A stretch of DNA of 36,216 nucleotides from Alphaproteobacteria bacterium (GTDB taxonomy: Bacteria; Pseudomonadota; Alphaproteobacteria; Thalassobaculales; Thalassobaculaceae). The stretch lies in NCBI GenBank assembly GCA_024742605.1, contig JANSYC010000037.1:1-36216 (forward strand), written 5' to 3'. Positions 1-36,216 of the stretch are shown here, piece after piece. Below the pieces are notes generated by a model, which was given only the letters and a program-made list of their open reading frames with translations, searched no databases and was not told the origin of the DNA. Position numbers and translations under genes: made by a program. Within the stretch, counting starts at the first letter, position 1; each line of letters begins with the position of its first letter.

Positions 1-1
1 C

Positions 2-853
2 CACGGCCGCTACCCCTGGCTGGAGACGCATGTGATTCCGTTCCGCTACGGCGACTATGCGGCGCTCCGGAAGAGCTATCTGCTCGATCACTTCAAGGCC
101 GAGCACGGGCGGCACCGGATTATGAAGTCGGTTCATATGGAAGCGGAATGGGATCCGACCGATCCGGTGGGCGAGACACGCTGGCTGCAGGCGTTGCACG
201 ACCGGACCGGCTGGCCCCATGCCATGGTCGGCCAGATCTGGTTCGATCGGGAGGACGTAGCCGAGGTGCTGGCGGGGCATGCCGCCTTCCCGCTGGTACG
301 CTCGGTCCGGCAGAAACCAAAGGCCTCGCCATCCGCAGACGATTTCGAGGCCGGTCTCCCAGGCTCGATGGCCGATCCGGCCTTCCGCTCCGGCTACGCT
401 CTGCTGGAGCGGCACGGCCTGCACTACGATCTGCAGACGCCCTGGTGGCATCTGGGTGAGGCGGCGGATCTGGCGGCGGATTTCCCGGACACCCTGATCG
501 TCCTGAACCATTGCGGCATGCCGCCATCCGACCGGGGCGCGGACACACTGTCGGAGTGGCGGGAGGCGGTGGGTCGTTTCGCCGACCGGCCCAACACGGC
601 GGTGAAGATCTCGGGATTCGGCGTTCCGGGCCAGATGTGGACGCCGGAGCTGCAGTCCGGGATCGTCCGCGACCTGATCCGCCTGTTCGGGCCGGACCGA
701 TGCATGATGGCCAGCAACTTCCCGGTGGACAGCCTTTGCGCCAGCTATGACGAGATCTTCTCGGGTCTCAAGACCATCACCCGCGACCTGCCCGCCTCAC
801 TCCGCCATGACCTGTTCTACGGCACGGCCGATCGGGTCTATCGGCCGGTGTGA
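2..853 (+). CDS. Amidohydrolase family protein (amidohydrolase_2), 5' end outside window
   Basis: The reading frame is open from base 2, so the gene begins before the window; 283 codons are visible. It resembles the metal-dependent TIM-barrel hydrolases of the amidohydrolase_2 group, which usually act on small carboxylated or lactone-type substrates in the cytoplasm. Seen: a mid-protein segment VLNHCGMP, whose His is a typical ligand or catalytic residue, and a C-terminal ASNFPVDSL segment followed by a SYDEI helix, both characteristic of the group. The family is normally about 280-330 residues, so probably only a few dozen N-terminal residues, including the usual HxH strand, are missing. A GTG at 32 opens a shorter frame but lies inside the conserved fold and is not a likely start. 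The gene converges on the dehydrogenase at 925. The substrate cannot be told from sequence. Confidence 0.8.
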   Translation, partial: HGRYPWLETHVIPFRYGDYAALRKSYLLDHFKAEHGRHRIMKSVHMEAEWDPTDPVGETRWLQALHDRTGWPHAMVGQIWFDREDVAEVLAGHAAFPLVRSVRQKPKASPSADDFEAGLPGSMADPAFRSGYALLERHGLHYDLQTPWWHLGEAADLAADFPDTLIVLNHCGMPPSDRGADTLSEWREAVGRFADRPNTAVKISGFGVPGQMWTPELQSGIVRDLIRLFGPDRCMMASNFPVDSLCASYDEIFSGLKTITRDLPASLRHDLFYGTADRVYRPV

Positions 854-924
854 GGGACGAGGCTCGGGCCCCGCGACAGGCGTGGGCCGGTGGAACCCCG
901 GCATGACGACCCGGGGGACGCTGG

Positions 925-1806
925 CTAGACCGGCTCGCCGGTGAACAGTTTCAGGATGGCGATCCCGTCCAGATCCTCGTGCCCGCGGGCGGCCATGATC
1001 CGGAACAACTCAGCCGATTGGGTCGAGATCGGGGTCGCCGCCTTCAGGTCGTGCGCCAGGTCGTGGACCATGTCGAGATCCTTCAGAACCTGCCGCAGAT
1101 ACCCGGCCGGCTCGAAATCGCGCGCGATCATGCGGGGCCACATGGCCTTCATGAGATTGGAGCCCGCATAGCCGGTCCCCAGCGCCGCCACCAGCTTGTC
1201 GGTATCCACCCCACCCCGTTCCGCGAGATTGAGCGCTTCGGCCAGGATCACGAAATTGTTCAGGGTACAGATCTGGTTGACCATCTTTGTCACCTGACCG
1301 GTTCCCACCGGGCCCATATGGACCAAGCTGTCCGCCAGGCTTTCCAGGATAGGGCTGGCCTTCGCGAAAACAGTCTCCGATCCGCCGACCATGATCGCGA
1401 GGCGGCCTGACAGGGCCGCCGGCGGACCGCCCGACACCGGTGCGTCGAGCCACGTCATCCCGGTCTCCCGTTCCAATCGCTCGGCGAGGGTCCTGGTCAG
1501 GTCGACCGGCGTGGTCGAGAGATCGATGAAGATCTGGCCCGGCTTGGCCACCTCGGCAACGCCCCCGGGACCGAAGATCGCCTGCTCAAGATCCTCGCCC
1601 GTGGTCACCGCGGCCATGACGATGTCGACGCCTTCGGCCGCCGCCGCCGGGCTCTCGGCCACGCGCACGCCCCAGCCGGCGGCGGCCAGGCGCCGCTCCT
1701 CCGCCGGATCGTAGCCGGAGACGTCGTCTCCCAAAACGATCAGGCGTCGGGTAAGCCCCTCCCCCATCAGCCCAAGGCCCAGAAATGCGATTGTGGTCTT
1801 GGACAT
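925..1806 (-). CDS. NAD(P)-dependent oxidoreductase, 3-hydroxyisobutyrate dehydrogenase family
   Basis: A 293-residue beta-hydroxyacid dehydrogenase, the full length for the family. The N-terminal Rossmann fold shows the GLGLMG nucleotide-binding loop (residues 10-15). The substrate-binding signature DAPVSGG is at 121-127, and the catalytic Lys is expected to be K174 in GTGQVTKMVNQ. Members oxidise 3-hydroxyisobutyrate, reduce tartronate semialdehyde or glyoxylate, or act on other beta-hydroxyacids; the sequence alone does not separate these. The gene lies 36 bases downstream of the HtrA-like gene on the same strand, so the two may be co-transcribed. It converges on the amidohydrolase at 2-853. 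The start is the first ATG of the frame. Confidence 0.9.
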   Translation of the reverse strand: MSKTTIAFLGLGLMGEGLTRRLIVLGDDVSGYDPAEERRLAAAGWGVRVAESPAAAAEGVDIVMAAVTTGEDLEQAIFGPGGVAEVAKPGQIFIDLSTTPVDLTRTLAERLERETGMTWLDAPVSGGPPAALSGRLAIMVGGSETVFAKASPILESLADSLVHMGPVGTGQVTKMVNQICTLNNFVILAEALNLAERGGVDTDKLVAALGTGYAGSNLMKAMWPRMIARDFEPAGYLRQVLKDLDMVHDLAHDLKAATPISTQSAELFRIMAARGHEDLDGIAILKLFTGEPV

Positions 1807-1842
1807 GCCGATACTCCTGGGAACGCGGCGAGAAAAAGAAGG

Positions 1843-2805
1843 TCAGTGCAGTTGCGGGCCCTTCAGAAGGTCGCGTCGAGCGATCGACGGGACAGAGAGG
1901 TCCAGTCGTTCGCCATCCCGATGAACCGTGATCGGCACCTCGACTCCGGCAGGGCCGAGCGACCAGATCTGTCGGAAAAAATCGGCCAAGGTGGACACAG
2001 GGCGCCCGTCGATCTTCTGAATCAGATCGCCGGACTGCAGGTCCGCAAGATCGGCGGGCCCGCCCTCGCTGACCCCGGCGACCACCAGACGGTCCTCCGT
2101 CTCGGTGCAGAACACCCCCAGCCAGGGGCGTTGCGGTTTGTTGGGAAAGCCGTAGGTCAGCATATCCTCGTAGATCGGCGCCAGCAGATCGATCGGCACG
2201 ACCATATTGCCGTCGACGGGCTGCTGGCCCTCCTGACTCTGCTGGATGAACAAGGAACCAATGCCCAGGAGTTTGCCGTCGGCGCTGATCAGACCGGTCC
2301 CGCCCCAGTTCGGATGGGCCGGCGCGGTGAAGATCGCCCGTTCGAGAAGGTATTCCCAATAGCCCGCGAACTCTCGAAGACCGATGACCTTGGCGCTGAC
2401 CGCACCCCGGCGGCCGCCATGGCCGGCCAGAATGACATCGTCGCCCTCTTCAATCGCGGCAGAGCTGCCGATATCGATTGCCGGAAGATCCAGTTTCCCA
2501 AGCGCCTGGATCAGACCGAGCCCGCTTTCCTGGTCGTACCCGAGAACCGTTCCGGAGATCGCACGGCCCTTGATATCGGTGATCCAGATCGTTTCCGCCT
2601 CCGTCACCAGATATCCGACGGTCAGGATCACCCCGTCCTCACGGATCACGACACCACTGCCGACCCGCTCCGTGCCCAGAACCGTCGCGGTGAAGGCATC
2701 TTCAGGAATATGGCTCTTGATCGAAACGATCGACGAAAGAACGTGATTGAGGTCGAAGGCCACACGATCTTGGCGCGGCGCGTTCTCCCAGGAGGAATCC
2801 GTCAT
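1843..2805 (-). CDS. HtrA/DegP-like PDZ protein lacking the catalytic triad (pseudo-protease)
   Basis: 320 residues: a trypsin-like beta-barrel of the S1C/HtrA type (about 30-205) followed by one PDZ domain (about 220-305, beginning PWLGVF and containing GDLIQKIDGRPV). In active HtrA proteins the triad sits in ILTNNHVV, DLAVLK and GNSGGP. Here the aligned segments read ILTVGYLV (His to Tyr65), SGLGLIQ (Asp to Gly95) and WGGTGLIS (Ser to Thr170), so all three residues are replaced while the surrounding strands are kept. It is therefore probably a binding or scaffold protein, not a protease. No signal peptide is seen, so it appears cytoplasmic. I chose the ATG at 2805 because AAAGGTGA lies just upstream; an in-frame ATG at 2847 would add 14 residues without a good ribosome site. 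The oxidoreductase gene follows 36 bases downstream. Confidence 0.82.
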   Translation of the reverse strand: MTDSSWENAPRQDRVAFDLNHVLSSIVSIKSHIPEDAFTATVLGTERVGSGVVIREDGVILTVGYLVTEAETIWITDIKGRAISGTVLGYDQESGLGLIQALGKLDLPAIDIGSSAAIEEGDDVILAGHGGRRGAVSAKVIGLREFAGYWEYLLERAIFTAPAHPNWGGTGLISADGKLLGIGSLFIQQSQEGQQPVDGNMVVPIDLLAPIYEDMLTYGFPNKPQRPWLGVFCTETEDRLVVAGVSEGGPADLADLQSGDLIQKIDGRPVSTLADFFRQIWSLGPAGVEVPITVHRDGERLDLSVPSIARRDLLKGPQLH

Positions 2806-3046
2806 GGTCACCTTTTCACGGCAAGTCTCGGTCGGCTCGCGCCACATGTCCCAGATCAGCCGGCACGAACCCTTTGGCAGGGTCCGAGCTCTCGCGACCG
2901 CGGGGCGCTAGATGCCAGTCATTTTAGAGATGATGATCGAAAATTGCGATGGCCCGTTACGATCGCCGCCAACTCGCACCGTTTGGTCCGTCCGAGCCAG
3001 CACATTCCCGGGTGGCTCCGACGAACGGGCTGCGGCGATCCGCAGG

Positions 3047-3532
3047 TCAGCGGGCCAGCGACCCGACCATGCCGGCACCCTGGCGACGTTTGGCCATGTA
3101 CTGCTGGTGATATTCCTCGGCCCGCCAGAAGGGCCCCGCCGACGTAATCTCCGTCGCGATTGGCCGGGCGAAGCGGCCCGATGCGTCCTGCTCCGCCTTC
3201 GAACGGCGCGCGGCTTCGGTCTGCTCCTCGTCGAAGGTGAACACCACTGAACGATACTGGGGTCCGATATCGGAGCCCTGGCGGTTGACCTGCGTGGGAT
3301 CGTGGCTGTCCCAAAAGACCTCCAACAATTCCTCGAAATCGACCTTCTTCGGGTCGAACTCAATCAGAATCACCTCGGCGTGACCGGTGGCACCGGAGCA
3401 CACGGCTTCATAGTCAGGGTTGTCCGTCTGACCACCGCTATACCCGACGGTGACGTCGCTGACGCCTTCGACACGGCGAAAGGTCTCCTCGACCCCCCAA
3501 AAGCAGCCGGCGCCGAACATCGCCTTGGCCAT
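3047..3532 (-). CDS. msrA: Peptide-methionine (S)-S-oxide reductase MsrA
   Basis: Reduces the S-epimer of methionine sulfoxide in proteins, with thioredoxin as the usual electron donor; it works in oxidative-damage repair. The catalytic GCFWG motif is at the N-terminus (Cys10), followed by the conserved GYSGG, GHAEV, DPTQ.NRQG.D.G.QYRS and AEEYHQQY segments of the family. The 161-residue length is normal for a compact MsrA. I start at the ATG at 3532, with GGAGAGG 9 bases upstream. ATGs at 3541 and 3550 are in frame and would add 3 or 6 residues. MsrB is not adjacent. The roughly 240 bases downstream, to the HtrA-like gene, hold no gene that I can see. Confidence 0.95.
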   Translation of the reverse strand: MAKAMFGAGCFWGVEETFRRVEGVSDVTVGYSGGQTDNPDYEAVCSGATGHAEVILIEFDPKKVDFEELLEVFWDSHDPTQVNRQGSDIGPQYRSVVFTFDEEQTEAARRSKAEQDASGRFARPIATEITSAGPFWRAEEYHQQYMAKRRQGAGMVGSLAR

Positions 3533-3604
3533 TCTCTTCATCCTCTCCATGAGCGTCCCGTCTTGGGTAAATGTGATGTCAGTGGCCCGAATTCCAGAGG
3601 AGGT

Positions 3605-4426
3605 TCAGTCCCGATCCGTTGCGGCAGCCCGCGCTTCGCGCCAATTGAGGGCGGCTCTTAGCCCATCCGAGCGCGCGATGCTAAGAAATTCGCGTTTGGT
3701 CGGCATTCCCTCGCCCTCAATCAGCGTATCAATCTCCAACGCGCTCTCAAGCGCTTGATGCAACCCCATGATTTCGAAGGCACGATTCACAGCGACTTTG
3801 GTCTGCTTCACAAGAGTGCGATCCATTGCGGCCATCCGCCGCGCAAGGCCCAAGGCAACTTCGACATCCTGACCATGCGGCACGACGCGATTGATCATGC
3901 CCATGTCTTTCGCCTCCTGCGCCGAAACGTCATCCAGGCCGAGCAAGATAATTTCCTTCGCCCGCTTCGGTCCGACAAGCCAGGGTAACAGCATACAGAC
4001 GATCCCCGCGCCGAATTTCAACTCCGGCTCTCCGAATACCGCATCCTCCGATGCGATCGTCATATCGCACGCCATCGCAAGTTCGCACGCTCCTGCCAGG
4101 GCCGGACCGTGGACGGCGGCCACCGTCGGTTTGCTCAGATGCCAAAACGCCATACAGGCATCGAAGTCCCGTCTCAGCAGCGGACGCCATTCACCAACGC
4201 CTACAGGCGTGTTCTCCGCCTGCGCCCGCAGATCGAACCCGGAGGAAAACGCCTTGCCCGCACCGGTCACGACAACCGCGCGGACCGCGTCGTCCGCCTC
4301 GGCCTGCGCCGCCGCCGCGAGCAGTTCGACCAGCATCGGCTGATCCATCGCGTTCAGCCGATCCGGCCTGTTCAGGGTGATCAGCGCGACCGGACCATCG
4401 CGTTCGTAGAGGACACTTGTGGCCAT
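3605..4426 (-). CDS. Enoyl-CoA hydratase/isomerase (crotonase) family protein
   Basis: A 273-residue crotonase-fold enzyme, a normal length. The oxyanion-hole segments are visible (KAFSSGFDL near 58-66 and HGPALAGACELA near 106-117). Both acids used by true enoyl-CoA hydratases are present: Glu115 in GACELA and Glu135 in FGEPELKFG, 20 residues apart as in the mammalian enzyme. Hydration of a trans-2-enoyl-CoA is therefore plausible, although the physiological acyl chain is unknown. The gene is divergent from an acyl-CoA ligase, with a palindrome between them, which suggests shared control of a fatty- or aromatic-acid pathway (inference). The start is the ATG at 4426; the alternatives are internal. 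Confidence 0.9.
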   Translation of the reverse strand: MATSVLYERDGPVALITLNRPDRLNAMDQPMLVELLAAAAQAEADDAVRAVVVTGAGKAFSSGFDLRAQAENTPVGVGEWRPLLRRDFDACMAFWHLSKPTVAAVHGPALAGACELAMACDMTIASEDAVFGEPELKFGAGIVCMLLPWLVGPKRAKEIILLGLDDVSAQEAKDMGMINRVVPHGQDVEVALGLARRMAAMDRTLVKQTKVAVNRAFEIMGLHQALESALEIDTLIEGEGMPTKREFLSIARSDGLRAALNWREARAAATDRD

Positions 4427-4512
4427 AATATGGTCTCACGTTTTGTGGAAACAGGAACCGGCATCGACAGGGGCGATCGCAGATACTTTAGAGGGAAAGC
4501 TGTGCGCGGACT

Positions 4513-4526
4513 TTAACCTTGGTTAA
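4513..4526. promoter_or_regulatory. Palindrome between divergent crotonase and acyl-CoA ligase genes (candidate operator)
   Basis: TTAACC-TT-GGTTAA is an inverted repeat with 6-base arms and a 2-base centre. A second TTAACC (4523-4528) overlaps the right arm, so the same hexamer also recurs in direct orientation 10 bases on. It lies in the 157-base divergent region, 58 bases before the ligase start and 87 before the crotonase start, where a repressor could act on both genes. A weaker hairpin (GCCGC, six bases, GCGGC) lies at 4538-4553. No regulator gene is adjacent, so the binding protein is unknown. Confidence 0.4.
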
Positions 4527-4583
4527 CCTCAATCTAGGCCGCTGTATGGCGGCTGTCCCGAACTTCTTTCAGGCGATCTTCCC

Positions 4584-5957
4584 ATGACCGATTTGGCCGA
4601 TGCCTTGCGGGCGTCCCTTGAGCGACATGCCGCCCGTCCGGCTCTCGAAGGCCATCGGTCGACGATGACCCATGGTGCGTTGCTCAAGGCCTCGCAGGCG
4701 CGGGCGGCGGATCTTCGTTCGGCGGGCCTTTGCCCGTTCGAGCCGATCATCGTACCCGTCGACAACCGGCCTGCCGACCTGATCGATCTGATCGGGGTTT
4801 GGCTTGCGCACGGGGTCGCGGTCCCGGTCCATCGCGCGACACCGCCCGCCGCTCGAGCGGCTTTGGAGACCCGGCTGGGCAACCGATTTGCGTTGGACCG
4901 TTCTGCGGAGCGCTGTGCCCTCAGGGTCCCAGAACGCCCCGAGCTGGAGGGCGCCTCGACCATCGTTTTCACCTCCGGGTCCACAGGCGACCCCAAAGGC
5001 GTCGTGCTCCGTGCGGACCGCCAGATCGCGAAGCTGGAGATGATCCGGCGCCAGATCGACTGGCAGGACGGCGCCCGCACCCTCCTCGCCCTTCAACTCA
5101 CCTTCAGCTTCGGGCAATGGGTGGCGCTCCTGACGCTGATCTCGGGCGGAACTCTGGTGCTGCCGGAAAAGCTGTCCGTCGATGCCGTCGCCGACACCTT
5201 GACGGAGGGCCGCATCGACCGGCTGCCGGCCGTACCGACGCTTCTCCGCGGACTCTTGGGAAGAACGAAGGACCAGTCTTTTTCCGGGTCGGTCATGGCC
5301 GGTGGAGAGGTGCTGCCGGCCGAACTGGGCCGGCGCCTGATCAATCATTGGCCTCAGGCCGAACTGGGCGACATCTATGGTTTGAGCGAGACAGGCACCT
5401 CGGATTTCTTCGTCTATCCCGGCACCTATGATGCCGCCGCAGGGTCGATCGGAACTCCAGGGGCCGGGATCGAGACCCGCATCGCCGAGGATGGCGAACT
5501 ACGCATCCGCTCCCCCTGGCGCATGATCGGCTATCTCGACGCGCCGGAGGCAACCGCGGCGGCCTTCGATGCCGACGGGTATTTTCGGACCGGAGATCTG
5601 GCTCAGATCGACAGCCGGGGTCACACCCGACTGATCGGCCGCGCGAAGGAGCTGATCAACCGTGGCGGCATGAAGGTCGCGCCGCTGGAAGTCGAGGCCG
5701 CACTCGCCGAGCACTCGGATGTGCTGGCCTGCCTGGTCACCGGGATTCCGGACCGGGCCACCGGCGAGGCCGTGGTCGCCTGCGTGGTTCCCGCCGGGGA
5801 GCTGGATACCGAACGCCTCCGCAGCTGGCTGGGCGAGCGGATCGAGCGGTACAAAGTCCCAAGCCGCATCCTGCTGGTCGACGATCTGCCGACCGGCCGG
5901 ACCGGCAAGGCCGATCGCGGCGCAGCCGCAGTCCTGTTCGGAGAACCGGACAGCTAG
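4584..5957 (+). CDS. AMP-dependent acyl-CoA synthetase/ligase
   Basis: 457-residue class I adenylate-forming enzyme: it activates a carboxylic acid with ATP to the acyl-AMP and transfers the acyl group, normally to CoA. Motifs in order: P-loop FTSGSTGDPKGV (129-140), YGLSETGTSDFF (265-276), RTGDLAQID hinge region (335-343), the GRAKELINRGGMKV segment (352-364), and the C-terminal catalytic Lys442 in PTGRTGKADR. The protein is somewhat short for the superfamily (500 or more residues), mainly at the N-terminus. The substrate is not deducible; the crotonase across the divergent region suggests a CoA-ester pathway. The stop codon lies in the tetramer CTAG (5954-5957), which also encodes the stop codon of ctpA on the other strand. 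Confidence 0.9.
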   Translation: MTDLADALRASLERHAARPALEGHRSTMTHGALLKASQARAADLRSAGLCPFEPIIVPVDNRPADLIDLIGVWLAHGVAVPVHRATPPAARAALETRLGNRFALDRSAERCALRVPERPELEGASTIVFTSGSTGDPKGVVLRADRQIAKLEMIRRQIDWQDGARTLLALQLTFSFGQWVALLTLISGGTLVLPEKLSVDAVADTLTEGRIDRLPAVPTLLRGLLGRTKDQSFSGSVMAGGEVLPAELGRRLINHWPQAELGDIYGLSETGTSDFFVYPGTYDAAAGSIGTPGAGIETRIAEDGELRIRSPWRMIGYLDAPEATAAAFDADGYFRTGDLAQIDSRGHTRLIGRAKELINRGGMKVAPLEVEAALAEHSDVLACLVTGIPDRATGEAVVACVVPAGELDTERLRSWLGERIERYKVPSRILLVDDLPTGRTGKADRGAAAVLFGEPDS

Positions 5958-7429
5958 TTCGTGACCCGCTTGTTGTAGAGATGGATACCGCGCAGCAGAT
6001 CGATACCACGCGCCAACTGGTAGTCCTCGACCTCCTCGACCTCAGCCGCGATGTCCGCAGTTTCCGGCTCTTCCGTGCCGGGTCCGGTGGCCTCCGGTGT
6101 GGGCGTTGCGGACTCGGGAGCGGTTTCCGGACTCGTCTCTTCCGCCTCGCCCTGCTGGGCCGGATCGGGGTTGTCGAGACGGCCTCGCAAGTCCGCTTCG
6201 CGTCGGTTTGACCTCTGAGCCACCTTCTCGATCTTGGCGGCTTCAACGATGATGTCCGGGGTGACGCCCTTGGCCTGAATCGAACGGCCGGACGGCGTGT
6301 AGTAGCGCGCCGTGGTCAGTCGCATGGCGCCGTGGCCCGGCAGGGGGATGATCGTCTGGACGGATCCCTTGCCGAAAGACTGGGTGCCCAGAACAATCGC
6401 CCGGCCATGATCCTGCAATGCGCCGGCCACGATCTCGGAGGCGGACGCCGACCCACCGTTGATCAGGACCACAACCGGTGCGCCGTCGGTATTGTCGCCC
6501 GGCTGTGCGTTGGACCGGCTGGAATCGTCCAAATTCCGTCCCCGGGTCGACACGATTTCGCCCTGATCGAGGAAGGTGTCAGAGACGTCGATCGCCTCCT
6601 GCAGCAGGCCGCCCGGGTTATTCCGCAGGTCGATGACGTAGCCATGCAGTGTGTCGCCCAGCTCCTCCTTCAGACTCTCGATCGCGGCGTGAAGGCCCGA
6701 CGTGGTCTGCTCGTTGAAGGTGGTGATACGGATGTAGCCGATATCGCCAATCGCGCGGAACCGGACCGATTTGATGGTGATCACCGCCCGCGTCAACTCG
6801 ACGTCGAACGGTTCCGCCGCGTCCTTACGGCGAATGGTCAGGGAAATCGAGGTGCCCACCTTGCCGCGCATCTTTTCGACCGCCTCGGACAGATTCAGCC
6901 CAAGAACCGCCTCGCCGTCCAGATGTGTAATGTAATCGCCCGGCTCCAAACCGGCGGCTGCGGCGGGTGTGTCGTCGATCGGAGAGACCACCTTGACGAA
7001 GCCGTTCTCCATCGTGACCTCGATGCCGAGGCCACCGAACTCACCACGGGTCTGAACCCGCATATCGTCGAAACTCTTGGCGGTCAGATAGGACGAGTGT
7101 GGATCCAGCGAGGTCAGCATGCCATTCACGGCCGCCTCGATCAGCTGCTGATCGGTGACATCCTCCACGTATTGCGCGCGCACCTGCTCGAACACTTCAC
7201 CCAACAAATTGAGCTGCCTGTAGGTGTTGCTGTTCAGCGACGTTCCGGATTGCGCCCAGGATCCGATGGTGGCGGATCCGACCGCAAACCCAAGCAGGAT
7301 CGCCGCTCCCACGATCAGAGAGCCAAGCCCGAAGCGGGATTTGGGCGACGCCGGGCGGGTGGTCTCCACCTTCGGGGTGCCGGTCTCGCGGGCCTGCTCG
7401 TGGGGTGTGTTCGTCCGGTCCATTGTCAT
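5954..7429 (-). CDS. ctpA: C-terminal processing peptidase, S41 family
   Basis: Serine protease with a Ser-Lys dyad that trims or degrades proteins in the periplasm. In the related bacterial enzymes this includes cell-wall hydrolases. Seen over 491 residues: an N-terminal membrane anchor or uncleaved signal (about 34-58), a PDZ domain (about 130-200, starting GGLGIEV), and the catalytic core with Ser329 in GGSASASE and Lys354 in SFGKGS, 25 residues apart as in E. coli Prc. A low-complexity acidic, Pro/Thr/Glu-rich tail follows (about 420-470). It is the last gene of gpmI-envC-ctpA; its ATG overlaps the envC stop codon as ATGA, which points to translational coupling. The stop codon shares a CTAG with the convergent ligase gene. 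Confidence 0.95.
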   Translation of the reverse strand: MTMDRTNTPHEQARETGTPKVETTRPASPKSRFGLGSLIVGAAILLGFAVGSATIGSWAQSGTSLNSNTYRQLNLLGEVFEQVRAQYVEDVTDQQLIEAAVNGMLTSLDPHSSYLTAKSFDDMRVQTRGEFGGLGIEVTMENGFVKVVSPIDDTPAAAAGLEPGDYITHLDGEAVLGLNLSEAVEKMRGKVGTSISLTIRRKDAAEPFDVELTRAVITIKSVRFRAIGDIGYIRITTFNEQTTSGLHAAIESLKEELGDTLHGYVIDLRNNPGGLLQEAIDVSDTFLDQGEIVSTRGRNLDDSSRSNAQPGDNTDGAPVVVLINGGSASASEIVAGALQDHGRAIVLGTQSFGKGSVQTIIPLPGHGAMRLTTARYYTPSGRSIQAKGVTPDIIVEAAKIEKVAQRSNRREADLRGRLDNPDPAQQGEAEETSPETAPESATPTPEATGPGTEEPETADIAAEVEEVEDYQLARGIDLLRGIHLYNKRVTN

Positions 7430-8736
7430 CCTTCCGCCTGTTCGGATAATCCCGAAAACCAGGGATACGGGTCGATTGGGTCGCCATTATGGCGAAGTTC
7501 CAAGTAAAGCTCGGCTGCGGCCTCCCCGTCGGCGCCCATCACGCCGATCGGCTCGCCAGCGAGGAGTCGTTGATCAAGCCCAACCTCGAGCCGACCCAGT
7601 CCTCCCATGAGGGTATGATATCCGTCGCCGTGTTCAATGATCAAAATCGTGCCCAGACCCGCGAAATGTCCGACATGGATCACACGTCCGTCATATGGCG
7701 CGACCACCAGAGCGCCGGGGCGGGTCCGTAGCACGAAGCCATGATCCCTCAATCCCTCGGCATCCGGTTCGCCGTACCGTTTGATCAGACGGCCGGAACT
7801 GGGGGCTATCAGCTGACCTTTGAAAGAGCCTATCGGGGCAGCCTGCGGCAAAAGCGCCAACCGCAGCGGCTCGCCCCGATCAGGGGTCGGACCGAGCTCG
7901 GTTGTGCCAATCGGTGTGCCGTCCTCGACGACAGATGCCGCGCCCGGCGTCACCATGCCGGACAACCGGCTCTGCTCTTCCTTCTCCTCGGCGGATCGGG
8001 TTTGCAGTTTCGTGAGCAGATCCGAAAGGGATTTCGCCGATTTTGAGAGCGCCGCCACCTGCTCAGCGGCACCGGCCTTCCGCTCTGTGGTCGCAGCCAG
8101 CAGACCTGTCTTCTCATCCGCCAGTTCGGCAAGACGCGCCCGTTCCAGGTTCAACTCATCCGTCGCCCCCGCCAGTTTGCGTCGCTGTGCGAGGATATCG
8201 GCCTCGACCTCCACCAAACCCGCAAGTTCGGCCTTCAGCCGCTCGGCCTCGGCATTGATGCGCGGAATGGCGCTTTCCAGCAGAAGCCCCGTCCGGACGG
8301 TTTCCATCGGCGGCCGGTCGATGGCCATCAGATCGCCCGCCGGACGGCGCGCCAGCCGCTGCAGGGCACCGGTCAGGGCGGCCAGTTCTCCGCCCCGTTC
8401 GGAGAGCCGGGCGCGCTTCTCCGCCGCCTCCGCCTCGAGCTCGGCCAGACGGTTCTCCACGCGGCTCATGGTCTCTTCGGTCTTCTGGGCATTCGCCGCA
8501 GTCTCCCGCATCTGGGTGCGAATGCGCTCGACCTGCGCCGCCAGCTCCCGCGCGATCTCTTGGAGCTGCGCCTGATCCGCCTTGCCGGAGGCAAGATCGC
8601 TCTCAATACGCTTGAGCGCTTCGGCCGCCGCTTCCGGATCGTCGGGTTTCGACTCCGCCGCGGATACCGGTGCGAGCGCGGCTCCCGACATCGCGACGAC
8701 CAGGACACCCGCGATCAGAAGCAGGAAAGGTCTCAC
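7426..8736 (-). CDS. envC: EnvC-like murein hydrolase activator (coiled coil plus degenerate LytM/M23)
   Basis: 436 residues. A signal peptide (residues 1 to about 27, ending VSAAES) is followed by a long coiled coil rich in Ala, Glu, Leu and Arg (about 30-265) and a C-terminal LytM domain (about 310-430). The LytM zinc ligands are incomplete: the usual HxxxD strand reads DHGFVLRT, and the usual HxH reads HTLMGGL. EnvC-type proteins are non-catalytic activators of cell-division amidases, and loss of the ligands fits that role. The start is the GTG at 8736, directly abutting the gpmI TAG; only this start gives a complete signal peptide. The stop overlaps the ctpA start as ATGA. The gpmI-envC-ctpA order is common in alphaproteobacteria (established knowledge). 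Confidence 0.9.
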   Translation of the reverse strand: MRPFLLLIAGVLVVAMSGAALAPVSAAESKPDDPEAAAEALKRIESDLASGKADQAQLQEIARELAAQVERIRTQMRETAANAQKTEETMSRVENRLAELEAEAAEKRARLSERGGELAALTGALQRLARRPAGDLMAIDRPPMETVRTGLLLESAIPRINAEAERLKAELAGLVEVEADILAQRRKLAGATDELNLERARLAELADEKTGLLAATTERKAGAAEQVAALSKSAKSLSDLLTKLQTRSAEEKEEQSRLSGMVTPGAASVVEDGTPIGTTELGPTPDRGEPLRLALLPQAAPIGSFKGQLIAPSSGRLIKRYGEPDAEGLRDHGFVLRTRPGALVVAPYDGRVIHVGHFAGLGTILIIEHGDGYHTLMGGLGRLEVGLDQRLLAGEPIGVMGADGEAAAELYLELRHNGDPIDPYPWFSGLSEQAEG

Positions 8737-10332
8737 CTATTCCGCCGCGGTGTTTCGGGTTGAGCCGTCTTCCAAGGCGAGAAACAGTGGCACGCCGGTC
8801 ATCGCCTCCGGTTGCTCGACTCCCATGAGCGCCAGCAAGGTCGGTGCGACATCGGCCAGCTTCCCCATACGTAGCTCCCGCCGTCCCTGCATCACCGCCT
8901 CCGGCGCGCCGAGCAGCATGGTGGGCACCAGATTGGTGGTGTGCGCGGTGTGGGGACCGTCCGTATCGGGGTCCACCATGGTCTCGCAATTGCCGTGATC
9001 GGCGGTCAGGAACATGGCACCGCCAGCCCGTGTGATCGCCGCCGCCACATCGCCGACGCAGGTGTCCACGGTCTCCACCGCCTTGATCGCCGCCTCCAGC
9101 GATCCGGTATGTCCCACCATGTCGGGATTCGCGAAATTGGCGACGATCAGATCGTAGGCTCCGGAGTCGATCGCTGCGACCAGTTTGTCTCGAAGTTCGG
9201 GCGCCGACATCTCCGGCTGAAGGTCGTACGTTCGCACCTTGGGCGACGGCACCATGATCCGGTCCTCGCCCTCGAAAACCTCCTCCCGCCCACCGTTGAG
9301 GAAAAAGGTGACGTGCGGATACTTTTCAGTCTCCGCGATCCGAAGCTGGGTTTTGCCGGCCACGGCCGTCACCTCGCCCAGGGTGTCGATCAGGTCGCTC
9401 GGCGGAAAGATGGTCTCCATCATCGGTGCCAATGCACTGGAATACTCCACCATGCCGGCGACCACCGCGAGCTTGGGGCTGCTCGACCGCACGAATCCAT
9501 CGAAGTCCGGGTCGATCAGGGCCGTCAGGATCTCCCGTGCCCGGTCGGCCCGAAAGTTCGCCATCACGATACCGTCACCGTCCCTGATCGGCACCCCCCC
9601 GCCGACCAGCGTCGGGGTGATGAACTCGTCGGTCTCGTCGCGGACATAGGCCGCCTCGATCGCAGCGACCGGGTTTTCGGCTGTCTGATCGGCGTCCGCC
9701 AGAACGATGGCCCGCCACGCAGCCTCGACCCGTTCCCAGCGCTTGTCCCGGTCCATGGCATAGAAGCGCCCGGTGACGCTGGCGATCCGCGCCGCGCCGT
9801 CCAGATCCGTCACGAAATCATGCATCTGAGCCGCAGCGCTGCGCGGCGGACAATCTCGACCATCCGTGAACACGTGCACCACGACCTCGACCCCGGTCTC
9901 GGCCAACACCTTCGCCAACGCCGCGACATGGCGCTGATGGCTGTGCACGCCCCCGGTCGAAACCAGGCCCATCAGGTGACAGGTCCCGCCGGTTTCCTTC
10001 AGCCGCGCGATTGTCAGCTTGACCGCCTCCAGGTCGCGAATCTCGTCGTTCTCGATGGCGGCGTCGATCCGGGGCAGATCCTGCAGCACCACCCGTCCGG
10101 CGCCTAGATTCATGTGGCCGACCTCGGAATTGCCCATCTGGCCATCCGGCAGGCCCACGAATCGCTCCGAGGCGTTCATGTAGCCATGCGGGCAGTCCCG
10201 CCACAGCCGGTCGACATTGGGGGTCTTGCCGAGCGCCACGGCATTGGCCGTGACGTCCTCGCGGTGGCCCCAGCCGTCAATGATGCACAGCAGAACGGGG
10301 CGCGGCGGTGTCTGGGAGAGCGTGTCTGTCAT
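8737..10332 (-). CDS. gpmI: 2,3-bisphosphoglycerate-independent phosphoglycerate mutase
   Basis: Interconverts 3- and 2-phosphoglycerate in glycolysis and gluconeogenesis, with two divalent metals (usually manganese) and a phosphoserine intermediate; cytoplasmic. Over 531 residues: metal-binding DGWG near the start (Asp19), the phosphorylated Ser69 in DGQMGNSEVGH, HVFTDGRD in the inserted phosphotransferase domain, and TADHGNCE for the second metal site near the C-terminus. The length is close to the family norm (510-530). I start at the ATG at 10332, which has AAAAGGGG upstream and begins just before the conserved core; the frame stays open for 27 further codons. It is the first gene of the gpmI-envC-ctpA block. 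Confidence 0.96.
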   Translation of the reverse strand: MTDTLSQTPPRPVLLCIIDGWGHREDVTANAVALGKTPNVDRLWRDCPHGYMNASERFVGLPDGQMGNSEVGHMNLGAGRVVLQDLPRIDAAIENDEIRDLEAVKLTIARLKETGGTCHLMGLVSTGGVHSHQRHVAALAKVLAETGVEVVVHVFTDGRDCPPRSAAAQMHDFVTDLDGAARIASVTGRFYAMDRDKRWERVEAAWRAIVLADADQTAENPVAAIEAAYVRDETDEFITPTLVGGGVPIRDGDGIVMANFRADRAREILTALIDPDFDGFVRSSSPKLAVVAGMVEYSSALAPMMETIFPPSDLIDTLGEVTAVAGKTQLRIAETEKYPHVTFFLNGGREEVFEGEDRIMVPSPKVRTYDLQPEMSAPELRDKLVAAIDSGAYDLIVANFANPDMVGHTGSLEAAIKAVETVDTCVGDVAAAITRAGGAMFLTADHGNCETMVDPDTDGPHTAHTTNLVPTMLLGAPEAVMQGRRELRMGKLADVAPTLLALMGVEQPEAMTGVPLFLALEDGSTRNTAAE

Positions 10333-10430
10333 ACCCCTTTTATACCGAACCCGACGGTCCAAGTCATGGGGGGCAGAGCGATAGGGCCTCCCGTGTCCGG
10401 ACGCCCCGCCCATCTCCAGAGACTACGGGG

Positions 10431-11021
10431 TCATGATCTGATCTTGCGGACCAGCGCCCAGGCCGGTGGCAGGACCGCGACGGCCAGAGCGGTCTTGAGA
10501 AGGGTTGCGGCCCAGAAGGGGGCAACGCCGAACTGGAAGGCTTTCTCCCAACCGATTAGGCCCTGGAGCCACAGCACGCCCAGACAGAAAATGGCGGCAT
10601 GGCCGAGACCAGCGGCGATCCCGCTCTTCAGCCAGGACCGATCCCATCCCCGTTCCGCCAGCACGCCGCAAAGCCACGCCCCGGCCAGGAAGCCGGCGAG
10701 ATATCCGCCGGTCGGCCCCATCATGTAGGCGAGGCCGATGCCCTTCTCGGGCGTGCCGGCGAACACCGGAAGCCCGATCGCCCCCTGCGCCAGATACAGC
10801 GCCACGGTTGCGGTGCCGAGGCGCGGTCCCAGGGCCATGCCGATGACCATGACGACGAATGTCTGCATGGTCATCGGCACCGGCCAGAACGGAATCTGGG
10901 TCTTCGCCGACAGGGTCAGCAGCAGGGATCCGGCAATCGCGATCCCGACATCCCTGAGAATGCGGCGCATGCGGTCGTCGGTCGGCAGGGCGGTATCGAG
11001 GAGGCTTGGAAAAGGGGTCAT
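10431..11021 (-). CDS. bioY: Biotin transporter BioY (S component)
   Basis: Membrane-embedded substrate-binding subunit that captures biotin, alone or with an energy-coupling AT module. The 196-residue protein is almost entirely hydrophobic, with about six membrane segments. It shows the BioY hallmarks: the early AKTQIPFWPVPMTMQT stretch and the central MMGPTGGYLAGF stretch. The ATG at 11021 is chosen because the family starts shortly before the first helix; the frame extends 33 codons further upstream without a convincing site. No bioM or bioN gene lies nearby. I looked for the alphaproteobacterial BioR box (TTATNNATAA type) in the 61-base upstream gap and did not see one. It may be read through from the TRAP-like gene upstream. 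Confidence 0.92.
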   Translation of the reverse strand: MTPFPSLLDTALPTDDRMRRILRDVGIAIAGSLLLTLSAKTQIPFWPVPMTMQTFVVMVIGMALGPRLGTATVALYLAQGAIGLPVFAGTPEKGIGLAYMMGPTGGYLAGFLAGAWLCGVLAERGWDRSWLKSGIAAGLGHAAIFCLGVLWLQGLIGWEKAFQFGVAPFWAATLLKTALAVAVLPPAWALVRKIRS

Positions 11022-11082
11022 CGGCTCGGTCCGATCCGGTTTTTGAAAGACATGGGATCGGTACGGGGGATAGCCGGAAGTG

Positions 11083-11661
11083 TCAATCAGCCGCCCGGCC
11101 AGCCCCGACCATCCGATCAAGGGTGACCCCGTCGCAAGCCGCCTCCAGAATGGCCACCTGCGCCCGCTCCAGCAGCCGAAACTTCGGCAGATTCACCAGA
11201 AGAAAAGCAGGTTCGACATCCGCGCCGACCGTCAGGCCGCACGGCATCAGGTGCACGTCACGGGGGGCGGTCAGATTGCGAAGCCGGTCCAGGCCGCCGC
11301 CGTCCAGCCACCCGAAATAACCGATCGGATCACGGTGCAGGTCTGGCGGGGACACCCCTTCAAGAGGCAGAAGATCCTGCGGCAGGACAGCGGCGCCGAC
11401 CGCGCCGATCGAGACGGCGCGGAACGTCTCGCCGGGCTTGGCGAGCTCTCCGGGTGCGAAGGCCTTCAGGCGCATCTCACCGTAGGTCATCCCGGCCACC
11501 CGGGCTTCGAGATCCCATGCGACCGCCCCCGACGCTTGCGAAGAGAACGCCTGGACGGTCCAGCGAACCCGGTCGGCACGGGCCGGATCGGGCATGAGAA
11601 GCAAGGCGGCCGCCGTGAAAAGCCCCCCGAGAAGAGCGGTCTGGTGCAGTGTTGGTCTCAC
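11083..11661 (-). CDS. Shortened TRAP-type (DctP-like) solute-binding protein, possibly decaying
   Basis: A 192-residue exported protein with a clear signal peptide ending PDPARA at about residue 29. The mature part resembles TRAP solute receptors in pieces: a segment containing KAFAPGELAKPGETFRAV matches the conserved early region of DctP proteins. GGLDRLRNLTAP resembles the 'G.l..w.e.ya..' strand, and AQVAILEAAC matches the late helix usually written 'yqai.eAAc'. Full receptors have about 330-360 residues, so the centre and the C-terminal end seem to be missing. No TRAP permease genes lie beside it. The GTG at 11661 gives the best signal peptide; a GTG at 11700 is in frame. It could be a degenerate receptor or a distinct short binding protein; the family match is from memory. 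Confidence 0.55.
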   Translation of the reverse strand: MRPTLHQTALLGGLFTAAALLLMPDPARADRVRWTVQAFSSQASGAVAWDLEARVAGMTYGEMRLKAFAPGELAKPGETFRAVSIGAVGAAVLPQDLLPLEGVSPPDLHRDPIGYFGWLDGGGLDRLRNLTAPRDVHLMPCGLTVGADVEPAFLLVNLPKFRLLERAQVAILEAACDGVTLDRMVGAGRAAD

Positions 11662-11768
11662 CCGAGCCCCGTCCGATCCTTGCCAAAGTATGACAGTCAC
11701 CTAAGCCTGACCGCCTGCGCAAGCCCAGACGAGCCAGCGTCAGTCTATTATTCGGATCTACAATTTTC

Positions 11769-11781
11769 GCTCCATCGGAGC
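11769..11781. promoter_or_regulatory. Short inverted repeat in the AT-rich divergent region
   Basis: GCTCC-ATC-GGAGC has 5-base arms and a 3-base loop. It is not followed by a T run on either strand, so it is not an obvious terminator. It sits between the divergent TRAP-like gene and the haem c protein gene and could be an operator; the short arms make chance quite possible. Confidence 0.2.
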
Positions 11782-11809
11782 ACCATCAAAAAACTACCTT
11801 AAAATGTAT

Positions 11810-11838
11810 TTGTTATCACAATTTTATCGCTTTAGACT
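11810..11838 (+). promoter_or_regulatory. Candidate sigma-70 promoter for the haem c protein gene
   Basis: TTGTTA (11810-11815) and TAGACT (11833-11838) are separated by 17 bases in a notably AT-rich stretch. Each box matches the consensus at four of six positions. Transcription would begin near 11845, giving a leader of about 30 bases before the ATG at 11874. Read by eye only. Confidence 0.35.
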
Positions 11839-11873
11839 TGCTGCCGTCCACATCAGAAAGGGAGGGATGGAGT

Positions 11874-13436
11874 ATGAGAAAACTCATAATGATGGCTGCC
11901 GGTGCGGCCTTGTTGGCCGGATCCGCGCAGGCGCAAACCAATTTGCCGAGCAACGTCAAACCAACATGTACCGTCGACAGCCAGACGTTCGACGGGTGGA
12001 AAGACGGCACGGTTATCACCCCTGCAAACAGCACCACGTTCGATGATTCGACGGATTGCAATTTCTATATCTGGGGCGCGCGGATGTTCCTCTGGCTGAC
12101 ATCGGAGTTGTCCGCGACCGACAAGACGCTGGTCTACAACTCCGATGTCATGCTGGACGTGGTCACCGACCCCGACAATACGGACAATTTCAACTTCGTC
12201 GCTCTGGAGTCGGATTCAGGGGACGTCTCGCAATTCGCACCTCGCAAGGAGAAGAGCGACGACGAAACCGGCACCGCACAGACCGGCCCCGACCAGGGCG
12301 TTCTGATCGCCCCGAACGGTGGCGGCGACAACGACGGCACCATCGTGTTCTACGGGGTCAAGGCCAACAATGTGTACGCCTATTATGCAAGCGGCGTGCA
12401 GGATCCCGACTCCGGCTTCAGCGCCGATATGAAGAATTATTTCCCGACGACCGAGGCCGACCTCGGCGTGATCAGGGCATACGCGAAGAAAGCTTTCAGG
12501 GTTGACGAGATCACCGCCGCTGATGCGCTGACCATGGAGATCAAAACCTCTTGGGTGGAAGCGTCCACCTTGCCGAACGGCGGCGCCGACTACATCACAG
12601 TTGATGCCAGGATCGACACGTTCGACAAAAGCGACACCACCCATAAATCCTGGCCGCAGAACCCGGCGGGCGACGATGTAACGACCAAGATGGCCCTGGT
12701 GGGCATGCACGTGGTCGGATCTGCCAAGAACCATCCTGAAATGATCTGGGCCACCTTCGAGCACGTGAACAACGCGCCTCAGAACAGCTACGTCTATATC
12801 GCAGAGTACGACCTGTCGGAGAGGATCACGCTGACCTGGCTCCAGCCGGTCGGATATGACGGCAACGGAGGCAAGACCTGGACCTTCAACGCGGATCCCT
12901 CCGTCTCATCGAACGACCTTCCGGTCCAGCAGGTGATCGAACGCCAGTCATCGGCCAGCACCGGCATCGTTGCCGATACCGGCCAGACCATCGGACCGAA
13001 CACGGTGGTGCGGATCAATCCCTGGGGCGATCACTGGTCAACACTAATGCCACCCGAGGAGATCTCCTTCGATTACTCGAGCTCCAACCACATCACGCGG
13101 GCGACGGACCTGATCTCGCTCAACCGGTCGATCATCGGCAACCTGAAATCCGGCGACGCCACCGACGTCCGCACCAACTACATTCAGACCGGCAGCATCT
13201 GGAGCGACGGCGGCAAGGACAATATCCCGACCAGTGGTGCCGACCCGGAGTTGCGAGGAAACCTGCGTCTGGCGAACTCCACAATGGAGACCTTCCACCA
13301 GTACCCGGACGGTCAGGACAACCACTATCCGCAGAACTGCTTCGGCTGCCACTATGTCGATGCCTCCGACACCAACAAGACCGATGTCAGTCATATCTTC
13401 GACTCGATGAACCCGTTGGTGCCGCCGCTCCAATAG
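11874..13436 (+). CDS. Exported protein with a single C-terminal haem c motif, function unknown
   Basis: 520 residues. A signal peptide (MRKLIMM..., cleavage after AQA at residue 20) sends it to the periplasm. The mature chain is acidic, rich in Asp, Asn and Thr, and looks like a beta-rich fold. It contains one CxxCH at 489-493 (CFGCH, DNA 13338-13352), 28 residues from the end. The only other cysteines are C32 and C62, which could form a disulfide. The stretch MALVGMHVVGSAKNHPEMIWATFEHVNN reminds me of uncharacterised cytochrome-like proteins with a late CxxCH, but I cannot name a family. The ATG at 11874 follows GGAGGGATGGAG. The gene has its own terminator downstream and looks monocistronic. 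A redox or electron-transfer role is inference. Confidence 0.75.
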   Translation: MRKLIMMAAGAALLAGSAQAQTNLPSNVKPTCTVDSQTFDGWKDGTVITPANSTTFDDSTDCNFYIWGARMFLWLTSELSATDKTLVYNSDVMLDVVTDPDNTDNFNFVALESDSGDVSQFAPRKEKSDDETGTAQTGPDQGVLIAPNGGGDNDGTIVFYGVKANNVYAYYASGVQDPDSGFSADMKNYFPTTEADLGVIRAYAKKAFRVDEITAADALTMEIKTSWVEASTLPNGGADYITVDARIDTFDKSDTTHKSWPQNPAGDDVTTKMALVGMHVVGSAKNHPEMIWATFEHVNNAPQNSYVYIAEYDLSERITLTWLQPVGYDGNGGKTWTFNADPSVSSNDLPVQQVIERQSSASTGIVADTGQTIGPNTVVRINPWGDHWSTLMPPEEISFDYSSSNHITRATDLISLNRSIIGNLKSGDATDVRTNYIQTGSIWSDGGKDNIPTSGADPELRGNLRLANSTMETFHQYPDGQDNHYPQNCFGCHYVDASDTNKTDVSHIFDSMNPLVPPLQ

Positions 13437-13459
13437 CTGCGCGCGACGGGATCGCCACG

Positions 13460-13494
13460 CCGCCCACCCCTCACCGGGGCGGGCGGTTTTCTTT
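13460..13494 (+). terminator. Rho-independent terminator after the haem c protein gene
   Basis: An 11-base stem (13460-13470 with 13476-13486, one A-C mismatch) closes a 5-base TCACC loop and is followed immediately by TTTTCTTT. It begins 24 bases after the stop codon. It is the clearest terminator in the window. Confidence 0.88.
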
Positions 13495-13560
13495 CGGCAC
13501 TGCGTTGACCCGCCCAGACCCCCGTCGCACAGTTCGCCCGGTTTCACGATGGAGGCGGAG

Positions 13561-15015
13561 ATGGGCGGCAAGACGGTGATCCGGGGATGCGATTGGGCAG
13601 TCACCTGGAATGCGGGCGGCGGGACTGACGGCAGCGGCGGTCACACTTACGCGCACGGCGTCGACGTGGCGTTCGAGGACGGCGTGCTGATCCATGTCGG
13701 GCCGAACTACACCGGCGATGCCGATATCGAGGTGGACGGCTCCGGCCGCATGGTGATGCCCGGCTTCGTCGACATCCACTCCCATCCCAGCTCCGAGCCC
13801 GGCAACAAGGGGCTGAACGAGGAACTGGGATCGCCCAAGCTCGGTCAGTCCGGGCTCTACGAATACATGCCGGTCTTCCGGATGCTTCCGGAGGGGGCGC
13901 CGCACGCCACCCGTTTCGCCATCTGGGAAATGCTGAAAAGCGGGGTGACGACGTTCTGCGATCTGTCCGGCAACCGGGAGAACTGGGTCGACGAGGTCGC
14001 GGATACCGGCATTCGCGGGGTGCTGTGTCCGATGTACCGCTCGGCAGTCTGGTCGACCAAGAACGGCCATTCGGTGGTCTATGACTGGGACGAAGCGATG
14101 GGAGAGCGCGGCCTGGAAAGCGCCTGCGCGCTGATCGACGCGGCGGACCGGCACCCGTCCGGGCGGATGTCCGGCATGATGGGGCCGTCGCAGATCGACA
14201 CTTGCACGCCCGCGCTCATCCAGGCCAGCAAGGCAGAGGCCGAGCGTCGCGGCATCACGATGCAGATTCACGCCGCCCAGTCGATCGTCGAGTTCAATGA
14301 GATGACCGGCCGGCACGGCATGACCCCGATCGAATGGTTGGACGACATCGGCGTTCTGACCTCGGGCACGATCATCGGCCACGGCATCTTCCTGAACGAC
14401 CATCCCTGGGTGCATTGGCCGAACGCCAACGATTTCGAGCGTCTGGTCGCGTCCGGCACAGCCGTCGCCCATTGTCCGAACGTATTCTGGCGCCGGGGTA
14501 TCGCGCTGAACCATGTCGGCCGCTACATGAGCGCGGGCATTCCGCTGGGCTTGGGGACCGATACCTTCCCCCACAACTTTCTCCATGAACTGGAGATCGC
14601 GATGGTGGCCGGGCGCCTGATGGCCGGCACCTTCGATCAGGCCACCACGGAACAGCTGTTCTGGGCCGGAACCGTCGGCGGCGCGCGGGCGATCAGGCGC
14701 GACGATATCGGCAAGCTGGAGGTCGGCTGCAAGGCCGATCTGGTGCTGGTCGACCTGACGCATCCCTACATGCAGCCGATGCGCGATCCGATCCGCAGCC
14801 TGCTGTACTCGGCGGGAGACCGGGCGATCACCGACGTCTTCGTCGACGGAACGCGGGTCGTCGACGGCGGTGAGGTCCGGACCATCGATATCGAGGCGAC
14901 CGCCGCAAAACTGAACGAGTTTCAGAAGGTTACGATCTCCGGCGTCCGTAAGCGGGATTGGGCCGGCCGCGGGATCGAGGACTTGGCGCCGATGGTGCTC
15001 CCCACCTCAGACTAG
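13561..15015 (+). CDS. Metal-dependent amidohydrolase of the deaminase/chlorohydrolase type (AtzA/TrzN/SAH deaminase-like)
   Basis: 484 residues: a small beta-sandwich at both ends with a TIM barrel between. The metal ligands expected for the family are visible: H73 and H75 in VDIHSHP, H237 in MQIHAAQS, H274 in IIGHGIF, and D334 in GLGTDTFPHN. Relatives remove amino or chloro groups from nucleobase- or triazine-like rings, or deaminate S-adenosylhomocysteine; the substrate here is open. The ATG at 13561 has GGAGG five bases upstream, whereas the in-frame ATG at 13549 has no ribosome site, so the shorter start is preferred. It sits downstream of a terminator and is probably transcribed on its own. 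It converges on the subtilase gene at 15032. Confidence 0.88.
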   Translation: MGGKTVIRGCDWAVTWNAGGGTDGSGGHTYAHGVDVAFEDGVLIHVGPNYTGDADIEVDGSGRMVMPGFVDIHSHPSSEPGNKGLNEELGSPKLGQSGLYEYMPVFRMLPEGAPHATRFAIWEMLKSGVTTFCDLSGNRENWVDEVADTGIRGVLCPMYRSAVWSTKNGHSVVYDWDEAMGERGLESACALIDAADRHPSGRMSGMMGPSQIDTCTPALIQASKAEAERRGITMQIHAAQSIVEFNEMTGRHGMTPIEWLDDIGVLTSGTIIGHGIFLNDHPWVHWPNANDFERLVASGTAVAHCPNVFWRRGIALNHVGRYMSAGIPLGLGTDTFPHNFLHELEIAMVAGRLMAGTFDQATTEQLFWAGTVGGARAIRRDDIGKLEVGCKADLVLVDLTHPYMQPMRDPIRSLLYSAGDRAITDVFVDGTRVVDGGEVRTIDIEATAAKLNEFQKVTISGVRKRDWAGRGIEDLAPMVLPTSD

Positions 15016-15031
15016 ACGCACAACATCACAA

Positions 15032-16684
15032 TCAGATCGCATCGTTCCTGGCGGCGGCGAGGACGGCGTCCGACCAGGCCGCTGCCGGATCGGCGCCGGC
15101 AAACGGATCCACCTGTAGCGCCGCAACATCCGCGGTTGCGCCCGACGCGACCGAGAGCGTGTAGGATCCCGTATAGAACAAGTACCCGTCGACCTTCAGA
15201 TAATGAGTTCCCGAGGTCGTGGGCGTAAAAACCAGATACGCGTCCTGCCCCACACCGTCGTCCCAGTTCCCGGAAATGTACCCGCCGTTTGAGTCGTAGA
15301 CATACAGATTGGGGTCGAACAGCGTGCCACCCCCAGACGCCGCACCTCGCGCCTCGATCACCACGGTCTCGCCAGCCGTCAAGTAGGTTCTGTAGGCATC
15401 GATGTCGTCGCTCGTAACGGTGCCCGTTACGGCTTGATCGACTCCGACATATCCGCTCGTCGAAATCGTCGACGGCAAATCGGTCGCCCCCTCGGACGTG
15501 GCGTTGATGCTCGACGCGACACCGCCGGTCGAGCGTCCCTCAAAATATCCGATCTGAATGTAATGTCGGGTGGCCGCGTCGGCATCCGAGCCGAATGCGC
15601 TCTGCAGGTCGGCATGCGCGGCCAGGTAGGCCTCCCCGTCGAAGCTGATACCACGCCCTTCGGTCCGGCCCGCTGAGAGGTAATGCAGGCTGCCACCTGT
15701 CCGGTCGTCGCCGAGAATGGCGATAAGGTCCCCGTGGGACGCAACGTATTCGAGGCCGTCGAAGGTGACATCTCGTCCTTCCCAAACCCCGGCATCGATC
15801 AGGTGCGCGCGGGCGGCCCCGGCATCCATGCCGAACGCCGCGCGCAGGTCGTCATAGGACGCAAGGTACTCAAATCCGCTGAAGTTCGGGTCGATATACT
15901 TGGAGAAAAGATATTCCACCGATCCCGTATGCGTGTGCAGAAAATAGGTTGTGCTCCCATCTGCCGGGTCGATGGCGGACCGGGGGCCGGCCCCGCCGAG
16001 CTGAAGCACGTCAACGGCTTCATCGTAGTTTAGCCGTCTATCCAGAATCGTTTCCGAATAGGCCTGTGCGGTCGCGACAGTGGCCGCGACCTGCGGCGCC
16101 GCGAAGCTGGTTCCGTAGTCACCGTTGGCCGGGTAATTTTCGCCGTCCGCGAGGACAACGATGTCGGACGGGTTGTTGTTCGAGAACCCGGTGGGATTGC
16201 CCGCGCCGTCATGGCTGCCGACCGCGATCACATTCGACAGCCGTGCGGGGAAAATCGCGTTCTCGACCATCAAGTGATTGCCGTAATTCCCGCTTGCCGC
16301 CACACCGATAATGCCACGGGCTTCCAGGAGGTCGAGACGGGCCACCGTGGTCGCGACCGGATAATTTCCACCCCAGCTCATGTTCACGGCCCCGATCTTG
16401 TAGCCGGAGTCATGTAAGTTGATCAGCTGGGTGAGTGACGAGTTAATCGCCCTGTACGAAAAGAACCCGCCACCATTGTTGGACACCTGCAGATCGATCC
16501 GTTCCAAGTCAACATTGGTGTACTCGATTGCAGTCGCCACGGACGTTCCATGGGACGTCAAACGCGATCCATCGGTATCGTTATTGCCGTAGTAGTAGTC
16601 GTACTCATACATGTTCGCGCCGTAAACGGCCTCGAACTCATCGGTTACCCCACTATCGATGATTCCAACCGACCAAACGCCCAA
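15032..16684 (-). CDS. Subtilisin-like serine protease (S8) with three 40-residue repeats and a PPC domain
   Basis: 550 residues. The catalytic domain (1 to about 215) has the full triad: Asp10 in IIDSGV, His45 in SHGTSVA and Ser193 in YGTSFAAP, with Asn133 in AASGNYG as the oxyanion residue. Three repeats follow at about 271-304, 311-344 and 351-384, each of the form 'YLA..aDL..afG.d...a..HY...G..EGR' with an exact 40-residue period. A pre-peptidase C-terminal (PPC) beta-sandwich lies at about 415-520. Start: the frame opens only 8 codons upstream, after a TAG, and holds no ATG or GTG there, so the TTG at 16684 (GGGGG about 7 bases upstream) is used. This leaves no room for a signal peptide or propeptide. 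It is either an enzyme exported by another route, or a gene with a lost 5' end. Confidence 0.82.
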   Translation of the reverse strand: MGVWSVGIIDSGVTDEFEAVYGANMYEYDYYYGNNDTDGSRLTSHGTSVATAIEYTNVDLERIDLQVSNNGGGFFSYRAINSSLTQLINLHDSGYKIGAVNMSWGGNYPVATTVARLDLLEARGIIGVAASGNYGNHLMVENAIFPARLSNVIAVGSHDGAGNPTGFSNNNPSDIVVLADGENYPANGDYGTSFAAPQVAATVATAQAYSETILDRRLNYDEAVDVLQLGGAGPRSAIDPADGSTTYFLHTHTGSVEYLFSKYIDPNFSGFEYLASYDDLRAAFGMDAGAARAHLIDAGVWEGRDVTFDGLEYVASHGDLIAILGDDRTGGSLHYLSAGRTEGRGISFDGEAYLAAHADLQSAFGSDADAATRHYIQIGYFEGRSTGGVASSINATSEGATDLPSTISTSGYVGVDQAVTGTVTSDDIDAYRTYLTAGETVVIEARGAASGGGTLFDPNLYVYDSNGGYISGNWDDGVGQDAYLVFTPTTSGTHYLKVDGYLFYTGSYTLSVASGATADVAALQVDPFAGADPAAAWSDAVLAAARNDAI

Positions 16685-16716
16685 AATCGCGCCCCCACGC
16701 TCAACCTAAGCGAGGG

Positions 16717-16722
16717 AGTATA
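16717..16722 (-). promoter_or_regulatory. Possible -10 element (TATACT) upstream of the subtilase gene
   Basis: On the minus strand TATACT lies 33 bases before the TTG start and matches the -10 consensus at five of six positions. No recognisable -35 box stands 16-18 bases further upstream, so this is only a weak hint of a promoter. Confidence 0.2.
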
Positions 16723-16792
16723 GGGCAATCGAATAAGTTCGGTAGTAGGTATGTACCGAAACAGCCTGCGCCTGTGGACGGCCGGTCCTCGA

Positions 16793-17863
16793 TTACCCGT
16801 CCCAGGTGCGCTCCAGCACCCGCACCCAGTTCCGCCAGCACAGCTTCTCCATCAACGCCTCGTCGATTCCGTGCGTCCGCATCGCGGCGCGCAGGTTCGG
16901 CAGGCCCGCCACGTCGCCAATGTCCCGGGGCACCACCGCGCCGTCGAAATCGGAACCGAACCCGACCCGATCCTCCCCGAGATGTTCCAGCAGATGATCG
17001 AGATGCCGCATCATGTCCTCCAGCGGGGTGTCGGCGGACATCTGACCGTCCGGACGCAGGAAACAGGTCGCGAAATTGATCCCGACCATGCCGTCGCTCT
17101 CTTTGATCGCCGCCAGTTGCTTGTCCGTAAGATTGCGCGCACTCGCGCAGACCGCATGTGCATTCGAATGGGTCGCAACCAGCGGCGCATCGCTCAGCGT
17201 GGCGATCTGCCAGAACCCGGCCTCGTTCAGGTGGGAGAGATCCAGCATGATCCGCTTGGCATTGCAGATCCGCACCAGGTCCAGGCCAAGATCCGTCAGG
17301 CCGGGCCCGGTGTCGGGCGAGCTGGGAAACTTGAACGGCACCCCGTGGCCGAAGATCGTCGGCCGGCTCCAGACCGGCCCGATCGACCGCAGTCCCGCCT
17401 CGTACAGCACTTCCAGCGACCGGAACTCGGCATCGATGGCCTCGGCGCCCTCGATATGCAGGATGGTCGCCAGCCGCCCGGACTCGATGCACTGCCGGAT
17501 ATCGGCGGCCGTGCGGCAGATCTTGACCGCGCCACCCGACGCCGCTTCGATCTGCATCAGAATCCCCGCCATCTCCAGAGCGACCGGTAAGGCGTCCCCG
17601 ATCGGCAGGAGATCGGGCAGCGGGATCTCGTAGCTTTCGCCCGACATGTCCTTGAAGCTCATCCCGTCTTTTTTGGGAGACGGTACGAACACCGCGAAGA
17701 AGCCACCCGCGAAACCGCCCGCCTGCATCCGCGGCAGATCCAGATGGCCCTTTCCGTCGCCCTCCAGGAACTGACGATGGGCATCCGATGCGCCTTTCCG
17801 ATGGAGCCGCAACAGGACGTCGTTGTGCCCGTCGAAGATGGGAGGCACGGTCTGGCTGGTCAT
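16793..17863 (-). CDS. Membrane-dipeptidase-type peptidase M19
   Basis: 356-residue zinc dipeptidase of the renal-dipeptidase family, which hydrolyses dipeptides, including D-residue-containing ones, and sometimes beta-lactams. The binuclear metal site can be read: H13 and D15 in FDGHNDVLL, the bridging Glu in LHIEGAEAID, His in DLSHLNEAGF and in ATHSNAHAV, and the late Asp in GFGSDFDGA. No signal peptide is seen, so it is probably cytoplasmic. The ATG at 17863 (GGAG 9 bases upstream) begins right before the metal motif; a TTG at 17881 is in frame but less likely. The gene lies 49 bases downstream of nnrU on the same strand, and 108 bases separate it from the subtilase start. Confidence 0.92.
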   Translation of the reverse strand: MTSQTVPPIFDGHNDVLLRLHRKGASDAHRQFLEGDGKGHLDLPRMQAGGFAGGFFAVFVPSPKKDGMSFKDMSGESYEIPLPDLLPIGDALPVALEMAGILMQIEAASGGAVKICRTAADIRQCIESGRLATILHIEGAEAIDAEFRSLEVLYEAGLRSIGPVWSRPTIFGHGVPFKFPSSPDTGPGLTDLGLDLVRICNAKRIMLDLSHLNEAGFWQIATLSDAPLVATHSNAHAVCASARNLTDKQLAAIKESDGMVGINFATCFLRPDGQMSADTPLEDMMRHLDHLLEHLGEDRVGFGSDFDGAVVPRDIGDVAGLPNLRAAMRTHGIDEALMEKLCWRNWVRVLERTWDG

Positions 17864-17912
17864 GGAAACTGGCTCCGGCAAGAAAGAACGAAGGACGTCT
17901 CAGCTTTCCACG

Positions 17913-18623
17913 TCACATCGGATGCGGCCAGACCCCTGCGAAGAATGGGTGTGCGCCGTAGAGAACAGCCCAGAGCACCACGCCTCCCAGGAGCCGCAGC
18001 CAGCCGATACCGGCCCAATCGATCCGGGTCCGGTTCTCAAGCGCAGCCTGGAACGGGATCACCGAGGTCGTCAGCACCACCGGTCCCCAGGCGCCCTCGT
18101 CCCCGGCCTCCTTAAGCTTGCGCCGCTGCTTGCCGTCGATCGACACCATGCCCACGAACGACAGAACGGCCATCGAGCCGAAGAGAAAAATGGAGGCGAG
18201 ATCCCCCTTGGTCGCAAGATGGGCCAATGCCCATAGCCCTGTCCCCCAGAGGAACGGATGCCGGGTGACGGTCACGATTCCGCGCAGCGGGTTCGGGTCG
18301 GACAGAACCACCTCGCCGCCGACGGCGGTGGGACTTCGGGTGGTGATTCCCGCGACCAGAAACAAACACGCCAGGGGCATCAGCAGGTTAGGGACCCAGC
18401 GTGTCCAGGGCATCGGCGTCCACACCTCAAGCGTCGGCGCCGCTCCATAGGCGATGATCGTCCAGACCAACGCCGCCAGCATGACCAGCGAATAGATGCC
18501 GCGAAACGCCTCCTCGCCGATCCGGGTGACAAGCGGTTGCCGCAGGGCCCAGGAGCTCAACAGAAAATGCCCGCCGACAAAGGCCAGCACCCCGCCAATC
18601 ACTGCGTCGATGGTTCCGAACAT
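17913..18623 (-). CDS. NnrU family integral membrane protein
   Basis: 236 residues with about five or six membrane helices. It has the NnrU family pattern: an N-terminal GGHFLLSS helix, FRGIYSLVML, and the central motif VTRHPFLWGTGLWALAHL, which resembles the methyltransferase-like membrane proteins of the NnrU/ICMT-like group. The family is named after a denitrification-linked gene, but many members lie away from denitrification genes, and none are seen here. Its biochemical role is not established. It is divergent from the DUF3253 gene, with 42 bases between the two starts, and upstream of the dipeptidase on the same strand. Confidence 0.88.
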   Translation of the reverse strand: MFGTIDAVIGGVLAFVGGHFLLSSWALRQPLVTRIGEEAFRGIYSLVMLAALVWTIIAYGAAPTLEVWTPMPWTRWVPNLLMPLACLFLVAGITTRSPTAVGGEVVLSDPNPLRGIVTVTRHPFLWGTGLWALAHLATKGDLASIFLFGSMAVLSFVGMVSIDGKQRRKLKEAGDEGAWGPVVLTTSVIPFQAALENRTRIDWAGIGWLRLLGGVVLWAVLYGAHPFFAGVWPHPM

Positions 18624-18665
18624 CTTGTACTGCCCCGCGCCGATTCACCCGCTATATTGGGGCAT

Positions 18666-18983
18666 ATGGAGAAAGAAACACGCAGCGACAAGCCCGAAAC
18701 CGCCCCCGGTACGCCCGTCCCGGACGCGGCCCTCCTGCAGGACAGGATCCTGACGCTCTGTCGGGAACGAGGCGCCGGAAAATCCGTCTGCCCCTCGGAG
18801 GTCGCCCGCGCGATGAGCGGCGACCCGAACGACGGCCCCACCTGGCGTCCCCTGATGCGTGCGGTGCGCAAGGCCGCCGCCGAATTGCAGGACCAGGGCC
18901 GCATCGCGGTTCTGCGCAAAGGCAAGCCGGTCGATATCCGAACGGTGAAAGGTGTGATCCGGCTGGCCTTGCCCGACACCTGA
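18666..18983 (+). CDS. DUF3253 family small protein
   Basis: 105 residues. The core matches DUF3253 as I know it: ILTLCRERGAGKSVCPSEVARA, then WRPLMRAVRKAAAELQDQGRIAVLRKGKPVD and a C-terminal IRLAL strand. The predicted fold is a winged-helix-like domain; no function is established and no catalytic residues are evident. The N-terminal 20 residues are charged and probably disordered. The ATG at 18666 is preferred because the long upstream extension of this frame runs antisense through nnrU. Confidence 0.85.
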   Translation: MEKETRSDKPETAPGTPVPDAALLQDRILTLCRERGAGKSVCPSEVARAMSGDPNDGPTWRPLMRAVRKAAAELQDQGRIAVLRKGKPVDIRTVKGVIRLALPDT

Positions 18984-19008
18984 AACCCACGCTTTCGGGT
19001 CGGCGACC

Positions 19009-19923
19009 TCACATCTCCGGCAAGGTGACTCCGCGCCGCCGACACGCCGCCTCGACCGTGTTGCGGAGCAGACAGGCGATGGTCATGGGACCGACGCCGC
19101 CTGGCACGGGCGTGATCGCGCCTGCCACAGCCAGCGCCTCGTCAAAAGCCACATCGCCGACCAGCCGGGTCTTGCCGTCGCCCTTTTCCGGAGCCGGGAC
19201 CCGATTGATCCCCACATCGATCACCGTTGCCCCCGTCTTGATCCAGTCGCCGCGCACCATTTCGGGGCGCCCGACAGCGGCGACCAGAATATCCGCCTGA
19301 CGGCACATGGCCGGCAGATCGGCGGTGCGGGAGTGGGCGATGGTGACCGTCGCATTGGCGCCGAGCAGAAGCTGCGCCATCGGCTTGCCGACGATGTTCG
19401 ACCGACCGACCACGACCGCATGCTTGCCGGACAAATCCCCCAGCCGATCCTGCAGAAGCAACAGACAGCCGAGCGGTGTGCAGGGCACCAGCGCCGCACC
19501 ACCGGTCGCGAGTCGTCCGGCATTGATCACGTGAAACCCGTCGACATCCTTCGCCGGTTCGATCGCGTCCAGCACCGCCTGGGCATCGATCTGTTCGGGC
19601 AGGGGAAGCTGGACCAGAATGCCGTCCACAGCGTCGTCGGCGTTCAGATCCGCGATCAGCTTGAGCAGCGTGTCCTGATCGGTGCTCGCATCAAGCCTGT
19701 GCTCGACCGAGCGCATGCCGGTCTCGACCGTCTGCTTGCCTTTGTTCCGCACGTAGACCTGGCTCGCAGGATCCTCGCCGACCAGCACCACCGCGAGCCC
19801 CGGCGTGAAGCCGTGGGTCTCGGATACCGTTGAGACGGCGCGCGCCACCCGCTCCCGCAGCCCGGCGGCGAAGGCCCTACCATCGATCCGTTTGTCGGCG
19901 CCGGGTTCGGCTGTGCGGCTCAT
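19009..19923 (-). CDS. folD: Bifunctional methylenetetrahydrofolate dehydrogenase/cyclohydrolase
   Basis: Interconverts 5,10-methylene-, methenyl- and 10-formyl-tetrahydrofolate, feeding one-carbon units to purine and formyl-methionine synthesis. Seen over 304 residues: YVRNK with the catalytic Lys, [10 protein letters not shown], the nucleotide-binding [11 protein letters not shown] loop, and the C-terminal [10 protein letters not shown] signature. The ATG at 19923 has AGGAG six bases upstream. An in-frame ATG at 19944 overlaps the DUF167 stop codon as ATGA and would add seven residues; it lacks its own ribosome site but could be used by coupling. It is the last gene of yggT-DUF167-folD. Confidence 0.95.
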
Positions 19924-19940
19924 TCTGATCTCCTGCAGGC

Positions 19941-20261
19941 TCATGAGGATCTGTCGATGTCGGAGAGGATGCGCGCCTCCACACCCTCCGCATCATCGGT
20001 TCGAATTTCCAGAATCTTGCGCCGGTCCGTCGCCCCCCGGACAACCTCAATGGTCGATTTCGCAAGTTTCCAGCGCTTCGCCAGCAGGGCGATCACCGCC
20101 GCGTTGGCCTTGCCATCCTCGGGTACCGCGGTCACGGAGACTTGCAGGAATGCGACTCCACTTGCGTCACGCGCGACAGCCCGCACCCGGTCGACCGACG
20201 CTTTGGGAGTAACCTTCAATGTCAGCCGCAGGCCGTCGGCAACGCGGCTGACCGGGCACAC
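19941..20261 (-). CDS. DUF167 (YggU) family protein
   Basis: 106 residues with the family's core [10 protein letters not shown] and [37 protein letters not shown], the conserved Gly-Lys-Ala-Asn loop being the usual marker. Structures of relatives show a small alpha/beta fold; the function is unknown. The GTG at 20261 is the only reasonable start: the frame is bounded upstream by the yggT stop codon 12 bases before. It is the middle gene between yggT and folD, a common alphaproteobacterial arrangement. Confidence 0.9.
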
Positions 20262-20273
20262 CGGCTGGGCCCC

Positions 20274-20561
20274 CTAGCGGAGACCCGACGTCAGTTCGAC
20301 CAACAGTCGGAAGCCGAACTGCAGACCCAACATCAGGATGATCGGGGAAATATCGATTCCGCCGAGATTGGGCATGACATTCCGGATCGGCGTCAGAAGC
20401 GGTTCGAACAGCCGGGACAGGAACCCCATCACGACCTGCACCACTTTGTTGTAGGCGTTGATCACCCCGAACTTCACCAGGAGATCAATGATGATGTAGA
20501 TGACCAATCCCCAGGTCAGAAGCTGAATGATCTGGGCGATCAGCCAGATAACCGCATCCAT
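20274..20561 (-). CDS. yggT: YggT family membrane protein
   Basis: 95 residues with two hydrophobic segments (about 5-28 and 68-90). Between them lies the conserved YggT linker with FEPLLTPIRNVMPNLGGIDISPI. Family members are small inner-membrane proteins implicated in osmotic tolerance and in cell-envelope or division-site organisation; the precise activity is not known. It is the first gene of yggT-DUF167-folD. The 248 bases upstream, to the histidine kinase start, show no gene or clear site. Confidence 0.93.
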   Translation of the reverse strand: MDAVIWLIAQIIQLLTWGLVIYIIIDLLVKFGVINAYNKVVQVVMGFLSRLFEPLLTPIRNVMPNLGGIDISPIILMLGLQFGFRLLVELTSGLR

Positions 20562-20809
20562 CGTTCGTCATCCTCCACTCGCGGGGCGGGTTTGCTGGCG
20601 AGCAAACTAGCGTTCCGGCGGGCTGGGAACAAGGTCGCGTTCCGGCTTAGGCGGAGTGCCATCATGACGCGGCAAGCCTGGACCGGGGCCGGTATTGCCA
20701 GGAAACTGAGTGAGAGCCGCAAACCTGGTGGGACAGGACGGTTTGAGCGGCTAAGGTACCAGGCACGCGTCCCGGCAAAGCCCTTTCCGAAAGAAGAAAG
20801 ACTGTTTCC

Positions 20810-22012
20810 GTGTCACACCCTCCACCGGATACCGAAGGTCCGTCCGCCGGAACCAAATCAACGCCGGAGACAGCGGCGATCTCGCTGCGGGTCGAGTCCC
20901 TGTTTGACGCTCTGGCAGCGATGGACGTCGCGGTCGTGCTGTACGACGCCGAGGACCGCATCGCCCTGGTCAGCCCGCTCTACGCCGACATGTTTCCCGA
21001 GGAGCGACCGACCCTGGTCCCGGGAACGCCTCATGTTGAGACGCTGCGCTATTTCGCCGCCGCCAATGATCGGGTGCAATCCTTGGGGCACCACTCGATG
21101 GAAGCCTACCTGGCCGCCGAATTGAAACGGCATCGCACGCCCTATGTCCGGCAGGTCTATCAGCGGTCGGATGGGCGATGGGTGGAGGCCCGGAAGATTC
21201 CCATGCCCGGCGGCGGCATCGCCGGCCTGTGGCGTGATATCACCGCTCAGAAAACCGTCGAGCTGCAATTGTCAGAAGCCAAGGAACTGGCGGAGGCGGC
21301 CAATCAGGCAAAGTCTGACTTTCTGGCATTGATGAGCCACGAGCTCAGAACACCTCTCAACGCGATCATCGGGTTCGCCGAGCTTCTGGCAAAACCGGTC
21401 TCTCCACCCGAGGGGCCGCAACGGATTGAGTATGCCAATCTGATCGCTCAAAGCGGTCGGGACCTGCTCGGCGCGATCAATGATGTGCTGGACTTGACGA
21501 GAATCGGTACCGGGGACGGCACGCTTGACCGGGTGCCGGTTGATCTGGACTCCGTGTTCCAGCAGGTCGAGCGCGGCCTTGCGGAGGCCGCGATGACGAG
21601 ACAGGTGCGGATCCGCACCGAGATCGACGGCCCCCTTCCGGCCTTCGTGGCCGACATCAAGGTCCTCCGCCGCATGGCCAGCCATCTGCTGACCAACGCG
21701 ATCAACGCGTCGAGTGCCGGCGCCATCGTGCGGTTGACCGGTCAGCCCATGCCTCTCGACTACGGACCCGGGGTGGCGATCACCGTCGAAGACACCGGCC
21801 CCGGCCTCGACCCGGAGGATCTGGTGCGCGCGGGCGAGCCGTTCCTGCAGATCGGGCCCGAACCCGGTGATGTCCGCAAACGACGCAGCGGCGGGTTGGG
21901 CCTGGGGCTGCCCCTGGTGAAGGCCATGGCGGAACTCCACGGAGGTCGTTTCACCCTGGACTCGGCACCGGGTCGGAAAACCACAGCCCGGATCATTCTG
22001 CCGGCCGGCTGA
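20810..22012 (+). CDS. Soluble PAS-domain sensor histidine kinase (orphan)
   Basis: 400 residues, no membrane segment. A PAS domain at about 30-150 (ending in the typical [10 protein letters not shown]) is joined by a short coiled linker to HisKA, with the phospho-accepting His177 in [15 protein letters not shown], and to a HATPase domain with Asn296 in [14 protein letters not shown] at 328-332 and GGLGLGL at 361-367. It is therefore predicted to be an active cytoplasmic kinase that senses an internal ligand or redox state. No response regulator is adjacent on either side, so its partner lies elsewhere. The start is a GTG at 20810 behind a purine-rich AAAGAAGAAAG tract. tRNA-Ala follows 129 bases downstream. 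Confidence 0.92.
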
Positions 22013-22063
22013 AACCGGAGTTCCGGCATGTCTCGAACGACCGGGATCGGCACAAGATCCCTC

Positions 22064-22092
22064 TTGCACGCCAGAACCGATCTCACTATCTT
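22064..22092 (+). promoter_or_regulatory. Candidate promoter for tRNA-Ala
   Basis: TTGCAC (22064-22069) and TATCTT (22087-22092) are separated by exactly 17 bases, about 50 bases before the tRNA. The -35 keeps the TTG core and the -10 matches four of six positions. Read by eye. Confidence 0.35.
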
Positions 22093-22141
22093 CCGCGCAC
22101 TTCGGAGACGAGATCGTATGATCCGCTCCGTCCGGCACGGT

Positions 22142-22217
<76 letters not shown>

Positions 22218-22392
22218 AATTTCTCTCGGCTATAACAACGAGATACCCGCTGAGAGACGCCCCGAGATTTCCCTGCGAAGTCGGTCCGCCACGCCTGTGT
22301 CACAGTGACGGAGGCTGGTGGCCCGGACGCCCTACTCGGGCGGTGGAACGAAAACGCCGCACACCTGACAGGATATAGAGGAGGCGCCCTCC

Positions 22393-23079
22393 TCAGATCG
22401 CGAGAATGCGGTGCTGCAGCCAAAGCAGCGCGGGGTATCCGGCCGGCCAGATCCAGAGAAAGCGGTTGAATCCGAACAGGACGGCGTTCGCGCCGTGAAA
22501 CACGAGGGCCACCCCCAGTCCGGCGATCAGGGTGGGTTTGGACAGCAGGGTCAGCGGAAACAGCAGTTCGAACAGCATCACCGCCCAAGACACGGTCCAC
22601 AACAGTCTCGGCCGGTCGGCCCAGGACCTCAAAGCCTCGCTCACCGGGTAGACGGAGAACCGAAACACGTCCTGCAAGGCGGTCCCGCTGCGCCAGTCCG
22701 GGTTGCGGATCTTGACCCAGCCCGCCCTGAAATAGGACAGCATCAGCTGCAGAGCCAGATAGGCGAACACGTACTCCTGCAGCCGCACGCTCGGGACAAG
22801 ATGTGCGAGGCAGAGGCAAAACAGCACCAACACGCCCATAAGATCGCTGCCGCCGTTATACGGGCCCTGGAAACGCTTCAGAATGAGGAGGGCGATCAGA
22901 AGCAACCCGATGCAGACCCAGAGGGTCTGGATGCCGATGAGAAGCAGGACGCTCAAGGCCAGGCGCGGCAGGAACAGCACCCTGAGCTCTTTCGCTCCGC
23001 TCAGATGCTCCAGGCTCTGCTGAATGAAGGCGATCGCCAGTACGATCTCGGTGAACCGGATCGCGTCGTCCAGACTCAT
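22393..23079 (-). CDS. HTTM-like multi-pass membrane protein
   Basis: 228 residues with about six or seven hydrophobic helices. The segments LSYFRAGWVKIRNPDWRSGTAL, FELLFPLTLL and HGANAVLFGFNRFLWIWPAGYPALLWL recall the HTTM group, the transmembrane domain shared with vitamin-K-dependent gamma-carboxylase and SdpB-like proteins. I do not see a carboxylase domain. The role of free-standing HTTM proteins is largely unknown. The ATG at 23079 overlaps the upstream gene's stop codon as ATGA, so the pair is translated together. The 175 bases between its stop and the tRNA-Ala hold nothing I can identify. Confidence 0.7.
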   Translation of the reverse strand: MSLDDAIRFTEIVLAIAFIQQSLEHLSGAKELRVLFLPRLALSVLLLIGIQTLWVCIGLLLIALLILKRFQGPYNGGSDLMGVLVLFCLCLAHLVPSVRLQEYVFAYLALQLMLSYFRAGWVKIRNPDWRSGTALQDVFRFSVYPVSEALRSWADRPRLLWTVSWAVMLFELLFPLTLLSKPTLIAGLGVALVFHGANAVLFGFNRFLWIWPAGYPALLWLQHRILAI

Positions 23080-23519
23080 GCCGCAGCGCGCCCGGAAACC
23101 CGTTCGACCGGAGAGACGAAGGCGATATCCGTCCGCAGGTCGGCCCCCTCACGGCTGACGAATATCAGCCGGAACCGCAGGAACGGAGTGACGGCGAGAT
23201 CGGCGGATCCCCGTTCGAGCTCGGCCCGAAGACGATTCAGGATCTCCCGCCCCCGGTCTTCGGACGGGTCCTGGATCAGACGCTCGACACAGGTCGCGAC
23301 GAACAGGGATTCGTTCCAGCCGGGATTCCAGAAGAGCCGCAGCAGCATGGTCCCGACGGGCAGCAGCGCCGGGCGCGGCCGAAACTCCTCCCACTGGTCC
23401 CGAATCTCATCGGCCGCGCCCAGCAGGACGTATTCGAGCCGTGGCGACGGTCCGATCACATCGAAAAACCGCCAGGACGGAAACAGAGCGGGCAGGCAGA
23501 GCTTCAGAGCGTGCAACAT
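23076..23519 (-). CDS. Small protein coupled to the HTTM-like gene, function unknown
   Basis: 147 residues, no confident family name. Visible features are an N-terminal hydrophobic start (MLHALKLCLPALFPSW), then SPRLEYVL, DQWEEFRPRP, LLRLFWNPGWNESLFVATCVERL and a charged C-terminal half with a beta strand FLRFRLIFVS. I have the impression that similar proteins accompany HTTM proteins elsewhere, but cannot verify this. The ATGA overlap with the following gene argues that the two products act together, for example as a membrane-peripheral partner. The ATG at 23519 is preceded by a pyrimidine-rich stretch without a ribosome site, so initiation may be weak or the start may differ. Confidence 0.65.
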   Translation of the reverse strand: MLHALKLCLPALFPSWRFFDVIGPSPRLEYVLLGAADEIRDQWEEFRPRPALLPVGTMLLRLFWNPGWNESLFVATCVERLIQDPSEDRGREILNRLRAELERGSADLAVTPFLRFRLIFVSREGADLRTDIAFVSPVERVSGRAAA

Positions 23520-23561
23520 GAAAACAGGGAGGGCCTTGGCAATTCAGCGTTTGCATCAAAT

Positions 23562-23567
23562 TTTATA
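23562..23567 (-). promoter_or_regulatory. Possible -10 element upstream of the HTTM pair
   Basis: TATAAA on the minus strand, within an AT-rich patch 43 bases before the start of the small partner gene. No good -35 box is apparent. The surrounding 277 bases (23520-23796) contain no gene that I can support. Confidence 0.25.
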
Positions 23568-23796
23568 CGATGCGGAGCATAGCAGAAAAACAGATCCGTT
23601 CATCGGGGATTTGTGGATCGTCCGGGCAGCGTTTGCCGGAGGCGCGGTGGCGGCGCCCGCACCGGAGATGCCAGGTTGACAAGGACGCCCGGAACCGGGC
23701 CGCCGACTGTCACATAATCTTCAGGTCCATCCCGTTGCAAAGCCATCCACGCCCGCCTTATATCTGCGGCTTGTCCACAACCACCGGGATTCCGGC

Positions 23797-24552
23797 ATGA
23801 CCGTCCTGCAGAACGCCTATCCGCGCATCATCGGTCATCGGGGGGCCGCGGCCTTGGCTCCGGAAAACACCTTGGCCTCGATCCGCGCCGCGGCCGCCGA
23901 GGGCGTGACCTGGATCGAGGTGGACAGCAAGCTCGCAGGCGACAATGTCCCGGTCCTGTTCCACGACGAGACGCTCGACCGCACCACCAATACGACCGGT
24001 CGGGTGGCGGATCGGACAGCGGCGGCGCTTGCCGAGATCGATGCCGGGTCCTGGTTCGGCCCCCCGGACGGTCCGACGTTCCCTGGGGAGCCGATTCCGA
24101 CGCTGGCCCAGTCGCTTGCCGAAATCCGCAGGCTCGGTCTGGGTCTGGATCTGGAGATCAAGCCGGACAAAGGTCGGACAGTGGAAACCGCCACCCATTC
24201 CCTGGAGGCGCTGTCCGAAGCCGGCTTCACATCGGCGGACCCTTTGCTGGTCACCTCGTTTCGGCCGGAGGCGATCCGGATCTTCCACACCTACGCGCCG
24301 GAGTTCGCCCGGGGTCTGCTGATCTGGCAATGGCCGGACGACTGGCTGAAGACCGCCCGGGCGCTGGATTGTGTGGCGGTGATCTCGGACCAGAAAAGCC
24401 TGGCGACCGAATCAGATGTCCGGGAAATCATCGATGCCGGCTTTCTGGCCATGACCTACACCGTCAACGAGCGGGCGCGGGCCGAGGAGTTGCTCGGCTG
24501 GGGGGTCACCAGCGTGGTGACCGACGACCCGACGGTGATGCGGGGGCTCTAG
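23797..24552 (+). CDS. Glycerophosphodiester phosphodiesterase (GDPD/UgpQ type)
   Basis: Hydrolyses glycerophosphodiesters to glycerol-3-phosphate and an alcohol, recycling phospholipid head groups. The 251-residue TIM-barrel shows the family's metal and catalytic residues: H14-R15 in IIGHRGA, E25 in APENT, E41 and D43 in WIEVDSK, and H56 in LFHDETLDRTTN. Later strands GLDLEIKPD and AMTYTVN are also typical. No signal peptide is present, so it acts in the cytoplasm like UgpQ. No ugp transporter genes are adjacent. The start is the ATG at 23797. Confidence 0.94.
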   Translation: MTVLQNAYPRIIGHRGAAALAPENTLASIRAAAAEGVTWIEVDSKLAGDNVPVLFHDETLDRTTNTTGRVADRTAAALAEIDAGSWFGPPDGPTFPGEPIPTLAQSLAEIRRLGLGLDLEIKPDKGRTVETATHSLEALSEAGFTSADPLLVTSFRPEAIRIFHTYAPEFARGLLIWQWPDDWLKTARALDCVAVISDQKSLATESDVREIIDAGFLAMTYTVNERARAEELLGWGVTSVVTDDPTVMRGL

Positions 24553-24637
24553 CAGGCTGGTGGGTAGAATGGTGGGTCGACGGGGCGGAGATTTCGCGCA
24601 AGTCTTCGGCTCCCGCAACCCAGCCAGGCGTCTCTCC

Positions 24638-25660
24638 ATGCCCCATAACGTGCTTCTGATCGATCATCTCTATCACCCGGCCGGCGAGCGCCTGCTGCAA
24701 CAGCACGCCACCGTCACCCATCTGGAAAAGCCGGCCCGCGATCAGGTGATCGCCGCCGCCCGGACCGCGCACGGGATCTGCGGACGCTATCCCAACAAGA
24801 TCGATGCCGAGGTGATCTCCGCCGCCGAGGACCTGCTTGTGATCTGCTCGTCCGGGCGCGGCACCGATGCGATCGATATCGAGACGGCGACCGCCCGCGG
24901 CGTGACGGTGGTGAACAACCCGGGCTTCGGCAAGGTGCCGGTGTCGGAGCACGCGATGTTCATGCTGATGTCTCTCTCGCGCCATGGAATCGAGCACGAT
25001 TCCATGACCCGGGAGGGCCGCGGCTGGAGCGACCGGCTGGGCGCCGGCAACACGATCCGGGATCTGGACCGCGCCACCCTGGGCATCGTCGGGTTCGGCG
25101 AGATCGGCCGGGAGATGGCCCGGAAATGCGCGGGCGCCTTCGACATGACCGTGATCGCCTACGACCCTTATGTTCCGGCTGAGGAGATCGCGGCCCTGGG
25201 CGTCGAGCCGGTCGCGCACCTGCCGGATCTGCTGGCCCGGGCCGACTACGTCACGGTGCATGCCGAGCTGAACGAGACCTCGCACCACCTGATCGACGAG
25301 GCCGCCCTGCGGGCGATGAAGCCGGACGCCTGCCTGATCAACACCGCCCGCGGCAAGATCGTCTCGCAGGACGCCCTGCACCGGGCGCTGGCGGAGGGCT
25401 GGATCCGGGCGGCGGCGCTCGACGTGTTCGAGGTCGAGCCGGTCGGACCGGACAACCCGCTCTGCGCCTTGCCGAACATCCTGCTGTCGCCCCATGTCGG
25501 AGGCCTGACCCAGGGCTTCGCCGAGGCCAGCTCGATGTCGGTCGCCAATCAGATGCTGACGGTGTTCCGGGGCGAATACCCGGACAACATCCGCAACCCG
25601 GAGGCCTGGGAGCGCACCAAGCAGCGCGCGATGCGGATCCTGGGGGAAAGCGGCAGCTAG
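24638..25660 (+). CDS. D-isomer-specific 2-hydroxyacid dehydrogenase
   Basis: 340 residues, related to phosphoglycerate dehydrogenase and hydroxypyruvate reductase. The NAD-binding GxGxxG is at 152-157 (GFGEIG), preceded by TLGIV. The catalytic set is Arg238 in NTARG, Glu267 in FEVEP and His286 in LSPHVGG. There is no ACT domain, so this is not a regulated SerA. The exact 2-hydroxy acid is unknown. The ATG at 24638 is chosen because the family starts there; the frame continues upstream without a supported site. It lies 85 bases after the GDPD gene in the same direction. Confidence 0.93.
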   Translation: MPHNVLLIDHLYHPAGERLLQQHATVTHLEKPARDQVIAAARTAHGICGRYPNKIDAEVISAAEDLLVICSSGRGTDAIDIETATARGVTVVNNPGFGKVPVSEHAMFMLMSLSRHGIEHDSMTREGRGWSDRLGAGNTIRDLDRATLGIVGFGEIGREMARKCAGAFDMTVIAYDPYVPAEEIAALGVEPVAHLPDLLARADYVTVHAELNETSHHLIDEAALRAMKPDACLINTARGKIVSQDALHRALAEGWIRAAALDVFEVEPVGPDNPLCALPNILLSPHVGGLTQGFAEASSMSVANQMLTVFRGEYPDNIRNPEAWERTKQRAMRILGESGS

Positions 25661-25697
25661 GGCCCTGCCGTTTCGCAGATAGGTTTTTCGGTGCCGA

Positions 25698-25883
25698 CTA
25701 CGCGGCGTGGTGGTCCGCGCTTTTGCCGGTCAGGACATAGCTGCGGGAGCAATAGGGGCAGACCACCTTGGTCTCGTCCTCGGGGATCGTCAGATAGACC
25801 CGGGGATGGCCCAGGGATCCATCGCCGCCGTCACAGGCCACCGTGCGGCTGGTGACGTTGATCGTCTCGAAAGGCTCCGCCAT
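25698..25883 (-). CDS. CHCC-type zinc-finger protein
   Basis: A 61-residue protein matching the zf-CHCC family, relatives of the mitochondrial complex I accessory subunit NDUFS6. The ligands are Cys17, His26, Cys42 and Cys45, within CDGGDGSLGHPRVYL and VVCPYCSRSYVL. Bacterial members are small, common in alphaproteobacteria and mostly uncharacterised. The ATG at 25883 has AGGAGAG directly upstream. It is divergent from the ABC ATPase gene, with 174 bases between the starts. Confidence 0.9.
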   Translation of the reverse strand: MAEPFETINVTSRTVACDGGDGSLGHPRVYLTIPEDETKVVCPYCSRSYVLTGKSADHHAA

Positions 25884-26057
25884 CTCTCCTGCTCCCTCGA
25901 CCTTTCCGAAAGCCGTCCCATATTCGTTCCGCGGGTATCGCCGCACCGACATCCGTGCTGGCGAAATGTGCCCGATGCTTGTTCCGCGGCCGCTCGGATG
26001 ATACCCAACGCTCTCCTTATCGCAACACAACCCGCCAACGGCAACGGTCGAATTTCG

Positions 26058-27071
26058 ATGCCCCTGCATTCGCCTTCGCAAGTCTCCCAGTCAAAGCTCC
26101 CGATTCCCGACTTCGCGGTGGAGCTGTCCGGGCTGGAGAAGACCTACAAGGGCAACAAGCGCAGCGGGCCGAAGCAGGCCCTGAACGGCATCGACCTTCA
26201 GATTCCGCGCGGCTCCGTCTTCGGATTGCTGGGACCGAACGGTGCCGGAAAATCCACCATGATCAACATTCTCGCCGGGCTGGTGATGAAGACAGCGGGT
26301 ACCGCGAAGATCTGGGGCATCGACATCGACGCCGATCCGCGCCAGGCGCGCGCCGCGATCGGGGTGGTACCGCAGGAACTGAACATCGACGCGTTCTTCA
26401 CCCCGCGCGAGATGTTGGAGGTTCAGGCCGGCATGTTCGGGGTTCCGCCATCCGAGCGGCGCACCGACGAGATTCTCGAGACGGTCGGGCTGTCCGATAA
26501 AGCGCATGCGTATTCCCGGTCGCTCTCGGGCGGCATGCGGCGGCGGCTTCTGGTCGCAAAATCGATGGTCCACGACCCGCCGATCCTGGTGCTTGATGAA
26601 CCGACGGCGGGCGTGGACGTGGAGCTGCGGCGCAAGCTGTGGGACACGGTCGCGGATCTGAACGCGCACGGCGTGACCGTGCTGCTGACCACCCATTATC
26701 TGGAAGAGGCGGAAGCGCTGTGCGACCGGATCGCCATCATCAATCATGGTGAGGTGATCGCCTGCGATACCACCCGCAATCTGGTCGGCCGGCTGGACGG
26801 CAAGGAGCTGTTCGTCGAGGTCGAGGAGGCCCTGACCGAACTTCCCGCCTCTCTCCAGTCCCACGGGTTCACTCTGGCCGACGATGGCCGGTTGCACGTC
26901 ACCTACCGCCGCGGGCGGGTGAAGGTGGCGCGGCTGCTCGGCGCGGTCCAGGCGGCCGGTCTGCACGTCGTCGACCTGGAAACCCGCCAGAGCGATCTGG
27001 AGGACGTGTTCGTCGCCCTGACCTCCGCCGATGGCGACCCCGACCACCTGACCTCCGGACATGCGGCTTAA
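26058..27071 (+). CDS. ABC transporter ATP-binding protein (ABC-2/drug-export type)
   Basis: 337 residues. A complete ATPase: Walker A GPNGAGKST (59-67), Q-loop Gln106 in VVPQELN, signature LSGGM (156-160), Walker B ILVLDE (176-181) and switch His213 in LLTTHYLEEAE. The C-terminal extension after about 250 resembles DrrA/NodI/YadG-type exporters that pair with an ABC-2 permease. No permease gene follows; the next gene, which overlaps its end by 11 bases, is a lipoprotein hydrolase. The partner must be encoded elsewhere or the transporter is atypical. The ATG at 26058 is preferred; an in-frame ATG at 25998 would add 20 residues, and neither has a strong ribosome site. Confidence 0.9.
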   Translation: MPLHSPSQVSQSKLPIPDFAVELSGLEKTYKGNKRSGPKQALNGIDLQIPRGSVFGLLGPNGAGKSTMINILAGLVMKTAGTAKIWGIDIDADPRQARAAIGVVPQELNIDAFFTPREMLEVQAGMFGVPPSERRTDEILETVGLSDKAHAYSRSLSGGMRRRLLVAKSMVHDPPILVLDEPTAGVDVELRRKLWDTVADLNAHGVTVLLTTHYLEEAEALCDRIAIINHGEVIACDTTRNLVGRLDGKELFVEVEEALTELPASLQSHGFTLADDGRLHVTYRRGRVKVARLLGAVQAAGLHVVDLETRQSDLEDVFVALTSADGDPDHLTSGHAA

Positions 27072-28131
27072 CCGACCGCTCCTGTGTACACTCTGGCTCG
27101 TCTGCATTCTGGCGCTCGGCGCCTGTGCGCCCACGGTGATCGGCAAAGGCCCGACCACGACATCCCCCCACATCGTCGATGACTGGATCGCGGTGATGCC
27201 GGACGGCGCGCGGCTGCCGCTCGAGATCTGGACTCCGGCAGATCACGGCGGTGCCGAGACCCGTGCCGTGGTGATCGCCCTGCACGGGTTCGGCGACTAT
27301 GCCAATGCCTTCCGTCGGTTCGCGCCGCAACTGGCCGCTGACGGGATCGCTGTCTACGCCTATGACCAGCGGGGCTTCGGCCAGGCCCCCCATCCCGGCC
27401 ACTGGGCGGGAGCAGAGGTTTTGGCCGAGGACGCGGCGACCGTCGCAGCCCTCGCCCGTGCCGACCAGGCAAAGCGCGGCCTCCAGTCCCTTCCGGTGAT
27501 CCTGATGGGCGAGAGCATGGGCGGGGCGGTCGCCATGCTGGTGGCAGCCCGGCCGACGCCCGGCATCGACGCGGTCATCCTTTCGGCCCCGGCGGTCTGG
27601 GGTCGGGACTTCATGCCGGGCTATCAGACCCGGTCCCTCGAACTCACCAGCCGGACCCTGCCCTGGGTGACCCTGACCCCGCGCGGCCTGCCGATCCGTC
27701 CGTCCAACAACATCCCGATGCTGATCCGGTTGGGCCGTGACCGGCTGTTACTCCGCAGCCCGCGGGTCGACATGGTGCACGGTCTGGTCGACCTGATGGA
27801 CGCGGCCCAGGCCGCCGCACCCGACATCCAGCTGCCGACCCTGTTCCTGTACGGCGACAAGGACGATCTGGTGCCGAAACGCCCGACCTGCGCCGCGATC
27901 GCCAGACTGCCCGACCGGCCCCGCCGCTGGCGCGTCGTGGTCTACGAAGGCGGTCATCACATGCTGTTCCGCGATCTGAACGGCGCCCGCGTCGCCCGCG
28001 ATATCTCCGCCTGGATCATGGATCCGGGTGGCGCCCTGCCCTCCGGCGACGAGCGCGTGCCGGCGGTTGCCGGTCGAAGAAGTCTGTCATCGTTCTGTCC
28101 GGAGCGCGGAGAAACGGCAGTCGGCGGCTGA
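27061..28131 (+). CDS. Alpha/beta-hydrolase lipoprotein (lysophospholipase/monoacylglycerol lipase-like)
   Basis: 356 residues. A lipoprotein signal peptide ends in LGAC (Cys22), so the enzyme is membrane-tethered on the outer side of the inner membrane or in the outer membrane. The hydrolase core shows HGFGDY, YDQRGFG, the nucleophile Ser152 in GESMGG, the acid in YGDKDDLV (Asp268/269) and the catalytic His in YEGGHHMLF (299/300). Serine-aldehyde-type 'Hydrolase_4' lipases that cleave monoacylglycerols or lysophospholipids look like this. The gene starts inside the end of the ABC ATPase gene (27061-27071), which suggests coupled translation. The roughly 40-residue C-terminal tail beyond the fold is not conserved in my memory of the family. 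Confidence 0.88.
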   Translation: MRLNRPLLCTLWLVCILALGACAPTVIGKGPTTTSPHIVDDWIAVMPDGARLPLEIWTPADHGGAETRAVVIALHGFGDYANAFRRFAPQLAADGIAVYAYDQRGFGQAPHPGHWAGAEVLAEDAATVAALARADQAKRGLQSLPVILMGESMGGAVAMLVAARPTPGIDAVILSAPAVWGRDFMPGYQTRSLELTSRTLPWVTLTPRGLPIRPSNNIPMLIRLGRDRLLLRSPRVDMVHGLVDLMDAAQAAAPDIQLPTLFLYGDKDDLVPKRPTCAAIARLPDRPRRWRVVVYEGGHHMLFRDLNGARVARDISAWIMDPGGALPSGDERVPAVAGRRSLSSFCPERGETAVGG

Positions 28132-28154
28132 ACGCAGGGGCGTTGATATATCAT

Positions 28155-28170
28155 TCAATAAAATGGTTGA
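28155..28170. promoter_or_regulatory. Upstream (imperfect) ArsR operator copy
   Basis: TCAATAAAATGGTTGA repeats the downstream palindrome with four central-left changes, and keeps the outer TCAA and the whole TGGTTGA arm. The preceding CATT is also shared. Its right end overlaps the -35 box. The two copies are 40 bases apart start to start, about four helical turns. Confidence 0.55.
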
Positions 28171-28195
28171 CTGAAGGACTTTGACCACCTACATT
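28167..28195 (+). promoter_or_regulatory. Promoter of the ArsR/AHSA1 pair
   Basis: TTGACT (28167-28172, five of six) and TACATT (28190-28195, four of six) are separated by exactly 17 bases. The -35 lies in the upstream operator copy and the -10 abuts the downstream one, so a bound repressor would block polymerase. A start 7-8 bases after the -10 falls on the ATG at 28203, which predicts a leaderless message. Confidence 0.6.
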
Positions 28196-28210
28196 CAACC
28201 ACATGGTTGA
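28195..28210. promoter_or_regulatory. ArsR operator: perfect palindrome over the start codon
   Basis: TCAACCA-CA-TGGTTGA is a perfect 7-2-7 inverted repeat that spans the ATG of the regulator gene (28203). TCAACCA-type palindromes are the usual kind of site for ArsR proteins that sit next to AHSA1 genes, so autoregulation is likely. Confidence 0.65.
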
Positions 28211-28574
28211 TCAAGAAAACACCCACCTGAACGCCCTGTTCCATGCCCTCGGTGACGGCACCCGCCGCCGGATGCTGCGCGACCTGGCCGACGGCGAGCG
28301 GAGTGTGAGCCAACTGGCGGAACCGTTCGACATGTCCCTCGCCGCCGCCTCGAAGCACATCAAGGTGCTCGAGAAGGCGGGTCTGATCCGCCGGGAGGTG
28401 CGCTGGCGCACCCATATGTGCCGCCTGGAGCCGGGGCCACTGGCAACCGCGCACGGCTGGCTCGGCTTCTACGAGCGCTTCTGGACCAGTAGTTTGGATA
28501 CCCTGGACCGCCTCCTGCGGGAGGAGCAGTCCGCCGACAGGACACCCCATCGGACAGAAGGAGACGACCGATGA
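28203..28574 (+). CDS. ArsR-family winged-helix transcriptional regulator
   Basis: 123 residues. The domain begins at once (LNALFHALGDGTRRRMLRDL), followed by the recognition region VSQLAEPFDMSLAAASKHIKVLEKAGLI and the wing REVRWRTHMCRLEP. There is no metal-binding ELCVCDL motif in helix 3, so this belongs to the non-metal branch that is paired with AHSA1 proteins. No ribosome site precedes the ATG and the promoter geometry predicts a transcript starting at it. The stop codon overlaps the next gene as ATGA. It probably represses its own operon through the two palindromic sites upstream. Confidence 0.93.
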   Translation: MVDQENTHLNALFHALGDGTRRRMLRDLADGERSVSQLAEPFDMSLAAASKHIKVLEKAGLIRREVRWRTHMCRLEPGPLATAHGWLGFYERFWTSSLDTLDRLLREEQSADRTPHRTEGDDR

Positions 28575-29104
28575 CCGATTCCGATCTCATAAGCGCCCAC
28601 GGCACCCTGATCGAACCGACCACCTTGAAGATCCAGCGCCTGCTGCCCGGTCGGATCGACCGGGTCTGGAGCTATCTGACGGAGAGCGATCTGCGCCGGA
28701 CCTGGCTCGCGGCGGGAGAGATGGGCACGAAACCCGGGAGTTCGTTCGAGCTGGTCTGGCGGAACAATGAGCTCACCGATCCGCCGGGGCAGCGGCCAGA
28801 GGGCTTCTCGGGCGAGCACAGCATGCAGAGCCGCATCCTCGAGATCGATCCCCCGCACCGCCTCGTCTTCAGCTGGGGGGAGGAGGGCAAGGTGGAGATC
28901 GACCTGGAATCACGTGGCGACAAGGTGCTGCTGACCCTTGTGCACCACCGACTGGCTGAACGCTCAACCCGCCTCGCGGTCAGCGCCGGCTGGCACGCGC
29001 ATCTCGACCTGCTGGTCGCGCGGGTGTCCGGGGCGACGCCGACACCGTTTTGGGACTCCTGGACGGGCCTGCGCGCCGAATACGATCGGCTGCTGCCGAC
29101 CTGA
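28571..29104 (+). CDS. SRPBCC/AHSA1-domain protein
   Basis: 177 residues of the START/Bet v 1-like superfamily, the AHSA1 branch named after the Hsp90 co-chaperone domain. Typical segments are the early RLLPGRIDRVWSYLTESDLRRTWLA strand-helix, EIDPPHRLVFSWGEEG in the middle, and the C-terminal helix HLDLLVARVSG. Such proteins bind hydrophobic ligands in a cavity; bacterial members next to ArsR regulators are widespread and largely uncharacterised. It is translationally coupled to the regulator by an ATGA overlap and converges on the flavoprotein gene at 29120. Confidence 0.9.
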   Translation: MTDSDLISAHGTLIEPTTLKIQRLLPGRIDRVWSYLTESDLRRTWLAAGEMGTKPGSSFELVWRNNELTDPPGQRPEGFSGEHSMQSRILEIDPPHRLVFSWGEEGKVEIDLESRGDKVLLTLVHHRLAERSTRLAVSAGWHAHLDLLVARVSGATPTPFWDSWTGLRAEYDRLLPT

Positions 29105-29119
29105 GGTGACGGATCGGCG

Positions 29120-30889
29120 CTAACCCTCTTCAGCAACCCCGGCCAGATGCCTGCCGGCGATGTAGCCGAAGGTCATGGCCGGGCCCAGGGTGATGCCGCC
29201 GCCGGGATAGTTCCCGCCCATGATCGAGGCACCGTCATTGCCGACCGCGTAGAGTCCCGGGATCGGCGTGCCGTCCTCGCGCAGAGCCTGCGCGTCGGCA
29301 TTGGTGCGAATTCCGGCGAAGGTGCCCAGATCGCCGACCACCACCTCGACGGCGTAATACGGTCCGGTGGAGAGCGGGTGAACGCAGGGATTGGGTGTGA
29401 TCTCCGGATCGCCCTGGAACCGGTTGTAGGCGGTCGAGCCCTTGTCGAAATCCGGATCCTCGCCGCGCTCCGCGGGCCCGTTGAAGCGGGCAAAGGTCTC
29501 GGCGAGCGCGGCGGCCGGCACGCCGATGGCGTCGGCCAGTTCGGCCGGGCTGTCCGCCCGTTTCAGATAGCCGGAGGCGAGATGCGGGTTCAGAGGCAGC
29601 GGAAACGGCTTCACGAAGCCCAACCCGTATTTCCGGATCGCGCGGTGGTCGGTGATCAGCCAGCCGCGCATAGCGTCGCCGGTCAGCCCCTCCGCCTCAC
29701 AGGTCTTCACCAGGGCCTGGACGAAATCGTGGTAGGAATTGCCCTCGTTGACGAACCGCCGGCCGTTCGGGCCCACCGCGATCACCCCGGGCTTGGCCCG
29801 GTCGATGAAGTGCGGGAACACCCCCTGGCTGCCATCCGGCCAGACCACCTTGGAGACCGGAACCCAGGCCGCCGCGTTCGGCAGGCTCTCGTCCAGTCCG
29901 GCACCTGCCCCTTCGGCCAGTCGGAGCCCGTCCCCGGTGTTTCCCGGAGGGGCCGGTGAGTTGTGCTCGGCGCCGGTCGGCGCGTGGGCGAACAGTTTTT
30001 TGCGGCGGAGCAGGTCCTGGGGAAAGCCGCCTGCGGCCATCACCACGCCACGGGTCGCCTCGACGCGGGTCAGAATCCCCTCATGGTCGACCAGCGCGCC
30101 GGTTACCCGTCCGCTCTCGTCCGACATCAGCTCGACGACCGGGCTTGCGGTCCAAAGCTCTGCGCCTTCGTCCAGGGCCGACCGCGCCAGCCGCGCCGCC
30201 AGGGCATTGCCGTTGGTCAGCCGCATCGACCGGCCGTGCAGCGCCAGGTCCTTGAAATGGGCAACCAGCCGCTGGGCCACGAATCCGGCGCTCACCACCG
30301 ACTTGGTCACATTGAAAAAATGCAGCAGCTCCTTGCCCGAACCGATCATCATGCCGAGAAAGGTGATCTCCTTCAGCGGCGGGCGCAGACGTTTCACATC
30401 CCGGCCCAGCCCCCGACCGTCATAGGGCGCGGCACAGATCGACCGTCCGCCCGGCTTTCCGCCCGGTGCGGTCGGGTGATAGTCGGAAAACGCGGTGCCG
30501 GTGATGAAGGCGACCTCGGTCTCGTTTTCCATGAAGTCGATCATGCGCGGGCCGTTTTCCAGAAACGCATCGACCCGGGGCCCGTCGAAATGATTGCCCG
30601 CCTCGTGTTCCAGATAGGTGCGCGCCTCCTCCAGGCTGTCCTCGATGCCTTCGCGCGCGGACGGACCGTTGCACGGTATCCAGAGCCAGCCGCCGGAACG
30701 GGCGGTGGTTCCGCCGAACACCGGTTCCTTCTCGGCCACGACCACGTCGAGCCCGTGATGCGCCGCCACCAGCGCCGCCGACAATCCGCCAGCCCCCGAA
30801 CCGACCACCAGCACATCGCAGGTCCGGCTCGGGAACCCGTTTGTGTCGAGACCGGACCGGGTGATGGCGGAGGGGGACATCTGGGACAT
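29120..30889 (-). CDS. FAD-dependent dehydrogenase (3-ketosteroid-delta1-dehydrogenase/fumarate reductase flavoprotein type)
   Basis: 589 residues. The FAD-binding Rossmann motif GSGAGGLSAA (30-39) follows a short N-terminal tail. GGTTARSGGWLWIPCN (about 59-74) contacts the isoalloxazine in relatives, and the C-terminal NYPGGGITLGPAMTFGYIAG closes the FAD site. This pattern is that of KstD-like flavoproteins that introduce a double bond next to a ketone, in steroids or other cyclic substrates; a fumarate-reductase-like role cannot be excluded. No steroid-catabolic genes are adjacent, so the substrate is open. The ATG at 30889 has GAAGG eight bases upstream. No signal peptide is present. Confidence 0.9.
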   Translation of the reverse strand: MSQMSPSAITRSGLDTNGFPSRTCDVLVVGSGAGGLSAALVAAHHGLDVVVAEKEPVFGGTTARSGGWLWIPCNGPSAREGIEDSLEEARTYLEHEAGNHFDGPRVDAFLENGPRMIDFMENETEVAFITGTAFSDYHPTAPGGKPGGRSICAAPYDGRGLGRDVKRLRPPLKEITFLGMMIGSGKELLHFFNVTKSVVSAGFVAQRLVAHFKDLALHGRSMRLTNGNALAARLARSALDEGAELWTASPVVELMSDESGRVTGALVDHEGILTRVEATRGVVMAAGGFPQDLLRRKKLFAHAPTGAEHNSPAPPGNTGDGLRLAEGAGAGLDESLPNAAAWVPVSKVVWPDGSQGVFPHFIDRAKPGVIAVGPNGRRFVNEGNSYHDFVQALVKTCEAEGLTGDAMRGWLITDHRAIRKYGLGFVKPFPLPLNPHLASGYLKRADSPAELADAIGVPAAALAETFARFNGPAERGEDPDFDKGSTAYNRFQGDPEITPNPCVHPLSTGPYYAVEVVVGDLGTFAGIRTNADAQALREDGTPIPGLYAVGNDGASIMGGNYPGGGITLGPAMTFGYIAGRHLAGVAEEG

Positions 30890-31004
30890 CGGGAAACCTT
30901 CGGGATCGGGACGCGCGGGGGCGGAGATCCGCCAAGTGGACCAGACCCAAAGACCGCCTGCAAGATCTCCCGCCGGGGATATGCGAACCAGGCACGGTTG
31001 CCTG

Positions 31005-31033
31005 TTGCCATCCGGAACGGTTCGGACTAGGTT
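31005..31033 (+). promoter_or_regulatory. Candidate promoter for tRNA-Arg
   Basis: TTGCCA (31005-31010) and TAGGTT (31028-31033) with 17 bases between, ending 11 bases before the tRNA. The -35 keeps TTG..A; the -10 is weak (three of six). The position fits a short tRNA leader. Confidence 0.3.
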
Positions 31034-31044
31034 CCCGCCTCAAC

Positions 31045-31121
31045 GCACCCGTAGCTCAGCTGGATAGAGTACTGCCCTCCGAAGGCAGGGGTCAGAGGTT
31101 CGAATCCTCTCGGGTGCGCCA
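31045..31121 (+). tRNA. tRNA-Arg (anticodon CCG)
   Basis: A 77-base cloverleaf with CCA encoded. The acceptor GCACCCG pairs with CGGGTGC, the anticodon stem CTGCC/GGCAG closes loop CTCCGAA with anticodon CCG, and the T arm is AGAGG-TTCGAAT-CCTCT. It reads CGG codons. A run of six T follows (31123-31128). The GC-poorer accessory stretch begins right after it. Confidence 0.97.
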
Positions 31122-31302
31122 TTTTTTCAACGGCTTATGGCCGATGCTTTTGGCTCGTACGGAACAGGTACGGGAAACGGGGTTTGGTCAGGCCAGTTAA
31201 ATGGCTTTGATCAAACCACAATTAGAACATCACGAGTGGTCTCACAGCCGCTCATAAACCCCGACTTTCCGCATTCTTTTTCATTCCGAGTCTCTGCAGC
31301 GT

Positions 31303-31500
31303 TTAGCGAACGGCTGTGCTTTGAGGATGCCTCTGCTCGACCGCTTTACGGTACAGACTAGCCACTTCAGAAAAATTCCGAGTGATGCCGGTGCCACAGT
31401 CGCACATGAAACCACTAGCGGCCTGATCCTGCGCGTTCAACGCTTGAGACCCAAAGAGCGCTGTCGAAATAATCGTTAGAGCCATCAAGAATCGTTTCAT
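31303..31500 (-). CDS. Small exported protein, function unknown
   Basis: 65 residues beginning MKRFLMALTIISTALFGSQALNA, a good signal peptide cleaved after about residue 23. The mature part is about 42 residues, with a CDC pair near its N-terminus and an amphipathic helix NFSEVASLYRKAVEQ. The ATG at 31500 is preceded by a purine-rich GGAGAGGGCGGCTGGAAA. It lies 172 bases downstream of the carbamoyltransferase gene on the same strand. I do not recognise a family; it might bind a metal or a partner through the cysteine pair. A real gene is likely but not certain, given the short length. Confidence 0.5.
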   Translation of the reverse strand: MKRFLMALTIISTALFGSQALNAQDQAASGFMCDCGTGITRNFSEVASLYRKAVEQRHPQSTAVR

Positions 31501-31672
31501 TTTCCAGCCGCCCTCTCCAGCCCCAGGCTGGAGCCCAATAGGTGACAACATCGCTCATGCGGGATTATCCCGTTCCTGTGCACCCAGACCGGATGGTGCC
31601 CCATCGGGTCAAGCCGTAGGACGCGTCCCGCATAGCCGGTTCCCTCACCGCCGAATAGGGTACTTTCCGACG

Positions 31673-33241
31673 TCAGTCTTGTTTTGAGGCAAGCCAACCG
31701 TCGCAATACAGATTGGAAATACGATCCTCGAAGAGGAACGTGCGCATTGCATCCTCGAACGAGTGCACGATTGGCTCCGTCCCAATGTTGAAGCTTGTAT
31801 TTCCAAGCGCCGGAACTCCCGTGCGGTCAAAATAGCTTGTGATCACCGGGTGTAACGGGTGTGCGGTATCCAGGACTTGCACGCGGATCGACCCATCGAG
31901 ATGCACGCAACTGGGGCCTTTGTCCCGGAGCAGGTCTGAGGCCTGTCCAGCGACATTCATGAACCGGAGATCGGCGTTGGTCCGACTTCGCAGACATTTG
32001 TCGACCAGAGATTCCGTTGTCACCGGTGCAACCGGGCGCCACCATTGACGCCTCTTGATCTTGTTCAGGGTGTCTCGCATGTGGGGATCGTGGGCGCCGG
32101 CAACCAGACTGCGGTTGCACAGAGCGCGTGGCCCGATCTCGTCGCGCCCGTCGCATATTCCAACCACCTGCCCCTTCACCAGCCGATCCACGATGAGATC
32201 CGGATCCGCGGCGCGTGTTGTCAGATGAGAAGCTGAGAGTTCCGTGTCTCGGCGGGCCTTCAGTCCCAGATAGGGTTGAGAGAACGGGACCCGGACACCG
32301 TTGTTCATTGCAACGGCAACTGCAGCGCCGAATGCGGTTCCGGCATCAGTCGAGGCGGGTTGAACGACAAGCCGTCGGTCCGGATGGAGTTCGGCCAGCC
32401 GTCCGTTCGCCGTGCAGTTCAATGCGCACCCGCCCGACAGCATGATCGTCCGGTCGTCGGCGCTCAGATGATTGGTGACAAGATGGTTCAGCGCGCGTTC
32501 AAAGTAGTGTTGCGCCGTGCGCGCCCAGGCAGCCTTCTGGATCTCGGTCTCCGGCCGCTGGTGCCGCGAAAGATACTGTTTGACGACATCGGAAAACGGC
32601 AGAGATGTCGACGAATCGAACAAGGTCTCAGGCAGCTCATGAATATGCTCGCCCAAGGCCGCCAACCCCATGAGGGTTCCCTCAGAGGAATGCGGGCGGA
32701 AGCCGCAGAACGATGTGATGGCGGTGTAGAATGCCCCCAAACTGTGGTCTGGCGGAATCATGGTCAGCTTGGCGAGATTGGTTCCGTCCCAACGTGCCAC
32801 CAGCCCAGACCAGGCCCCGCCCCATCCGTCCAGAGAGAGGACCAAGCCCGGTTCGAACGCGTTCTGAGCGATAACCGAATAGGCATGGGCGACATGATGG
32901 TCGATAAAATGCAGTCGTTTGCCGGAGAAACGGTGAGCGATTTCCGCCTGACCTAAAGCCCAGCGATAGGTTTCTGTGCTGCCGGCAAGCGCATGGGAAA
33001 TATCTCCGCCGCTGAGCGCGCGGATTTCAGGAACCTGAAGGAGGTCAAACCCCACCGCGATCTCGAAGTCTTCGCCGAGAAGCTGCTCTGAAATCGATAT
33101 TGCTCTGTTCGGGAAGATATTTGGCGCGTGCTTGTAGCGGATCAGCCGCTCTTCCTCCATGAAGAATAGCAACTGAGATCCATCAAGCGCGCACGCAGCG
33201 GTGTTCCAGGATATAGGATGGGTTAGCCCCAGGAGTTTCAT
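31673..33241 (-). CDS. NodU/CmcH-family O-carbamoyltransferase
   Basis: 522 residues. Transfers a carbamoyl group from carbamoyl phosphate, through a carbamoyl-adenylate, to a hydroxyl on a sugar, antibiotic or lipid acceptor. The N-terminal Kae1-like ASKHA domain has HHVAHAYS (115-122; metal-binding His residues) and LSLDGWGGAWSG. It continues to EGTLMGLAALGE and LSGGCALNCTANG. The C-terminal YrdC-like domain has GPRALCNRSLVAG and IKRRQWWRPVAPV. In relatives this reads GPRALGNRS and IK.RE.FRP.AP, so the motif is kept with small substitutions (Gly to Cys, Glu to Gln). The length is a little short of TobZ/CmcH (about 550-570). The acceptor is unknown; no glycan or antibiotic cluster is visible. 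It lies in the GC-poorer island next to transposase remnants, which suggests transfer. Confidence 0.9.
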   Translation of the reverse strand: MKLLGLTHPISWNTAACALDGSQLLFFMEEERLIRYKHAPNIFPNRAISISEQLLGEDFEIAVGFDLLQVPEIRALSGGDISHALAGSTETYRWALGQAEIAHRFSGKRLHFIDHHVAHAYSVIAQNAFEPGLVLSLDGWGGAWSGLVARWDGTNLAKLTMIPPDHSLGAFYTAITSFCGFRPHSSEGTLMGLAALGEHIHELPETLFDSSTSLPFSDVVKQYLSRHQRPETEIQKAAWARTAQHYFERALNHLVTNHLSADDRTIMLSGGCALNCTANGRLAELHPDRRLVVQPASTDAGTAFGAAVAVAMNNGVRVPFSQPYLGLKARRDTELSASHLTTRAADPDLIVDRLVKGQVVGICDGRDEIGPRALCNRSLVAGAHDPHMRDTLNKIKRRQWWRPVAPVTTESLVDKCLRSRTNADLRFMNVAGQASDLLRDKGPSCVHLDGSIRVQVLDTAHPLHPVITSYFDRTGVPALGNTSFNIGTEPIVHSFEDAMRTFLFEDRISNLYCDGWLASKQD

Positions 33242-33290
33242 CGGGTCTGAGTCCCCTTGGTCCGTAAGCAGTACATGCGTCCGCCAGATA

Positions 33291-33497
33291 TGTCCGTCGT
33301 CAGGTCAATTGAGACGGCAGTCCTTTTGGGATATCGGAGGATCTGACTTCTGGTTGTTGATGTTAGGCGGCTTGGTTCCGATGTGCCATGCGTCTTGCAT
33401 GGAAAGTCGCTTCTTCGATCCTTCTGCGGATTCTGAGGATGTGCTGATCGCCCCCGAAGAACACGTTGGCAGGTGTCACATCGCCGAGGCTCTCTGG
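33291..33497 (-). pseudogene. IS3-family transposase remnant: C-terminal end with candidate right inverted repeat
   Basis: The minus-strand frame ending at 33363 encodes ESLGDVTPANVFFGGDQ, a gap, then RIRRRIEEATFHARRMAHRNQAA. This is the characteristic C-terminus of IS3-group OrfB integrases (compare the usual 'ESL.NVTPADVYFGR...ILERRERIK..T...RR..H...AA'). Only about 45 residues remain. Downstream of the stop codon, the strand ends in TCTCAATTGACCTGACGACG then GACA. Read on the plus strand from 33291 this starts TGTCCGTCGTCAGG, which looks like an IS terminal repeat. The end lies 50 bases before the carbamoyltransferase start. The rest of the element is missing. Confidence 0.6.
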
Positions 33498-33571
33498 AGT
33501 GCTCCCGGACGTGGCGAGAGCCCAACTCTGGAACCGGACCACCCAATGGACCCCGGCCATGAGGCTCTTAC

Positions 33572-33837
33572 GTGAAAGTACTGAGCCCGTCCCGCCGTCG
33601 CTGCTGTGTCGAGCACATGGTCGCCAAGATCGCCGTGTCCGAGCGCTGGGCCCGCCTGGTTATGGGCCAACACCGCGCGACGCAGCGCAAGATCCCTGAA
33701 GGACGAGCGGATGAAGACGTCCTGACCCGGGCCCTCATCTCGCGCCCCTTCCGGTTCGGCCGATACCGCTATGGCTGCATCCACTGGCTGCTTGCACAGC
33801 GGGATGGCAAGTGGGCCTGAACCGGGTGAAGCGGCTT
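33572..33837 (+). pseudogene. IS3-family transposase remnant: frameshifted N-terminal part of OrfB
   Basis: From the GTG at 33572 the frame reads LSPSRRRCCVEHMVAKIAVSER, then MGQHRATQRKIPEGRADEDVL, FGRYRYGCIHWLL and a stop at 33818. The 'vSeRrAcrvlgQhRsTqR', 'DE..L' and 'yGryGYrri..lL' pieces are the HTH-like N-terminal region of IS3/IS407-type OrfB. Homology continues for about a dozen residues in another frame (GWQVGLNRVKRL, to about 33837), showing a frameshift near 33800-33811. The integrase core (DDE) is absent. Its orientation is opposite to the C-terminal piece at 33291-33497, so the two come from different copies or from a rearrangement. Confidence 0.7.
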
Positions 33838-33901
33838 TTCTGCTCGAAGACATGCGGGAATCCAGTCTTGACCGTCGTCCGGGAGGGATCGAATTTGGCT
33901 A

Positions 33902-33931
33902 TTGGAATTCGGTCGGATACTCCATTATATA
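33902..33931 (+). promoter_or_regulatory. Candidate promoter upstream of the 377-residue orphan gene
   Basis: TTGGAA (33902-33907) and TATATA (33926-33931), 18 bases apart, lie in the AT-rich stretch 33890-34010 that separates the transposase remnant from the next gene. Both boxes are four-of-six matches. Other AT-rich choices exist nearby, so this is tentative. Confidence 0.25.
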
Positions 33932-34015
33932 ACGGGTTCGCGACAGCTACTGTCTTTAAAGGTTACAAACCATTGGAACGTTTAATATTCGCATTCTCTG
34001 ATGTGAGGGTTGGCC

Positions 34016-35149
34016 GTGCCTGCTAACATTGGCAACCTGGCGGAAATGGGACGCCGGTTTCGTGCCCGGAAGAGCGGGCAGGGCAACAAGCGGATCAATA
34101 CGCGCATCCTCGACGTTCATAATCTGACGCACCTAGCAATTAAGAAGGAACTGGATTTCCGGAAATTATTCTGGACGGAAACCCTGAACGATTGCGTAAT
34201 CAAGAAAGAAGTGGTTCCGGAGAGCCTCAAGCATCTGTACAAGCCGCACCAGCTTGCCACCAAAGTATTCTTTCCGTACTCGGACACACCCGAGGCAGAG
34301 GGATTGGGTATCGGCGGCAAGGTTGTCTATATCAACGAGCTGAATTTCGAAAAGAAAATGCAGGACAACTTCATCGGATCACAGCCCGAAGAAGCCCAGG
34401 CACACGATCTCCAGGTTCTTGATATCTTCGACACCCTTCCGTCCCTGGACCCCTTTCTGCTGCGTGACAAGTTTCAAATCGAAGATATCGAGGTATCCGA
34501 AGTCTATTTCGAGATCCCCGCCGATGAATGGGCGTTCATCAAGAGCAAGGTGATCGACAAATTCAGACCGCTGGCACAAATTGCCTTCGCCGGCGAAGGC
34601 AAAGATCTCGAGCGAAGCACCGTCCGTCTGGTCGACATCATGTGGGATGCGAAGGATATCAAGACCTTGGACCCGCTGACCAGGGCGCTCCAGGTCAAAT
34701 CCGATGATGCCGGCGCTCTGTACTACGCCTGGAAAGGCATCGTGTATTACGAAATCAAAATTGATCAGATTCGGGGCGAACTGAATGATCTCTTAAAGCG
34801 ACTTAAGGAGTTCGATTCCGACCCGGGAAAATCATATTACGACGGCATTTCAAAAATCGACTGGAAGAAGCCGATCCACAATCTGATGGTTTTGTGGAGC
34901 GGCACCGAAAGCATTATGAAGACGTACAATACAGTTTATGACGACTTTTTCGTGAAGGGAGAGAATCCGGTTTCCTTCAGGAAATTTTTCGAAACCGCAG
35001 AAGATTTGTTTTGGTATCTCGGAACCGCTGTCTCGGTTGTCGACAGTGTGATTGAGCAAGGCCACTCCTTTCCAGCGAGACTTGAAACCAATCGCGAAAA
35101 ACTGAGCGAATTCTATTACGATGTCATGGAGCTGACGAAAATCGGGTGA
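34016..35149 (+). CDS. Unrecognised 377-residue protein beside fliG
   Basis: No family recognised. The product is charged and soluble, with no signal peptide or membrane segment. A basic N-terminus (residues 10-30, RRFRARKSGQGNKR) precedes an alternating helix and strand region. The Lys-rich middle contains IKKELDFRKLFW and YKPHQLATKVFF, and the last third is probably helical (LNDLLKRLKEF, FRKFFETAEDLFWYL, LETNREKLSEFYYDVMEL). Codon use is relaxed, with many AAA, ATT and GAA codons, unlike the GC-rich neighbours, which suggests horizontal origin. The GTG at 34016 has GAGGG six bases upstream; a TTG at 34010 is in frame. It lies between IS3 remnants and fliG, with 207 bases to the fliG start. 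Its long intact frame supports a real gene. Confidence 0.75.
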   Translation: MPANIGNLAEMGRRFRARKSGQGNKRINTRILDVHNLTHLAIKKELDFRKLFWTETLNDCVIKKEVVPESLKHLYKPHQLATKVFFPYSDTPEAEGLGIGGKVVYINELNFEKKMQDNFIGSQPEEAQAHDLQVLDIFDTLPSLDPFLLRDKFQIEDIEVSEVYFEIPADEWAFIKSKVIDKFRPLAQIAFAGEGKDLERSTVRLVDIMWDAKDIKTLDPLTRALQVKSDDAGALYYAWKGIVYYEIKIDQIRGELNDLLKRLKEFDSDPGKSYYDGISKIDWKKPIHNLMVLWSGTESIMKTYNTVYDDFFVKGENPVSFRKFFETAEDLFWYLGTAVSVVDSVIEQGHSFPARLETNREKLSEFYYDVMELTKIG

Positions 35150-35308
35150 GCCGTCCGAATTCCTCCAAGACGTGGAGCCTTGTATTTCCCCCAGACGTCC
35201 ACGCCGAACGCCAGAACAATTCCCTCCACCATACCAATAGGCATCGGGTCGCAGTCGGGTTTCGAGGCACGCCGGCAATCGTCGAGCGAAACTCGCAATT
35301 TTATATTT

Positions 35309-35324
35309 TCATAAAGTTTTATGA
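35309..35324. promoter_or_regulatory. Perfect palindrome upstream of fliG (candidate operator)
   Basis: TCATAAA-GT-TTTATGA is a perfect inverted repeat with 7-base arms and a 2-base centre, 32 bases before the fliG ATG, inside an AT-rich stretch. It is not followed by a T run. No sigma-54 type GG-N10-GC pair or other flagellar promoter was recognised in the 207-base gap. Confidence 0.4.
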
Positions 35325-35356
35325 GCTAAACTCCAATGTGCGATCCGGGAGTACGC

Positions 35357-36216
35357 ATGGGCGATCGAATTCGAGAAGACTACCGCAGCATCACGGGGCC
35401 GGAGAAGGCCTCCATCCTGCTGATGTCGCTGGGCGAGGACCAGGCCGCCAAGCTGCTCGGGCAGATGGATGACGAGGAGATCAAGGAGATCTCCCAGGTG
35501 ATGGCCAGTCTCGGCACCGTGTCCTCGAATATCGTCGAGCGGCTGTTTGTTGAGTTCACCGAACAGCTGTCATCCACCGGGTCCGTCGTCGGCTCCCTCA
35601 GCACCACGGAACGCCTGCTCGCCAAGGCCCTCGGCGAGGAGCGGGTCGGCGAGATCATGGAGGAGATCCGGGGCCCCGCCGGACGCACCATGTGGGACAA
35701 GCTCACCAATGTGAACGAGCAGGTCCTCGCCAATTACCTGAAGAACGAATACCCGCAGACCGTCGCCGTCATCCTGGGCAAGATCCAGCAGAGTCACGCC
35801 GCCAAGGTTCTCGCGACCCTGCCGGAGAACTTCTCGATGGAAGTCGTGATGCGGATGCTCCGCATGGAGGCGGTCAGCAAGGACATCGAGAAGGATGTGG
35901 AACGGGTGCTGCGGACCGAGTTCATGTCGAACCTGGCGCGCACCAACCGCCGCGACAGCCACGAGACCATGGCGGAGATCTTCAACTCGCTGGACCGGGC
36001 GACCGAATCCCGGTTCCTGTCGGCGCTGGAGGAACGCAACAAGGACGCGGCGGAACGCATCCGCGCGCTCATGTTCACCTTCGAGGATCTGAACCGTCTC
36101 GACCCGGCCAGCGCGCAGACGCTTCTGCGCTCGATCGACAACGACAAGCTGAAGGTGGCGCTCAAGGGCGCCTCGGAGGAGCTGCGGGATCTGTTCCTGT
36201 CGAACATGTCCGAGCG
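35357..36216 (+). CDS. fliG: Flagellar motor switch protein FliG, 3' end outside window
   Basis: Rotor protein of the flagellar switch complex at the cytoplasmic face. It binds FliF and FliM and contacts the stator MotA to generate torque and reversal. 286 codons are visible of about 340. Seen: an N-terminal FliF-binding domain ([21 protein letters not shown]), the middle domain with [15 protein letters not shown], where the classic EHPQ motif reads EYPQ, and the C-terminal domain with [11 protein letters not shown]. The charged torque helix begins just before the window ends. The ATG at 35357 has GGGAG five bases upstream. As the only flagellar gene in view, it marks the left edge of a flagellar region or a lone fliG after the accessory island. 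Confidence 0.95.

Follow-up and report, generated by a model that had tools for sequence, protein, structure and literature searches.

An ArsR-type regulator gene and the AHSA1 gene coupled to it, found in an alphaproteobacterial DNA stretch of 36,216 bases (hereafter the window), very probably form a self-repressing operon with a leaderless message, in which two operator copies would cap the core promoter. The anatomy of the control region, its conservation, the spacing of the operators and the pattern of Shine-Dalgarno (SD) cores are read directly from the DNA of the window and of its relatives. It also appears likely, at somewhat lower confidence, that this leaderless autorepressor module persists on both sides of the divide between bacteria and archaea, the promoter having been swapped between the domains (a TATA box for a -35, or a -35 for a TATA box) and a change of operator spacing (38-41 vs 35-36 bases) keeping the start of transcription at the ATG.

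Operon and control sites in the window

The sequence-only reading had placed a perfect palindrome over the start codon of ArsR, with a less exact copy precisely 40 bases upstream, and both are present (Table 1), the latter matching at 12 of 14 defined positions. The -10 hexamer touches the downstream copy behind a 17-base spacer, as had been stated, with one base (T28195) common to both; the -35 hexamer, described as lying within the upstream copy, does so for four of its six bases but not for the other two. The two copies are the only sites with at least 12/14 matches in the window (0 in 20 dinucleotide shuffles), and TTGACT/TACATT is the sole promoter pair in a scan of 27800-29400 (shuffle mean 0.2).

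Table 1. Features of the ArsR-AHSA1 operon and its control region (window coordinates)
Feature	Position	Strand	Remark
Upstream operator copy TCAATAAAATGGTTGA	28155..28170	+	12/14 match to TCAACCANNTGGTTGA
-35 hexamer TTGACT	28167..28172	+	First four bases = right arm of upstream operator
Promoter spacer, 17 bp	28173..28189	+	Sequence not conserved
-10 hexamer TACATT	28190..28195	+	Last T = first base of downstream operator
Downstream operator TCAACCACATGGTTGA, perfect palindrome	28195..28210	+	Spans predicted transcription start and start codon
Predicted transcription start = A of ATG, 7 bases past -10	28203	+	Inferred from promoter geometry
ArsR-type winged-helix regulator, 123 aa	28203..28574	+	PF12840, PF01022
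Shine-Dalgarno AAGGAG of AHSA1 gene, within 3' end of ArsR frame	28558..28563	+	
AHSA1/SRPBCC protein gene, PF08327	28571..29104	+	Start overlaps ArsR stop (ATGA, 28571-28574)

Both frames have domain matches, above cut-off for the regulator (PF12840, E 2e-15; PF01022, E 1.5e-11) and with E 2.2e-17 for the AHSA1 domain (PF08327) of the second gene; the nearest solved structures of the ArsR by sequence are 3f6o and 7r22. An ArsR start further upstream does not fit, because the frame meets a stop 7 codons before the ATG and holds no ATG, GTG or TTG in between. The lack of a ribosome site at ArsR, claimed earlier, is borne out, with no SD core between -20 and -4 (17 bases) and a duplex energy of +0.7 kcal/mol. 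The AHSA1 gene had been said to be reached through ATGA; the overlap exists, but the gene is not reached by overlap alone because it has an AAGGAG of its own.

The zero-mismatch palindrome occurs a single time in the organism's own genome (4.47 Mb). A wider operator regulon was considered and rejected: the 32 two-mismatch places (window pair aside; control 9) are given little weight because palindromes yield many such matches by chance.

In the proposed mechanism, ArsR dimers would bind two operator copies with the core TCAACCANNTGGTTGA, the upstream copy overlapping the -35 and the downstream copy reaching from the last base of the -10 over the predicted transcription start and the ATG. Each dimer would block one end of the core promoter, and occupancy of either site, chiefly the downstream one, would exclude RNA polymerase. 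Release of ArsR on some signal would lead to transcription from the A of the ATG, ArsR then being translated from a leaderless mRNA with a 5'-terminal AUG and AHSA1 by way of a separate SD at the ATGA overlap. The capped core promoter, and not dimer-dimer contact, would determine how far apart the copies lie. Binding of ArsR to both sites, the exact transcript start and repression itself are what we infer from this arrangement.

Spread and promoter geometry in bacteria

Recurrence at orthologous loci had been set beforehand as a test of the layout. Set A consisted of the window and 80 ArsR loci of named genomes, the best 80 of 168 protein relatives, chosen without use of upstream DNA; set B was selected by a sequence pattern that already demands parts of both copies; plasmid loci, five named bacterial ones and the haloarchaeal ones treated below, were chosen by eye among the matches listed (60 of 220 records; 60 of 102 for the archaeal query). 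A locus was counted as two-copy when its start-codon copy and its upstream copy each matched at least 10/14 positions. The start codon at each locus was the one with the best palindrome overlap, a choice that favours overlap; at L110 it was assigned by hand, a GTG inside the upstream copy having scored higher. Left out of the counts were L116, L119 and L141 (window or mirror matches) and the duplicates L142, L143, L149, L163 and L164, and L120-L127 were looked at apart from the counted sets. L134 and L140, chance matches that are not ArsR, are inside set B but below the two-copy cut. L161 (Nostoc) and L162 (Burkholderia) had no start-codon copy on inspection and enter no count.

The whole layout recurs in 39/81 protein-selected loci of set A, the start-codon copy alone reaching at least 10/14 in 41/81. 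These 39 loci belong to Pseudomonadota, apart from five Bacillota loci and one Chloroflexota bin, and their copies are spaced by 38 (2 loci), 39 (5), 40 (28) or 41 (4) bases. With 32/34 loci of set B and 3/5 named plasmid loci, the bacterial two-copy loci number 74, including L044, whose ArsR starts just past the operator's ATG and which is absent from the tree. Their spacings are 38 (3), 39 (19), 40 (44), 41 (7) and 46 (1). The spaced pair first described is thus conserved, but a fixed 40-bp spacing was rejected as an essential feature, since it is 38-41 in 73/74 bacterial loci and 35-36 in haloarchaea. In shuffled bacterial upstream sequences a 10/14 copy was found anywhere in 164/8200 and at 38-41 in 19/8200. 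The single locus at spacing 46, L103, has a tandem GTAAAT repeat that seems to stretch its promoter spacer to 23.

Protein-blind scans with the pattern (free gap of 10-40 bases) gave 23 places in 22 of 385 genomes of the class, against 5 for a reversed control pattern; 22/23 open an ArsR-like frame (judged by eye, window included) and one is a mirror match. In 398 genomes of the phylum, a draw that overlaps the class draw (three of its 16 matched genomes are common to both), 18 places were found in 16 genomes (control 6), namely 14 ArsR starts, two mirror matches and two chance matches at spacings 51 and 52. At two loci (L106/L119 in G278, L131/L141 in G651) the symmetry of the copies lets the pattern match the opposite strand as well, with the ATG facing away; a divergent second gene at these mirror matches (L119, L141) was rejected, the frames being 73 and 25 aa long and unlikely genes. 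A search of viral contigs gave no relative of either ArsR.

The frame following ArsR is related to the window AHSA1 in 63/74 bacterial loci; next genes were picked mechanically, and the 11/74 that are not AHSA1-like include some doubtful frames. On the protein tree, 7 changes account for the two-copy label in bacteria vs a shuffled mean of 33, in a tree with few columns and many forks unresolved. It could be supposed that the operator pair was simply inherited from a recent ancestor and reflects no selection on operators and promoter, and some groups of loci are indeed near-identical (Mesorhizobium, Aminobacter). Across the 39 loci, however, between-locus pairwise identity is 78% and 85% in the copies but only 27% in the flank and 31% in the spacer middle, near background, and the proteins range down to 50% identity to the window's ArsR (L057), which makes descent alone extremely improbable.

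The promoter bases can be told apart from the operator bases. The promoter spacer in the 74 loci is 15 (3), 16 (19), 17 (44), 18 (7) or 23 (1) bp long, and the operator spacing of 38-41 tracks a promoter spacer of 15-18 bp in bacteria. From the centre outward, the four operator arms carry matching bases, and they diverge only at the promoter elements. For example, the base after GGTTGA is C in 58/74 upstream right arms (giving TTGAC) vs 2/74 coding arms; at the same arm position, both left arms have A in about 80% of the 39 protein-selected loci. The -35 accordingly reads TTGACN in 58/74 loci, and the commonest form of the -10 is TATATT (22/74). Agreement with TATAAT averages 4.16/6 positions for the hexamer whose last base is the first of the downstream copy vs 3.08 for the corresponding arm of the upstream one, an excess with a paired Wilcoxon p of 2e-9.

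Not all relatives follow the layout. Forty of the 81 set A loci are without this start-codon copy; 28 of them have a looser TTAACC/TCAACC-type palindrome (at least 10/12) elsewhere within about 90 bases upstream, one of which covers the start, and 22 of these 28 palindromes abut a -10-like hexamer, the ATG usually following at some distance, as with a leader (a count made without a chance control). Among 36 genomes of the window's own family eight have a match, and five of these eight loci look like a leadered sandwich: L121, L122, L125, L126 and L127 have, by eye, two operators around the promoter at spacing 39-40 and a leader of about 24-26 nt. Another, L123, is seemingly leaderless and has a TTTACC-type operator. 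Because 40/81 loci lack the copy and five of the eight own-family loci look leadered, a leaderless start is a trait of a large subgroup and not of the whole family; the leadered sandwiches indicate in turn that capped promoters extend beyond the leaderless loci.

The upstream site is dispensable, since four loci of sets A and P combine a start-codon copy with no upstream match that reaches 10/14 (L040, L050, L147, and L150 at 9/14). The downstream copy is the more constant of the two. At L087 and L093 the ArsR start (about 1493-1508 of the locus) is covered by the drifted palindromes TTAACTTCATGGCTAA and ATAGCCAAATGGCTAT, with no upstream copy; at these two loci the geometry of the layout seems to outlast the operator sequence.

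Probable leaderless start and the haloarchaeal version

The ArsR message probably begins at its own start codon. When offsets ahead of the ATG were scanned in the 74 loci, the hexamer at -13 to -8 gave the best -10 fit (4.16/6; next best 2.91). Bacterial leaderless genes are marked by TANNNT about 10-12 bp ahead of the start codon, according to the available text of Zheng et al. (2011, PMC3160421), and the A of the window -10, 12 nt ahead of the A of the ATG, agrees with this mark. An SD core precedes 5/74 bacterial ArsR starts (2/39 in the protein-selected two-copy loci) vs 60/74 next frames and 56/63 AHSA1-like next genes, and mean SD pairing is -0.73 kcal/mol for ArsR vs -6.26 for next frames. 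Single inspection of the five Bacillota loci and one Chloroflexota locus revealed no SD core; SD pairing in two Jeotgalibacillus loci is weak (L042, -3.3; L048, -2.7 kcal/mol).

The second codon points the same way. Met-Val starts were found in 41/81 set A loci, and codon 2 is GTT in 40 of these 41, a count not wholly independent of the operator; the sole exception, L065, lacks the operator copy. Among the other Val codons of two-copy frames GTT makes up 23/181 in bacteria and 28/152 in archaea. The GTT bias at codon 2 shows a coding sequence bent to serve the operator. Together with the SD pattern and the positions of the -10 and of the archaeal TATA-like box, it lends indirect support to the leaderless reading.

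In some loci the operator ATG does not open ArsR itself. In two Paracoccus loci (L044, L047) the start-codon operator is kept and the ATG within it begins a very short frame, ATG GTT GAA TGA, with ArsR just downstream; in L039 (Rhodobacterales) it opens an 8-codon frame that ends in a GTGA overlap, ArsR again following. These mini-frames, read by eye at about 1390-1505 of each locus, are possibly leaderless and followed by re-initiation.

A short SD-less leader would be another way to account for the missing ribosome site: transcription would start upstream, for instance from TAAAAT at 28159-28164, and the start-codon palindrome would be an RNA hairpin hiding the start codon. SD-less leaders are common in alphaproteobacteria, and a palindrome included in the transcript would fold. 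Leadered genes of Bacillota normally carry an SD, though, and SD cores are absent from the Bacillota relatives too. The upstream copy moreover conserves the same palindrome, and both the conserved -35/-10 pair and the archaeal TATA position aim at the ATG. A hidden start codon behind a leader is thereby very unlikely, and a message beginning at the ATG is the preferred reading.

The haloarchaeal version was represented by 21 loci from 11 genera, obtained by plasmid protein searches among the matches listed; all fetched loci were kept, and others were listed and not fetched. The start codon lies within an operator copy (typically TTCAACCGGATGGTTGAAC) in 21/21 loci, and the best upstream copy is at spacing 35 (14 loci) or 36 (7) in 21/21, reaching at least 10/14 in 19/21 (9/14 in L151 and L165). 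Shuffled archaeal upstream sequences had a 10/14 copy at 35-36 in 1/4200. The upstream right arm is GGTTAAATA or GGTTTAATA in many loci, and an exact TTAAATA or TTTAATA begins 31-32 nt ahead of the ATG in 17/21; the remaining boxes are TTAAGTA (three loci) and TTAAGCG (L172). In 5/21 loci the best TTAAAT match is not at -31/-32, and in most of these it is close to the opposite arm of the upstream copy. This TATA-like box occupies the place of the bacterial -35. A TA-rich box about 30 bp ahead of the start codon is given for archaeal leaderless genes in the survey text available (PMC3160421), and 72% of protein-coding transcripts of Haloferax volcanii are reported as leaderless (PMC4983044, consulted in part).

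As in bacteria, an SD core is found at 1/21 archaeal ArsR starts vs 19/20 next frames, codon 2 of the Met-Val starts is GTT in 21/21, and 18/20 next frames are related to the window AHSA1. The ArsR-coupled second gene is not AHSA1-like in L151 (annotation: dihydrofolate reductase family protein) and in L154.

The two spacings bear on whether the sites are instead placed so that two ArsR dimers bind cooperatively or form a loop, with promoter fit a secondary matter. Forty bp is near four helical turns, and both copies are conserved. Yet the spacing is 38, 39, 40 or 41 in 73/74 bacterial loci and 35-36 in 21/21 archaeal loci and matches the promoter distance each time, and the upstream copy can be missing. 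The archaeal contrast weighs against cooperative spacing as one clade and one contrast: archaeal ArsR proteins form one side of a tree branch (SH-aLRT 97), and for this reason the shift in spacing counts as a single evolutionary event and not as 21. Because the spacing matches the promoter in each domain, it need not reflect dimer contact; spacing dictated by the dimers is considered very unlikely, and two sites set apart by the promoter that they would cap are preferred.

Known systems and meaning

The repressors of phage PY54 and the C proteins of restriction-modification systems are not known to be of the ArsR type. They resemble the operon proposed here in that their mRNAs begin on the start codon or only a few bases ahead of it and an operator lies close to the promoter, the leaderless regulator genes being cI and cro in the phage (PMC4488713) and those of the C proteins in the latter (PMC4824078). 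C proteins control their own gene (PMC4824078), and PY54 Cro is said not to repress itself (PMC4488713). Unlike here, a start-codon-in-operator layout across phyla and domains is not described in the parts of these two papers that were available (PMC4488713, PMC4824078).

Closer in protein type is Rv2034 of Mycobacterium tuberculosis, an ArsR-type autorepressor in an operon with the polyketide-cyclase-like Rv2035, whose footprint extends from -30 to +3 on the coding strand over a palindromic operator adjoining the start codon (PMC3338718). It shares with the window an ArsR regulator, an SRPBCC-type partner, an operator reaching the start codon and self-repression, which is reported there and proposed here. 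It differs in its operator, CCGTAAGT-N4-ACTTACGG, a single site being described, and the accessible portion of that paper describes neither a leaderless message nor a promoter-capping pair.

Leaderless transcripts have also been recorded genome-wide. In Cupriavidus they are enriched for transcription genes and include arsR (PMC7563307), Sinorhizobium meliloti has 171 leaderless TSS (PMC3616915), and another leaderless regulator has been reported (PMC5401885), as far as the excerpts of these three papers go. The survey of TA-led genes (PMC3160421) gives both promoter placements, bacterial and archaeal, that recur at the ArsR loci, but it deals with genome-wide signals, and its available text does not describe operators or the ArsR-AHSA1 operon. 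No description of the operator pair, its spread or its archaeal form was found in the open-access literature searched, most subscription papers being outside that search.

Leaderless mRNAs are often treated as a lineage-wide genomic habit. In the case of the ArsR-AHSA1 operon, selection seems to favour the leaderless start as a component of a repression device, Bacillota and gammaproteobacteria included. The bacterial and archaeal versions amount to a natural experiment, with common operators and start-codon overlap, two transcription machineries and a spacing adapted to each, and the contrast between them separates the needs of the repressor from those of the polymerase. The module is a candidate portable switch and a candidate test bed for leaderless translation in laboratory species.
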